A stretch of 64,000 nt of DNA from Ferrimonas sp. YFM (GTDB lineage: Bacteria; Pseudomonadota; Gammaproteobacteria; Enterobacterales; Shewanellaceae): assembly GCF_030296015.1 (NCBI RefSeq), contig NZ_AP027368.1, positions 310,001 through 374,000 on the forward strand. Direction: 5' to 3'. How positions within the stretch are numbered: the first letter of the stretch is position 1; each line of letters opens with the position of its first letter. The notes below the pieces were generated by a model. That model ran no database searches. It saw nothing but the letters and a program-made list of their open reading frames with translations, and was not told where the DNA came from. This document shows positions 1 to 64,000 of the stretch, one piece after another. A program made the translations under genes and the position numbers.

Positions 1-91
1 GCGCCACCCAGAAGTAGAGTCCGGCGATCCCCGCCACACCCAAGAGTCCACAAACCAGGAAAATCCAGAAAATACGCTTTAACCAGCTCAC
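1..91 (-). CDS. mrcA: Penicillin-binding protein 1A, N-terminal fragment (runs off window)
   Basis: Only the first 30 codons are present, read leftward from a GTG at 89-91 that has an AGG-type ribosome site a few bases upstream; an in-frame TGA lies just before it. The peptide starts VSWLKRIFWIF and is a basic stub followed by one hydrophobic segment ending in GIAGLYFW, which fits the signal-anchor of a class A penicillin-binding protein (bifunctional peptidoglycan glycosyltransferase/transpeptidase). In related genomes mrcA lies divergent from pilM, as here. The identification rests on this short match plus position, so it is probable rather than certain. The 163 bp to pilM must carry both promoters. 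Confidence 0.7.
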   Translation of the reverse strand, partial: MSWLKRIFWIFLVCGLLGVAGIAGLYFWVA

Positions 92-254
92 CAGCCACCT
101 ACATCAGGGTTAATTTAAGCCCACCAGTATAACGGCTCGGAGCCGATGCTCAAAAAACAACAGGAGGGAAAATCCGCACCCAAGCTCAAAAATTCGCCGC
201 TGTGCTACGCTCAAAGTACGCAAACGGATTTGCGCAGCAACAGGATAAGCACGG

Positions 255-1148
255 ATGTTTTCTCTGTTTTCCCGGTCGGCACCCTCACTGGTGGGGGTCG
301 ACATAGGATCCACACACCTTAAGGCGGTGATGCTGCAGCAGGATGACAGCGGCTATCGCCTCTCTCTGGCCCACGCCATCCCTATGGCAGCGGATGCCCC
401 TCTGGCCGCCATGACTCAACTCGGTTCACTGTTGCCAAAGGGCGCGCACCGGGCGGCGGCGGCCGTCAGTGGCACCACGGTGATGACCAAGGTAATCACC
501 ATGGATGCCACCCTCTCTGACGAAGAGCTGGAAACCCAGATAGAGATTGAAGCGGATAGCCTGATCCCCTATCCCCTGGATGAGGTCAATCTGGATTTTG
601 AGCCCGTGGCCAACGGGACCCGGGGAGGGCAGATGGAGGTGCTGCTCAGCGCCTGTCGCCGGGAGGATGTTCAGTCGCGGGTGGACGCCCTGGCGGCCGC
701 GGGCCTGACCACCGAAGTGGTGGATGTGGAGGGATATGCCCTGGGCCGGGCCCAGGCCCTGCTGGAGAGTGATCAAAAGGGTGATCTGGCCCTGGTGGAG
801 GTGGGCGCCTGCAAAAGCCTGCTGGCGATCAATCAGGATGGGGAGACCCGGTTTGTCCGTGAGGTCTCCCTGCCCAGGGGAGACACCGAGGAGCTGGCGC
901 CCTGGGTGGATCAATTGGCGCAGCAACTGCAGCGCAGCATTCAGATTCATCTGGGGGGGGCAGAGGGACGCCGGGTGGCGCGAGTGGTGCTCTGCGGCCA
1001 TCAGCCTGACACCCTGGCCCCCATGCTGCAGGAGCGCCTGGGGCTGCCCTGTGAATGCGCCAGGGTGAAATGCCAGGAAGGGCTGCAGCTGACTCAGCCG
1101 GCTCAGTTTCTGCTGGCGGCCGGGCTGGCGATGCGGGAGGCACCATGA
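255..1148 (+). CDS. pilM: Type IV pilus assembly protein PilM
   Basis: Cytoplasmic actin-like protein that docks on the N-terminal tail of PilN and couples the pilus motor to the alignment complex. The N-terminal phosphate motif VGVDIGST is at residues 13-20, and the conserved EADSLIPYPLDEV and VVDVEGYALGRAQ blocks are present. At 297 residues it is shorter than the roughly 350 usual for the family; a segment after about residue 205 is missing. The second phosphate loop, normally a DIGAT-like motif, reads VEVGACKS (181-188). Nucleotide binding may therefore be altered, although the PilN-binding face looks conserved. First gene of pilMNOPQ; its stop overlaps the pilN start as ATGA. Confidence 0.93.
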   Translation: MFSLFSRSAPSLVGVDIGSTHLKAVMLQQDDSGYRLSLAHAIPMAADAPLAAMTQLGSLLPKGAHRAAAAVSGTTVMTKVITMDATLSDEELETQIEIEADSLIPYPLDEVNLDFEPVANGTRGGQMEVLLSACRREDVQSRVDALAAAGLTTEVVDVEGYALGRAQALLESDQKGDLALVEVGACKSLLAINQDGETRFVREVSLPRGDTEELAPWVDQLAQQLQRSIQIHLGGAEGRRVARVVLCGHQPDTLAPMLQERLGLPCECARVKCQEGLQLTQPAQFLLAAGLAMREAP

Positions 1149-1696
1149 GTCGCATCAACCTGCTGCCCTGGCGGGACACCCTGCGCCAGCGCCAGAAACG
1201 CCATTACCTGATGGTTTTGGCCCTGGTGGCCGGCGGGGCGGCGTCCCTGGTGTTTGTGATTCACCTGCTGGTCACGGTGCAGGTGGAGGCGCAACTGGCC
1301 AGGAACCATTACCTGCAGCAGGAGATCGCCCGGGTTGAAGCGCGAATCCGGCAGATGAGTGAGATTGAGCAGCGCAAGAGAGAGCTGAACCAGAGGATGG
1401 GACTGATCGTGCAACTGCAGCAGGAGCGCAACCTGCCGGTTCATCTGCTCAATGAATTGCATCGGGTGGTGGTGCCCGGGGTGATGCTGACCCGGCTGCG
1501 CCTGGAGGGGGGACAGCTGAGCCTGTCCGGCTACTGCGAGTCCAACAATCAGCTGGCGGAGCTGCTGAGAAGAATGGAGGCCTCCCCCTGGCTGATTCGC
1601 CCCCGGGTGCAGCGGGTTCAGGCGGCGGACCAGCAGGCGGTGCGCCGCCACAGCTTCGAGCTGACCCTGGCGATGAAGCGGGAGGTGTCGGGATGA
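1145..1696 (+). CDS. pilN: Type IV pilus assembly protein PilN
   Basis: Inner-membrane alignment-complex protein of 183 residues. The start at 1145 (ATGA overlap with pilM) is chosen because it places the INLLPWR motif, the cytoplasmic tail that binds PilM, at residues 4-10; the longer upstream reading is only pilM sequence in another frame. One membrane segment spans about residues 21-44, followed by a periplasmic coiled coil rich in Gln/Glu/Arg and a small ferredoxin-like fold (VVVPGVMLTRLRLEGGQLSL). It pairs with PilO in the periplasm. The stop overlaps the pilO start by 4 nt, so it is translationally coupled. Confidence 0.93.
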   Translation: MSRINLLPWRDTLRQRQKRHYLMVLALVAGGAASLVFVIHLLVTVQVEAQLARNHYLQQEIARVEARIRQMSEIEQRKRELNQRMGLIVQLQQERNLPVHLLNELHRVVVPGVMLTRLRLEGGQLSLSGYCESNNQLAELLRRMEASPWLIRPRVQRVQAADQQAVRRHSFELTLAMKREVSG

Positions 1697-2280
1697 CCCT
1701 GGAGGAGCTGAGGTACCTGGACCTTGAGGGAATAGGTCAGTGGCCGCGCCAGGTGAAATGGGCGGTGGCCCTGATTCTGGCCCTGGTGGTGGGTGGCCTG
1801 GGGGGCCACTTCCTGGTGGGGGAGGATCTCAGTCGGCTGCGGGCTGAGCAGCAGCAGGAGCAGCAGCTCAAACAGGTCTTCAGAGACAAGTTTCAGTTCT
1901 CCGCCCACCTGGAGCGGCATCAGCAGCAGCTGGTGCAGACTCAGCTGGCCCTGGAGGAGATGCTGGGGATGCTGCCCAAAGAGGATGAGATGCCCGGGCT
2001 GTTGGATGACATCACCTACCTGGCCACCAAGACCGACCTGAGGATCCTCAGCATAGGCTGGTTGCCAGAGCAGCCCGGCGAGCTTTACGTCACCCTGCCG
2101 CTCAAGGTGGAGCTGTCTGGCCACTACCCCCAGTTTGGTGAATTTGCCGCCAGCCTGGCGGCCCTGCCGAGGATCGTCAACCTGCAGGATCTCTCTCTGA
2201 GTCGCGGGGAGTCCGAACTGGCCATCGAACTGGTGGCGCGAACCTACAGGCTGGCGCCGGATTCCGGGGAGGGGCAATGA
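1693..2280 (+). CDS. pilO: Type IV pilus assembly protein PilO
   Basis: 195-residue inner-membrane protein that forms heterodimers with PilN and links to PilP. It has a short cytoplasmic stretch, one membrane helix at about residues 22-42, a Gln-rich coiled coil (about 50-90), and a C-terminal ferredoxin-like domain containing LPLKVELSGHYPQFGEFAASLA, typical of PilO. It overlaps pilN and pilP by 4 nt each. Length and architecture agree with the family. Confidence 0.93.
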   Translation: MTLEELRYLDLEGIGQWPRQVKWAVALILALVVGGLGGHFLVGEDLSRLRAEQQQEQQLKQVFRDKFQFSAHLERHQQQLVQTQLALEEMLGMLPKEDEMPGLLDDITYLATKTDLRILSIGWLPEQPGELYVTLPLKVELSGHYPQFGEFAASLAALPRIVNLQDLSLSRGESELAIELVARTYRLAPDSGEGQ

Positions 2281-2798
2281 GGAGTGTGATGCTGCTTTGC
2301 CTGGGGCTGCTGGCGGGCTGCGGCGGCGACCTGGCCGATCTGCAAGCCTACGTGAGTCATGTCCAGGCCAATCCGCCCCCCTATCGGGGGCAGTCCCCGG
2401 CCCTGCCCAGTTTTCACCGGGTCGGCTATGAGCCTGGGGAGAGGGCCAGCCCCTTCGTGGATGCGGCCCGCACCAGTGCCGAAGCCAGAGCAGGTCGCCC
2501 CGGTTGCCTGGGACCTGTGCCCGGTCCCGTGCCTCCCCTGGCCAGGGTGGCGCTGGACTCGCTGTCGATGCGCGGCACCCTGATGGAGGATGAGCGGCGC
2601 TGGGCCCTGATTCAGAGCAGTGATGGCCGGATTCACAGGGTCAGGGTCGGAGACCGGCTGGGACTGTTTGGGGGACGGGTGGACCGCATTGGCTCGGAGA
2701 GCATCGAGCTGACCGAGCGGGTCGAGCAGGGAATGGGATGCTATGTGGAGCGGCAGGCCAGTCTGAGCCTGCCTCTGCCTGAGGGAGAGAGTCTATGA
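2277..2798 (+). CDS. pilP: Type IV pilus lipoprotein PilP
   Basis: Inner-membrane lipoprotein of 173 residues that connects PilN/PilO to the secretin PilQ. The signal peptide ends in the lipobox LLAGC with Cys15. A flexible Pro-rich region follows, then the C-terminal beta domain, where LRVGDRLGLFGGRVDRIGSE-type strands resemble the HR domain that contacts PilQ (here read as VRVGDRLGLFGGRVDRI). It overlaps pilO and pilQ by 4 nt each, keeping stoichiometric expression with its partners. Confidence 0.92.
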   Translation: MRSVMLLCLGLLAGCGGDLADLQAYVSHVQANPPPYRGQSPALPSFHRVGYEPGERASPFVDAARTSAEARAGRPGCLGPVPGPVPPLARVALDSLSMRGTLMEDERRWALIQSSDGRIHRVRVGDRLGLFGGRVDRIGSESIELTERVEQGMGCYVERQASLSLPLPEGESL

Positions 2799-4795
2799 GT
2801 CGAGCGGGTGTCTGGCTGATGGGGTTGTGGCTGCTGGTGTTGCCTGTGCAGGGGGCGGAGTTGCTGGAGGTGCGGGTGTCTGACCTGCCGGGAAGCCGGT
2901 TGTCGCTGCATCTGGTGTTTGACCAGCCGGGGCCGGCCCCTCAGATAGTGCAGTCTGATGAGGGGGCCACCCTCAGCCTGTGGTTTCCCCAGAGCCGGAC
3001 CCAGCTGGCCTCCCAGCAGATTCCGGTGGCGGCCCCTGAGGTCACCTCCCTGACCGCCCGCAATGAGGGGGAGGGGGTGATGGTGACCCTGGCGCTGGAC
3101 CGCAGTGGTCCCTATCGGGGCCAGTGGCAGGGCAGTGATTACCTGATCACCTTTGCCGACCGCTCCATGGTGGCCGCGGCCCTGAAGCAGGAGACGGCGC
3201 AGGCACTGCCCCTGGCCAGGGTGGAATCGGTCCGGTTCCATCCCCGAGGAAAGGGCGGGGACCTTGTTTTCAGCCTGGATCGCCCTGCCGGCAAGGCGCA
3301 GCTGGCTCAGCAGCCCGGTCGCCTTGCCATTACCCTGCCTCACAGCCAGCTCCCCCCCCGGGAGCAGCGGGTGATGGACCTGTCGGAACTGGGTACCCTG
3401 GTGCGCAGTTTCGAGACCTTCAGTGAGCCGATGCAGACCCGGGTGGTGGTGCAGCTGGATGGGGACCTGAGCAGCAGTGAGCAGCGCCGGGGCAATCAGC
3501 TGGTGCTGTCTCTGACGCCGAAAACCCCTGTTAAGGCCCCTCAGGGATTCCGGGGGGACCGCATCTCCCTCAATTTTCAGGATGTGCCTGTGCGCAGCGT
3601 GCTGCAGATCCTGGCGGAGCATAAGCAGCTCAACTTGGTCACCAGCGATTCGGTGGACGGCAATCTGACCCTGAGGCTGGATTCTGTGCCCTGGGATCAG
3701 GCCCTGGCCCTGGTGCTCAAGGTGCGGAGCCTGGCCAGCCGCCGTGAGGGCAATGTGTTGCTGGTGGCCCCGCGGGAGGAGCTGGCGGCTCAGAAGCAGG
3801 CGGAGCTGCAATTGCAGCAGGAGGCTCAGCAGCTGGCGCCGCTGATCTCCCGTCACTACAAGATCAACTACGCCAAAGCCGACGACATTGCCAACCTGCT
3901 TCGGGGTGAGTCGGGCAGCAACCGCCTGCTCAGTGACCGTGGTTCCGCCACCGTGGATGAGCGCACCAACATCCTGCTGCTGCAGGATGCGCCCAGGCGC
4001 CTGGCCGAAGTGGAAGCCCTGATTCAGGTGCTGGATGTGCCGGTACGTCAGGTGGTGATCGAGTCGCGGATGGTCAATGTCCGGGACAACGTGGACAGCG
4101 AACTGGGGATCCGCTGGGGGGTCTCCTCCGGTCAGAGCGACGGTTCGGTGTCCGGCTCCATCGAAGGCAACGACAGCATTCGCCAGGGGGTGATGCCGGC
4201 CATCGGCGATCGCCTCAACATCAATCTGCCCGCGGTGAGCAGCAACGCCTCCAGCTTCGCCTTTCAGGTGGCCAACCTGGGGGATGAGTTCATCCTGGAT
4301 CTGGAGCTGTCGGCCCTGGAGGCGGAGGACAAGGGGGAGATCATCGCCAGCCCGCGGCTGACCACTTCCAATCAGTACACCGCCTTCATCGAGCAGGGGG
4401 AGGAGATCCCTTACGAGGAGAGTACCTCCAGTGGCGCCACCTCCATCGCCTTCAAGAAAGCGGTGCTCAGCCTGACGGTAACGCCCAGGATCACTTCCGA
4501 CGACAAGGTGGTGCTGGACCTGCTGGTCACCCAGGATACCCGGGGGCGGGAGAGCTCCAGCGGCGAAGTGGGGATCAACACCCAGAGGATCTCCACCCAG
4601 GTGCTGGCCAAGAATGGCGAAACCGTGGTGCTTGGGGGAATTTTTCAGCAACAGGAGCTGAAGACGGTGAGCAAGGTTCCTGTGCTGGGAGACATCCCCT
4701 ACGCGGGCTGGTTGTTCCGCAATACCCGCAATACCGCCATCAAGTCAGAGCTGCTGATTTTCGTCACTCCGAGGATAGTAGTGGAGAGCTTTTAA
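2795..4795 (+). CDS. pilQ: Type IV pilus secretin PilQ
   Basis: Outer-membrane secretin (666 residues) forming the channel for the pilus fibre. A signal peptide ends near residue 20 (PVQG-AEL). One or two AMIN-type peptidoglycan-binding regions occupy the N-terminal third, followed by an STN domain (PVRSVLQILAEHKQLNLV), an N1 secretin domain, and the C-terminal secretin core with VTPRITSDDKVVLDLLV and VVLGGIFQQQ. Last gene of the pilMNOPQ operon, overlapping pilP by 4 nt. The length is normal. A 147-bp gap separates it from aroK. Confidence 0.95.
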   Translation: MSRAGVWLMGLWLLVLPVQGAELLEVRVSDLPGSRLSLHLVFDQPGPAPQIVQSDEGATLSLWFPQSRTQLASQQIPVAAPEVTSLTARNEGEGVMVTLALDRSGPYRGQWQGSDYLITFADRSMVAAALKQETAQALPLARVESVRFHPRGKGGDLVFSLDRPAGKAQLAQQPGRLAITLPHSQLPPREQRVMDLSELGTLVRSFETFSEPMQTRVVVQLDGDLSSSEQRRGNQLVLSLTPKTPVKAPQGFRGDRISLNFQDVPVRSVLQILAEHKQLNLVTSDSVDGNLTLRLDSVPWDQALALVLKVRSLASRREGNVLLVAPREELAAQKQAELQLQQEAQQLAPLISRHYKINYAKADDIANLLRGESGSNRLLSDRGSATVDERTNILLLQDAPRRLAEVEALIQVLDVPVRQVVIESRMVNVRDNVDSELGIRWGVSSGQSDGSVSGSIEGNDSIRQGVMPAIGDRLNINLPAVSSNASSFAFQVANLGDEFILDLELSALEAEDKGEIIASPRLTTSNQYTAFIEQGEEIPYEESTSSGATSIAFKKAVLSLTVTPRITSDDKVVLDLLVTQDTRGRESSSGEVGINTQRISTQVLAKNGETVVLGGIFQQQELKTVSKVPVLGDIPYAGWLFRNTRNTAIKSELLIFVTPRIVVESF

Positions 4796-4942
4796 CCTGA
4801 GCCACCACCATAGCGGGCACCTCTATTGCCTTCACCGGGCCTTCCTTGCGATAATCGTCCACCAAATTTATGTCACAGTGGTGTTTTAAAGCCATCTGCT
4901 GATGGTCGACTAATTGAAGATTTGAGTATTTAGACGTAGAAA

Positions 4943-5458
4943 ATGGCTGAAAAAAGAAACATTTTCCTTGTGGGACCCATGGGTGCAGGCAAGAGTACTA
5001 TTGGCCGTCACCTGGCCGGAATGCTGCATCTGGACTTCTATGACTCCGATCAGGAGATCGAGGCACGCAGTGGCGCCGACATCGCCTGGGTGTTTGATGT
5101 GGAAGGCGAAGAGGGCTTCCGTGTCCGTGAAGCTCGCGTAATCGAAGAGCTGACCGAGAAGCAGGGCATCGTCCTGGCGACCGGTGGTGGCTCAGTAAAC
5201 AGTAAGGAAATCCGCAACCGTCTGTCGGCCCGTGGTATTGTGGTCTATCTGGAGACCACCATCGACAAGCAGGTTGCCCGTACCCAGCGTGATAAGCGCC
5301 GTCCTCTGCTGCAGGTGGACGATCCACGTCAGGTGCTGGAAGATCTGGCGGAAGAGCGCAACCCCCTGTATCAGGAGATTGCCGACATCGTTATCCGCAC
5401 CGATGACCAGAGTGCCAAGGTGGTGGCCAGCCAGATCGTAGAGAAGCTCGGCTTCTAA
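4943..5458 (+). CDS. aroK: Shikimate kinase I
   Basis: Cytoplasmic 171-residue kinase that phosphorylates shikimate with ATP in the chorismate pathway. The Walker A loop GPMGAGKST is at 11-19, the substrate-binding DSD at 34-36, Arg60 in the GFR motif, and the GGG loop at 81-83; the arginine-rich lid is [10 protein letters not shown]. Length is that of the AroK class. aroK and aroB are adjacent downstream of pilQ in many gammaproteobacteria, and the 23-bp gap to aroB supports co-transcription. Confidence 0.97.
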
Positions 5459-5481
5459 GGTTTGCTTATTTCGGGGGATGC

Positions 5482-6564
5482 ATGGAACAGATTCAGGTTG
5501 ACCTGGGGGCGCGCAGCTACCCCATTATGATCGCCGAGGGGGTGCTGACTCAGCCCGCCCTGTTCCAGCCCTACGTCGAAGGCCGCCGCCTGCTGGTGGT
5601 CAGCAACGATGTGGTGGGCCCCCTGTACCTTTCTGCCCTGACCCAGACCCTGGGTCAGGCCGGTGCCCAGGTGGAGTCTCTGGTGCTGCCCGATGGTGAG
5701 CAGCACAAGAATCTGGAGCATCTGAACGCCATCTTTACCCGTCTGCTTGAGGCCAACTTTGGCCGGGACACCTTGTTGGTGGCCCTGGGGGGCGGTGTGA
5801 TTGGCGATATGGTGGGCTTTGCCGCCGCCTGTTATCAGCGCGGTGTGCCCTTCCTGCAGGTGCCCACCACCCTGTTGTCCCAGGTGGATTCCTCGGTCGG
5901 TGGCAAAACCGCCATCAACCACCCCCTTGCCAAGAACATGATTGGTGCCTTCCACCAGCCCCAGGCGGTATTCATCGATACCCGGTGCCTGGCCACTTTG
6001 CCGGCGCGGGAGTTTGCTGCCGGAATGGCGGAGGTGATCAAGTACGGCATCATCTGGGATAAACCCTTCTTCGAAGAGCTGGAGCAGAATGTGGACGCCT
6101 TGCGCGCCCTGGCGCCGGCTCAGATTGCCCGCATCATCGCTCGCTGCTGTGAAGTCAAAGCCGAGGTGGTAGCCGAGGATGAGACCGAGCGCGGGGTGCG
6201 TGCCCTGCTCAACCTGGGACACACCTTTGGTCACGCCATCGAAGCGGATCAGGGCTATGGCGTCTGGCTGCACGGCGAGGCGGTGGCCGCCGGCACCGTA
6301 ATGGCGGCCAGGCTGGCCCACCGCCGCCATCAGATGAGCGCCGAAGAGCTGGACCGCATCGTCGCCATCCATCAGGCCTATGGCTTGCCGGTGGCCCCTC
6401 CTGCTGAGATGACCCTGGAGCGTTTCCTGGCCCCGATGCAGAAGGACAAGAAGGTGGTGGCCGGTACCTTGAGATTCGTTTTGCCCCGCCATATTGGCGA
6501 GGCGGAGCTGGTGGCGGACGTGACCCGGGACGAACTGGCCGCCCTTATCGCCGCCGATGAGTGA
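5482..6564 (+). CDS. aroB: 3-dehydroquinate synthase
   Basis: Converts DAHP to 3-dehydroquinate, the second step of the shikimate pathway, using NAD and a divalent metal. The NAD loop GGGVIGDM is at 103-110, the substrate loop [13 protein letters not shown] lies around residues 134-146, and the metal-binding histidine motif GHTFGH is at 246-251 followed by LHGEAVA. At 360 residues it has the usual length. The start has a strong GGGGG upstream, and the 3' end overlaps damX by 8 nt. Confidence 0.97.
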
Positions 6565-8026
6565 TACCGCCCCCTCCCTGCTTCCCAGCCAACAGGTGCT
6601 GCTGGAGCGACTGAAGTACCTGATTGAGTATGGTGATCACGCCATCCTGCTTCATGGCAAGCCGGGTGTGGGTAAGAGCACCCTGGCTCAGGCGTTGCTG
6701 GGCATCAGCGAAGGCTTCAATCAGGGGATGGTGCTCTGTCCCGCCCAGGCGGACCCCGCTCAGCTTAGGGTGGACATTCTGCATCAGTTGTTCACCGATC
6801 CCCTGTTTGATCCCCATGAGCCGTTGATCGACAGCTTCGAGCGTCTGCTGAAGGAGAGCGAGCAGCGGCTGTTGCTGGTGATCGATGACGCCCATAGCCT
6901 GCCCCAGGTGATCCTGGCGGAACTGCTGGCGATGCTGCTGGAGCAGGGGGAGCGCAGCTGGCGACTGACCCTGATCCTGGTCTCCCGGCCCAAGCTGGTG
7001 CAACACCTGCTGGCGGAGCTGCCGACCGAGTGTCAGCAGCATCTGCTGCCGGTCACCATCGAGCCCCTTTCCCTCAGTGAACAGAAACAGCTCTACCGGG
7101 CCTTGACCGCCGATCGTCCCCTGTCCCGCTTTATCAATCAGCTGGGCATCGAACCTTTGCTGCAGAGATCCGATGGCTCCGCTCAGGCGGTGGTGGATCT
7201 GGTGACGGGCAAGGGGGAGGAGACGCCGGCCAGGGCCGGGCTGCTGCGTCACCGAGCGTTGATTTTTGCCCTGCTGGGTGTGGTGGCTGCCCTGGCGGTG
7301 TGGATCGCCGTGGATCCCCTCGGCCCTGAGCCGCAGCAGGATTCCCAGGGGCGCTCCGACAGTGTGCGTCTGGTGGACGTGGCCCCAGGGCTGACAGAGT
7401 CGGAACCGGCACAGTCGCAGGAGAGGGTTGAGGCCCAGGCTGATGCGCCGCAGGATAATGGCGAGGAGTTGGGATTGGCCGGCGAGTGGCAGGCGATCAA
7501 CACCCCTCAGCCCAAGCCGGAGGCCAAACCCGAGGATCCTCTGCTACAGTCTGCCCGGGAGGGACTGGCGGATCTGGAACAGCAGCTGGCGGCCAAACAG
7601 GCGGCGGATACTCCGGCGCCCGAGCCGGCGCAACCTCAGGCAGAAGCCCCGGAGCCTCAGCCAGAGCGCAAAACCCGAACGGTGCCTGAAGCCAAGCCAG
7701 TGCCCCTGTCAGAGCAGCCTCTGATGGCGCGCCCCGGTGACAGTTACACCCTGCAGCTGGCGGTCTACTCCTACCCCAACCTGGCGGCTCAGTATCTGAA
7801 GCAGCTGCCTCTGAAGCAGGGCCTGGCCCTCTACGTCAACAACCGCCAGCCCCGTCCCTGGCATGTGGTGGTCTACGGCGGTTTTGAGACCAAGGCGGCG
7901 GCCCAGGCGGCGGTGTCCACCCTGCCGGAAGCGCTTCGAAACAACAGTCCCTATGTCAAACCGATGCAAGACGTGCAAAAGGAGTTGGTAGAGCAACTCG
8001 ATTTAGCTGCGTTTTTATCGGAGTGA
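6557..8026 (+). CDS. damX: DamX: AAA ATPase-like, SPOR-domain cell-division protein
   Basis: 489-residue bitopic inner-membrane protein that reaches the division septum through its SPOR domain. The cytoplasmic N-terminal half is an ExeA-like ATPase with Walker A GKPGVGKS (34-41) and Walker [12 protein letters not shown] membrane helix lies at about 234-252, then a low-complexity periplasmic linker rich in Pro, Ala, Gln and Glu. The C-terminal SPOR domain covers about 395-475 ([17 protein letters not shown] ... [18 protein letters not shown]). The start overlaps aroB by 8 nt, and dam follows 39 bp downstream, the standard aroKB-damX-dam order. Confidence 0.93.
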
Positions 8027-8065
8027 CGGTAGAATCCTATCTTTTCCACGGTGGTCGGCGAGCCA

Positions 8066-8890
8066 ATGACAAAGAAAACAAGGGCTTTTTTGAAATGGGC
8101 AGGGGGCAAGTTTGCCCTGGTCGAGGAGATCGCCCGCCGTCTGCCGGACGCCGACAGACTGGTTGAGCCCTTTGTGGGGGCCGGCTCGGTCTTCATCAAC
8201 ACAGACTACCCCTCCTACCTGCTCAGCGACATCAACCCGGATCTGATCAACCTGTATCAGACCCTCAAGCATGATGCGGACCACTACATCTGTGAGTCCA
8301 GGAAGATGTTCGTGCCCGAGTGGAATGATAAAGAGGCCTACTACAAGGTTCGTCAGAGGTTTAACGACACCAACGATCAGTTTGAGCGGGCGGTGCTGTT
8401 TCTCTATCTGAACCGTCATGGTTACAACGGCCTGTGTCGCTACAACAAGAAGGGCGGATTCAATGTGCCTTTCGGTTCCTACAAGCGGCCCTATTTCCCC
8501 CAGAAGGAGATGGAGTTCTTCGCCGAGAAGGCCCAGCGGGCCACCTTCCTGTGCGCGGACTACCACACCACCTTTGCCCAGGTTCAGACCGGGGACGCGG
8601 TCTACTGCGATCCTCCGTACCTGCCTCTCTCCAGCACCGCCAGCTTCACCAGCTACGCCAGTGGTGGCTTCAATATGGAGGCCCAGCATGCCCTGGCGGA
8701 GTGCGCCAGAGAGGCGGCCGTCAAAGGCGCCAGCGTGCTGATCAGCAATCACGACACTGTGGATGCCCGTGAGATCTACCATCATGCGGACCGTCAGGAG
8801 TTTTTGATGGTGAAGCGCACCATCAGCCAGAAGGGCAATGGTCGTAAGAAGGTCAATGAGATCTTTGCCGGCTACGGCGCCAGTCGCTAG
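8066..8890 (+). CDS. dam: DNA adenine methylase (GATC)
   Basis: Transfers a methyl group from S-adenosylmethionine to N6 of adenine in GATC, marking strands for mismatch repair and replication timing. With the ATG at 8066 the protein is 274 residues and begins MTKKTRAFLKWAGGK, the usual Dam N-terminus; a GTG at 8051 would add five residues and is less likely. The SAM motif FVGAGSVF and the catalytic DPPY at residues 182-185 (alpha-group order) are intact. Its stop nearly coincides with that of a convergent small gene at 8887. Confidence 0.96.
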   Translation: MTKKTRAFLKWAGGKFALVEEIARRLPDADRLVEPFVGAGSVFINTDYPSYLLSDINPDLINLYQTLKHDADHYICESRKMFVPEWNDKEAYYKVRQRFNDTNDQFERAVLFLYLNRHGYNGLCRYNKKGGFNVPFGSYKRPYFPQKEMEFFAEKAQRATFLCADYHTTFAQVQTGDAVYCDPPYLPLSSTASFTSYASGGFNMEAQHALAECAREAAVKGASVLISNHDTVDAREIYHHADRQEFLMVKRTISQKGNGRKKVNEIFAGYGASR

Positions 8891-9057
8891 GCCAGCACCC
8901 AGTTCACCAGGGCGATCAGTCCAAGCACAAACAGACTCACCAGCACGACACCGGTCAGAATAAAGGGCAGGGGAGAGGAGTGACTGAAGTCACGTTGACG
9001 GTTGGCTTCACTCTGGACACCGAACAGGGCCGCCAGGACACTGGCGACCACCTTCAT
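8887..9057 (-). CDS. DUF2970-type small membrane protein
   Basis: A 56-residue protein. It starts MKVVASVLAALFGVQSEANR and has one hydrophobic C-terminal helix (about residues 31-54). The LAALFGVQS-N-RDF pattern followed by a PLPFI membrane helix is what I recall of the DUF2970 family, whose function is unknown. It lies 5 nt after the stop of the gene upstream (9063-9317), suggesting an operon, and converges on dam with a 4-nt overlap of the two coding ends. Probably inner-membrane; no catalytic residues are evident. Confidence 0.75.
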   Translation of the reverse strand: MKVVASVLAALFGVQSEANRQRDFSHSSPLPFILTGVVLVSLFVLGLIALVNWVLA

Positions 9058-9062
9058 TGGGC

Positions 9063-9317
9063 TCACTGTTGATCCATGAAGGCGTTTTGTTCCTCCTGCT
9101 TGTCATCGTGGGTGGCACGATACAGCAGTTCCAGAAGATCGATAAAGTGATACTGGCTTGAGCCACTGCTGCCCACCAGCCAGGTGCGCCATTTGATGGA
9201 GGCGATCTCTGTGTGGTCGCAGTCTAAGCCGCACTGATGAAGATTCCAGGCAACCGTGCCGCCCAGAGGCAGGGACAGGGCCAACGCGAACAGCCAAATT
9301 TTCCTTTTTTTCAGCAT
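9063..9317 (-). CDS. Small membrane-anchored or secreted protein, unknown function
   Basis: An 84-residue protein if the ATG at 9317 is used (MLKKRKIWLFALALSLPLGG). This start is preferred because it gives a basic N-terminus and one hydrophobic segment like a signal peptide or anchor; upstream codons look non-coding. The mature part has two cysteines close together (CGLDCDH) and a polar, Gln/Glu-rich tail. I do not recognise a family. It precedes the DUF2970-type gene in the same direction with a 5-nt gap, so the two are probably co-transcribed. Confidence 0.6.
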   Translation of the reverse strand: MLKKRKIWLFALALSLPLGGTVAWNLHQCGLDCDHTEIASIKWRTWLVGSSGSSQYHFIDLLELLYRATHDDKQEEQNAFMDQQ

Positions 9318-9377
9318 GATGACGTATTCCTGGAACACACAAGTTTCTTGAGTATAACAGTGAGACGAGAAATTGAA

Positions 9378-9406
9378 CAGCCCCGCAACAACGGGCGGGG
9401 CTGTGA
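9378..9406 (-). terminator. Rho-independent terminator of the putative porin gene
   Basis: A 9-bp perfect GC stem (CAGCCCCGC / GCGGGGCTG) with an 8-nt loop is followed on the minus strand by TTCAATTTCTC. It lies just after the stop of the leftward gene ending at 9420. The T tract is imperfect. Confidence 0.55.
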
Positions 9407-9419
9407 TCCTCGTCATCCG

Positions 9420-10061
9420 TTAGAAGTAGACGGACACACCCACCAGGTAGGTCTCATCTTCCTCTTCGTGGTGGGCGATGCCACCGTAGAGATCGACGTT
9501 GTCGTTGAGGCTGTAGTTCAGGGTGGCCATCAGGTCGTAGGCGCCGTCACCCTCGTCAGGCTCGGCGTAGCCACCGTGCAGGCTCAGGGTCAGGGGCTCA
9601 GTCAGGCTGATGTCGTAGTTGGCTTCGCCGTACCAGGACTCCAGAGTCTGGTCATAGTGCAGGGCGGTGCCGATGCCGTACAGATCCAGGCCCACGTGCC
9701 ATTCGGTGGTGTGGCCACCCACATCGGCGTAGTAGTAACGGATACCGCCGATGTCGACGCTGACGTCGTCACTCAGGTTGAAGCTGTAACCGGCGTACCA
9801 GTCCACCTCGATCTCGGAGTCGCCGCCATTGTCGTAGTTGGAGGCCCAGATGCCGGCGTAGAGGCCGCTGTTGTGGGCATAGTCCACACCGCCCTGGATC
9901 GCTGGATCTTCATCGGACAGGGTGACGCCACGGAAGATGTAGTTGCTCACCAGGCTGGCGTTGAAGCTCACCTCATGGCCACCTTCAAACTCAACGGCGG
10001 ATACGGAAGTCGAAGCCAGAACCAGTGCGGCAATGGCGGAAGTTTTGAACAGAGTTTTCAT
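9420..10061 (-). CDS. TorF-family putative porin (TIGR02001-like)
   Basis: 213-residue outer-membrane beta-barrel candidate with a clear signal peptide (about 22 residues, ending SVSA). The mature part alternates aromatic and polar residues in strands such as VSNYIFRGVTLSDEDPAIQG, SGLYAGIWASNY and EVDWYAGYSFNL, and ends in an aromatic residue (VSVYF). The NYIFRG.T..D..PA.QG block is characteristic of the TIGR02001/Gcw_chp family, reported as putative porins. Substrate is unknown. Monocistronic, with a terminator downstream and a long leader upstream shared with the rpe promoter region. Confidence 0.8.
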   Translation of the reverse strand: MKTLFKTSAIAALVLASTSVSAVEFEGGHEVSFNASLVSNYIFRGVTLSDEDPAIQGGVDYAHNSGLYAGIWASNYDNGGDSEIEVDWYAGYSFNLSDDVSVDIGGIRYYYADVGGHTTEWHVGLDLYGIGTALHYDQTLESWYGEANYDISLTEPLTLSLHGGYAEPDEGDGAYDLMATLNYSLNDNVDLYGGIAHHEEEDETYLVGVSVYF

Positions 10062-10181
10062 GTGTCCAGACCCTTATTAATTAACCGGCGGATTTTGCCA
10101 TAAAAAACGTAAAAAGGAGTCGGACCTGGGGGTCTTTTTGAAACTAATCACTTTTGGCGCACTTGGCAAGGTATTTGCCGC

Positions 10182-10210
10182 TTGGGTCGCGTCCCCATAG
10201 GGGCTAAAAT
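10182..10210 (+). promoter_or_regulatory. Candidate sigma-70 promoter for rpe-gph-trpS
   Basis: TTGGGT (10182-10187), a 17-bp spacer, and TAAAAT (10205-10210) lie about 40 bp before the rpe start. The spacing is ideal and the hexamers are reasonable matches. Prediction only. Confidence 0.45.
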
Positions 10211-10249
10211 ATGCGCCAGTTATCTGACTATACCGAATAAGGAATGGTG

Positions 10250-10923
<674 letters not shown>

Positions 10924-10924
<1 letters not shown>

Positions 10925-11628
10925 TGAGTGACCTCTCCGCCATTCGCGCCATCGCCTTCGACTTGGACGGTACCCTGGTGGACAGTGTGCCGGACCTGGC
11001 GGTGGCCTGTGATCGCGCCCTGAAGCAGCTGGGCCACCCCGGCTGTGACGAAAGTCAGGTGCGCAACTGGGTTGGCAATGGTGCCCGGGTGCTGATGCAG
11101 CGGGCCCTGGCCTCGGTGGGCATCGACGCCGACGAGGCTCAGTCCGACGACGCCCTGGCCGCGTTTCAGCATCAGTATCGGCAACATTTGAGTGGAGGCA
11201 GTCGCCTTTACCCCGGTGTGTCTGATACCTTAGCCTGTCTGGCCCGGCGCGGTTACCGAATGGCGGTGATCACCAACAAGCCCATGGAGTTTGTTCCCGG
11301 GCTGCTCAAGGCCCTGGAGATTGACGGTTACTTCGACCACATTTTTGGTGGTGACTCCCTGGCGGAAAAGAAGCCGTCGCCCCTGCCCCTGAACCATGTG
11401 CTGGGCCTGTGGCAACTGGCCCCGGAGCAGATGCTGATGGTGGGGGACAGCCGCAATGACATCCAGGCTGCCCAGGCCGCCGGCATGGCCAGTGTTGGCC
11501 TGAGCTACGGCTACAACTATGGCGAGGATATCCGTGACAGCGGCCCGACCCTGGCCATGGACCAATTTGAAACCCTGCTGGCGCACCTGCCGGCACTGAA
11601 CCAAGAAGAGACCACAGAACATGAGTAA
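10924..11628 (+). CDS. gph: Phosphoglycolate phosphatase
   Basis: HAD-superfamily phosphatase of 234 residues that removes 2-phosphoglycolate formed during DNA repair. The nucleophile motif [10 protein letters not shown] begins at residue 12, motif II is TNKP, the conserved Lys is in EKKPSPLPL, and motif III is [12 protein letters not shown]. Its position between rpe and trpS in a tightly packed operon is the classical gammaproteobacterial arrangement. The trpS start overlaps the gph end by 8 nt. Confidence 0.95.
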
Positions 11629-12622
11629 ACCTGTAGTATTGAGCGGCGCCCAGCCCTCCGGCGAACTGACCATCGGCAACTACATGGGTGCCCTGCGCCA
11701 GTGGGTCAAGCTGCAGGAAACCCATGACTGTCTGTTCTGCATCGTGGATCAGCACGCCATCACCGTGCGTCAGGATCCCGAAGCCCTGCGTAAGGCCTGT
11801 CTGGACACCCTGGCCCTCTACCTGGCAGTGGGTATCGATCCGGAAAAGAGCACCGTCTTCGTCCAGTCTCACGTGCCCGAGCACGCGCAGCTGGCCTGGG
11901 TGCTGAACTGCTACACCCAGATGGGTGAGCTGAACCGCATGACCCAGTTCAAGGACAAGTCCCAGAAGCACGCCAGCAACATCAACGTCGGCCTGTTCAG
12001 CTATCCCGCTCTGATGGCGGCGGACATCCTGCTCTATCAGGCCGACGAGATCCCCGTGGGCAGCGATCAGAAGCAGCACCTGGAACTGACCCGGGACATC
12101 GCCACCCGCTTCAACAACGTCCACGGCGACATCTTCACCGTACCAGAGCCCTTCATCCCGCCCGTGGGCGCCCGGGTGATGAGCCTGCAGGACCCCACCA
12201 AGAAGATGTCCAAGTCCGACGACAACAACGCCAACGTCATCGGTCTGCTGGAAGATCCCAAGAAGGTGACCAAGAAGATCAAGCGCGCGGTGACCGACTC
12301 CGATGAGCCGCCAGTGGTGCGCTTCGACGTGGAGAACAAGCCTGGTGTGTCCAATCTGCTGAGCATCCTCTCCGGCGCGTCCGGCAAGAGCTTCGACGAG
12401 CTGGAGACCGAGTTCGAGGGCAAGATGTACGGCCACCTGAAAGGGGCCACCGCCGACGCCGTGGTGGCCATGCTGGAGCCGCTGCAGGAGCGTTACAACG
12501 CCATCCGCAACGACCAGGAGTACCTGGAAAAGGTGATGCGCGACGGTGCCGCCGAGGCGCGCAAGCGTGCCGCCAAGACTTTGAAGCAGGTCTACCAGGC
12601 GGTCGGTTTCCCGGTTCTCTAA
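11621..12622 (+). CDS. trpS: Tryptophanyl-tRNA synthetase
   Basis: Class I aminoacyl-tRNA synthetase (333 residues) charging tRNA-Trp. The HIGH-type motif appears as [12 protein letters not shown] near residue 20 and the KMSKS loop as KKMSKSDDN near residue 195. Rossmann elements and the DQHAI and GSDQKQH active-site segments are present. Last gene of rpe-gph-trpS; a strong terminator starts 14 bp after the stop. Confidence 0.97.
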
Positions 12623-12635
12623 GAGTCGAGTTCCA

Positions 12636-12667
12636 TAAAAAAAGCCGGGCAGTTGCCCGGCTTTTTT
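12636..12667 (+). terminator. Bidirectional rho-independent terminator between trpS and dolP
   Basis: GCCGGGC / GCCCGGC stem with a short loop, flanked by an A run on the left and a T run on the right. It can end both rightward trpS and leftward dolP transcripts. Confidence 0.85.
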
Positions 12668-12680
12668 GTGCCTGATGCGA

Positions 12681-13241
12681 TCAGAGCATCTCGAACACCT
12701 TGACCACCTTGCGCACGCCGCTGGTGTTGCGGGCGATTTCCACCGCCTGGGCGGCTTCCTCCCGGGTGACCAGCCCCAGCAGGAACACCTCGGCGTTCTC
12801 GGTGATCACCTTGACCCGGGTGCTGTCGAAGTTGTCATCCGCCAGCATCCGGCTCTTCACCTTGGTGGTGATCCAGCTGTCGTTGCTGATGGTGCTGAAG
12901 CCCACTGGATTGCCGATGCGGATCTGGTTGTGCACCATGCGCACTCCGGTCACGGCCCGTGCCTTGGCCACGGCACGATCCCGCAGCATGGTGTTGGGGG
13001 CCTGGCCCACCAGCAGCACCGACTGGTTCATGCTGGTCACCGAGATGTGGGTCTGGTTCTTGATCCCCTCATCTTCGTCCATGGCACGACGAATCTGCAC
13101 CTCTAGGGTCTGATCGTCGATCTGGCTGCCGACGCTGCGGCGGTCGTTGACCATCATGGCACCGCCGACGGTGCCGAGCATCACCGCACCGGCACAGCCG
13201 TTGAGGATAAGCAGAATAAGAGCGGTTACGGCCCAGCGCAT
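12681..13241 (-). CDS. dolP: BON-domain outer-membrane lipoprotein DolP (YraP)
   Basis: 186-residue lipoprotein that supports outer-membrane integrity and division-site envelope function in E. coli. The start at 13241 gives a proper signal peptide ending in the lipobox ILNGC (Cys16); the longer upstream reading runs into diaA in another frame. Two BON domains follow (about 45-115 and 120-186), the second ending in VVKVFEML. It sits directly after diaA (1-nt gap) in the lpoA-yraN-diaA-dolP order seen in enterobacteria and Shewanella. Confidence 0.92.
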   Translation of the reverse strand: MRWAVTALILLILNGCAGAVMLGTVGGAMMVNDRRSVGSQIDDQTLEVQIRRAMDEDEGIKNQTHISVTSMNQSVLLVGQAPNTMLRDRAVAKARAVTGVRMVHNQIRIGNPVGFSTISNDSWITTKVKSRMLADDNFDSTRVKVITENAEVFLLGLVTREEAAQAVEIARNTSGVRKVVKVFEML

Positions 13242-13242
13242 A

Positions 13243-14175
<933 letters not shown>

Positions 14176-14179
<4 letters not shown>

Positions 14180-16002
14180 TGTTCTGCGCGCAGCCGCCCG
14201 CGACGATACTGGGCCCAGCCTAACTGCCGGCGCAGCACCCCGTCCTCGGCCACAGCCAACTGGCCGGACAGCCCCTGAATGCGGTAGCCGGAGAACACCC
14301 GCATCTGCGCCAGGCGATCGATCAGTGCCCAGCTGTCGTGGCCCATGGCGTACAGGCGCAGCTGGCTGTCGCTGCGCTCGGGCCACAGCTCACCGACCTT
14401 GCTGCGTACCGGGGTCTCCCCCAGCAGCCAGGGCATGTCACTGATGTAGAGCCGGTCCAGGTCACGCCGCTCCTGGCCGTTGTCCGCCTTGGCGTTGGCC
14501 CGGCTGCTGGTGTACAGCTGGGGCGGCTGGGCAAACACCGAAATGTTTACATCGATAAAGGGCTTGAGCAGCCTGATCTCTCCGGAGTCGGCGATGATGA
14601 AGATGGCATCCACGTCACCACGGGAGCGGAAATCCGCCTTGGTGGTGCGGCCAAACGCCTGCTTCACCGTCTTAATCCGATCCAGGCTGGCGTCCACCTG
14701 CAGGGCGCTGCGTACCGAGGCTTGCATGGTGTCGGTGCGGTCGAAGTAGTGCACCTCCGCCGGCTCCTCGGTCAGTGTCAGCCAGGTGGCTTCAAACTCC
14801 CGGGCCATGCGCCGTCCCAGGGAGGAGGCGGGCGCCAGCACCAGGGGATATTGTCGGCCGTCCTGGTAGAGCTTCTCGGCCACATGCATCGCCTCCTCTT
14901 CAGGGGAGAGGGCGAAGAAGTAGTGATGCTCTTCCGGCTGCGGCAGGCTGGCGGGTTGATTCAGCAGCAGCATGGGCATCTGCGGGTCGGCCACGGCCAG
15001 CACCTTGTCCACATTGCTCTTGAGCAGGGGGCCGATGATGAACTCGGCGCCATCGGCCACCGCGGCCTGATAGGCTTCGGCCGCATCCAGGCTGCCGGTG
15101 TCATAGAAACGGATCTGACGGCCACTGTCCTGCTCCAGGGCCCGGGAGAGCAGCCCATCCTGAATCGCCTTGGCCTGGGCGGCCACCCGGCCGGAGAGAG
15201 GCAACAGCACCGCCACCGACTGGGGACGGTAGGGCTGCACCGTCAGGGCGCGCTGAAGGTCCGACGGCAGATTGCGGGCGGCGGGGTGTGACGGGTTATT
15301 GCGCTGCCAGCGTGCCAGCTCACCCACCAGAGTGGAGGGCTGGATGGCAAAGTGCTTGGCCAGCCAGGCCAGTTCAAGCCAGCCCCGCCATTGGGGATCC
15401 TGGCTTTGGCTGACCGCCTCCAGCAGGGCCTGTTCATCCACCTGCCCCAGGTTGCGCCACAGGGCCTCGTAGCTCTGTTGCTGTTGTTCAGTCCCCTGGT
15501 ATTTGGACAGGGTATAGAAGGCCGCGGAAGCGGGCAGAGGGGCGGCGGAGAGTTGGTAGAGCTCCCCCTTCAACCGGTAGAAGTGTTGCCACTGGGGCCT
15601 GTCCAAGGGCCAGTCCAGAGGCCAGTCCAGCAGGGCCAGGGCCTCGCTGCGCTTCTGCTCCCTCAAGGCCTGCTCGGCCATCAGCAGTCGGTATTCCGCC
15701 TGAAGCTTCGGCGAGGCCGACAGGCTCTGCTCTAGGGAGCCGAGCAGTTGGGCGGCAGAGGTCAGATCGCCCTGTTCGGTGTAGGCGCGGGCCGCCAGCA
15801 GCAGCCACTGCTGACGCAGCTCCCCCTCACTGGCGGAGGCTTGTTGCAGATACTGGGAGGCACTCTGGGTGACCAGGCCCATCTCGATCTTGGCCTCGGG
15901 TGCCTTGGGAGCCGGTGCCGGCCCGCTGGCACAGGCGGCCATCAGGGCAGCCAACAGCAGAGGCACTGCCCTTTTGCTCAGTTTGCATGAGAAGTTTTTC
16001 AA
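14176..16002 (-). CDS. lpoA: Penicillin-binding protein activator LpoA
   Basis: Outer-membrane lipoprotein that spans the periplasm to stimulate the transpeptidase of PBP1A. A TTG start at 16002 gives MKNFSCKLSK and a lipobox LMAAC with Cys24, preceded by an AGAGTGG ribosome site; alternatives are a TTG at 16035 or a GTG at 16029. The N-terminal half is helical with TPR-like repeats. The C-terminal half is a periplasmic-binding-protein fold (VAVLLPLSGRVAAQAKAIQDGL, IIGPLLKSNV). At about 608 residues the size is normal. It overlaps yraN by 4 nt and is divergent from rsmI, as in E. coli. Its partner gene mrcA starts at the left edge of the window. Confidence 0.92.
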
Positions 16003-16089
16003 CAGCCAAACCCACTCTGATAAAATCACAGCCAATAGTGTAACCCCCTGTCGATGCTAAACCAATCAACAGACACCAAGAGATTTTCC

Positions 16090-16929
16090 ATGGAATCCAC
16101 TGCAACTCTCTATATTGTGCCCACCCCCATAGGCAACCTGGCGGACATTACCCAGCGGGCACTGACCGTGCTGGAGCAGGTGGATCTCATCGCCTGCGAA
16201 GACACCCGCCACAGCGGCAAACTGCTCAGCCACTTCGGCATCGGCACCAAGACCGTGGCGATTCACGACCACAACGAGCGCCAGCGCGCCCAGTGGGTGA
16301 TCAGCCGACTGGAGCAGGGGGAGTCCATCGCCCTGGTTTCCGACGCCGGCACGCCGCTGATCTCCGACCCCGGCTATCATCTGGTGACCCAGGTGCGCGA
16401 GGCGGGTCACCCTGTGGTGCCTCTGCCCGGCCCCTGCGCCGCCACCACAGCCCTGTGCGCCGCCGGCCTGCCATCGGATCGCTTCAGCTTCGAGGGCTTC
16501 TTGCCCGCCAAGGGCAAGGGGCGGCTGGATCGCCTCAGCGCCCTGGCCAAGGAGCCGCGCACCATGATCTTTTATGAGTCCCCCCGCCGGGTGCTGGACA
16601 CCATCGCCGACATCGTCGAGGTGATGGGGCCGGAGCGTCCGCTGGTGCTGGCCCGGGAACTGACCAAGACGTTTGAGACCATCGAGGGACAGCCTGCCGC
16701 CGAGCTGCTGGCCTGGCTCAAGGAGGATGATAACCGTACCCGGGGTGAGATGGTGCTGATGGTTCACGGCCATAAGGCTCAGGATGATGAGTTGGATGGT
16801 CAGACGGTTAAGACCCTGGAATTGCTGGCCAAGGAGCTGCCGCTGAAGCGGGCGGCGGCGATCACCGCCGAGATCTTCGGTCATAAAAAGAACGCCCTGT
16901 ACAAGTACGGCTTGGAGCAGGGCTGGTAG
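16090..16929 (+). CDS. rsmI: 16S rRNA (cytidine-1402 2'-O)-methyltransferase RsmI
   Basis: 279-residue SAM-dependent methyltransferase of the tetrapyrrole-methylase fold acting on C1402 of 16S rRNA. The N-terminal [37 protein letters not shown] and [10 protein letters not shown] blocks are all present. The ATG at 16090 has an AAGAGA ribosome site at good spacing; an upstream ATG at 16054 does not. It is divergent from lpoA. The rnpB promoter overlaps its last codons. Confidence 0.96.
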
Positions 16930-16940
16930 CGGGTTATACT
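16912..16940 (+). promoter_or_regulatory. Promoter of rnpB, embedded in the rsmI 3' end
   Basis: TTGGAG (16912-16917), an exact 17-bp spacer and TATACT (16935-16940) place transcription start near 16948, where the RNase P RNA sequence begins. The -35 and spacer overlap the rsmI stop codon. Confidence 0.8.
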
Positions 16941-16948
16941 CCGCCTCC

Positions 16949-17322
<374 letters not shown>

Positions 17323-17334
17323 GACCTACATATG

Positions 17335-17372
17335 AAAAAGCCGCTAACTCGAAAGAGTTAGCGGCTTTTTTC
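17335..17372 (+). terminator. First rnpB terminator
   Basis: Perfect 11-bp stem GCCGCTAACTC / GAGTTAGCGGC closed by a GAAA tetraloop, followed by six T. Starts about 12 nt after the mature 3' end, as expected for a precursor trimmed by RNases. Confidence 0.9.
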
Positions 17373-17490
17373 TTACACGCGAATCAGAGTGTGGTGCCCG
17401 CAGGCAACCGCTGTGGCAGGTTGGATGATTGTCCACTCCGCTCGTGTCAAAATCGCGGCTTATGGGCCGACTCCGACCTACATATGGATA

Positions 17491-17523
17491 ACCCGCATTG
17501 CCGAAAGGTGATGCGGGTTTTTC
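17491..17523 (+). terminator. Second rnpB-array terminator
   Basis: 12-bp stem beginning ACCCGCAT with two G-T wobbles, GAAA loop, and five T. It follows the second copy of the rnpB 3' flank. The stem sequence differs from the first terminator although the flanks are identical. Confidence 0.85.
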
Positions 17524-17638
17524 TTTATCTAAAGCATTGGTGCCCGCAGGCAACCGCTGTGGCAGGCCGGATGTGGGTCCACTCCGCTCGTGTCAAAATC
17601 GCGGCTCACCGGCCGACTCCGACCTACATATGGATAAC

Positions 17639-17669
17639 CCGCAGACTCGAAAGAGTCTGCGGCTTTTTC
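17639..17669 (+). terminator. Third rnpB-array terminator
   Basis: Perfect 10-bp stem CCGCAGACTC / GAGTCTGCGG with GAAA loop and a T5 tract after GGC. It follows the third copy of the rnpB 3' flank. Confidence 0.88.
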
Positions 17670-17684
17670 TTTATCCAAGGCATC

Positions 17685-18029
17685 GCTATGAGTTGTGGCG
17701 GGCCGACACGTCAATACTCTTCCTTTATCGCCTCAGAAACAGCCAGAATCAGCGCTCCAACTGATTCCAATCTAAGCTTTTTTCCTCAGCCTTGGTCGGT
17801 TGACGACTGTGCTTAATCCGCTATCAGCCACCAAAAAAGCTTGATCGCGATCATGTTTCTGCCGGTTTTTGCGTGGTAAAAACCTGACCTCGTAGGCGAA
17901 CACGCTTCACATTTTCATGCTTTGGCCGATAGAACGGTTAACAGGGACAGAGCATCAGTCGATAACTTTAATTGTTGTCTTTCTGATGAAACAAATGGGC
18001 GGTACGCCGCCATAAATGGAGAGGAATCC
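17685..18029 (+). other. Intergenic leader before the PilJ-type chemoreceptor
   Basis: About 345 bp without a credible gene. It holds an FNR/CRP-type palindrome at 17841-17854 and a GGAGAGGA ribosome site just before the ATG at 18030. The base composition is more AT-rich than neighbouring genes. A reading frame that enters from 17922 is judged to be leader, because its codons do not resemble the family and a far better start lies at 18030. Confidence 0.5.
17841..17854 (+). promoter_or_regulatory. FNR-like binding site
   Basis: TTGATCGCGATCAT matches the FNR consensus TTGAT-N4-ATCAA at 9 of 10 defined bases and is symmetric. It sits 176 bp upstream of the chemoreceptor start. A TAAAAA sequence at 17877-17882 would place the box near -41 of a class II promoter, but that -10 element is weak. 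Confidence 0.45.
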
Positions 18030-19634
18030 ATGGCCAATACGCTGAACCAGTGGCTCCATGCCGTGCTGCGTCTAGTGGGTATCAAGTCGGTAAAGGGACA
18101 GTTCCTGGTGATCTTCCTGGTGCTGTTTCTCCTCGCGGCGGTCAATGCCGTCATGCTCTACGCCACCTCGGGCAACAGTGCCGAGCGGATCAACATCGCC
18201 GGGGCCCAGCGGATGCTGAGCCAGCGCTACGCCAAAGAAGCCTTGCTGGTGGTCCAGGGAGGACTGGTGCCGGCGGCCATGGAGAAGACGGTGACCCGCT
18301 TCGAGAAGGCCCATCAGCTGCTGCTGAGCGGGGATCCCAGCCGCAAACTGGCGCCGGTGAGTGAGCCCCACATCCGCGAGCAGTTGCTCAAGGTGGGCGG
18401 CCTCTGGCGCACCTACAGAGAGCGGGTGGAAGCCTATCTGCAGATGCCCGAACCCGCCGCTCTGCCGGAGATTCAGGCCCTCTCCATCGAGGTACTCAAG
18501 AACATGCACCAGGCGGTGGGGATGATGGCACAAAGCGCCAACTCCACGGTGGCGATGCAGCAGCGGGTCGCCCTGGGCACCTCCCTGGGGATCCTGCTGA
18601 TGGTGCTGCTCGGCCAGCTTTATGGCAGCCGCACCCTGATACGCCCCCTGGCCCAACTGGCGGACGCCCTGCAGCGGGTGGGCAGAGGGGAGTTCAATCA
18701 CCCCATTGCCGCTTCGGTCATTGGCCGGGACAACGAACTGGAACGGGTGCATCAGGCCTACAACTCCATGCTGAGTCAGGTGAGTGAGCTGTTGACCAAA
18801 ATCCAGGGGGTGACCGGCAAGGTGGAGCACAGCGCCCTGACGGTGCGGGATGCGGCGCGGGAAGCCCGCGACGGCATGACCCGTCAGTCTGACGAGGTGG
18901 CCCGCATCTCCCAGTCCATGAACGAGATGAACCGCACCGTCCATCACGTGACCGAGAACATCTCCAGGGCTTCCGAGGCCGCGGCCCATGCGGACGAAGA
19001 GGCCAGGTCCGGCTCTGTGGTGGTGTCCGATACCGCCGGCGCCATCAACCTGATGGCGGAGCAGGTGGAGAGCGCTTCAGGTGAGCTGACCAAGCTGGAG
19101 GAGGAGAGCCGTCAGGTGGGGCGGGTGCTGGAGGTGATCACCGGCATCGCCGAGCAGACCAACCTGCTGGCGCTGAATGCGGCCATCGAGGCGGCCCGGG
19201 CCGGTGAACAGGGACGGGGCTTTGCGGTGGTGGCCGATGAGGTGCGCACCCTGGCGCAGAAGACCCAAAACTCCACCGAGGAGATCCGCGAGATCGTCGA
19301 GCGCCTGCAGTCTCAGGCACTGAGCGCCGTGGATGTGATGGGACAGAGCCGGGAACAGGCTCAGGGCAGCGTCGCAAAAACGGAGCAGGCGGACGGCGCC
19401 CTGGCGCAGATCGTCAGCTCGGTATCGGTGATCAGCGACATGAACCGTCAGGTGGCCACGGTGGCAGAGGAGCAGAGCGCGGTGGCCGAGGAGATGGACG
19501 CCAGCATGCAGAACGTCAGTGGCCTGGCCCGGGAAACCTCCCAGACCGCGGAGCGGATGCTGGAGTCGGCCCGCCAGATCGAGGGAGAGATGGCGGAGCT
19601 CCATGGCCTGGTGGGACGCTTCTCCCACCTCTGA
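18030..19634 (+). CDS. Methyl-accepting chemotaxis protein with PilJ-type sensor domain
   Basis: 534-residue inner-membrane chemoreceptor. TM1 lies at about 24-46 and TM2 at about 181-200. The periplasmic part starts with [19 protein letters not shown], the signature of the type IV pili MCP N-terminal (PilJ/NarX-like) domain. A HAMP domain and a long signalling coiled coil follow, with the hairpin tip at about residue 372 ([21 protein letters not shown]). The ligand is unknown; [12 protein letters not shown] resembles the P-box helix of nitrate sensors, so a nitrogen oxide or redox cue is possible. The ATG at 18030 has a strong ribosome site. Monocistronic. Confidence 0.92.
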
Positions 19635-19640
19635 TGAAAA

Positions 19641-19671
19641 TAAAACGCCCCGCCAGTTCCGTGGCGGGGCG
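19641..19671 (-). terminator. Rho-independent terminator of the S9 peptidase gene
   Basis: 10-bp stem CGCCCCGCCA / TGGCGGGGCG; on the minus strand it is followed by TTTTATTTT. It lies between the convergent chemoreceptor and peptidase genes and serves mainly the leftward one. Confidence 0.75.
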
Positions 19672-19767
19672 AAAAGGACGAACACAACCATTCAAGGTAG
19701 TCACATCGCAAGTGACTCTCTCAACCTAGTCCCTGCCGATGCAATATTCAACAAAAATGAATAAATA

Positions 19768-22248
19768 TTAATCAGTGGTCTCTTGTCCTGGGTTGAGGTT
19801 CTCCTCGAACAGGCGGTAGATGCGGCGGTACTCATCCAGCCAGCTGGAGGGCTGGCGGAAGCCGTGGGGCTCCACCGGGTAGATGGCGGTCTCAAACATC
19901 GGCTTCTCCAGCTCGATCAGCCTCTGCACCAGGCGCACACTGTCCTGGAAGAAGACGTTGTCGTCCAACACGCCACTCATGATCAGCAGGGGTTTCTGTA
20001 ATCCCTGGGCAAACTCGATGGGGGAGCTGCGCTCATAGGCGATGGGATCCACATCCGGGGTGTTGAGGATGTTGGAGGTGTAGCCGTAGTTGTAGTGGGC
20101 CCAGTCGGTCACCGGCCGCAGGGCGGCTCCGGCCTGGAAGCGTTCAGGTTCGGTAAACAGCGCCATAAAGGTGAGGAAACCGCCGTAGGAGCCGCCGTAG
20201 GTGCCCACCCGCTGCGGGTCCACCCCCAGGGAAGCGGACATCCAGTCGATGCCGTCGAGCATGTCTTCCACTTCGCTGTGGCCCATGTTGCGGTAGATGG
20301 CGGTGCGCCAGTCTCGGCCATAGCCCTTGGAGCCGCGGTAGTCGATGTCCATCACCACGTAGCCCTGTTGGGCCAGCAGGTTGTGGAACATGAATTCGCG
20401 GAAGTATCCGGACCAGCCGAAGTGGGCGTTCTGCAGGTAGCCGGCGCCATGGTTGAAGATCACCGCCGGGTATTTGCCATCGCGCTTCTTGCTGTCGTTC
20501 TGGGGGCGGAAGATGCGGGCATAGACCGGCTTGGCCTGATGGGTGGAGGGAATCGCCACCACTTCAGGGGCCAGCCAGGGGTAATCCAGGAAGGCCTGGC
20601 TGGTGGTGTGGGTCAGCTGAGCGGGTTGAGCGCCCAGAGGCTGCAGGAACAACTCCGGCGGCTTGGTGCGGCTGGAGGCGGTGAGCAGCAGCTGGGTTTC
20701 ATCCGGGCTGAGGCGATACTCCAGGCCACCCTTGAGATCGGTCTCCTGACGCAATTCGCCGCCGTCACTGGCCACGCTGAACACCTCATACTGGCCGGGG
20801 TGATGGCGGTTGGCCTTGAAGAAGAAGCGGCTGCCGTCGCGACTCTGGGTCAGGTTGCTCACCACAAACTCGCCCCGGGTCAGCGCCCTGGCTTTGCCAT
20901 TCAGTGGCTTGAGGTAGAGGTGGGAGTAGCCGCTCTCCTCGGAGAGGTAGTAGAGACTCTGACCATCCCGGCTCCAGCCAAATTCGTTGTGGGTGTAGTT
21001 CACCCAGGCCTCATCGTGGAGGCGATGTTCGGTGGTGAGGCTGCCCTTGGCCAGATCCACCGTCGCCAGCCAGCGATCCTTGTTATCCGCCTGAGACTCC
21101 AGCATCACCGCCAGCTTGTCACCCTGGGGAGACCACTGGATTGGGCTCTGCTCCCAGCCCCAGTCCTGCATCAGGGTGATCACCCGCAGCGCCTTTTCAC
21201 TCTGGTAGGTGTCGCCGCGCTTGGCAGCGTTCTCCGCCTTGACGCTGGCCAGCACATCCTCATCGAAACCGGTCAGTCCTTCCCAGCTGATGTGGGTGAC
21301 GCTGCCGTTTTGGCTGTCCAGCAGCACCAGCCTGTGGGCCTTGACCTCGGCTTCGGCGACCCGGGCCCGGGCGGGCTGGGCAGCCACATAGCCCTTCTTG
21401 TCCAGGTAGTTGGGCATGATGTCGTGATCTTTGCGCCAGCTGCCCTCCTTGTCGGTGACCACCGCCAGGATATGGCGACCGTCGGGGGAGGGGCTCAGGG
21501 TCACCAGTCGCTCACTGGCATTCAGGTAGAAAGGCTCCGGCGCCAGGCTGGCGTCGGCCTGACGACGTTGCGTCTGACGGGCAGTCTGTTCGGCGGCGTC
21601 TTTGTACTGATTGTCCACGTACTGGATCAGCCGTTTTTGCTGCTTGGCCAGGTAGGTGTCAGCCACTTTGGCGCCGTCTGGCTTCTGGCCAAACACCAGC
21701 TCGGCGTGCAGCAGGGTGCGGCCACTCTTGGGGTCGATGCGAAACAGCTTGTTGCCCCGCCGCACCAGCAACTGGTTGTCCTGGGTGAAGCTGAACTGGT
21801 CGATGGCACTGCTGTCCCGGGTCAGCTGACGGGGTTGGTCGCCGGGGCGGGCCACAAACAGGTTGCCCTCATACAACCAGGCGGCCAGGGTGCCGTCCGG
21901 GCTCAGGGTCTTCCTTTCGGCCAGGGCCCAGTCGCTGAAGGCCAGGGGTTGGGGATCGCCCTTGGCGTCGACCTGGAAGGCGCGGCTCAGCTTGGACCCC
22001 TGCTCCTTCTGCCAGTAGTAGACCCGCTGGCCATCCAGAGACCACAGGGGCTGCTGAGGCGCATTCCCCATCCAGTCTGGGTCCGCCATGATCTGTTTCA
22101 GGGTCAGAGGCTGTGCCGCGTCAACTATGGGCAACGGAGCCATCACTTGAGGTGGAGATTGGGTGACAGCGGTGGGGGCGTCGGGCGCGGTGGCCGCGCA
22201 AGCGCTCAGCAGACTGAGGGAGATGCCCAGACTCATCCATTTTTTCAT
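19768..22248 (-). CDS. S9 family prolyl oligopeptidase / dipeptidyl peptidase-like lipoprotein
   Basis: 826-residue enzyme predicted to be lipidated (SLSLLSAC, lipobox near residue 17) and exported. The N-terminal two thirds is a beta-propeller (WSLDGQRVYYW, WSPQGDKLAVM, WSRDGQSLYYLSEESGYSHLYL). The C-terminal alpha/beta hydrolase carries the nucleophile in GGSYGG (Ser687), an Asp in GVLDDNV (762/763) and His795 in PHGFRQ, a full catalytic triad. It should cleave peptides after Pro or Ala in the periplasm or at the outer membrane. A near-perfect CRP site lies 31 bp upstream of the start, suggesting catabolite control. Confidence 0.9.
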   Translation of the reverse strand: MKKWMSLGISLSLLSACAATAPDAPTAVTQSPPQVMAPLPIVDAAQPLTLKQIMADPDWMGNAPQQPLWSLDGQRVYYWQKEQGSKLSRAFQVDAKGDPQPLAFSDWALAERKTLSPDGTLAAWLYEGNLFVARPGDQPRQLTRDSSAIDQFSFTQDNQLLVRRGNKLFRIDPKSGRTLLHAELVFGQKPDGAKVADTYLAKQQKRLIQYVDNQYKDAAEQTARQTQRRQADASLAPEPFYLNASERLVTLSPSPDGRHILAVVTDKEGSWRKDHDIMPNYLDKKGYVAAQPARARVAEAEVKAHRLVLLDSQNGSVTHISWEGLTGFDEDVLASVKAENAAKRGDTYQSEKALRVITLMQDWGWEQSPIQWSPQGDKLAVMLESQADNKDRWLATVDLAKGSLTTEHRLHDEAWVNYTHNEFGWSRDGQSLYYLSEESGYSHLYLKPLNGKARALTRGEFVVSNLTQSRDGSRFFFKANRHHPGQYEVFSVASDGGELRQETDLKGGLEYRLSPDETQLLLTASSRTKPPELFLQPLGAQPAQLTHTTSQAFLDYPWLAPEVVAIPSTHQAKPVYARIFRPQNDSKKRDGKYPAVIFNHGAGYLQNAHFGWSGYFREFMFHNLLAQQGYVVMDIDYRGSKGYGRDWRTAIYRNMGHSEVEDMLDGIDWMSASLGVDPQRVGTYGGSYGGFLTFMALFTEPERFQAGAALRPVTDWAHYNYGYTSNILNTPDVDPIAYERSSPIEFAQGLQKPLLIMSGVLDDNVFFQDSVRLVQRLIELEKPMFETAIYPVEPHGFRQPSSWLDEYRRIYRLFEENLNPGQETTD

Positions 22249-22278
22249 TGTTGTAGGGATCCTTGGCGTTTGTTTGAC

Positions 22279-22294
22279 CGTGATTTATATCACA
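22279..22294 (-). promoter_or_regulatory. CRP-binding site upstream of the S9 peptidase
   Basis: CGTGATTTATATCACA matches the CRP consensus TGTGA-N6-TCACA in 9 of 10 defined bases. It is 31 bp before the peptidase start. The crp gene itself is in this window (31698-32333). Confidence 0.6.
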
Positions 22295-22334
22295 GTGACT
22301 CCTCGGCATCAGCCAGGAGAGAGGCCTGGGGTGT

Positions 22335-22913
22335 TCAGTTTTGTTTCAAGAAGTTATCCAGCAGCGCCAACCCCTGCTCGGTGAGCACGGACTCGGGGTG
22401 GAACTGTACGCCCTCCAGGGGCAGGGAGGTGTGGCGCAGGCCCATGATCTCCGGCTGTCCCAGCTGGTTGTGGCACCAGGCGGTGACCTCCAGGCAGTCG
22501 GGCAGGGTATCCGGGTCCACCACCAAGGAGTGGTAGCGGGTGACCCTGAGGGGGTCCGGCAGCCCCTGAAACACCCCCAGGTTGCGGTGGCGAATGTTGG
22601 AGGTCTTGCCGTGCATCACCTGGTGGGCCCTCACCACCTTGGCGCCCAGGCTCTGGGCGATGGTCTGGTGCCCCAGGCAGACGCCGAGGAGGGGCAGCCG
22701 GCCGGAAAAGTGTTCCACCAGTTTGAGGGAGAGTCCGGCTTGGTTGGGGCTGCAGGGCCCGGGGGAGATCACCAGGTAGTCGGGATTCAGGGCTTCGATC
22801 TCTGCCAGGCTGGTGGCGTCGTTTCGACGGACCACGACCTGTTCACCCAACTGCTGGAAATACTGCACCAGGTTGTAGGTGAAGGAGTCATAGTTGTCGA
22901 GCATCAGCAGCAT
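22335..22913 (-). CDS. pabA: Aminodeoxychorismate synthase glutamine amidotransferase subunit
   Basis: 192-residue class I amidotransferase that supplies ammonia to PabB for p-aminobenzoate and folate synthesis. The nucleophile is Cys79 in LLGVCLGHQ, with the His/Glu pair in GVQFHPES. The [12 protein letters not shown] block favours PabA over TrpG, and there are no trp genes nearby. Synteny with the argD/ast region also supports PabA. The start at [14 protein letters not shown] is chosen; upstream codons do not match the family. Confidence 0.88.
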
Positions 22914-23062
22914 GGAGGGTCCCTGTCGGCTTAGGCGAAGCGCTGGCATTCTACCCCCATGGGCCCAAGAGATCACCCTGGATGGACGGGTTGCCCTGTA
23001 CAGGGGAAAGATCTTTGCGGGAAGATGGGTCTATTCAACGTATTCTTCCAAGGAGAGAACGG

Positions 23063-24085
23063 ATGTCCCTGTTTGCCCTGTGGCTGGCGGCCAGCCCAAT
23101 GCACCTGCCCCCCATGCCGGAACCGGTCAGCAACAATGCGGTGGCCAAGGTGGTCAGTGAGGGCGTGCCCTACGTGCTGAGCTTCAGCGGCCTGGGGCCG
23201 GATAAGGATTACCGGGCGGTGCACAACCGGGCCTGGGCGCTGCCTCTGACCGATGACGGACAGTGGCGTGCCCTGGAATCGGTGCCCGGACAGGGGCGGC
23301 TGGCGTCGGTGGCGGTGGGGCTGGGGGCCGATGCCTATCTCTTCGGCGGCTACACGGTGGAGGCGGACCACAGCGAGGTCTCCCTGCCGGATGTACACCG
23401 ATTCACCCTGGGACAGGGGTATCAGCCCCTGGCGCCCATGCCGGTGCCGGTGGACGACGCGGTGGCCCTGGTCTACCAGCAAAGGTACATCTACCTCGTC
23501 AGCGGCTGGCACAACGACGGCAACGTCAATCTGGTGCAGCTGTACGATACCCAGACCGACCGCTGGACCCAGGCCAGCCCCTTCCCCGGAGTGCCGGTGT
23601 TTGGTCACTCCGGGGCGTTGCTGGGTAACACCCTGCTGGTGTGTGATGGGGTCAAGGTGGTTTATCACGACAATCGCCGTCGCGGCTTTGCGCCTGAAGC
23701 TGCCTGCTACCTGGGCAGCATCGACAAGGACAACCCCACTCGTATCGACTGGCGCCTGGCGCCGCACCACAGTGGCACGGCCCGCTACCGGATGGCGGCC
23801 GCGGCGGTGGCTGAGCGCAATGAGCTGTGGTTTGTCGGTGGCACTCACTCCCCCTATAACTACGACGGCACCGGCTATGACGGGGTGGCGGCCCACCCCA
23901 GTGAGCGGATCAGCGTCTACAGTCTGACTGACGGGCGTTGGCGCAACCTGGCATCAACCCAGGCCAGCATGGATCACCGAGGCGCCGTGCAACAGGGGGA
24001 TCGGCTGTTGGTTCCCGGAGGCATGGGACCCGGGCAAGAGGTGCTCACAGAGGTTCGGCAGATCCCTCTGTCCGGTGGGGATTAA
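23063..24085 (+). CDS. Kelch-repeat beta-propeller protein
   Basis: 340-residue protein starting at an ATG preceded by AGGAGAG. Repeated kelch blades are visible: LGADAYLFGGYTVEADHS, QQRYIYLVSGWHNDGNVN, NELWFVGGTHSPYNYDG, GDRLLVPGGMGPG, each preceded by a W-containing strand. A short hydrophobic N-terminus (SLFALWLAASP) could be an export signal but is weak. Family members include sialate mutarotase and galactose-oxidase propellers; no catalytic residues can be assigned, so the function is open. Its 3' end overlaps the convergent gene by 4 nt. Confidence 0.75.
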   Translation: MSLFALWLAASPMHLPPMPEPVSNNAVAKVVSEGVPYVLSFSGLGPDKDYRAVHNRAWALPLTDDGQWRALESVPGQGRLASVAVGLGADAYLFGGYTVEADHSEVSLPDVHRFTLGQGYQPLAPMPVPVDDAVALVYQQRYIYLVSGWHNDGNVNLVQLYDTQTDRWTQASPFPGVPVFGHSGALLGNTLLVCDGVKVVYHDNRRRGFAPEAACYLGSIDKDNPTRIDWRLAPHHSGTARYRMAAAAVAERNELWFVGGTHSPYNYDGTGYDGVAAHPSERISVYSLTDGRWRNLASTQASMDHRGAVQQGDRLLVPGGMGPGQEVLTEVRQIPLSGGD

Positions 24086-24765
24086 AGCTCCTTCTTGGCG
24101 GTCTCCGCCAGACTCTCCCCGGCATCCTTGAGCAGGGTGACCGGGGCGGTCAGCACCCCTTTCACCGATCCCTGTACCGCCCCTTCGGTGGCCTTCTGGA
24201 CAATCTGCTCGGCATTCTTGGAGAGCGTCTGGGCTTCCGCCAGCAGTTCCGGGGCCAGGGTGCGCACCTCGGCAGACTCCTTCAGCAGTGCCGGGATGGT
24301 GTCGTCCTGCATCTGCCGGGTCTGGGACAGTACCTGGGGCAGAGTCTGAGTCCTCAGGGTTTCAACTTCACTCAATACCCGGGGCAGGGTGTGCTCGTTG
24401 GTCAGGGCCACCTGCTCAATCACCGGTGGCACCACCTGGGTTCGCACCAGACGGACCTCGGTGAGGATGTTGGGCACAGTGTGCTGCTGCAGCTGGTCGA
24501 CCTGGCGAACGATGTCCGGCAACTGGCGGTTGATCGCGTCGATTTGGGCGATGGCCGGAGGCAGCTGCTCATTGACCTTCTCTGCCAGCGCCAGCCATTG
24601 GCTGATCTGCAAGGAGTGCTCCAGGGTTTGCACCCGCTCCACCAGCGGCGGCAAAGCCTGCCTGACCTGACGCACCTCCTGGGTGACCTGCAGCAGGGCA
24701 TAGGCCAGGAAGGCGATGGCGCCGGCCAGGGCGAGAAGGGCGATCTGTCTGAGGTTGGCCACCAT
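24082..24765 (-). CDS. Membrane-anchored coiled-coil protein, unknown function
   Basis: 227-residue protein with one N-terminal membrane helix (about residues 7-27, ALLALAGAIAFLAYALL) followed by almost continuous amphipathic helix. The periplasmic or cytoplasmic rod shows repeated patterns such as LPPLVERVQTLE, LPDIVRQVDQLQ, VPPVIEQVAL, LPRVLSEVETL and LPQVLSQTRQM, an 18-residue-like repeat beginning with Pro (…LPxVLxEVxxL). This regular Pro-led heptad spacing suggests a segmented rod. I do not recognise a named family. The stop overlaps the convergent kelch gene. Confidence 0.7.
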   Translation of the reverse strand: MVANLRQIALLALAGAIAFLAYALLQVTQEVRQVRQALPPLVERVQTLEHSLQISQWLALAEKVNEQLPPAIAQIDAINRQLPDIVRQVDQLQQHTVPNILTEVRLVRTQVVPPVIEQVALTNEHTLPRVLSEVETLRTQTLPQVLSQTRQMQDDTIPALLKESAEVRTLAPELLAEAQTLSKNAEQIVQKATEGAVQGSVKGVLTAPVTLLKDAGESLAETAKKEL

Positions 24766-24848
24766 GGCAACGGCTCCCTTGGGGCGATGGAAAACGGAGG
24801 TATGCTAGCACGAAAGTGCTGGAGGGTAGGGTGAGCGAAAGTCAGCAG

Positions 24849-24878
24849 AAACAACAACGCCGCTCAGGGAGCGGCGTT
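24849..24878 (-). terminator. Rho-independent terminator of grcA
   Basis: 9-bp perfect stem AACGCCGCT / AGCGGCGTT; on the minus strand followed by GTTGTTTC. It begins 26 bp after the grcA stop. Confidence 0.6.
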
Positions 24879-24903
24879 GACAGGGTAAGGCGCGTGGGCG
24901 GCC

Positions 24904-25335
24904 TTACAGGCTCTCGGTGAAGGTCCGGGCAACAACGTCGCGCTGCTGTTCCAGAGTCAGAGAGTTGAAGCGTACGGCGTAGCCGGAAACCCGGATGGTC
25001 AGCTGAGCGTTGTCGCTGATCAGGGCGTAGTCGTCGTCGTTGGCGGAACCGGCTTCGACACGCTCACGGGCGTCCATCAGCTTCTGCAGAACGTCACGCT
25101 GCAGTACGTTCACGTTCAGGTGCTGACCACCTTCGCGACCGGCTGGGTTGGCGGACTCAACAGGCAGTTCACGGGACTCGTACTCACCCAGGTCAGACAG
25201 GGCAACAACCTGGTCGGCTTCATACTTCTCTTTCGCGGCGACACAGCGAGCTTCGCCAGCGGCCTTGTCAATCAGCCAGATGCTGCCTACCAGGGCGGTG
25301 TCGGCGGATTGAGTGATCTGAATTCCTGTTACCAT
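24904..25335 (-). CDS. grcA: Autonomous glycyl radical cofactor GrcA
   Basis: 143-residue protein that replaces the damaged C-terminal radical domain of pyruvate formate-lyase after oxygen exposure. The radical motif [10 protein letters not shown] is intact with Gly118, and the C-terminus [15 protein letters not shown] matches the family. The start at 25335 gives the standard MVTGIQIT opening. It is about 16 residues longer than E. coli GrcA because of an acidic insertion between NVNVL (74-78) and [10 protein letters not shown] (111-120). The promoter region holds AT-rich sequence and a half CRP-like site near 25453, but no clean FNR box was seen. Confidence 0.93.
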
Positions 25336-25497
25336 CTTCGTACATCCTATTGTGATAGTGAGAACTGGCTTCAGATTACGCCATCCCCACCCCGTTGACA
25401 CATGACTTATTTCGTGGTGGTTAATGAAACCCGCTCATGCGGTGTGGTTTTTTGTGATCTGGATCTGTGGTAGGGCGCTGAAACCTTCTCGCCGGGA

Positions 25498-25513
25498 TGC
25501 ACCCTAATGGTGC
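25498..25513. promoter_or_regulatory. NtrC-like palindrome between grcA and the HDOD gene
   Basis: TGCACCCTAATGGTGC is close to the NtrC site TGCACCA-N4-TGGTGCA and nearly identical to the palindrome upstream of glnK at 45800. No good -24/-12 element is visible between it and the gene at 25611, so the regulatory role is uncertain. Confidence 0.35.
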
Positions 25514-25610
25514 GTGGGAATTTCCTCTGGGGAAAAACTGTTTCCGCAAGGCGGCATTTCCCTAAGTGCTTGTGATATAAAAGTCAAAAAGGTCCAACCA
25601 TTAGATAACA

Positions 25611-26696
25611 GTGAATACCCAACTTCCCAAACCTCAGATGCTGGAGCAGCTCGAACAGCAGTTCTGGCAGTATCAGAGCCTGTCTGAACCCGTTCACGCC
25701 CCCTCTGCCTCCATGGAGGATGAGGTCGCCTTCGTCTGGCGTCATAAACTGGCGGTGGAGCGGGCGGCGGAGTTCAAGAGGATCCAGAAGAATCTGAAGC
25801 GCAATGAGGAGCAGGAGAAGCTGAGGCAGTTCTTCTGCCGCGCCTATGAAACCGAGTTGGGACGCCTGATGGCTCAACCCGAGGGGCTGCAGAAGGTATT
25901 GGGCATCGAGGTGGCTCAGCTGGATATGCTGGAGCTGCTGCTCAACCCAGATGGGGATATTCGCCGACTGACCCGGTTCATCGAAGCGGATCCCTGGCTG
26001 AGTCAGGCGCTGATCCGTCACATCAACTCCAACCGTTCCGAGTACCGCCGCGCCAGTGGTTTGCAGGATGTGCATCTGGCGATCAACTACCTGGGCTATG
26101 AAAAGCTGGCCCAACTGGTCCCAGGTCTGGTGTTTGAACACTGGAGCTGGTCACCGGATCAGAGCCAGGGTCTGCACCAGCGAAAGTTGTGGCGCTGGTG
26201 TCGTTTGCTGAAATCCAAGGCGGAGTACTGGCTGAGGGAGGAGGGAGAGAGTCCCGACCATGCCCGCATCTATGCCTGCCTGTTTGCCCTGGGCCCCATA
26301 CTGATTCACCGCAAGGCCACCCGCCTCTATCAGCGGATGAAGGGGGAATGGATGAACCAGGCCAGGCTGGAGCCCGGCGGCGAGCTCTACGAAGCCCTGC
26401 GCTATCTGCGCCTGCCCTGTGAGCCGGTGGCGAAACACCTGCAACAGCATCTGGTCATCGGCCGCCGTTTTCTCGAGGGGATCGGCTACCAAGGGCGGTT
26501 GTTGGAGCTGATGGGTTCACTGGAGCAGCCCTGGTTGCGCGCCGAGCCTGCCGCCCGTGCCATGAGCCGCGCCTTCGGCGAGGTGGTCTACCTGACCCTG
26601 TCCGGCCGGGTAATGAAAGAGGTGGAGGGGTTGGAGGTGATCACCGGCTATTACCAGATCCCGGAAGCCAGAGTGAAGGTCCAGAACCGGCGCTGA
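25611..26696 (+). CDS. HDOD-like domain protein
   Basis: 361-residue cytoplasmic protein. The N-terminal 80 residues form a charged helix rich in Gln, Glu and Lys. A central helical domain (about 100-260) contains DIRRLTRFIEADPWLSQALIRHINS and LQDVHLAINYLGYEKLAQLV, the layout of HDOD domains, which are catalytically dead relatives of HD phosphodiesterases found in signalling proteins. The start is a GTG at 25611 with only a weak ribosome site; an ATG at 25638 is possible. Shewanella genomes carry a similar gene between pabA and the arginine catabolic genes. Role unknown. Confidence 0.72.
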   Translation: MNTQLPKPQMLEQLEQQFWQYQSLSEPVHAPSASMEDEVAFVWRHKLAVERAAEFKRIQKNLKRNEEQEKLRQFFCRAYETELGRLMAQPEGLQKVLGIEVAQLDMLELLLNPDGDIRRLTRFIEADPWLSQALIRHINSNRSEYRRASGLQDVHLAINYLGYEKLAQLVPGLVFEHWSWSPDQSQGLHQRKLWRWCRLLKSKAEYWLREEGESPDHARIYACLFALGPILIHRKATRLYQRMKGEWMNQARLEPGGELYEALRYLRLPCEPVAKHLQQHLVIGRRFLEGIGYQGRLLELMGSLEQPWLRAEPAARAMSRAFGEVVYLTLSGRVMKEVEGLEVITGYYQIPEARVKVQNRR

Positions 26697-28246
<1,550 letters not shown>

Positions 28247-28285
28247 CTCCCTCCCCGCCAGGGCGAGTAGGAGAGGAGACCGGCC

Positions 28286-30779
<2,494 letters not shown>

Positions 30780-30789
30780 AAGGAGCAAG

Positions 30790-31587
30790 ATGGAAATGGA
30801 TATTCAACACCTGTTTGGCCAGCTTTGGCAGGACTACCTGAAGCAGTGCCCCAGCGCCGACAAGGTACACCAGCTGCTGGGTCGTGGTGAGACCATCATC
30901 AACGACCACGTGGCGTTTCGTACCTTCCGTGCCCCGGGCCTGGGGATCGACAACCTGGCCCAGCACTTCCTGGCTCTGGGGTACGAGCAGAAGGGGGAGT
31001 ACCAGTTCGAAGCCAAGAAGCTGTATGCCCGCCACTACGAGCACCCGGACAGCACCCAGCCCAAGGTGTTTATCTCTGAGCTGAAGCTGGAGGAGTGCAG
31101 TGCCCAGCTGCAGGAGATCGTGGCGTCTTTGGTGGCGCAGATGCCCCAGGGGCTGACCCAGGATGTGGCTCACGCCTACGGTGGCGCCCCCTGGAAGGCC
31201 ACTCAGGAGCAGTACCGCACCCTGCTGGAGGAGAGCGAGTACGCCGCCTGGCTGGCGGCCTTCGGTTTCCGCGCCAACCACTTTACCGTCAGCGTGAACC
31301 ACTTGAGCGAGTTTGGCACCCTGGAGAGCGTCAACCAGGCGCTGAAAGAGGCCGGTTTCGATCTCAACAGCTCCGGCGGTGAGATCAAGGGCAGCCCGGA
31401 AGTGCTGCTGGAGCAGTCCTCCACCCTGGCAGACAAGGTGGCGGTGAGCTTCGCCGACGGCGAGATGACCATCCCCGCCTGCTTCTATGAGTTTGCCCTG
31501 CGCTACCCCATGGCAGACGGTGAGCTCTACACCGGCTTTGTGGCAGCGTCGGCGGACAAGATCTTCGAGTCCACCAACGTACGCTGA
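30790..31587 (+). CDS. DUF1338 family protein (2-oxoadipate dioxygenase/decarboxylase-like)
   Basis: 265-residue protein with the DUF1338 pattern: NDHVAFRTFRAPGLGI near the N-terminus supplies one conserved His, and AFGFRANHFTVSVNHL and FYEFALRYP supply further ligands of the vicinal-oxygen-chelate-like fold. Characterised relatives (HglS/YdcJ) are iron enzymes converting 2-oxoadipate to 2-hydroxyglutarate in lysine catabolism. This shorter form, cotranscribed 10 bp after astD, may act on a related oxo acid from arginine or lysine breakdown; that is inference. Confidence 0.85.
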   Translation: MEMDIQHLFGQLWQDYLKQCPSADKVHQLLGRGETIINDHVAFRTFRAPGLGIDNLAQHFLALGYEQKGEYQFEAKKLYARHYEHPDSTQPKVFISELKLEECSAQLQEIVASLVAQMPQGLTQDVAHAYGGAPWKATQEQYRTLLEESEYAAWLAAFGFRANHFTVSVNHLSEFGTLESVNQALKEAGFDLNSSGGEIKGSPEVLLEQSSTLADKVAVSFADGEMTIPACFYEFALRYPMADGELYTGFVAASADKIFESTNVR

Positions 31588-31605
31588 CCGGCAGGCTGAA
31601 ACGAG

Positions 31606-31631
31606 AAAAGGGCGCCCAGGCGCCCTTTTTT
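31606..31631 (+). terminator. Terminator of the argD-ast operon
   Basis: GGGCGC / GCGCCC stem with CCAG loop followed by a T6 run, preceded by AAAA. Positioned 20 bp after the last stop. Confidence 0.85.
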
Positions 31632-31652
31632 ATTTCTCAAATCTCAGCCATT

Positions 31653-31681
31653 AAAAAACCCCGCATTGGCGGGGTTTTTCG
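31653..31681 (-). terminator. Terminator of crp
   Basis: AACCCCGC / GCGGGGTT stem with ATTG loop; A6 on its left gives a T6 on the minus strand, and T5 lies on the right, so it is bidirectional. It ends crp and backs up the ast terminator. Confidence 0.85.
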
Positions 31682-31697
31682 ATTCTGAGCTAAGTCC

Positions 31698-32333
31698 TTA
31701 ACGGGTGCCGTAGACCACGATGGTCTTACCGTGCGCCTGGATCAGGTTTTGCTCTTCCAGCATCTTCAGGATGCGGCCCACGGTCTCACGGGAACAGCCA
31801 ACAATCTGGCCGATCTCCTGGCGGGTGATCTTGATCTGCATGCCGTCTGGGTGAGTCATGGCGTCGGGCTGACGGGCCAGGCTCAGCAGAGTCTGGGCGA
31901 TGCGGCCAGCCACATCCAGGAAGGCCAGGTCGCCCACCTTCTGAGAGGTGTTTTGCAGGCGGTTGGCCATCTGAGCGGACAGCTTCATCAGAATGTCAGG
32001 GTTTACCTGGATCAACTGACGGAATTTCTTGTAGGAGATCTCGGCGATTTCACAAGGAGACTTGGCACGAACCCATGCGGTCCGCTCAGGCTGCTCTTCG
32101 AACAGGCCCAGCTCTCCAATGAAGTCACCCTGATTCAGGTAGGACAGGATCATCTCCTTGCCCTCTTCATCCTTGATCAGTACCGCGACGGAACCCTTAA
32201 CGATGTAGTACAGGGTATCGGACTCTTCACCGGCGTGGATCAGAGTGCTCTTGGCAGGATACTTGTGGATGTGGCAATGGGAGAGGAACCACTCTAGAGT
32301 TGGATCCGGTTTTGGCTTGCCGATTAGCGCCAT
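31698..32333 (-). CDS. crp: cAMP receptor protein Crp
   Basis: 211-residue global regulator that binds cAMP and activates or represses carbon and, in the Shewanella group, anaerobic respiration genes. The cAMP pocket contains [20 protein letters not shown], and the C-terminal helix-turn-helix is [21 protein letters not shown]. It lies near prkB as in E. coli. The 211-bp upstream region is AT-rich and likely carries autoregulatory sites, but I could not identify a clean operator in it. Confidence 0.97.
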
Positions 32334-32544
32334 AAGTGCTGTCCCTCAGTTTGGTAAGGAAAAGATAAACAACTCAGAATTCTAGGTTCAAATGTTAAAT
32401 AGGTCTAGCCCAAAGCTCTATGACCTTGATCCAAGTTTTTTATATCCGCAGAAAAAAAAGCTCGGATAAAGAGGATGATCTGCCCGAAAAGACCCAATTT
32501 GGTCAAACAAAATTACTGCTGACGGGATCCTGGGTTATTTCAGG

Positions 32545-33459
32545 TTAGCTCAGCTCTCCGTTGTTGCCCTGTTCAAATTGTTCCTTGATCAGGGTTTGTT
32601 TACGCTGCTGTATCAATTTTTTGATCACCGGCGTCAGAATCAGCTCCATGGCCAGGCCCATTTTGCCGCCTGGCACCACCAGGGTGTTGATCCTGGACAT
32701 AAAACTACCCTGAATCATCCTCAAATAGTAGGGGAAATCCACATCTTTCAGTCCCCGGAAGCGGATCACCACGAAGCTTTCGTCATCGCTGGGAATATCC
32801 TTGGCACTGAAGGGGTTGGAAGTATCTACCGTGGGCACCCGCTGGAAATTGATGTGGGTGCGGGAGAATTGCGGGGTCATGTGATTCACATAGTCGTCCA
32901 TGGAGCGGACGATGCTGCCCATCACCTTCTCCCGGCTGTGGCCCCGGTCACCGGTGTCGCGGATGATCTTCTGAATCCACTCCAGGTTGACGATGGGCAC
33001 CATGCCGATCAGCAGGTCCACCTTCTTGGCCACGTTCACCTCATCGATCACCACCCCGCCGTGCAGCCCTTCGTAGTAGAGCAGGTCGGTGTCTGTCTCC
33101 AGGGGTTGATAGGGGGTAAAGGTGCCGGGCATCTGGTTGAAGGGCACCGCCTCATCAAAGGTGTGCAGGTATTGCCTTACCTGGCCCTGACCGGACTGGC
33201 CATAGGTCTCAAACAGGTCGCCCAGGGCGGCGAAGTCGTTGGCCTCGGGGCCGAAATAGCTGATGCTCTTGTTCTCTTCCCTGGCCCTGCGGATCGCCAG
33301 TTCCATCTCCGCCCTGGTGTAGCGGTGGAAGCTGTCCCCCTCCACCAGCGCTGCCTTGACGCCCAACTGGCGAAAGATGTGCTTGAAGGCTTTGGTGGTG
33401 GTGGTGGTGCCGGCGCCACTGCTGCCGGTGACCGCGATGATGGGGTGCTTGGCTGACAT
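32545..33459 (-). CDS. prkB: Phosphoribulokinase-like P-loop kinase PrkB
   Basis: 304-residue P-loop kinase related to phosphoribulokinase and uridine kinase. Walker A is GSSGAGTTTTTK (about 12-23); DSFHRYTRAEM and YEGLHGGVVIDEVNVAKKVDLLIGMVPIVNLEWIQKI (shown in part) are PRK-family blocks. The organism shows no Calvin-cycle genes here, and the E. coli homologue also has no assigned physiological role. It is next to yheU and crp, conserved across gammaproteobacteria. Confidence 0.9.
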   Translation of the reverse strand: MSAKHPIIAVTGSSGAGTTTTTKAFKHIFRQLGVKAALVEGDSFHRYTRAEMELAIRRAREENKSISYFGPEANDFAALGDLFETYGQSGQGQVRQYLHTFDEAVPFNQMPGTFTPYQPLETDTDLLYYEGLHGGVVIDEVNVAKKVDLLIGMVPIVNLEWIQKIIRDTGDRGHSREKVMGSIVRSMDDYVNHMTPQFSRTHINFQRVPTVDTSNPFSAKDIPSDDESFVVIRFRGLKDVDFPYYLRMIQGSFMSRINTLVVPGGKMGLAMELILTPVIKKLIQQRKQTLIKEQFEQGNNGELS

Positions 33460-33530
33460 ATCCTTTGGCCCTTCCCTGTAATTGATCTTTTGTTATAAGA
33501 GTGTTGACCCCGCCGGGTCAAGCGGCAGGG

Positions 33531-33782
33531 TCATTCGAAGGCGCTGGCGGTCACCTGATCCGCCGGGCGGATCGCCACCGATTCCTCCTCCTCGCTGAAC
33601 TCCACCACCAGCTCGCCCCGTTTCAGGGCGGCCTCCACCTGGGGCAGCGCCTGGGACAGGGCCTGGCTGTCGGTCTGGTCAAATCCCTGATCGGTGATCT
33701 GCTGCAGCAGGAACTCCCGCATCAGGTTGGTCAGAGCCTCGGCGGAGAGACTCTGCTTCAGTTGGTCGTAGGGGATCAGCAT
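33531..33782 (-). CDS. yheU: YheU/UPF0270 family protein
   Basis: 83-residue small cytoplasmic protein. The opening MLIPYDQLKQSLSAEALTNL and the RGELVVEFSEEEESVAIRPADQV segment match YheU. The family has no established function. It lies 2 bp after the beta-barrel gene and 71 bp before prkB in the same direction, preserving the yheT-yheU-prkB order of E. coli with one gene inserted. Confidence 0.88.
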   Translation of the reverse strand: MLIPYDQLKQSLSAEALTNLMREFLLQQITDQGFDQTDSQALSQALPQVEAALKRGELVVEFSEEEESVAIRPADQVTASAFE

Positions 33783-33784
33783 GA

Positions 33785-34732
33785 TCAGAACTTATATCGA
33801 ATCTTGGCCACCAGGGCCACGTCGGCACTGTTGTCCGGGTACTTGATGTTCTCCATGATAACCCCTTCCAGGGCCAGATTGCGAACCTGGTAGCGGTAGC
33901 CCAGGCTGATCTCGTGAACCGATTTGGCGAACTCCCCCAGGTCCGGCAGTATGCCGTCGGCGGCGTTGTACTCCAGCAGAAGCTGGTGACGATCACCGAA
34001 CTGGCGGCGGTAGCCCAGGCCCCAGTGCCAGCTCGAGGTCTCCAGCTCGAAGCCGAACAGGGCGTCGCCGTCGGTCCAGGCCATGGCCCCCATCAGGTAG
34101 GCGGTGTTGCTGCCCCAGGCATACTGATAGTCCAGCTGGACACTGCCGTCCCAGCCACCACCGCTGCGGGGGTTGGTGTCATCCTCGTAGGCCAGCACCG
34201 CCGTGGTGCTGAGATCATGGCGGTGGTGGCGGTAGAGGGAGTAGCCCACAGAGAGTTCCAGCTGACGGCCGATGGCCTGGCCGCTGAAATCTTCGATGAG
34301 CAGGTCCGCTTTGGGGATCTCCAGGTAGCTGCGATGCTTGGGGACCTTGGTTCGGCCGTTCTGGTCGATGCCAAACAGCTTGTGGAAGGAGAGGGTCAGC
34401 TGGTCCAGGTGGGCGTCGTCTGTGGTGTGGCTGGCGATGGAGGCCCCCAGTTGCCAGCGGTCCGACGGACTCCACAGCAGGCTGAAGCGGTATTGGACCG
34501 TGTAGTAGTCCATCACATACTCATCGTCGATGGCCCAGATGCTGGCGGCGTAGATGGCGGCGTCGGCGATAACATCGCCCTGGGTGTAGCTGGCCGGCCG
34601 GAAGATGGGGCTCAGAACCAGGGACTTCAGCGGCGCCTGGGAGCGCACCATCATCGGCCCGTCGGCCCAGTAACGGCCATGAGCCGGGGCCGCTGCCAGC
34701 ATCAGGCCTCCGAGGATCCAGACAACTTTCAT
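33785..34732 (-). CDS. DUF3187-like outer-membrane beta-barrel protein
   Basis: 315-residue protein with a signal peptide (MKVVWILGGLMLAAAPAHG) and many alternating beta-strands with aromatic ends (MDYYTVQYRFSLLWSPSDRWQLGASIA, VQLDYQYAWGSNTAYLMGAMAW), finishing in YKF, as expected of an outer-membrane barrel. The pattern resembles DUF3187 proteins of Shewanella, function unknown. The ATG at 34732 is preceded by GGAGGTGGAG. It is inserted between yheT and yheU, a variation on the E. coli order. Confidence 0.72.
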   Translation of the reverse strand: MKVVWILGGLMLAAAPAHGRYWADGPMMVRSQAPLKSLVLSPIFRPASYTQGDVIADAAIYAASIWAIDDEYVMDYYTVQYRFSLLWSPSDRWQLGASIASHTTDDAHLDQLTLSFHKLFGIDQNGRTKVPKHRSYLEIPKADLLIEDFSGQAIGRQLELSVGYSLYRHHRHDLSTTAVLAYEDDTNPRSGGGWDGSVQLDYQYAWGSNTAYLMGAMAWTDGDALFGFELETSSWHWGLGYRRQFGDRHQLLLEYNAADGILPDLGEFAKSVHEISLGYRYQVRNLALEGVIMENIKYPDNSADVALVAKIRYKF

Positions 34733-34795
34733 CTCCACCTCCCGCACACACTCTCAAAGTCTCAGTGTAGGAGGCACCAGGGCAAAGTGCCGGAT

Positions 34796-35767
34796 TTATA
34801 AGGATTCGTTCAGGAAGTTGATTGCCCTGGGTTCCAGATAGAAGGCCGGTCGCCACAGGGGGCCGCCACTGATAAAACCCACATGGCCGCCGTAGGGACA
34901 GAGCTCCAGGGTGACGCTGCTGGCCAGCTCATGGGGGGCGGGGATCACCGCACCGGTCATGAAGGGATCGTCGGCGGCGTGCAGCACCAGCAGGGGACGG
35001 CGCACCCCCTTGAGGAACTGCTTGCCGCTGGCGCGCCGGTAGTAGTCGTCGGCACCGTCGAAGCCGTGCAGGGGGGCGGTGACCCTGTGGTCAAACTGAT
35101 AGAAGGTGGTGAGCTTGTTGCACTCTCCCGGCCCCACGGGCATGGCCCCGGCGTGGGGGCCGGCCAGCTTCTGATGAATCTTGCCCCTGAGGCGGGTCAG
35201 CAGGTGGCGCTGATACACCCGTGAGAAGCCCCGTTCCATGCGCCGGGCACAGGCGGCCAGATCCAGGGGCGGAGAGACCGCCACGGCGCGCTGAATCAGG
35301 CTGTTGGCGCCCTGTTCGCCCAGATACTTGCACAGCACATTGCCGCCCAGGGAGTAGCCGATGGCCAGGATGGGCCGGCCGGGGAAGCGTTGGGTCAACT
35401 GGCTGAGCAGCTGGCCCAGATCGGCGGTTTCGCCGCTGTGGTAGGTGCGGGGCAGGGCGTTCATCTCACCGCCGCAACTGCGCTGATGCATCACCACCGC
35501 CGCCGCACCCTGCTGGTCCAGGCGATGCAGCATCCGCCTGACATAGTGGGAGTCGGAGCCGCCCTCCAGGCCGTGCAGCAGCAGGTAGAGGGGGCCCTGT
35601 TTCTCCGGGTTCAGCCAGTCCAGGTGCAGGTGGTCGCCATCGCTGAGGGTGAACCTCTCCCGCTTCAGGGGCGGGGCGGCGGGTTTGACCATCAGCGGCC
35701 AGATGGTTTGCAGGTGGGGGTTGCGCCACCAGCGGCTGGGGGAAAAGCGGGTCGTCATCCGTGTCAT
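34796..35767 (-). CDS. yheT: YheT family alpha/beta hydrolase
   Basis: 323-residue predicted hydrolase. The N-terminal RWWRNPHLQTIWP is the YheT/embryogenesis-associated hydrolase hallmark. The nucleophile elbow is GYSLGGN, LLLHGLEGGSDSHY is the oxyanion region, and the His lies in CPYGGHVGFI; the acid is probably in AADDPF. Substrate unknown, likely an ester. The ATG at 35767 is used; a TTG and a second ATG flank it. Confidence 0.88.
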   Translation of the reverse strand: MTRMTTRFSPSRWWRNPHLQTIWPLMVKPAAPPLKRERFTLSDGDHLHLDWLNPEKQGPLYLLLHGLEGGSDSHYVRRMLHRLDQQGAAAVVMHQRSCGGEMNALPRTYHSGETADLGQLLSQLTQRFPGRPILAIGYSLGGNVLCKYLGEQGANSLIQRAVAVSPPLDLAACARRMERGFSRVYQRHLLTRLRGKIHQKLAGPHAGAMPVGPGECNKLTTFYQFDHRVTAPLHGFDGADDYYRRASGKQFLKGVRRPLLVLHAADDPFMTGAVIPAPHELASSVTLELCPYGGHVGFISGGPLWRPAFYLEPRAINFLNESL

Positions 35768-35804
35768 CAATGTCCGTGGGAATGAGGCTTCAGGGTAGCG
35801 GAAC

Positions 35805-35828
35805 TTTTCCCTTTGGGGAAAGGGAAAG
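35805..35828. repeat. Perfect small hairpin in the yheT leader
   Basis: TTTCCCTTT, loop GGGG, AAAGGGAAA: a 9-bp perfect inverted repeat lying immediately next to the terminator hairpin at 35831-35854. It would fall in the yheT 5' leader. Confidence 0.5.
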
Positions 35829-35830
35829 AG

Positions 35831-35854
35831 AAAGGGCCCCGAGAGGGGCCCTTT
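35831..35854 (-). terminator. Terminator after the TIGR02444 gene
   Basis: Perfect palindrome AAAGGGCCCC-GAGA-GGGGCCCTTT. On the minus strand it is followed by a CT-rich run (TCTCTTTCCC), so termination is plausible but the T tract is broken. Confidence 0.6.
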
Positions 35855-35873
35855 GTGACTCAGTGGTCCTGGG

Positions 35874-36374
35874 TTATTGCACCGCCCGCAACTGGGGCTG
35901 GTTGATCATCTGGCTGGCCAGGTCGAACAGCTCCGACAGCTGACCCAGAAGCTCAGAGGGCAGGTCCCCGGGATTGAGGTCATGGGCCTGCAGGCAGGCG
36001 GTGAGGTTGTCCCCCTCCTGCTCCACCTTGAGGTGTTGCAGGGCCTTGACCATCAGGCGCTGGCTGCGTTTCTCCATCACCAGCTCCACCTCCAGCATCT
36101 GCCGGTAGCTGTCGTCCGGCAGGCTGGTTTTGGCCAGCTTGCGCAGCTGGCGGTAGGGGCCAACCATGCGCTCTTCCCACTCATCCTTGGCCTTGCGCAG
36201 CGTGGTGAAGCGCTCGCCATCCAGGAACATGTGCTCATGCTCCATCAGGATGGCCAACAGCAGCAGGTTGGGATCGATGCTGTACTGATCCTGCATCAGC
36301 AAACAGATCTGGCGGGCTTGTTCCTGCTGCCAGATTTTGTCGCTGAACTGCCACAGGCTCTCGTGACTGATCAT
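35874..36374 (-). CDS. TIGR02444 family protein
   Basis: 166-residue all-helical cytoplasmic protein. The features WQFSDKIWQQEQARQICLLMQDQYSIDPNLLLLAI and WEERMVGPYRQLRKLAK (given in part) match TIGR02444, a family of unknown function in gammaproteobacteria. It begins 4 bp after the yheS stop, so it is probably co-transcribed with that ABC-F gene, a recurrent pairing in Shewanella-type genomes. The ATG at 36374 is the first that excludes yheS-derived codons. Confidence 0.8.
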   Translation of the reverse strand: MISHESLWQFSDKIWQQEQARQICLLMQDQYSIDPNLLLLAILMEHEHMFLDGERFTTLRKAKDEWEERMVGPYRQLRKLAKTSLPDDSYRQMLEVELVMEKRSQRLMVKALQHLKVEQEGDNLTACLQAHDLNPGDLPSELLGQLSELFDLASQMINQPQLRAVQ

Positions 36375-36378
36375 CTTG

Positions 36379-38280
36379 TTATTGCTCCTTCGCGGCGTCC
36401 CGAATGGCTTCCATCTGCTCCTGGATATCCAACCACTCCAGCTCAAACTCTTCAAGCTGGGATTGCAGTTCGCCTCTCTCCATCAGCAGGCCATTCAGTT
36501 CTGATTTGCACTCATCGGTGTAGAGGCGACTGTCAGACAGCGACTCTTCAATGATGGTCAGACGAGTGTGCAACTTTGACATCCGTTTATCGATGTCAGT
36601 TTCGATTTTTTTGAGGGGGGACAGCTTTTGGCGAAGTTCCGCTTCCAGGCGCTTGCGGTTTCGCTTCTGTTCTGACTGGGAAGGACCACTCTCTTCCGAT
36701 TCGCTGGTTCTGGCTTGCTGAATCAGCCACTGGTGGTAGTCCTCCAGGTCCCCTTCGAAGTCGTTCACCCGGCCACCGTCCACCAGGTAGAACTCACTGC
36801 AGGTGGCCCGGAGCAGGTGACGGTCGTGGGACACCACCACCATGGCGCCGTCGAACTGCTGCAGGGCCAGGGTCAGGGCTTCCCTGAGCTCCAGGTCCAG
36901 GTGGTTGGTGGGTTCATCCAGCAGCAGCAGGTTGGGGCGCTGCCAGATCAGCAGGGCCAGCACCAGCCGGGCTTTCTCCCCGCCGGAGAAGGGGGCGACC
37001 ACCTCCTTGGCCTTGTCGCCGCTGAAGCCGTAACCGCCCAGGTAGTCCCGCATCTGCTGCTCGGTGGCGTCCGGGGCGATCAGCGCCAGGTGCTGCAGCG
37101 GGCTCTGCTCCGGATGCAGGGTCTCCAGTTGGTGCTGGGCAAAGTAGCCGATCTGCAGGGCAGGGTTGGGGGCCAGCTCACCGCTCATGGGCTGGAGCTC
37201 TCCCGCCAGCAGTTTGATCAGGGTGGACTTACCGGCGCCGTTGCGCCCCAGCAGGCCGATGCGGCTGCCGGGCACCAGGTTGAGCTTTATCTGCTCCAGC
37301 ACCGTCTTGTCACCGTATCCCCCTTGGACCTGATCCATCTGGATCAGCGGGTTGGGCAGGGCCTGGGGCTCACGGAAGCGGATGTTGAAGCTGTTCTGGG
37401 CGTGCAGGGGGGCCAGCTCGGTGAGCTTCTCCAGGGCCTTGAGCCGGCTCTGGGCCTGACGGGCCTTACTGGCCTTGTAGCGGAAGCGATCCACGAAGGA
37501 CTGCATATGGGCCCGCTGGCGTTGCTGCTTCTCGAACTGGGCCTGCTGCTGGGCCAGTTGCTCGGCACGCTGGCGTTCAAACTGACTGTAGTTGCCCTTG
37601 TAGTGGTTCAGCTTCTGGTGCTCGATGTGCACCACCTCGCCGGCCACCTGATCCAGGAAGTCGCGGTCGTGACTGATGAGGATCAGGGTTCCCGGGTAGC
37701 GTTTGAGCCACCCCTCCAGCCAGATCAGGGTGTCCAGATCCAGGTGGTTGGTGGGTTCATCCAGCAGCAGCAGATCCGAGGGCACCAGCAGGGCCCGGGC
37801 CAGGTTGAGGCGCATGCGCCAGCCACCGGAGAAGCTCTTGACCGATTGCCCCTGGGCGCTCTGGTCAAACCCCAGGCCGTCCAGCAGTTCGGCGGCGCGG
37901 GCCGGCACCTGATAGCCATGATAGGCCTCGAAGGCGTCGTGGGCGGCGGCGATCGCCTTACCCTCGCCGGACTCCTGAGCGCGCCCCAGCTCCTGCTCCA
38001 GGGCACGGAACTGGCGGTCTCCGTCGAGTACATAATCCAGGGCGCTGACCGTCAGGGCCGGGGTTTCCTGGTCCACGGTGGCCATGCGCCACCCTTTGGG
38101 CAGGCTCAGATCCCCCGCATCCGGGCTGACCTGACCGGTGAGCATGGCCAGCAGACTGGACTTGCCGCTGCCGTTGGCGCCCACCAGGGCCACCTTGTGG
38201 CCGGGATAGATGGTGAGTGAGGTGTTATCCAGCAGCCGCTTGGCGCCGCGGATGAGTTGCACCTGATTTAGCGTTATCAT
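36379..38280 (-). CDS. yheS: ABC-F family ATPase YheS
   Basis: 633-residue soluble protein with two ABC ATPase domains and no membrane segments, of the ABC-F class that acts on ribosomes. Domain 1 has GANGSGKSS and SFSGGWRMRLNLA; domain 2 has GRNGAGKST and FSGGEKARLVLALL, each followed by LLLDEPTNHLD. The inter-domain linker (about 240-300) is rich in Gln/Arg, and the C-terminus ends in a coiled coil (about 540-633). The ribosomal role is family knowledge, not shown here. Divergent from yheV. Confidence 0.95.
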   Translation of the reverse strand: MITLNQVQLIRGAKRLLDNTSLTIYPGHKVALVGANGSGKSSLLAMLTGQVSPDAGDLSLPKGWRMATVDQETPALTVSALDYVLDGDRQFRALEQELGRAQESGEGKAIAAAHDAFEAYHGYQVPARAAELLDGLGFDQSAQGQSVKSFSGGWRMRLNLARALLVPSDLLLLDEPTNHLDLDTLIWLEGWLKRYPGTLILISHDRDFLDQVAGEVVHIEHQKLNHYKGNYSQFERQRAEQLAQQQAQFEKQQRQRAHMQSFVDRFRYKASKARQAQSRLKALEKLTELAPLHAQNSFNIRFREPQALPNPLIQMDQVQGGYGDKTVLEQIKLNLVPGSRIGLLGRNGAGKSTLIKLLAGELQPMSGELAPNPALQIGYFAQHQLETLHPEQSPLQHLALIAPDATEQQMRDYLGGYGFSGDKAKEVVAPFSGGEKARLVLALLIWQRPNLLLLDEPTNHLDLELREALTLALQQFDGAMVVVSHDRHLLRATCSEFYLVDGGRVNDFEGDLEDYHQWLIQQARTSESEESGPSQSEQKRNRKRLEAELRQKLSPLKKIETDIDKRMSKLHTRLTIIEESLSDSRLYTDECKSELNGLLMERGELQSQLEEFELEWLDIQEQMEAIRDAAKEQ

Positions 38281-38342
38281 GGGTTCGATAGTCAGATAGG
38301 AAGTGGCCGAAGTGTACCACAGGCCAAAGGAGAAGATTGATC

Positions 38343-38546
38343 ATGGAAGCAACCCGCAAGAAGCGGTTTATTGCCGGGGCCAGCTGCCCAGAGTGTCAGG
38401 CGATGGACAGCATCATGCTGTTCGCCGAGAACGGCGTTGAGGTGATGGAGTGTGTGGAGTGCGGCCATCAGCAGAGGCAGGCTGAAGCGCCTGCCCAGAA
38501 GCAGGCAGGCGCCGGTCAGATCATCGGAGTGTTTACCCCGGAATAA
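38343..38546 (+). CDS. yheV: YheV family putative zinc ribbon protein
   Basis: 67-residue protein with two CxxC pairs (CPEC near residue 16 and CVEC near residue 38), a probable zinc ribbon. The opening KKRFIAGASCPECQAMDSI and the ending IIGVFTPE closely follow E. coli YheV. The ATG at 38343 is preferred to a TTG at 38337. In E. coli yheV is also next to kefB/yheS. It converges on lpoB with a 9-bp gap and no terminator between. Confidence 0.92.
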   Translation: MEATRKKRFIAGASCPECQAMDSIMLFAENGVEVMECVECGHQQRQAEAPAQKQAGAGQIIGVFTPE

Positions 38547-38555
38547 TCCTGTTTC

Positions 38556-39149
38556 TTAGAGCCCCAGGAAGGAACGGTTCTTCTGTTTGCGGATCTCTTT
38601 CTCGTCCGCCCACTCAATCAGCCCGCTCTCCAGATCCATCAGGCGCATGGTCATCTTGTAGTAGACATCCTTGGTGGAACCGTCCTGCTTCACGATGCTG
38701 GAGAGGTTGCCGTACAACATGTACTGGGCGCCGATCTGGCGGCCGAACTGGATGGCGGTCGCCGGATTCACCAGGCCACCGTTGTTCTGGAAGTCCAGCT
38801 GTTTGCGTACCGACTCCACCTTGGTCATGTCCACGAAACGGAACTGGCCGCTGCGCAGCAGGCGGGTGCTGATGGTGTCGGTGATGGACTCGGTATCGAT
38901 GTGCTCCGAGGTCTTGTTCTTGATCTTGTCAACGAACACCACGGGACGGCTGTCGCCGGTGAGGCGGATCACCGAGGGGGTGGTCAGCATGGAGTCCACC
39001 ATCTTGGCGGCCACGGACTGCAGATCCGAAGAGCCAAAATCTACGGTGACGGTCTCGGTTTCTGTGGCATCCCGGTACTCCACCTTGGACTGACAGCCGC
39101 CGAGCAGGGCGATGGCCGCAACGGCCACGATCAGTTTTACGCTTTTCAT
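38556..39149 (-). CDS. lpoB: Penicillin-binding protein activator LpoB
   Basis: 197-residue outer-membrane lipoprotein that stimulates PBP1B in E. coli. The lipobox is ALLGGC (Cys19). The globular domain with PVVFVDKIKNKTSEHIDTESI, RLLRSGQFRFVD and GAQYMLYGNLSSI is typical of LpoB/YcfM. It lacks the long proline-rich linker of the E. coli protein. Its gene follows a COG3014 lipoprotein gene with a 14-bp gap, a pairing found in Shewanella and Vibrio. Confidence 0.9.
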   Translation of the reverse strand: MKSVKLIVAVAAIALLGGCQSKVEYRDATETETVTVDFGSSDLQSVAAKMVDSMLTTPSVIRLTGDSRPVVFVDKIKNKTSEHIDTESITDTISTRLLRSGQFRFVDMTKVESVRKQLDFQNNGGLVNPATAIQFGRQIGAQYMLYGNLSSIVKQDGSTKDVYYKMTMRLMDLESGLIEWADEKEIRKQKNRSFLGL

Positions 39150-39163
39150 CTTGGGTCTTCCTC

Positions 39164-40513
39164 TTACAAAATCACTGAGTGCATCCGGATCCCCGGGCCG
39201 GTCTTCACCGCCCAGACCAGGGTGGTTCGTCCCGCTTTGACTTCCACCGGCTGCGGGGGGCCGTCGATGGCCAGCTGATACTGGCCCGGAGTGACCGCCT
39301 TGGGCCACATCCACGCTTGGCGGGGCAGGGTCAGCCAGCTGCGCCGGTCCGCCTGCTCCGTCAGGGCATTGAATATCTGCATGGCGATGGCACCCACGTC
39401 ACCGCCCTTCTTTTCCGCCCACTCGTTGGTGCCCGCCTTGGCGGCCACCCTCAGCGCCTGGCGCAGGACGATGGCGGGATACTGCTCCTGCAGGGCGCGC
39501 ACCGCCAGGGTGTCGATCTCCCCTATCAACTGGGCTTCCCCCTGATAGGAGTCAGCTCCCTTCAGGCTCAGCTTGACCCCTGAGTTGGACGCAGGCAAGC
39601 CCCGGTAGGTAGGCAGAGAGATCTGCTGATAGTAGCCATCGATGGTGAAGGGGATGGTGACCGACTCCCGGGCGGGCACATAACCGGTTTCCAGCAGGAC
39701 GATGACCCGCCCCTGGTCCGGGGCAAATTCGGCCGGGGCACCAAACTGGCGACGGGCGCCTTCGCAGTCGATATCCAGCTCGCAGGAGAGGCGCACATAC
39801 TCGGCCCCCAGCAGGCTGTTGTCCGGGTAGGCCTGCAGCGCCTTGCGCAGGTCGATGAGGGCGTCGTTGTCCTCTCCCTGAGCTTCAAACAGAATGGCGT
39901 TCTGATACAGGGTGTAGCTGTTGATGAAGGAGTTGGTGGCGTTGCCTCCCAGGGAGTCCAGCTTGGCCAGTTCCCGGTTGAGGCCGGCGCTGCGCAAGGT
40001 CTTCACCTCATCCCTGTCTTCGTAGGCCCTCAGGGCCAGGGTCTGGGCCTGGTCGGCCCGCCTCGCTTCCACCGTGGCCCCGGTGAGATCGCCACTGAGC
40101 AGGTAGTTCAGGGACTGATACTGGTGAACCAGCACCCGCTCGTAGGCCTGGCCCCGGTAGGGGATCAGGTTGTCGGAGATGGTGGCAGCGGCGGCCTGGC
40201 TGGTGAGGTCGCTCAGGCTGACCAGGGCCTTCCAGTCGCGCTGATCATACTGGCTCAGGGCCTGTTCAAAGTAGCGGCGGCTGGCGTCGAAATTGCCTTG
40301 CAATTGGGCGACCCGTCCCGCCTCCTGGGCGTACAGCAGCCGGTCCTGACCCTCCAGTCCGGCCTCCAGGGGTTTCAGAGCCTGGCCCTTGCCGTTGTCC
40401 AGCTGGGCCTTCACCTCCCCCATCTGCGCCGGATAGGGCAGGAACAGTGAGTTGGAGGCGCAGCCAGCCAGAATCAGGCTGGCCAGGGCGGCCATGGCGA
40501 TGGGTTTCATCAT
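39164..40513 (-). CDS. COG3014 family lipoprotein
   Basis: 449-residue predicted lipoprotein with lipobox LILAGC (Cys17 from the ATG at 40513). The N-terminal half is helical and TPR-like (LQGNFDASRRYFEQALSQYDQRDWKAL, QGEDNDALIDLRKALQAYPDN). The C-terminal half has GRVIVLLETGYVPARESVTIPF and YPAIVLRQALRVAAKAGTNEWAEKK blocks (given in part) that recur in COG3014. Function unknown. The constant pairing with lpoB suggests a role in peptidoglycan synthesis control. It overlaps the deformylase stop region by 4 nt (ATGATGA). Confidence 0.82.
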   Translation of the reverse strand: MMKPIAMAALASLILAGCASNSLFLPYPAQMGEVKAQLDNGKGQALKPLEAGLEGQDRLLYAQEAGRVAQLQGNFDASRRYFEQALSQYDQRDWKALVSLSDLTSQAAAATISDNLIPYRGQAYERVLVHQYQSLNYLLSGDLTGATVEARRADQAQTLALRAYEDRDEVKTLRSAGLNRELAKLDSLGGNATNSFINSYTLYQNAILFEAQGEDNDALIDLRKALQAYPDNSLLGAEYVRLSCELDIDCEGARRQFGAPAEFAPDQGRVIVLLETGYVPARESVTIPFTIDGYYQQISLPTYRGLPASNSGVKLSLKGADSYQGEAQLIGEIDTLAVRALQEQYPAIVLRQALRVAAKAGTNEWAEKKGGDVGAIAMQIFNALTEQADRRSWLTLPRQAWMWPKAVTPGQYQLAIDGPPQPVEVKAGRTTLVWAVKTGPGIRMHSVIL

Positions 40514-41052
40514 CGCTGTCCCTCCCTGAGCCACACCTCGGTGGCCATCAGCTGGCGGTTGTCCTCGACCCGGTCGAGGAAGGTCAGGCCGCACAGGTGA
40601 TCAAACTCGTGGCAGAAGATGCGCGCCACGAACCCCTCGAGGCGACGCCGGTGTCGTTGGCCAGCGAGATCATCGAAGCTGACCTCCACCCACTGTGGGC
40701 GGGCGACCTGTCCGCGAATGCCAGGTACCGACAGGCACCCCTCCCATCCCATCTCCAGGTTTGTGGACTGGGCCTCGATGCTGGGGTTGGCCATCACCAC
40801 AGGATCCATCTGCGGGGCGTCCGGGTAACGGGCGTTGGGCCGTGAGGCGATGATCATCAATGCCAGGCTGTGGTGTACCTGGGGGGCGGCGATGCCGACC
40901 CCTCCCAGCTCATCCATCTTCTGGCGCATGGCCTGGGCCAGCTGCTCTGTTTGTGGATCCGGCAACCGGACAGCGCCGGCGTGCTGGCGCAGCACCGCCT
41001 CGCCCAGCAGGGCGATGGTGAGAGAGTCCGGGGAGAGGGTGGTCTGGCTCAT
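40510..41052 (-). CDS. def: Peptide deformylase
   Basis: 180-residue metalloenzyme removing the N-formyl group from nascent proteins. All three motifs are present: GVGIAAPQ (51-58), EGCLS (104-108, metal Cys106) and HEFDH (148-152, metal His148 and His152, catalytic Glu149). The third motif has Phe where most enzymes have Met or Leu. It is probably not the housekeeping copy, since that is normally linked to fmt; here it lies between slyX and the COG3014/lpoB pair. The start MSQTTLSP is 1 bp after slyX. Confidence 0.92.
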   Translation of the reverse strand: MSQTTLSPDSLTIALLGEAVLRQHAGAVRLPDPQTEQLAQAMRQKMDELGGVGIAAPQVHHSLALMIIASRPNARYPDAPQMDPVVMANPSIEAQSTNLEMGWEGCLSVPGIRGQVARPQWVEVSFDDLAGQRHRRRLEGFVARIFCHEFDHLCGLTFLDRVEDNRQLMATEVWLREGQR

Positions 41053-41053
41053 A

Positions 41054-41266
41054 TCAGTAATGGGGTGGTGGGGTCTCTTCCGCCTGAGAGGCGATCTGGC
41101 TGGGGCCGGTGGCCATCACCTTGTCCGCCAGCTGTTTGACCTGGCGTTGCATCAGGTCCAGCCGCTGGTTCAGTTCCACCACGGTCTGGTTGAGGCTGTC
41201 GATGGTCTCCTCCTGGAACGCCACCTTGGTTTCCAGCTCGCTGATTCTTTGTTCGGTTAGGGACAT
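41054..41266 (-). CDS. slyX: SlyX family protein
   Basis: 70-residue coiled-coil protein: heptads in QRISELETKVAFQEETIDSLNQTVVELNQRLDLMQRQVKQL (shown only as a landmark, residues 6-46) and a tail ending PPPHY, the conserved SlyX terminus. The function is not established. First gene of the leftward slyX-def-COG3014-lpoB cluster, divergent from yacL. Confidence 0.93.
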   Translation of the reverse strand: MSLTEQRISELETKVAFQEETIDSLNQTVVELNQRLDLMQRQVKQLADKVMATGPSQIASQAEETPPPHY

Positions 41267-41408
41267 ACTGCTGTGCTCAATAAGAGATGACTCACTATCA
41301 TAGAGGAATGCCCCCTGGGTTTCATGTGTGGATGCGCAGGGATTGGACTGCGGCCCCCGGCACCCTGGGTTACACTTTAGGTCGCGATTCTGAGATTAAG
41401 ACCCTGAT

Positions 41409-41765
41409 ATGGAATATGAGTTCAAACACGGCCTCACCGGAGAGCGGGAGGCAAGGCTGTCCATGGGCCATGAGGCCTTTGGTCAGCTGTTGACGGAGGA
41501 GCTGGGCCGGCGTGAACTGGTTGACCAGCTGCTGGGTCAGTTGCGTCAAGCCAACGGGCTGGCGGAGCGCCGTTTCGGCCTGGGGGAGTGGACCCTGGTC
41601 CTGGAGCAGGGTGAGGTGATGCTGAGCCACAATGCCCTGGGCATGGAGCAGGAGCAGGAACTGGATCCGGACGTGGAGCTCTACGACCAGGAGAGTGAGT
41701 CCAGCTGTGGCCTGGAGGATCTGTGCCAGCTGCTGGAGAGCTGGCACCAGTTTCTGGGGCGCTAG
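41409..41765 (+). CDS. yacL: YacL/UPF0231 family protein
   Basis: 118-residue acidic protein. MEYEFKHGLTGEREARLSMGHE, LGRRELVDQLL, and the C-terminal ELYDQESESSCGLEDLCQLLESW match UPF0231. No function is assigned. Single gene between divergent slyX and convergent narP, with no terminator that I could see before 41823. Confidence 0.9.
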   Translation: MEYEFKHGLTGEREARLSMGHEAFGQLLTEELGRRELVDQLLGQLRQANGLAERRFGLGEWTLVLEQGEVMLSHNALGMEQEQELDPDVELYDQESESSCGLEDLCQLLESWHQFLGR

Positions 41766-41822
41766 GGCCCACAGAGTATCAACCTGCCCAGGCGTGTTTC
41801 AACCGGGCAGGGAACCCTGGGA

Positions 41823-42446
41823 TTACTTCTGCAACACCTTCACCGCCAGCTCCACCCGGGAGCGGCAATCGGTTTTTCTCAGCAGGTTCTTCACATGCAC
41901 CTTGACGGTGCCCTCACTGATGAACAGTTTTTCCGCCAACAGCTTGTTGCTCATCCCCTCGGCGATCAGCCGGGCGATCTCCTGCTCCCTGGGGGTGAGT
42001 TCCTGCCACCAGCTGTCGTCCTCATCTCCTGAGCTTTGCAGGTAGGATTGCAGACGCTCGGTGATCACCTGCTTGCCGGTGATCACCTGTTCCACCTGAT
42101 CCAGAATCTGTTCCGGTTCACTGTCCTTGAGCAGGTAGCCGTCGGCACCGGCCTGGATCAGGGTGCGCACATCCTCGGCGGCGTCGGACACGGTCAGGAT
42201 GACGATGTGGCTGGTGACCTCCTCCTGGCGCAGTGCGTTGAGGGTATCCAGACCCGACATCCCCTTCATATTCAGATCCAGCAGGATCAGGTCAGGCTCA
42301 TCGTCGGCCACCGCCGCCAGGGCATCCACGCCCGAGCCAACTTCGGCAAACAGGTCGTAGCGCTCATCCAGGGTCAGCAGCTGACAGATGCCTCGTCGCA
42401 GCAGGGGATGGTCATCCACGACCATCACGCTCCAGGGCTTACTCAT
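41823..42446 (-). CDS. narP: Nitrate/nitrite response regulator NarP
   Basis: 207-residue NarL/FixJ response regulator. The receiver has DD at 11-12, the phosphorylation site Asp57 (ILLDLNMKG) and Lys107. The LuxR-type helix-turn-helix is LTPREQEIARLIAEGMSNKLLAEKLFISEGTVKVHVKNLL (about 150-190). Neighbouring narQ, overlapping by 8 nt, and nrfA support the NarP assignment; NarL cannot be excluded by sequence alone. It should bind TACYNMT-like heptamers. Confidence 0.9.
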   Translation of the reverse strand: MSKPWSVMVVDDHPLLRRGICQLLTLDERYDLFAEVGSGVDALAAVADDEPDLILLDLNMKGMSGLDTLNALRQEEVTSHIVILTVSDAAEDVRTLIQAGADGYLLKDSEPEQILDQVEQVITGKQVITERLQSYLQSSGDEDDSWWQELTPREQEIARLIAEGMSNKLLAEKLFISEGTVKVHVKNLLRKTDCRSRVELAVKVLQK

Positions 42447-44139
42447 GCTTATCGTCCTCTTGTGGTCTGAATATTACCTTCACGCACAGGCCGCCGCCGG
42501 GGTTGGAGATGAATTCCAGCTCGCCGCCCAGCTTGCGTGCACGCTCATGCATGATACCAATTCCGAAATGGTTTTCTCTCTCTTTCACGTTTTCGATACC
42601 TATGCCCGTATCGCACACGCTGAGCTCGATGCGGTCATCCTCCAGGGAGAGGGCACTGAGGGTGATGGTGTCGGCCCCGGAGTGCTTGATGGCATTGAGT
42701 ACCGCCTCCCGGCTCAGCTGCAGCAGGTGTACATGCTGCTGAGGGGATAGGGACGGGGTATTGAGCTGGTAGTTGAGCACCAGTTTGCTCTCTGACCTGG
42801 ACTCCAGCTGCTCCAACATCTGCTCCAGACTGGCCTTGAGATCCTGTTCGGAGATGGTGAGGCGGAAGGTGGAGAGCAGCTCCCTCAGCTGCTGGTAGGC
42901 CTGGTTGGTGCCGGAGACGATCTCCTCCATCGCCTGGTCCCTCAGTTCCTGATTGTTGGCGGCGATGGCCCGCTTCAGCAAAGAGGTCTGAATCTTCATG
43001 TAGGCCAGCACCTGGCCCATGGAGTCGTGCAGCTCCCGGGCGATGGTGCCCCGCTCCTCCATCAGGGTCAGCCGCTCCCGCTGTTGGCTGGCGCGGTTGA
43101 GCAGCACCGCCCGGGCGACGATGATGGCGAAGTTGTGCAGCATCTGCGGTGGCAGCGGACCGTGGCCAATCAGCGACAGGGTGCCCAGGCGCTCATGTTC
43201 AAACACCAGGGGCTCGGCGGTGGAGATGGGGGTGTTGCGGCTGGGATCCCCCAGGGTCATGGTCAGGTCTTTGCGGCCGTCGATGGTCAGGGTGACCCCA
43301 TTGGCGCCGGTGTGTTTCTGCAGGCGCTCCAGGGCCTGTTGCATGGTGTCTGACCCCAGGCGGTCCCGGTGGAACCACAGGGAGGTCTGATACAGCAGCA
43401 GCAGACCGGCGTTGGCCTGTTCCAGCTCCCGGGTCTTCTCTTCTACCTGTTGCTCCAGGTTGCTGTAGAGGGCTTCCAGCTCGGCGGCGGTCTCCTTGAA
43501 GGTGTCACTCAGGGTCTGCAGTTCGTGGTATTCACTGTCTGGCAGATCCAGATCGAACTTGCGCCGGCTGATGGAGAGGGCGGCCTCCTCCAGTTGATGC
43601 AGGGGCCGCAGCACCCGCCCGCCCACGGCCCGCATCAGCAGGAAGCCCATGGCCATCACCGTCAGCAGCCCCAGCAACTGGGTGGCCAGCAGCAACATGG
43701 TCTTCTTCTCCGCCTGGCTCTCCAGCATATCCACCAGCATGTCGATCTCATCCACAAACTGGCGCACCTCATTCACATAGGCGCGGGAGTTGCCGTTGAG
43801 GGCATAGAGTTTCATCTGGTGCCAGTTGGCGATCACCTGATCGTACTGCTGATGGGTGGAACCCGGGTTGTACCAGCTGCGCGCCTTACCCAGTTCGTCG
43901 GAGTAGAGGATCTCCTCAAATTCGGCGATCTTGCGGTCCACCACAGTGCTGCCGGCGTTGGCCAGGAAGATCAGCTGGTAGGAGCGCATTCGCAGGGAGC
44001 CGGAGGCGTTGATCGCCTTGGCGTCATCCACGCTGTACATCAGGGTGATCACCGAGAAGACCGCCAGGCCGCCAAAGATGAAAATCACACTGACAATCAG
44101 TGACAACACTGTGGTGGATAGGCTTTTGTTACGGCGCAT
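42439..44139 (-). CDS. narQ: Nitrate/nitrite sensor histidine kinase NarQ
   Basis: 566-residue membrane kinase. TM1 is at about 10-34 and is followed by the P-box INASGSLRMRSYQL (about 43-56), the nitrate-binding helix of NarX/NarQ; the second membrane helix is near 140-165, then HAMP. The cytoplasmic GAF-like module precedes HisKA_3 with the phospho-acceptor His371 (ARELHDSMGQ) and an HATPase with CDTGIGI. The cysteine cluster of NarX is absent, favouring NarQ. The start at 44139 excludes low-quality upstream codons. Confidence 0.93.
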   Translation of the reverse strand: MRRNKSLSTTVLSLIVSVIFIFGGLAVFSVITLMYSVDDAKAINASGSLRMRSYQLIFLANAGSTVVDRKIAEFEEILYSDELGKARSWYNPGSTHQQYDQVIANWHQMKLYALNGNSRAYVNEVRQFVDEIDMLVDMLESQAEKKTMLLLATQLLGLLTVMAMGFLLMRAVGGRVLRPLHQLEEAALSISRRKFDLDLPDSEYHELQTLSDTFKETAAELEALYSNLEQQVEEKTRELEQANAGLLLLYQTSLWFHRDRLGSDTMQQALERLQKHTGANGVTLTIDGRKDLTMTLGDPSRNTPISTAEPLVFEHERLGTLSLIGHGPLPPQMLHNFAIIVARAVLLNRASQQRERLTLMEERGTIARELHDSMGQVLAYMKIQTSLLKRAIAANNQELRDQAMEEIVSGTNQAYQQLRELLSTFRLTISEQDLKASLEQMLEQLESRSESKLVLNYQLNTPSLSPQQHVHLLQLSREAVLNAIKHSGADTITLSALSLEDDRIELSVCDTGIGIENVKERENHFGIGIMHERARKLGGELEFISNPGGGLCVKVIFRPQEDDKHE

Positions 44140-44243
44140 GACGGGCTCTGTTCCTGAGGTTTGTTGCAAGCCTATCGCCAAGCTCCGGTGGATGACAAGA
44201 GAAGTGAGTGATTCGCGGGCGAAATCGGTCAGGTTATCTATCC

Positions 44244-44327
44244 TTAGATGGCAGCCTTAGGGTGGGTTGGCCTTTGGTGTGAGCAACATCGTTGCCGAAT
44301 GACCGAGCTGCCCCGGTTGCCATCTAA
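44244..44327. repeat. Inverted repeat in the narQ-nrfA intergenic region
   Basis: TTAGATGGCA at 44244-44253 and its exact complement TGCCATCTAA at 44318-44327, with the match extending to 12 of 13 bases. The left arm also overlaps the small palindrome ATCTA-TCCT-TAGAT at 44237-44250. The 64-bp interval contains no gene. It lies immediately upstream of the nrfA ribosome site. Confidence 0.7.
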
Positions 44328-44350
44328 AACAGCAATAATGGAGCGCAATC

Positions 44351-45709
44351 GTGAACAGGATGAAACTCATTGCAGCACTGTTGTGTCTGGCCGCGCCTTT
44401 GACCATCGCCAAAGAGGTGACCGAAGCGGACAGCAGCAAATTCGCCAAATTCAAGAAACAGTATGCCAGTTGGCAGCAGACCGAGGAGAGCAAGGAGCTG
44501 GTGGATGCCCTGGCCGAAGACCCCAGACTGGTGGTGCTTTGGGCGGGCTACGGCTTCGCCAAGGATTACAACAAGGCCAGGGGCCACCACTACACCATCA
44601 CCGACCTGCGCAACACCCTGCGCACCGGTGCGCCCACGGGCAAAGAGGATGGTCCCATGCCCATGGCCTGCTGGTCCTGTAAGAGTCCGGATGTGCCCAG
44701 GCTGATCGATACCCTGGGTGAGAAGGAGTACTTCCACGGTAAGTGGGCCAAGCGGGGTGATGAGATCACCAATGAGATCGGTTGCGGCAACTGTCACACC
44801 AACAAGGGCAAGCTGAGGATGTCCGTTCCCTTTGCCGAGCGTGGTTTCGCCGCCATCGGCATGGACTGGGAGTCCGCCTCCAAGTCGGACCGTCAGAACA
44901 TGGTCTGTGCCCAGTGCCACGTGGAGTACTACTTCTCCAAGCCGGACATCATGGTGACCTTCCCCTGGAACAACGGCACCTCGGTGGAGGATATGGAAGC
45001 CTATTATGATGCCCTGGAGTTCAAAGACTGGACCCATGGTGTGTCCAAGGCACCGATGCTGAAGGCGCAGCACCCAGGTTTCGAGACCGCCCGCACCGGC
45101 CCTCATGGCCGCAATGACGTCTCCTGTACCGACTGTCACATGCCCCGGGTGACCAATGCCGAGGGTAAGAAGTACACCGACCACAATGTGGGCAACCCCT
45201 TCGATCGCTTCGAGTTCACCTGCGGCAAGTGTCATGAGCAGAGTAAAGAGGATCTGGAGAAGGTGGTGGCTGACTACAAGAAGATGGTCACCGACCTGAA
45301 GATTCAGGCGGAAGACCAGTTGGTCAAAGCCCACTTCGAAGCCAAGGCGGCCTGGGATGCCGGGGCCACCGAGGCGCAGATGAAGGACGCCCTGACCGCC
45401 ATCCGTCACGCCCAGTGGCGTTGGGATTACGCCATCGCCTCTCACGGGGTGCATGCGCACAACCCGGCCGAGGCGATGCGGGTGCTGGGCACCTCCCTGG
45501 AGCGCAGCGCCGAGGCGCGAGCCATGTTGGCCCGCATCCTGGCGGTGAACGGTGTGACCGCCGAGGTGAAGGTGCCGGACATCTCCACCAAGGCCAAGGC
45601 CCAGGCGGTGGTGGGACTGGACATGGATAAACTCCGTGCCGACAAGGAGACCTTCAAGAAGACCCTGGTGCCCGAGTGGGACAAGAACTACCCGGGTAAG
45701 ACCGAGTAG
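44351..45709 (+). CDS. nrfA: Ammonia-forming cytochrome c nitrite reductase (NrfA)
   Basis: Periplasmic 452-residue pentaheme enzyme reducing nitrite to ammonium. After a signal peptide (cleaved near residue 20) come the five heme sites: CWSCK at 107-111, the diagnostic lysine-ligated catalytic heme, then CGNCH 145-149, CAQCH 186-190, CTDCH 259-263 and CGKCH 291-295. The catalytic GHHYTITD and the distal-ligand region [18 protein letters not shown] are present. The GTG at 44351 has GGAG at 7-nt spacing; an ATG at 44360 is the alternative. Monocistronic, divergent from its probable regulators narQP. Confidence 0.97.
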
Positions 45710-45726
45710 CCGGTACACACCCAGAC

Positions 45727-45755
45727 AAGCCCCGCCCTCTGCGGGGCTTTTTTTG
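45727..45755 (+). terminator. Terminator of nrfA
   Basis: AGCCCCGC / GCGGGGCT stem with CCTCT loop followed by a T7 run, 18 bp after the stop. Confidence 0.9.
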
Positions 45756-45799
45756 TGCTGCTTTTTTGCGCACCAAAACAGGGCGAAACCGGAATAAAA

Positions 45800-45817
45800 G
45801 CGCACCTAATGGTGCAT
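45800..45817 (+). promoter_or_regulatory. NtrC-binding site upstream of glnK-amtB
   Basis: GCGCACCTAATGGTGCAT is a near-perfect dyad matching the NtrC consensus (TGCACCA-N4-TGGTGCA type). A weaker second copy, GCGCACCAAAACAGGGC, lies at 45768-45784, about 32 bp upstream. Both are about 70-130 bp from the sigma-54 promoter, the usual enhancer distance. Confidence 0.65.
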
Positions 45818-45879
45818 GGTTAGTCAGTGTGAATGAGCGGCTTTTGGTTAAGGGCATGATTTAAAAGAACAATAAAAAT

Positions 45880-45895
45880 TGGCACAAGAGTTGAA
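45880..45895 (+). promoter_or_regulatory. Sigma-54 promoter of glnK-amtB
   Basis: TGGCACAAGAGTTGAA matches the -24/-12 consensus TGGCACR-N4-TTGCW in all but one defined base, with correct GG-to-GA spacing. Transcription would start near 45907, leaving a 27-nt leader before glnK. Confidence 0.75.
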
Positions 45896-45933
45896 TTAGC
45901 TATGCCATCAGCACTGGATGAGGGATTGGGAAG

Positions 45934-46272
45934 ATGAAATTGGTAAGCGTCATTATCAAGCCGTTCAAACTGGACGATGTCCGGGAAGCGATCGCAGACC
46001 TGGGGGTGGATGGACTGACGGTCACCGAAGTGAAGGGCTTTGGCCGCCAGAAGGGGCACACCGAACTCTACCGTGGCGCCGAATACCAGGTGGACTTCCT
46101 GCCCAAGGTGAAGCTGGAGATCGCCACCGCCGCGGACAAGGTGGACCACCTAATTGAGGTGATCAGCCAGGCGGCCCACACCGGCAAGATCGGCGACGGA
46201 AAAATCTTTGTATATGACCTCGAGCGGGCGGTGCGGATTCGTACCGGTGAGCTCGACGCAGAAGCGATTTAA
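45934..46272 (+). CDS. glnK: Nitrogen regulatory protein P-II (GlnK)
   Basis: 112-residue P-II signal protein sensing 2-oxoglutarate, ATP/ADP and glutamine. The T-loop has the uridylylation site Tyr51 in ELYRGAEYQVDF, and the C-terminal signature TGKIGDGKIFVYDLERAVRIRTGE is complete. Linkage to amtB and a sigma-54 promoter identifies it as GlnK rather than GlnB. It should block the AmtB channel when nitrogen is plentiful. Confidence 0.95.
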   Translation: MKLVSVIIKPFKLDDVREAIADLGVDGLTVTEVKGFGRQKGHTELYRGAEYQVDFLPKVKLEIATAADKVDHLIEVISQAAHTGKIGDGKIFVYDLERAVRIRTGELDAEAI

Positions 46273-46284
46273 GGGGGACGAGAG

Positions 46285-47535
<1,251 letters not shown>

Positions 47536-47573
47536 ACTCCATAATAAGAACTACAACTCTCTCTACTGCAGTT

Positions 47574-47600
47574 GCGCCCTCCATCGGAGGGCGCTTTTTT
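47574..47600 (+). terminator. Terminator of glnK-amtB
   Basis: GCGCCCTCC / GGAGGGCGC 9-bp perfect stem with a 3-nt loop followed by T6. Confidence 0.9.
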
Positions 47601-47746
47601 ATGAGTGGCTGATATTCATCCTTTTTCACTCAAGGCATGAGGCAGAGCAAGATCTCAGGCCCTGCCTTGGGGCAGACTGATGGGCGGCGATTGCACCATG
47701 GGAGATCGCCGGGTATTTTGTATTGTTATCGGAGTTCGGAGTCATC

Positions 47747-48691
47747 ATGACCACAGACACAGGGAGCGCTATGCCTCGGGAGCAAGCAGGGGTATGTGCA
47801 GAGGGCAACCTTCATGGGTTGTATCTGCTGTTTAACGCAGAGGAGCAGGCGGAGCCCGCCCTGAGAGGGGTGCTGGCGGAGATCGCCGCCTGGTTGCAGG
47901 CCTCGGTGGATCAGAACGCGGACAGTGCCTTTAACGGCTTTGTGGCCGTCGGCGCCAACTACTGGGATACCCTCTACCCCGATGCCCGTCCCGCCAAGCT
48001 GCGTCCCTTCCCCAGCTTCGAGCAGGACGACCGCAAGGCGCCGGTGCAGCCGGTGGACCTGTTTATCCACATTCGCTCCGACCGGGTAGACATCAACCAT
48101 GTGGCCGCCATGGAGGTGTGTCACCGCCTCAGGGGGCTGGTGCAACTGGTGGAGGAGGTGCGCAGCTTCCGCTACCTGGACAACCGGGATCTGACCGGCT
48201 TTGTGGACGGCACCGAGAACCCTCAGGGGGTGCACCGCCGCGAGGTGGCCCTGGTGGGCGACGAGGACACCTCCTTCCGCGGTGGCAGCTACATCCACAT
48301 CCAGCGTTACCAGCACAACATGGACCGCTGGAACGGCATCAGCCTCAAGCAGCAGGAGGACACCATTGGCCGTACCAAGATGGAAAACGTCGAGTACGCC
48401 AGCCAGGACAAGCCCCTGACCTGCCACATCAAGCGCACCAACCTCAAGGATGACCAGGGCAAGTCCATGGAGATCCTGCGTCAGAGCATGCCCTACGGCA
48501 CCATGAAGGAGCAGGGTCTGTTCTTCATCAGCTGCTGCAGCACCCCGGTCCACTTCGAAGCCCAGCTGAAGTCGATGATCCACGGTGACGGCCATGGCCA
48601 CTATGATCACCTGCTGAACTTCACCCAGGCGGTCACCGGCGCGGCGTTCTTCGCCCCCTCTCTGGACTTCATGGAGTCCGCCGTCGGCTAA
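47747..48691 (+). CDS. DyP-type heme peroxidase
   Basis: 314-residue dye-decolourising-type peroxidase of the short cytoplasmic class (YfeX-like). The distal Asp is in GFVDGTENP (Asp154) and the proximal heme ligand is probably His227 in TCHIKRTN. FRGGSYIHIQRY and PYGTMKEQGLFFISC are also family blocks. The start at 47747 has GGAG at 6-nt spacing; a TTG at 47723 opens the same frame but is unlikely. No signal peptide, so cytoplasmic unless carried into an encapsulin, which is not encoded nearby. An insertion sequence begins 20 bp after the stop. Confidence 0.93.
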   Translation: MTTDTGSAMPREQAGVCAEGNLHGLYLLFNAEEQAEPALRGVLAEIAAWLQASVDQNADSAFNGFVAVGANYWDTLYPDARPAKLRPFPSFEQDDRKAPVQPVDLFIHIRSDRVDINHVAAMEVCHRLRGLVQLVEEVRSFRYLDNRDLTGFVDGTENPQGVHRREVALVGDEDTSFRGGSYIHIQRYQHNMDRWNGISLKQQEDTIGRTKMENVEYASQDKPLTCHIKRTNLKDDQGKSMEILRQSMPYGTMKEQGLFFISCCSTPVHFEAQLKSMIHGDGHGHYDHLLNFTQAVTGAAFFAPSLDFMESAVG

Positions 48692-48710
48692 ACAGCCTGA
48701 CAATAAAAAA

Positions 48711-50002
48711 GGTTCTTCGCACATTAGCGGGAACTAGATACGAAAACGGCTGGAAAGGTTATTGTTTAGTCGCCAAACACAAACAATCACCACCAGCCGT
48801 TCTCGATGCAAAAGCTTACCTTGCCTATCTTACCGTGGGAAGGGTTTTCCCCCACTCATACTGAGCTCCACCACGATACTCTTACCATCCATTTAACCCC
48901 CACGGGCCCCGGTCAATGTCGCTGTGGCCAAGCTGTCAGTCGGGTTCACGATGTCACTCTCCGCACTGTTCAGGAGCGTGATATTTTTGGCTACCAGACT
49001 TTGCTGTCTGTACCACTGCGCCGACTACGCTGCCCTGACTGTGGTGTGGTCACTGAGTGCCTTTCCTGGCTGGAGCCCCATGCTCGCCAGACCAACCGAC
49101 TTATCCTGTACGTCGAGCAACTGCTTAAGCGGATGCCCATCAAGCACGTTAATGAGATGACCGGTTTGCACTGGCACACCCTCAAACGACTGGATAGACG
49201 GCGCCTGGCTCGGGAAGTCACCGAGCCGGACTGGAGCAAGGTACGACGGCTGGTGATGGACGAATTTGCCCTGTTCAAGGGCCACCGCTACGCCACGGTC
49301 ATCGCCGATGCCGACACCCACCAGGTGCTGTGGGTTGGCGAGGGCCGTAGTCGAGAGGCGATACGACCGTTCTTCCTGACGTTGGGAGAGCACTGCCAGC
49401 ATATCGAAGCGGTAGCCATGGACATGAATACCGCCTTCGACCTTGAGGTGGTGATGCATTGCCCCAATGCCGCAGTGGTCTACGACCTTTTCCATGTGGT
49501 GGCCAAATATGGCCGGGAAGTGGTGGACCGGGTGCGAGTGGACCGAGCCAATGAACTGAGGCAGGACAAACCGGCGAGACGAAGGGTGAAACGAGGTCGC
49601 TGGGTGCTGCTGAAGAACCGGGAGAACATGACCGACAAGCAGCATGCCTATCTGGAGGAACTGCTGGCCGAGAACCGGTCGCTGATGGTGGTGTATCTAA
49701 TGCGGGAACAGTTGAAAGAGTTGTGGTATGCCGACTGTCCCGATGCAGCGCTAAGCCAGTGGCGGTTATGGTGGCAACAGGTCACCGAGAGCGGCATCGA
49801 GCCGCTGATTCGCTTCGCAAAGAAGCTCAAACCCTACCTCAAAGGCATTCTCGCCTCGGCTACCTACCGGCTGCACACCTGTAAGCTCGAGGGAATGAAC
49901 AACAAGATAAAGGTCATCAAACGCATGGCTTACGGATACCGGGACAGCGACTACTTCTTCTTGAAGATACGAGCCGCTTTTCCCGGTAATGCGCGATGAA
50001 CC
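48711..50002 (+). mobile_element. Complete ISL3-family insertion sequence
   Basis: 1292-bp element bounded by imperfect terminal inverted repeats: left end GGTTCTTCGCACATTAGCGG and right end (complement) GGTTCATCGCGCATTACCGG, 17 of 20 identical. It is flanked by an 8-bp direct repeat ATAAAAAA (48703-48710 and 50003-50010), the target duplication size known for ISL3. A single transposase gene fills most of it. Intact ends, intact gene and exact duplication point to a recent insertion, between the dyp gene and the argR terminator. Confidence 0.93.
48806..49999 (+). CDS. ISL3 family transposase
   Basis: 397-residue DDE transposase. The N-terminal zinc-binding region carries paired cysteines (CRCG near 38-41 and CPDC near 75-78), typical of ISL3. 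The catalytic acids lie in LVMDEFALFKGHRYATVIAD (first Asp), VAMDMNTAFD (second) and LEGMNNKIKVIKR (Glu near the C-terminus). The reading frame is uninterrupted, and its stop codon is within the right inverted repeat. Codon use is less GC-biased than in neighbouring core genes. Confidence 0.95.
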   Translation: MQKLTLPILPWEGFSPTHTELHHDTLTIHLTPTGPGQCRCGQAVSRVHDVTLRTVQERDIFGYQTLLSVPLRRLRCPDCGVVTECLSWLEPHARQTNRLILYVEQLLKRMPIKHVNEMTGLHWHTLKRLDRRRLAREVTEPDWSKVRRLVMDEFALFKGHRYATVIADADTHQVLWVGEGRSREAIRPFFLTLGEHCQHIEAVAMDMNTAFDLEVVMHCPNAAVVYDLFHVVAKYGREVVDRVRVDRANELRQDKPARRRVKRGRWVLLKNRENMTDKQHAYLEELLAENRSLMVVYLMREQLKELWYADCPDAALSQWRLWWQQVTESGIEPLIRFAKKLKPYLKGILASATYRLHTCKLEGMNNKIKVIKRMAYGYRDSDYFFLKIRAAFPGNAR

Positions 50003-50033
50003 ATAAAAAAGGCCCGCTCAGTGCGGGCCTTTC
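50003..50033 (-). terminator. Terminator of argR abutting the IS right end
   Basis: AAGGCCCGC / GCGGGCCTT stem with TCAGT loop. On the minus strand the stem is followed by TTTTTTAT, which is exactly the duplicated IS target, so the insertion hit the T run and regenerated it. Before insertion it probably served dyp too. Confidence 0.85.
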
Positions 50034-50052
50034 TGTTTTCTGCGACTGGGTA

Positions 50053-50523
50053 TCAGCCCTTGTAGTTGAACAGGTCCTTGACCGTCTGCAGCGCCTTATC
50101 GATGTTGTCCGCCTTGGTGGGGGCAATAAAGATGGTGTCGTCACCGGCGATGGTGCCCAGGATCCCTTCGGGCTTGCCGATGGAGTCCAGCAGGCGGGCG
50201 ATCAGCTGGGCGGCGCCCGGGCTGGCCTTCACCACGATCATGGCGCCGTTGTGGTCCACGTCCAGCACCAGGTTCTTCAGGGGGCTGGTGGCGGTGGGGA
50301 CACCCAACTCGGCGGGCAGGCAGTAGACCATCTCCTGCTTGGCGTTGCGGGTTCGGACGGCGCCGAACTTGCTCAGCATGCGTGACACCTTGGACTGGTT
50401 GATGGTGCTGAATCCGGCAGCCTGCAGGGCATTGACGATCTCGCCCTGGGAGCCAAAACGCTCCTCTTTCAGCAGGGATTTGAAAACGCGGATTAGCTCA
50501 TCCTGATTGCGGGTCGACTTCAT
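50053..50523 (-). CDS. argR: Arginine repressor ArgR
   Basis: 156-residue hexameric repressor of arginine biosynthesis and activator of arginine catabolism. The winged helix region is [38 protein letters not shown] (residues about 23-60), and the oligomerisation/arginine-binding core contains [12 protein letters not shown] and [13 protein letters not shown] with the GDDT motif. It is divergent from mdh, as in E. coli and Shewanella. The 209-bp gap contains an ARG half-site TTATTCATTTT near 50549, consistent with autoregulation. Confidence 0.96.
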
Positions 50524-50732
50524 TCTGGCAGCTCGTTGTTTCTAGAGAGTTATTCATTTTGCCTATTTGCCTCTGGATAGGCAACCACAGGCCCAGAAGG
50601 GCAGTGGAGCAGAGCTCGGGTTAAGGGTCAATAAGAGATTGGTAAAATTGCCTTTAAACCCGTGTTTGGGTATGGTGAGCGCAGACATTCAAACGCGATC
50701 CATGTCACATCAAAGGATAGATGGAGAACCCC

Positions 50733-51671
50733 ATGAAAGTAGCAGTACTCGGCGCGGCCGGCGGGATTGGCCAGGCTCTGGCACTTTTGTTGAAACTGAA
50801 CCTGCCCAAGGGCAGCGACCTGGCTCTGTATGACATCGCCCCGGTAACCCCAGGCGTTGCCGTGGACATCAGCCACATCCCCACCGCAGTGAACGCCAAG
50901 GGCTATGCGGGTGAAGATCCTACCCCCGCCCTGGAAGGCGCCGACGTGGTGCTGATCTCCGCCGGTGTGGCTCGTAAGCCCGGCATGGATCGTGCGGACC
51001 TGTTCAATGTGAACGCCGGCATCATTCGCAACCTGGTGGGCAAGGTGGCCGAAGTGGCGCCCAAGGCCTGCATCGGCGTGATCACCAATCCGGTGAACAC
51101 CACGGTGGCCATCGCCGCCGAGGTGCTGAAGAACGCCGGTGTCTACGACAAGCGCCGCCTGTTCGGTGTCACCACCCTGGACGTGATCCGTTCCGAGACC
51201 TTCATTGCCGAAGCCAAGGGCCTGAGCCCCGAGCAGGTGAAGATCAACGTCATCGGTGGCCACAGCGGCGTGACCATCCTGCCTCTGCTGTCTCAGGTTG
51301 AAGGCGTAACCTTCTCCGATGAGGAGATTGCCTCCCTGACTCACCGCATCCAGAATGCGGGCACCGAAGTGGTGGAAGCCAAGGCCGGTGGCGGCAGCGC
51401 CACCCTGTCCATGGCTCAGGCGGCCTGCCGGTTCGGTACCTCCCTGGTGCGCGCCCTGCAGGGCGAACAGGGTGTGGTGGAGTGCGCCTACGTAGAAGGC
51501 AATGGCGAGCACAGCCGCTTCTTCGCCCAACCGGTGCTGCTGGGCAGCGAGGGTGTGGCCGAGGTGCAGAGCTACGGCGCCCTGAGCGAGTTTGAACAGA
51601 AGGCCCTGGACGGCATGATGGAGACCCTGGTGGGCGACATCGACAAGGGCGAGGCCTTTGTGAACGGCTAA
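50733..51671 (+). CDS. mdh: Malate dehydrogenase
   Basis: 312-residue NAD-dependent TCA-cycle enzyme. The NAD-binding loop GAAGGIGQ starts at residue 7, the substrate arginines are in [15 protein letters not shown] is at the nicotinamide site, and the catalytic His is in [12 protein letters not shown] (about 177). The ATG at 50733 is preceded by GGAGAACCCC and gives the same length as the E. coli enzyme; an ATG at 50721 would add four residues. Confidence 0.97.
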
Positions 51672-51688
51672 GCCGTCAGCCAGACAGA

Positions 51689-51716
51689 GAAAAGGCCCCG
51701 ATTGGGGCCTTTTTTG
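51689..51716 (+). terminator. Terminator between mdh and ispB (bidirectional)
   Basis: AAGGCCCC-GATT-GGGGCCTT stem with A-rich left flank and T6 right flank, between convergent genes. Confidence 0.88.
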
Positions 51717-51745
51717 TCTCTGGCACCTGGCGCAGTGAGCCAGCC

Positions 51746-52714
51746 TTAGCTGCGGCGGTCCACGGCGATGCGGGCCAGGGACTCCAGGGCCACCTTGGCG
51801 TCGCTGTCCGGCAGCGGGGCCAGGGCGGCGATCGCCTTGTCCGCTTCCTCGTTGGCGCGGTCCATGGTGTACTCCAGGGCGCCACAATGGTTGAGGGCGG
51901 CCAGGATGGGGTCGATCTCCTCGGTGCCGCCATTCTCGATGGCGGCGCGGATCAGCTGACGCTCCTCCTCGCTGCCTTTACCCATGGTATAGATGAGGGG
52001 CAGGGTAGGCTTGCCTTCGGCCAGGTCGTCGCCGATGTTCTTGCCCAACTCGTCCGCTTCGGCGGTGTAATCCAGTACGTCATCCACCAGCTGGAAGGCG
52101 GTACCCAGGTAGCGGCCGTAATCGGACAGCGCCTTCACAATCACCTCATCCTGGTTGGCCACCACCGCCGCCAGACCGGTCGCCGCTTCGAACAGCTTGG
52201 CGGTCTTGCAGTAGATCACCTGCATGTAGCTCTCTTCGGTGGTGTCGGGGTCGTTGCAGTTCATCAACTGCATCACTTCACCCTCGGCCAGTACGTTGGT
52301 GGCCTCCGCCAGGCCTTCCATCACCTCATGATTCTTCATGTCGGTCATCATCTGGAAGGAGCGGGTATAGAGGAAGTCACCCACCAGCACACTGGCCTGG
52401 TTGCCGAACAGGGCGTTGGCGGTCTCCCGCCCCCGGCGCATGGTGGACTCGTCCACTACGTCGTCGTGAAGCAGGGTGGAGGTGTGGATAAATTCGATGA
52501 TGGCAGCCAGGCGGATATGGTTGTCCCCCTCGTAGCCTACGGATTGAGCGGCCAACAGAGTCAGCAACGGACGCATCCGTTTCCCGCCACCGTTGATGAT
52601 ATAGAAGGAGAGCTGGTTGATCAGGACAACATCGGAGTGGAGTTGCTCGTAGATCATCTGGTTGACCAACTTCATATCGTTGTCGGCCAAGTCTCGGATG
52701 GCGTTCAGGTCCAT
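51746..52714 (-). CDS. ispB: Octaprenyl diphosphate synthase
   Basis: 322-residue trans-prenyltransferase that makes the ubiquinone/menaquinone side chain. The first aspartate-rich motif is DDVVD (84-88) and the second is in QLVDDVLDY; GGGKRMRPL binds the pyrophosphate. The side-chain length cannot be read safely from sequence. It is divergent from rplU, the standard ispB-rplU-rpmA-obgE neighbourhood. Confidence 0.96.
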   Translation of the reverse strand: MDLNAIRDLADNDMKLVNQMIYEQLHSDVVLINQLSFYIINGGGKRMRPLLTLLAAQSVGYEGDNHIRLAAIIEFIHTSTLLHDDVVDESTMRRGRETANALFGNQASVLVGDFLYTRSFQMMTDMKNHEVMEGLAEATNVLAEGEVMQLMNCNDPDTTEESYMQVIYCKTAKLFEAATGLAAVVANQDEVIVKALSDYGRYLGTAFQLVDDVLDYTAEADELGKNIGDDLAEGKPTLPLIYTMGKGSEEERQLIRAAIENGGTEEIDPILAALNHCGALEYTMDRANEEADKAIAALAPLPDSDAKVALESLARIAVDRRS

Positions 52715-52881
52715 AATATATCCGGCTGTAGGCTGCCAAACTCGGCAGCTGTAAGTATAATGTGCACAGTATGGAAGCGAATTCTACCCAAATTCCACGC
52801 GCATAACAGCCGCATTTGCCCATTGATTGAGGTGTCGCTCAATTCGGTCAGATCCTTCCGCGATCTTTTTTATCCTGGGTC

Positions 52882-52910
52882 TTGCCTGTTTTGTGTCCTT
52901 GGCGTAGAAT
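52882..52910 (+). promoter_or_regulatory. Promoter of rplU-rpmA
   Basis: TTGCCT (52882-52887), a 17-bp spacer and TAGAAT (52905-52910), followed by a GC-rich start region GCCCGGCC, as expected for a stringently controlled ribosomal protein promoter. About 75 nt of leader precede rplU. Confidence 0.7.
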
Positions 52911-52990
52911 GCCCGGCCATTGTCAACAAGTTTTAAGCCACACCCTGACCCCAACATGGCGCGGTCGGCGTGTGAAGCGGAGTTTTTACT

Positions 52991-53302
52991 ATGTACGCGG
53001 TTTTCCAAAGTGGTGGTAAGCAACACCGTGTTAGCGAAGGCCAGACTGTTCGTCTGGAGAAGCTAGACGTTGAAACCGGTAGCACCATTGAGTTCGATAA
53101 AGTTCTTCTGGTTGCGAACGGCGAAGACGTAAAGGTCGGTGTTCCTTACGTAGATGGCGGCAAGATTGTTGCTGAAGTTGTGACCCACGGTCGTGGCGAT
53201 AAAGTTAAGATCGTCAAGTTCCGTCGTCGCAAGCACCACCGTAAGCAGATGGGCCACCGTCAGTGGTTCACTGAAGTTAAGATTACTGGCATCAACGCCT
53301 AA
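52991..53302 (+). CDS. rplU: 50S ribosomal protein L21
   Basis: 103-residue ribosomal protein, start [18 protein letters not shown] and the conserved C-terminus [26 protein letters not shown]. Codon use is biased towards T-ending codons in contrast to the surrounding GC-rich genes, as usual for highly expressed genes here. rpmA follows 17 bp later. Confidence 0.98.
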
Positions 53303-53319
53303 TTACGGAGTAACGAGAA

Positions 53320-53577
53320 ATGGCACATAAAAAAGCTGGCGGTTCTACTCGTAACGGCCGTGATTCAGAAAGCAAACGCCTTGGTGTTAAGCGCTACGGC
53401 GGCGAGTCTGTACTGGCAGGCAACATCATCGTTCGTCAGCGTGGCACCAAGTTCCACGCCGGTGACAACGTAGGCGTAGGCCGCGATCACACTCTGTTCG
53501 CCACCGCGAACGGCAAGGTGAAGTTCGAAGTGAAAGGCAAGCAAAACCGTAAATTCGTGAGCATCGTTGCCGAGTAA
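53320..53577 (+). CDS. rpmA: 50S ribosomal protein L27
   Basis: 85-residue ribosomal protein beginning [20 protein letters not shown], whose N-terminal tail reaches the peptidyl-transferase centre. [20 protein letters not shown] is conserved. It is followed by a terminator and then obgE. Confidence 0.98.
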
Positions 53578-53597
53578 TTCGTTCACCGAACGATCTG

Positions 53598-53625
53598 CAA
53601 GCCCCGCCATCGGCGGGGCTTTTTG
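53598..53625 (+). terminator. Terminator of rplU-rpmA
   Basis: AGCCCCGCC / GGCGGGGCT 9-bp stem with a 3-nt loop and T5. obgE starts 78 bp downstream, so read-through may feed obgE. Confidence 0.88.
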
Positions 53626-53690
53626 CGTCCAAGGGGGAGAGGCGATCCCTGATGATCCCATCCTTGGTATACTATTAGCTGTTTTCCTGA

Positions 53691-54869
<1,179 letters not shown>

Positions 54870-54878
54870 TCTGAACAG

Positions 54879-54907
54879 TGAAAAAGGGGCCTCGTGCCCC
54901 TTTTTGC
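54879..54907 (+). terminator. Terminator of obgE
   Basis: AAAAAGGGGC-CTCGT-GCCCCTTTTT, a perfect 10-bp stem whose arms end in T5; potentially bidirectional. Confidence 0.88.
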
Positions 54908-54974
54908 TGGCCGAAAAAGAGTATTATTCGAAGAATACACCTGTTTGTGAGACGTGTTTTTGGGGAGTCTGGGG

Positions 54975-55739
54975 TTGGAACTCGCTCAGCAGAATGAGAT
55001 CACCCGGCTGGCGGTCAGAGCCGCTCAGCTGATGTTGGCCTGGGGGGCCGAAAGTGAACTGGTGGAAGACGTGGGCCAGCGTCTGGGGGTGGCCCTGGGG
55101 GTCGAGAGCGTGGAGTTGTCCATCTCCTCCACCTCCCTGGTGCTGACCACCCTCTACCAGCAGCGCTGCGTCACCACCACCCGTCGCCTGCGGGACCATG
55201 GCCTGAACATGGACATGGTGTGTGAAGTGCAGCGCATCTGCGTCATGGCGGAGAAGGGCCTGCTGGACCTGGATCAGGTGGGCCGCAAGCTTCGTCAGCT
55301 CAAACCCAAAACCTGGAACCGCTGGCTGGTGGTGGCGATCATCGGCCCCTCCTGCGGCAGCTTCGCCTACCTCTTCGGCGCCGACGATACCGCGGTGATG
55401 CTGACGGTGCTGGCCTCCTGCATCGGCATGGTGGTGCGTCAGCAACTGGCCAAGGGCCATTTCAACCTGCTGATCAACTGGGCGGCCACCGCCTTTGTCA
55501 CCACCTTGGTGGCCCGGCTGGCGGCCATGGTGTGGCCCACCCCGGACGCCGAGGTCGCCATGGCGGCGGCGGTGCTGATGCTGGTGCCCGGTTTTCCTCT
55601 GCTCAATGCCATCGCCGATATGGTCAAGGGGCATTACAACGTCGGCCTGGCCCGCTGGGGGCAGGCGACCCTGATGACCGCCTCCGCCGCCATCGGCATC
55701 ACCCTGGCGATGCAACTGACCGGGATGGGGTGGATATGA
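54975..55739 (+). CDS. yjjP: Threonine/serine exporter family protein, large subunit (YjjP)
   Basis: 254-residue protein homologous to the N-terminal part of ThrE. The first 115 residues are cytoplasmic, including GAESELVEDVGQRLG and SVELSISSTSLVLTT; several membrane helices follow, with AAAVLMLVPGFPLLNAIADMVKGHYNVGLARW as the hallmark. A TTG at 54975 with GGGGAG at 7-nt spacing is the best start; a GTG at 54954 lacks a ribosome site. In E. coli YjjP works with YjjB in succinate export; substrate here is unknown. It overlaps yjjB as ATGA. Confidence 0.9.
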   Translation: MELAQQNEITRLAVRAAQLMLAWGAESELVEDVGQRLGVALGVESVELSISSTSLVLTTLYQQRCVTTTRRLRDHGLNMDMVCEVQRICVMAEKGLLDLDQVGRKLRQLKPKTWNRWLVVAIIGPSCGSFAYLFGADDTAVMLTVLASCIGMVVRQQLAKGHFNLLINWAATAFVTTLVARLAAMVWPTPDAEVAMAAAVLMLVPGFPLLNAIADMVKGHYNVGLARWGQATLMTASAAIGITLAMQLTGMGWI

Positions 55740-56197
55740 ACCTGCTGCAGTTGCTGATCAACGGTGCCATCGCCGCCATCCCGGCGGTGGGCTTTGCCAT
55801 GGTATTCAACGTGCCCGGGCGCTTCCTGTGGCGCTGTGGCCTGGCCGGTGCCGTCGGCCACATGGTCCGAGGCCTGTGTATGACCTGGGGGGCTCCCATT
55901 GAGTGGGCCACCTTTGCCGCCTCGGTGACGGTCGGTTTCCTGTCGGTACGTTGGTCCAGGGAGACCCTGGCGCCGATGCAGCTGTTCGGAGTGGCCGCCA
56001 TCATTCCCATGATTCCCGGCACCTTCGCCTTCAACACCGTCATCGGCCTGGTGGAGATGAGCGCCCTGGGAGTGACCGCGGAGAGCCTGATGCCCGTGGT
56101 GTACAACGCCCTGAAGACCTTGTTTATTCTCGGTGCCCTGAGTGTGGGTCTGGCGATGCCCGGCCTCATCTGGTATCGGAACAAACCCATTATCTAG
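55736..56197 (+). CDS. yjjB: Threonine/serine exporter family protein, small subunit (YjjB)
   Basis: 153-residue membrane protein corresponding to the C-terminal half of ThrE, with about four or five helices (LLINGAIAAIPAVGFAMVF, FAASVTVGFLSVRW, GVAAIIPMIPGTFAFNTVIGL, FILGALSVGLAMPGLIWY). The IIPMIPGTFAF motif is characteristic. It forms the transporter with YjjP. Its stop codon (56195-56197) overlaps the CTAG that borders the small mobile-type element described next. Confidence 0.9.
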   Translation: MNLLQLLINGAIAAIPAVGFAMVFNVPGRFLWRCGLAGAVGHMVRGLCMTWGAPIEWATFAASVTVGFLSVRWSRETLAPMQLFGVAAIIPMIPGTFAFNTVIGLVEMSALGVTAESLMPVVYNALKTLFILGALSVGLAMPGLIWYRNKPII

Positions 56198-56443
56198 GGC
56201 ATGTTGACCTTTGCTGAATGTTTTTGCTTCAGCATCTGGTACTTGTGGCATTAAGATGCAAGGAGTCCGCTGCAACAGAGCCGTCACTCTGGAAGAGGGC
56301 AGCGCCCTTCGGGGCCGGACTGACGACAACCACTCAGCGTTGTTCGACTTCAACATAACACCACTATGTCTGCAGTCGAACGCCTTGATTGGTTGCCGTC
56401 ATCCTCGGCCAAAGACTAATCACCAAAGATAAACACGCCCTAG
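56194..56443. mobile_element. MITE-like element with terminal inverted repeats
   Basis: About 242 bp of non-coding sequence flanked by CTAG on both sides. Ends: CTAGGGCATGTTGACCTTTG reading in from the left and CTAGGGCGTGTTTATCTTTG reading in from the right, 17 of 20 identical. Inside are a large imperfect inverted repeat (56313-56349 with 56374-56410, 28 of 38 aligned positions by eye), a GCTGAA/TTCAGC hairpin at 56213-56233 and a GAGGGC-AGC-GCCCTT hairpin near 56296. No transposase. This is the structure of a miniature inverted-repeat element or an internally deleted insertion sequence; CTAG would fit the YTAR target of some IS5-group elements. Confidence 0.65.
56313..56410. repeat. Long imperfect inverted repeat inside the element
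   Basis: Arms of 37 bases (56313-56349 and 56374-56410) separated by 24 bases. They begin GGCCGGACTGACGACAACCA and, in complement, GGCCGAGGATGACGGCAACC. The arms would form a long bulged stem in RNA or single-stranded DNA. Confidence 0.7.
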
Positions 56444-56452
56444 GAACTACGG

Positions 56453-56944
56453 ATGCGCCTTTCCATGATTGCCTGCATGGCCTTTGATCGGGTCATCGGC
56501 AAAGAGAACCAGATGCCCTGGCATCTGCCCGCCGATCTGAAACACTTCAAAGCCATTACTATGGGCAAGCCCGTGGTGATGGGCCGCCGCACCTTCGACT
56601 CCATCGGTCGCCCCCTGCCTGGGCGCCGCAACGTGGTGATCTCCCGCAACCCCGAGTACCGACCCGAGGGAGTGACCCGGGTGGCCAGCATCGACGAGGC
56701 CCTGGTGCTGCTGGCCGATGAGGAGGAGGTGATGATCATCGGTGGTGGCCAGCTCTACGCCAGCCTGCTGCCGAAGGCGGATCGGCTCTACCTGACTCTG
56801 GCTCAGCTGCAGGTGGAGGGGGACACCCGCTTTCCCGATTACCAGCAATTGCAGTGGCGTGAACTGGAGCGGCAGATCCGACCCGCCGACGACGCTAATG
56901 CCTGTGATCTCCATTTCGTTACCCTGGAGCGGGTGCGCGACTGA
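56453..56944 (+). CDS. folA: Dihydrofolate reductase
   Basis: 163-residue NADPH-dependent enzyme making tetrahydrofolate. MIACMAFDRVIGKENQMPWHLPADLKHFK includes the substrate Asp27-equivalent (PADLKHF), VVMGRRTFDSIGRPLPGRRNVVISR the cofactor region, and MIIGGGQLYASLLPKADRLYLT the second. The ATG at 56453 has AGGA at 7-nt spacing. The ribosome site touches the right end of the MITE-like element, so folA has almost no sequence of its own upstream. Confidence 0.96.
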   Translation: MRLSMIACMAFDRVIGKENQMPWHLPADLKHFKAITMGKPVVMGRRTFDSIGRPLPGRRNVVISRNPEYRPEGVTRVASIDEALVLLADEEEVMIIGGGQLYASLLPKADRLYLTLAQLQVEGDTRFPDYQQLQWRELERQIRPADDANACDLHFVTLERVRD

Positions 56945-57071
56945 ATCACGCTTCTAACCACTTGTTATGGTTCCATATGCTCCAGGTTTGCATCGTTAAG
57001 CATCTGGGGTAAGCTGTCGCTGTTACCCTATGTAAATCTTTTAATAACGATAAGTAACAAGGAGTGGTGCG

Positions 57072-57461
57072 ATGAAGACCCATCTGAGTCTGGCGGTGGC
57101 GGCAGCCCTGGTTGTAAACATGGCGTGGACACCGCAGGTTCAGGCGAACGACCAACTGATCGCCAACATCTGCCAGTACGTACATGACGACAACAAAAGC
57201 CGGCTGCGCAAGAAGCTGAAAGAGTCCAATGTTAAGGTACGCAACATCTACGACGGTATTCGCTGCAACGGTGAGACCATGATTCGCAGCGCCATCACCA
57301 ACAACGCCAACGATGTGGGTGTGTTCCTGGTGAAGCGTCTGTCCGCAAAGAGCCTACAGCAGCCGGAGTTTGACGGTAAGACGGTGCTGGACTGGGCCAC
57401 CACCAATGGCCACGACGGCTCCCAGATCGTCGGCGCCATCCGCGAGCGTATCGGCGGCTAA
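57072..57461 (+). CDS. DUF3718-like small exported protein
   Basis: 129-residue protein with a signal peptide (about 25 residues, ending VQAND). The mature part, ICQYVHDDNKSRLRKKLKESNVKVRNIYDGIRCNG (landmark only), has two cysteines likely to form a disulfide and a basic helix. The pattern resembles DUF3718 proteins of Shewanella, which have no known function. The ribosome site is AAGGAGTGG. It stands alone between folA and a convergent chemoreceptor with a terminator between. Confidence 0.75.
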   Translation: MKTHLSLAVAAALVVNMAWTPQVQANDQLIANICQYVHDDNKSRLRKKLKESNVKVRNIYDGIRCNGETMIRSAITNNANDVGVFLVKRLSAKSLQQPEFDGKTVLDWATTNGHDGSQIVGAIRERIGG

Positions 57462-57478
57462 TACCCGACGCAATCCAT

Positions 57479-57509
57479 AAAAAAAGGCGACCCCAGGGTC
57501 GCCTTTTTT
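57479..57509 (+). terminator. Terminator between the DUF3718-like gene and the chemoreceptor
   Basis: AAGGCGACCC / GGGTCGCCTT 10-bp stem with A7 on the left and T6 on the right; works in both directions for the convergent pair. Confidence 0.88.
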
Positions 57510-57528
57510 GTTGTCCGAATTTCGCGGC

Positions 57529-59553
57529 TCAGACCACCTTGAAGCGGCGCACCTGCTGCTGCAGCTCCTCGGCCAGCTGGGCCACCTGCTGACTGGAGGA
57601 GGCGGTCTGAATGGCCCCGGAGGAGGTCTGCTCGGAGATGGTGGCGATCTGCTCCAGCTTCTCGGAGATGGTCTGGGAGACGGTGTTCTGCTCCGCCGCC
57701 GCCTGGGAGATCTGGTTGCCGGCACTGACCACTCCTGCCACGGAGCGGGTGATGGCTTCCAGAGCGGTGTTGGCCTCCTCCGTGGTGGTGACGCTGCGAC
57801 GGGCCTGTTCCTGGCTCTTCTGCATCACCTCTTCCGCTTCCTGGGCTCCGGCCTGGACCACCTCGATCATCTGCTGAATCTCTGTGGTGGACTCCTGGGT
57901 GCGGGAGGCGAGGGAGCGGACCTCGTCGGCGACGACGGCAAAGCCGCGGCCCTGCTCACCGGCCCGGGCGGCCTCGATGGCGGCGTTCAGGGCCAGCAGG
58001 TTGGTCTGCTCGGCGATGCCGCGGATCACATCCAGGATGCTGCCGATGGCGGCGGTGTCGCTGTTGAGCTTGTTGATCACCTGGGCGGTGCGCTCCACTT
58101 CGTCCGCCAAATTCTGGATGATGGCGCCGTTGTTCTCCGACAGGCTGCGGGCCTGGCGGGTCTCATCGTCCGCCTGCTGGGTTTCGCCCAGGGCGTCGTT
58201 GGCGTTGGTGGCCACCTGGTTGGCGGAGCTGGAGAGCTGATTGGTGGCGCTGGCCACCTGCTCGATCTGGCTGGTCTGCTCCTGGATGCCGGAGGTGGTC
58301 TGGGCGGTCACCGCAGAGGTCTCCTCGGCGGCGGCGGCCAGCTGATCGGCCCGCTCGGTGATGGAGCGGATCAGCTCCCTCAGGGCGTCGGACAGGGCAT
58401 TGATGTTGCCCGCCAGCTTGCCGAATTCGTCGTGGGCCGGCAGATCCAGTCGCTTGGTCAGGTCACCGCTGGCCAGCACCGCCAACACCTCATTGACGTG
58501 GTCCAGTGGCTGGGTGATCGACTTACGGGTGCGCAGGCTGATCAGGGTGGCCACCAGGATGGAACCCAGCATCACCACCATGGTGAGGGTGCGGGTGGAG
58601 GCCAGGGACTCCATGGCCAGGTTGCCGGTGTCGTCGCTGATGGTGGCCAGCTGCTGTTGCAGGGTCTGGGTCAGGGCGATCAGGGCGTCGTACTGGCCGC
58701 GGGCCTCATCCAGCTTAGTATCCACCAACTGAGCCTGGCGCAGGTTGGCGCTCTGCAGGTCGATGAGGTTGCTGTCGCCGCGCAGGAAGCCGGTGAGGAC
58801 AGTCAGGTTGTCGGTCAGCTCCTGCACCAGGTCTTGCTGGCCGGTGGCCTCACCGTCGGCGACCATGGCTTCTATGCGGTAATCCAGGCTGCGCAGCAGA
58901 AACTCGGTTTCCCCTCTCAGGGTCTCCAGATCCGCCAGGGAGCCGATCTTGTTCAGCTCCAGGCCGATGGCCACCATGCTGGCCACGGCGCTGTCCATGT
59001 TGTTGGCCTCGCCCGCCATCTGGCGTTCGGTGGCGTTGTCGGAGACTTCCAGATCCATCAGGTCCAGCAGGATGGCGCTGGCATCGTCACCGGCCATCTC
59101 CATGGTGTCGATCTGCTCGGTCAGGGCTGCCTGGCCCTCGCTCAGAGCCTGTTTGGCCTGGAGCATCTCGCTCCAGGCTTGCTGGAAGGCGGTGTTGAAG
59201 CCGCTGGCCTGGCCGGCGTTCAGGCCGAAGTCGGGACGGGTCTGCAGCAGGGTGTCCAGGGAACGAATCTGGCCGTTGAGCTGATTCTGTTGCTGCTGAA
59301 GCTGTTGCTGCAGCGGTGCCAGGGCGTCGGCCTGATCCGCGTCGTGGGCGGATTGAATGGTGATGAACTGCTGATTGAGTTCCAGGCTGACCTCATTGAC
59401 CTTGTCCTTGGCCGGTACCGCGAACTTCTTATAGGTATTGGTGTGCTCTTCCACCGTGTTGATGCTGGACAGGGACAGGCCGCCGAGAATCAGCAGCAGC
59501 AGGGTGACGAAGGTGAACCCTCCGATGATGCGGAGTGAGACGGTGAGTTTCAT
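57529..59553 (-). CDS. Methyl-accepting chemotaxis protein
   Basis: 674-residue transmembrane chemoreceptor. TM1 is at about 8-30; a large periplasmic helical sensor domain with long Gln-rich coils ([23 protein letters not shown]) runs to about residue 330; TM2 ([18 protein letters not shown]) leads to a HAMP domain and a signalling domain with the tip [38 protein letters not shown]. The sensor type resembles helical-bundle domains; ligand unknown. The ATG at 59553 is used since upstream codons are intergenic. No pentapeptide tether for CheR is present. Confidence 0.93.
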
Positions 59554-59647
59554 TATTAGTATGGTCCTTGGTGTGTGATCCCCCAACGCACACCATGTTA
59601 TCAAGCTGGCAACCAGTTTGCAGCAGCCATCATGCCGTTTTATGCAA

Positions 59648-59674
59648 CAATAAAGGGGCGAAAAGTGCCCCTTC
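59648..59674 (-). terminator. Terminator of the surA-pdxA-rsmA-apaG-apaH operon
   Basis: AAGGGGC / GCCCCTT stem with a GAAAAGT loop immediately after the apaH stop; on the minus strand it is followed by TATTGTTGC, a weak T run. Confidence 0.55.
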
Positions 59675-60492
59675 TAACCCCAGACTTTGTCTGCGTGCTG
59701 AGTAAATCTCGCCCCCGTTTCCAGTTGCCAGAATGTCAGCCAGTGACCCCAGCAGGCGCCGGTGTCCAGGCTGATGGCATTTCGTGTTCGGGTTTGGCCC
59801 ATCAGTGCCGCCCAGTGGCCAAACACCAGGCGATACTCCTGCAACAAGGGGTGGGGCAGACGGAACCAGGGCACCAGGGTGCCTTCGCCGGCGGGGTTGC
59901 CCTTGGCGTAGAAATCCAGCCGGCCATCCGGGTAGAGCAAGCGCATCCGGGTCAGGCAGTTGATGGTGTAGGTTTGGCGCCGGTAGGGGCTGGCGTCCGG
60001 GTCGTCCAGATCCGGCTTATCGCCGTACATCTGGCCGACGAACTCCAGGTAGTGATCCGACTGCAGGGTGGCGCTGACCTCATCGCCGCGGCGGATCACC
60101 TCATCGACGCCCCAGTGTGGCGGCACCCCGGCATGGGTCAGGATCAGCTTGTGCTCCGGCAGGTGCCGGTACAGGGGCTGGCACCGCAGCCACTGAATCA
60201 GATCGTCGCTGTCCGGGGCGTCGAGGAACGCCTGCAGCCTGTCCTTGGGCTTGGCCTTCTTCAGCCTGGCATGCACCGCCAGCAGGTGGAGATCGTGATT
60301 GCCCAGAACGGTGCGGCCGGCGTCACCCAGTTCGCGGAACAGCCTCAGCACCTCGAGTGAGCCGGGACCGCGGGCCACCAGATCGCCGGTGCACCACAGC
60401 ACGTCCTCGGCGGGATCGAAGCCCACCTGGTCCATCAGTTTCCGCAGTTCGTCGTAGCATCCCTGAATATCGCCGACAAAATAGTTGGCCAT
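59674..60492 (-). CDS. apaH: Diadenosine tetraphosphatase (symmetrical)
   Basis: 272-residue metallophosphatase hydrolysing Ap4A and, in E. coli, NpnN RNA caps. Motifs GDIQGCYDEL, GDLVARGPGSLE and GNHDLH supply the metal ligands; a further His lies in LILTHAGVPPHWG. Final gene of the surA-pdxA-rsmA-apaG-apaH operon, starting 2 bp after apaG. Confidence 0.96.
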   Translation of the reverse strand: MANYFVGDIQGCYDELRKLMDQVGFDPAEDVLWCTGDLVARGPGSLEVLRLFRELGDAGRTVLGNHDLHLLAVHARLKKAKPKDRLQAFLDAPDSDDLIQWLRCQPLYRHLPEHKLILTHAGVPPHWGVDEVIRRGDEVSATLQSDHYLEFVGQMYGDKPDLDDPDASPYRRQTYTINCLTRMRLLYPDGRLDFYAKGNPAGEGTLVPWFRLPHPLLQEYRLVFGHWAALMGQTRTRNAISLDTGACWGHWLTFWQLETGARFTQHADKVWG

Positions 60493-60494
60493 GC

Positions 60495-60869
60495 CTAGTG
60501 GAGGCTCCTGGGATTTTTCAGAGGGAAGCGGTCGATGGGGCTCTGCAGAACCTGACCATCTTCGCTGAGGAGGGTGTAGAAGCCCGCCATGCTGCCCACC
60601 GGAGTGGCCAGGGTAACGGCGCTGGAGTAGCTGAAACGCTCGCCGGGCGCCAGGGTGGGGGTCTGGCCCACCACCCCTTCACCACTCACCTCATTGAGGC
60701 TGCCGTTGCCGTCGGTGATCTTCCAGTGCCTGTGAGTCAGGGTCAGAGTCTGATCGTGCCGGTTTTCCATGGTGACCGTGTACTGAAACAGGAACTGCTG
60801 TTTCTCCGGCTGGGACTGCTCGGCGACGTACTGACTTTCAACCTCAATCTGCAGGGGCGGAAGACGCAT
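60495..60869 (-). CDS. apaG: ApaG family protein (Co2+/Mg2+ efflux-associated)
   Basis: 124-residue fibronectin-type fold protein. The core FQYTVTMENRHDQTLTLTHRHWKITDGNG and VVGQTPTLAPGERFSYSSAVTLATPVGSMAGFY (landmarks only) are the ApaG signature. The molecular role is unclear; mutants in enterobacteria show altered divalent metal tolerance. The start at 60869 is 7 bp after rsmA; upstream in-frame codons belong to rsmA in another frame. Confidence 0.95.
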   Translation of the reverse strand: MRLPPLQIEVESQYVAEQSQPEKQQFLFQYTVTMENRHDQTLTLTHRHWKITDGNGSLNEVSGEGVVGQTPTLAPGERFSYSSAVTLATPVGSMAGFYTLLSEDGQVLQSPIDRFPLKNPRSLH

Positions 60870-60876
60870 GATGGCC

Positions 60877-61677
60877 TCAGTGACGGCAGAGGTAGTTGGC
60901 GATGGCGATAAAGTCGGACACCGGCAGTTGCTCGGGGCGCAGGCCGGGATCGATGCCAAGCTCTTCGAAAGCGGCCGCATCCAGCTTGCCTTTGAAGCTG
61001 TTTCTCAGGGTCTTACGACGCATGTTGAAGGCGGTCAGGCACACCTGGCTCAGCACTTCGACGTCGTCCACCGGGTAGGGCTTCTCCTTGTGGGGCACCA
61101 GGCGCACCACGGCGGAGTCGACCTTGGGCGGCGGGGTGAAGGCACCCGGGCCCACTTCCAGCACCGGCAGTGCCTTGCAGTAGTACTGGGCCATCACCGT
61201 CAGGCGACCGTAGTTCTTGTGACCCGGTCCGGCACACAGACGCTCCACCACCTCTTTCTGCAGCATGAAGTGCATGTTCTCCACCTTGTCGGCGTACTCG
61301 AACAGGTGGAACATCAGCGGGGTGGAGATGTTGTAGGGCAGGTTGCCGAAGATCTTCATCTTCTTGCCCTCTTCCATCAGGGAGGTGAAGTCGAACTTCA
61401 GTGCGTCCCCCTGGTGGATCTTCAATTTGTTGCCCCAGCCAGGTTGCTGGGTCAGGCGTTCAGCCAGATCTCTGTCCAGCTCCACCACGTTCAGGCACTC
61501 AACCTGCTCGGCCACCGGCTGAGTCAGGGCGCCCAGACCCGGGCCAATCTCCACCAGGGTATGGTCGTCGGTGGGATGGATGGCGGCAACGATACGATCG
61601 ATCACCGTCATGTCGTGGAGGAAGTTTTGGCCGAAGCGCTTACGGGCGCGGTGGCCCATATGAACATTGTTGCTCAT
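60877..61677 (-). CDS. rsmA: 16S rRNA (adenine-1518/1519 N6,N6)-dimethyltransferase
   Basis: 266-residue SAM-dependent enzyme dimethylating two adjacent adenosines near the 3' end of 16S rRNA (KsgA). [11 protein letters not shown] is the N-terminal hallmark, [11 protein letters not shown] the SAM loop, and NLPYNIS motif IV. It overlaps pdxA by 4 nt (ATGA). Confidence 0.97.
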
Positions 61678-62660
61678 CTATTTTGTTTACTTGTCAGTTC
61701 AATTGCTTTGTTTAGGGCGACCAGGAAACTGCCGGGATCCGCCTGGCCGGAGCCAGCCAGGTCCAGGGCAGTGCCGTGGTCCACTGAAGTGCGGATGAAG
61801 GGCAGTCCCAGGGTGATGTTGAGGGACTTGCCGAACCCCTTGTATTTTAGCACCGGCAGACCCTGATCGTGGTACATCGCCAGCACCACATCGCAGTTGT
61901 CCAGGTACTTGGGCTGGAACAGGGTGTCCGCCGGCAGAGGGCCGGTAAGATCCATCCCTTCGGCGCGCAGGTGGCTCAGGGTGGGTTCGATCACCTCGAT
62001 CTCCTCCTTGCCCAGGTGGCCACCTTCGCCGGCGTGGGGGTTGAGGCCACACACCAGGATGCGTGGCTTCTCCAGGCCGAACTTGTCCTGCAGGTCCCGG
62101 TTGAGGATGCGAATGATCTGCTCCAGGCGCTGTGGGGTGATCGCCTTGGACACATAGGCCAGGGGGATATGGGTGGTCACCAGGGCCACCTGCAGGCCTT
62201 CGGTGGCCAGCACCATCACCACATCCTGACAGCCGGCCTGCTGAGCAAAGTACTCGGTGTGACCGGAGAAGGGGATCCCCGCCTGGTTGATGATCCCCTT
62301 GTGCACGGGGCCAGTCACCACGGCGGCGAAGTCGCCACTGATGTTCTTCTCACTGGAGAACTTGAGGGTCTCCACCACGTAGGCGCTGTTGGCGTCATTG
62401 AGCTCGCCGCACACCACCGGGGCGTCCAGGGAGAAGGGGGCGATGGTCAGGGTGCCCGCAGCCTGAGGCTGGGGCTCCTTGCCGGGCTGATAGGGCTGCA
62501 GCTTGATGGGCAGCCCCAGCATCTTGGCGCGGTCGGTGATCAGCTGGGGATCGGCACAGACCACCAGCTCAACAGGCCAGGCCTGCTGGGCCAGCATCAC
62601 CACCAGATCGGGGCCGACGCCTGCCGGCTCCCCTGGCGTTACCGCGATCCGGAACGTCAT
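61674..62660 (-). CDS. pdxA: 4-hydroxythreonine-4-phosphate dehydrogenase
   Basis: 328-residue NAD(P)-dependent, divalent metal enzyme of pyridoxal-phosphate synthesis. [12 protein letters not shown] starts the protein; metal-binding histidines lie in [29 protein letters not shown] and [13 protein letters not shown]. Both neighbours overlap it by 4 nt, as expected in the surA-pdxA-rsmA operon. Confidence 0.97.
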
Positions 62661-63946
62661 TTGGCTTCCACCATCTCGATGTACGCCTTGGCGCGCATCT
62701 CCTGAGACCAGGCCGCCGCCTGCTCGTTGAACTTACGGCGGAACAGCAGCTGGTAGGCGCGGTCGGTGTTCATCTTGTCTGTGGTGTCCGTGGTGCGACG
62801 GTCGGTCAGCTGCACCACGTGCCAGCCGTGGGTGGAGCGGAACGGCTTGCTGTACTCACCCTTGCCCAGCTTGGCCAGGGCGTTTTGGAACGCGGGCACA
62901 TAGATGGAGGGATCGGACCAGCCCAGATCACCACCCTTGAGGGCGCTGCCGGGATCCTCGGAGTGCTCCTTGGCCAGCTCGGCAAAGTCGGCGTCACCCT
63001 TCTCCACCTCGACCAGGAAGGTGTCCAGCATCTGCTTGGCCATGTCTTCGCTGAGGATGGGTGAGGGCCGCAGCAGGATGTGACGGGCACGCACCTCTTC
63101 CACTTCCTGCAGCTGCTGACCACGGGTCTCCTGGATCTTAACGATGTGGAAACCGGCGCCACTCTTTACCGGACCTATGATGTCGCCGGGCTTGGCGCCC
63201 TTGACCAGTTCGGCAAACAGGGTGGGCATCTCGTTGATGTTCATCCAGCCCCAGTCGCCCCCTTCCAGGGCCTTGGGACCGGCGGAGGCGGCGATGGCGG
63301 TCTTGGCGAAATCCGCGCCTTCGTTGAGCAGACCCAACACCTTTTCGGCGCGGCCACGGGCTTCTTCCACCGTCTTGGTGTCGTTGTCACGCACCTCAAT
63401 GAGGATGTGGCCAACGTGGAACTCGGCGTCCTGCAGACCCTGCTCCTCAATCATCTTCACCAGGGTGTCGATCTCCTGGGGGGAGATCTGAACCCGGCGC
63501 TGGACCTGGAAGCGCTGGACCTGACCCAGGGTGATCTCGCGGCGGACCTGCTCACGATACTGGGCGTAGTTGTCGCCTGAGGCTTCCACTTCGGTTTTAA
63601 GCTGTTCCAGGGTCTGGTTCTGCTCCTGGGCCATGTTCTCCAGGGTCTGGTCCAGCTGGATGTCGCTGATCACCAGGCCCATGCGTTCGGCCATCTGCAG
63701 CTGCAGGCTTTCGTTGATCAGACGGTCAACCACCTGGGTGCGCAGGGCGGCATCCGAGGGCAGGGACTGTCCGGAGCGCAGGGCGCCACGCTTGATGTTG
63801 GCGATGCGATCATCGATCTCGCTCTGCAAGATGATGCCGTTGTTTACCAGCACCGCTACCCGGTCGAGGGTCTGAGGCTGAGCCATCAGGGAGCCGGCCA
63901 TGGCCAGGGAAGCCACGGCGCCTAAAAGAATATTGCGAACCTTCAT
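62657..63946 (-). CDS. surA: Periplasmic chaperone and peptidyl-prolyl isomerase SurA
   Basis: 429-residue outer-membrane-protein chaperone. The signal peptide ends near residue 22 (GSLMAQPQ), followed by the helical chaperone domain with [22 protein letters not shown]. Two parvulin domains follow ([14 protein letters not shown]..., [14 protein letters not shown]...), each with the [17 protein letters not shown] motif. First gene of the leftward operon; 54 bp remain to the window edge. lptD usually precedes surA, but only noncoding or at most a few C-terminal codons could be included, so I do not call it. Confidence 0.96.
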
Positions 63947-64000
63947 CCTCTAATCCATTTCTATGGTGCAGTTATCGCTTAGAGCGTCAGGCTCGGCGAC

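Follow-up and report, generated by a model that had tools for sequence, protein, structure and literature searches.

A probable non-autonomous transposon (MITE) with a conserved folded core between yjjB and folA of Ferrimonas

Bacterial type II MITEs are geneless, multicopy elements of less than 500 bp with terminal repeats, a target duplication and a stable predicted transcript fold, as characterized in a review (PMC10969869). According to the same review, the QMITE2 element of Coxiella burnetii is flanked by target duplications of 7-9 bp and has a core of 113-145 bp with a strong transcript fold. The ERIC, RUP, BOX and Correia sequences, which are named in PMC10969869 and PMC2229807, are dispersed intergenic palindromic repeats regarded as mobile. 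The segment between yjjB and folA of Ferrimonas shares with the type II MITEs its small size, repeats, duplication, copy number, lack of a gene and predicted fold. However, paired changes conserve the core fold here in different genera and classes, the core is combined with several unrelated terminal repeats, and the passages of PMC10969869 consulted describe no such fold-conserving family with multiple ends. QMITE2 is likewise a small structured gammaproteobacterial MITE (PMC5896051 and PMC10969869), whereas the elements of the Ferrimonas type duplicate TA and are about 244-270 bp long. The likeness to ERIC, RUP, BOX and Correia lies in the dispersed, palindromic and intergenic character, but these repeats have other sequences and sizes and are set apart by their descriptions. 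A literature search for elements of this kind in Ferrimonas, Vibrio, Shewanella and Pseudoalteromonas found no paper that describes them. No Rfam family matches the element at the gathering score, the weak E-value matches falling outside it, and the novelty of the family, as judged against Rfam and the literature, is provisional.

The window, a stretch of 64,000 nucleotides, comes from a Ferrimonas genome of 4.66 Mb in one contig (G000). The element occupies 56197..56440 (+ strand, GGGC...GCCC, 244 bp) in the order hairpin 1, centre, hairpin 2; copies elsewhere stop at these borders, the flanks diverge outside them, and relatives carry an empty site. A TA target duplication lies on either side (56195..56196 and 56441..56442), assigned at both ends on the basis that all well-kept copies have TA at each end while the next outward base varies, and relatives have ATTTAGGGACTCATGATG, a sequence similar to the empty site reconstructed here, ATCTAGGAACTACGGATG. 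The left terminal inverted repeat, TAGGGCATGTTGACCTTTG (56195..56213, +), matches the ends of an 888-bp insertion sequence (IS) discussed below, and the right one, TAGGGCGTGTTTATCTTTG (56424..56442, -), was delimited by end comparison and by the genome-wide end pattern. The two ends CTAGGGCATGTTGACCTTTG and CTAGGGCGTGTTTATCTTTG are identical at 17 of 20 positions, each sits on a CTAG, and the repeats recur throughout the family; re-reading of 56194-56443 thus confirms what a sequence-only reading had reported of the ends. Neither Pfam nor NCBIfam gives a match for the single reading frame inside, which is 73 aa long, in agreement with the earlier view that no credible gene is present, and at 244 bp the element lies below the 500-bp limit for MITEs and carries no transposase. 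Upstream, yjjB (ThrE_2 family, 55736..56197, +) ends in the TAG at 56195-56197, so that its stop codon contains the left end of the element; downstream, folA (dihydrofolate reductase, 56453..56944, +) has its start codon 10 bp past the right TA and an intact AGGA ribosome-binding motif. Elsewhere in the window, a bacterial RNase P RNA of class A (RF00010, 16949-17326) is the only Rfam match at the gathering score.

The sequence-only reading had described an element of 242 bp bounded by CTAG, of which the element stands and the extent does not. The base outside TA is often unlike at the two ends of one copy (TTAG...CTAG, ATAG...CTAC), and, where a copy retains both ends, the base preceding the left TA changes independently of the one following the right TA. 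Duplication of CTAG as a 4-bp target is rejected on this ground; only TA is duplicated, which places the element proper at 56197-56440. The preferred site is YTAR, with Y before and R after the TA in 59 of 65 elements from F. senticii, Pseudoalteromonas and others, and the element would insert at the TA within YTAR and duplicate it.

Copies are widely dispersed. With the whole segment as a BLAST query, 28 matches are obtained in G000, about a dozen from long copies and the others from fragments, and the end pattern, with as many as 3 mismatches allowed, is found at 46 sites as opposed to none for the reversed control pattern, an excess that chance does not come near to explaining. The copies in G000 are only 73-84% identical to the one at yjjB-folA, which points to old insertions. 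F. senticii (G011) carries about 70 copies, with 70 ends of each orientation, and the control patterns give 0-2 matches. The same ends and core are thus found at many unrelated loci in both orientations, with TA/CTAG flanks in G000 and across the genus, as the earlier reading had proposed for a mobile element; a segment confined to this locus and conserved in all relatives, the outcome it had named as contrary, is not what was found.

Several variants accompany the full-length copies. Short elements of about 55-115 bp consist of the left end and left arm only (L018, L019, L023, L024, L025 and L028), several of them directly at gene ends; at the place orthologous to L023 in G005 (L076), the full-length element is present. 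Two copies (L068 in G010:C25 and L067 in G006:C4) lie just downstream of an apparent tRNA gene end (GGTTCGAATCCTGGTAGCCCAGCCA). In F. senticii, L106 and L114 represent a subfamily of 264-267 bp in which the tip loop of hairpin 2 contains an additional hairpin, about 20 bp in size.

To follow the insertion at yjjB-folA, FolA was located in 14 Ferrimonas genomes. The element is inserted at identical bases in three sister species, G000, G005 (FolA identity 95%) and G009 (86%), and in the G005 copy about 96 bp are deleted, with most of hairpin 2 gone. At least six other species (G006, G010, G001, G004, G003, G012 and G002) have the empty site expected by the sequence-only reading, in which yjjB runs into folA through a short spacer, and AATCATTTAGGGACTCATGATG of G006 corresponds to the reconstructed empty site ATTATCTAGGAACTACGGATG of G000. 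This distribution is explained by a single insertion before the three species separated, which would have entered the TA of the yjjB stop codon and been retained since. Because the G that opens the element completes the TA to TAG, the protein encoded by yjjB is unchanged and the insertion is harmless; the insertion would have recreated the stop codon and left the folA ribosome-binding site intact. The earlier remark that the left CTAG overlaps the yjjB stop codon is therefore correct, but its suggestion of a narrow escape from a different gene end gives way to a restored TAG.

The position within a stop codon recurs in the family. Among 63 Ferrimonas elements, a frame of at least 80 codons reads into the terminal TAG in frame in 24, whereas the two alternative frames give 7 and 6; among 29 elements of other genera, a count that omits 11 of 40 distant elements with failed or doubtful end-finding, the figures are 13 versus 7 and 4. 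Orthologous copies are included in these counts, and a first batch of 24 other-genus elements showed no bias (3 versus 1 and 3). The counts suggest that the elements prefer gene ends, and both target choice and the survival of harmless insertions fit such a preference.

When the order was searched with the ends, 108 of 295 genomes and 39 of 99 genera gave matches, which often form pairs spaced about 246-269 bp. In one genome of another genus (G069), two copies of an 888-bp element are present with the ends TAGGGTCTGTTGATCTTTG and TAGGGCGTGTTGATCTTTC and TA flanks, and this element encodes an IS5-family transposase of about 254 aa (DUF4096 and DDE_Tnp_1; NF033580, transpos_IS5_3, E 1.6e-79). 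F. senticii has one relative of it, 75% identical, with matching ends and one in-frame stop. A transposase of this kind is undetectable in G000, and the copies there may therefore be immobile now; among 18 further genomes that have the core, 4 contain remote IS5 transposases or fragments, and nothing closer was found in any of the 18. The full-length IS with these ends that the earlier reading had anticipated thus exists in a different genus and, in damaged form, in F. senticii, but none was found in the genome of the window. The 888-bp IS resembles the element in its terminal repeats (TAGGG[T/G]CTGTTGATCTTTG and TAGGGCGTGTTGATCTTT) and its TA duplication; it differs in coding for a transposase, and no likeness to the core beyond the ends was noticed on side-by-side reading. 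From the shared ends, target type and co-occurrence, we infer that the transposase of this IS moves the element; a DDE transposase of the IS5 family with specificity for TAGGGCgTGTTgAcCTTTG ends would then probably act on it in trans. As the IS interior was compared by side-by-side reading, the element appears to be a type II MITE whose core is not derived from the IS and does not look like its remnant. Of the two forms that the sequence-only reading had offered, a MITE or an IS with its transposase deleted, the MITE is borne out by the copies, the empty sites and the IS with the same ends, whereas the conserved core suggests that the element is not simply an IS that has lost its transposase.

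Taken as a whole, the segment is very probably a non-autonomous DNA transposon (MITE) with a conserved folded core, likely moved by an IS5-family transposase. On a different view of its origin, it would resemble a transposon in looks alone and be an operon terminator or, for folA, a leader or fixed regulatory RNA. Its strong fold (z -6.0 as RNA) and its retention 10 bp upstream of folA in three species agree with such a role, but the same ends and core occupy many unrelated loci in both orientations, relatives have empty sites, and G005 lacks most of hairpin 2 at this very place. Additionally, there is neither a terminator-like site on the + strand nor a promoter-like site, and Rfam offers no match to the element. 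The dispersed copies and empty sites refute a folA regulatory RNA as the origin of the segment, and we regard this explanation as very improbable.

The MITE might instead depend on an IS630/Tc1-type transposase. Transposases of this type use TA and prefer CTAG, which agrees with the TA duplication in YTAR, and G000 contains three identical IS630-type elements. However, the ends of the G000 element (CTAAATAGCTG...) are unrelated to those of the MITE, none of the 13 remaining Ferrimonas genomes has a DDE_3 transposase, not even that of F. senticii with its approximately 70 copies, and the matching ends belong to an IS5-family element. IS630 is rejected as partner because the ends differ, and a dependence of this kind is highly unlikely. 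The three IS630-type copies themselves (G000:1682839, 2948311 and 3102799; L126-L128) are identical, about 1170 bp long with CTAAATA ends, and form a recent burst unrelated to the MITE.

The folded core of this probable IS5-dependent MITE was analysed in two alignments, A1 with 31 non-redundant Ferrimonas elements and A2 with 15 elements from other genera. In the window copy, the hairpin-1 arm (56226..56304, +) is the variable part; alignment A1 and single folds show it to be near-constant in length, fast evolving and degenerate in Ferrimonas. In other genera it is a regular hairpin. The central mini hairpin (56305..56312, +) is of the CCC-UUC-GGG type and exhibits a CG/UA double change at the inner pair. 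Hairpin 2 (56313..56410, +), which is supported by covariation and by the match of a covariance model (R1, below), is the best conserved part and comprises an outer stem, an internal loop (CACTC..CGTTG / CGCCTTGATTG), an inner stem and a tip. The tip (56354..56368, +; consensus CGTAG-AACCA-CTATG) is partly decayed here, reading CATAA...CTATG.

Alignment A1 supports the terminal stem, the mini hairpin and the long hairpin 2, with 132 double-changed cells, as compared with 46 after shuffling and 8-24 when the structure was slid. Alignment A2 supports a full four-way junction with two long hairpins, in which 92.1% of the cells of 97 pairs are paired and 66 pairs show double changes (215 double-changed cells versus 65 shuffled and 32-50 slid; covariation score 0.437 versus 0.159 shuffled, with slid controls reaching no more than 0.101). 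Since RNAalifold derived the A2 structure as the consensus of this very alignment, the evidence leans on itself, which the slid and shuffled controls correct only in part. The unpaired internal loops (ACTCTnyGTyG / CGCCkyGATT) and the tips (nTAG-N5-CTAn) are kept while the stems diverge. The core of the family may accordingly be pictured as a predicted four-way junction in which a terminal stem meets two long hairpins and a third, small one of the CCC-NNN-GGG type.

Whether the folded molecule is RNA or DNA bears on how the paired changes arose. An RNA of the given strand would show more G-U than A-C mismatches, but with pairs whose commonest type is a wobble left out, the A-C and G-U counts are 50 versus 12 in Ferrimonas and 35 versus 34 in other genera. 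The wobble test thus gives no preference to RNA of this strand over DNA, and DNA-level pairing is a serious alternative for the stems. The paired stem changes could then reflect template-switch correction between the arms of a DNA palindrome and not selection on the fold, an explanation that competes with the fold part of the reading and leaves the MITE reading itself untouched. The mismatches without a G-U bias are what DNA-level pairing predicts; however, template switching alone would not keep internal loops and tips conserved across genera amid diverging stems, and we place its chances somewhat short of even. Under selection on the fold, we infer that the fold would be kept because it aids the spread of the element or renders it harmless to the host.

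The reach of the core was assessed with R1, a hairpin-2 covariance model derived from 13 elements outside Ferrimonas; E-values of such models are rough. In the 64-kb window it gives a single match, at the element (56307-56422, E 5e-15). It finds 13 places in G000. In a class-wide sample of 229 genomes, 26 have matches, and in a phylum-wide one of 249 genomes, 38 do, some of these outside the class. Relatives of the core are thus present in many families of Gammaproteobacteria and beyond the class, and a search of a plasmid collection gave one weak match, in Methylophaga frappieri. The class- and phylum-wide elements with locatable ends are mostly 263-282 bp long, and the same core is combined with at least five kinds of terminal repeat (TAGGGCCTGTTAACAC, TAGAGCCTATCC, TAGAGCCTGTCTCATAAAATCC, TATACCCAAGTGACC and AGGAACCTCCGATTG). 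Within G000, there are two loci at which the hairpin-2 tip of a TAGGG-type copy harbours a second element, of about 265 bp, which has the ends GTACCAACnCAA but shares the core motifs. These nested elements lie at L349 (G000:3071000-3072000) and L350 (G000:2001500-2002500), with L351 in G005, at least one being common to G005. Additionally, a shorter element near 2473481-2473561 (L348, G000:2473000-2474000) has the ends ATACCAACTTCATCAAATA and hairpin-2 motifs, and represents a third kind of end in G000.

The ends would likely have been exchanged between cores rather than slowly diverged. It is conceivable, although we are more inclined to doubt than to accept it, that the core is a mobile folded module, in which a four-way-junction fold with conserved loops and tips passes between terminal-repeat systems, thereby using several IS transposases across Pseudomonadota, and in which the fold, as single-stranded DNA or RNA, functions in the life cycle of the element.

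As a single insertion the element at yjjB-folA is ordinary; its interest lies more in the wide family to which it belongs, whose folded core is conserved. Since copies lie at gene ends, often exactly in stop codons, they bear on transcript 3' ends and operon spacing, as between yjjB and folA. The family also raises the testable question of why a transposon parasite needs a fold, and whether its cores move between transposase systems.
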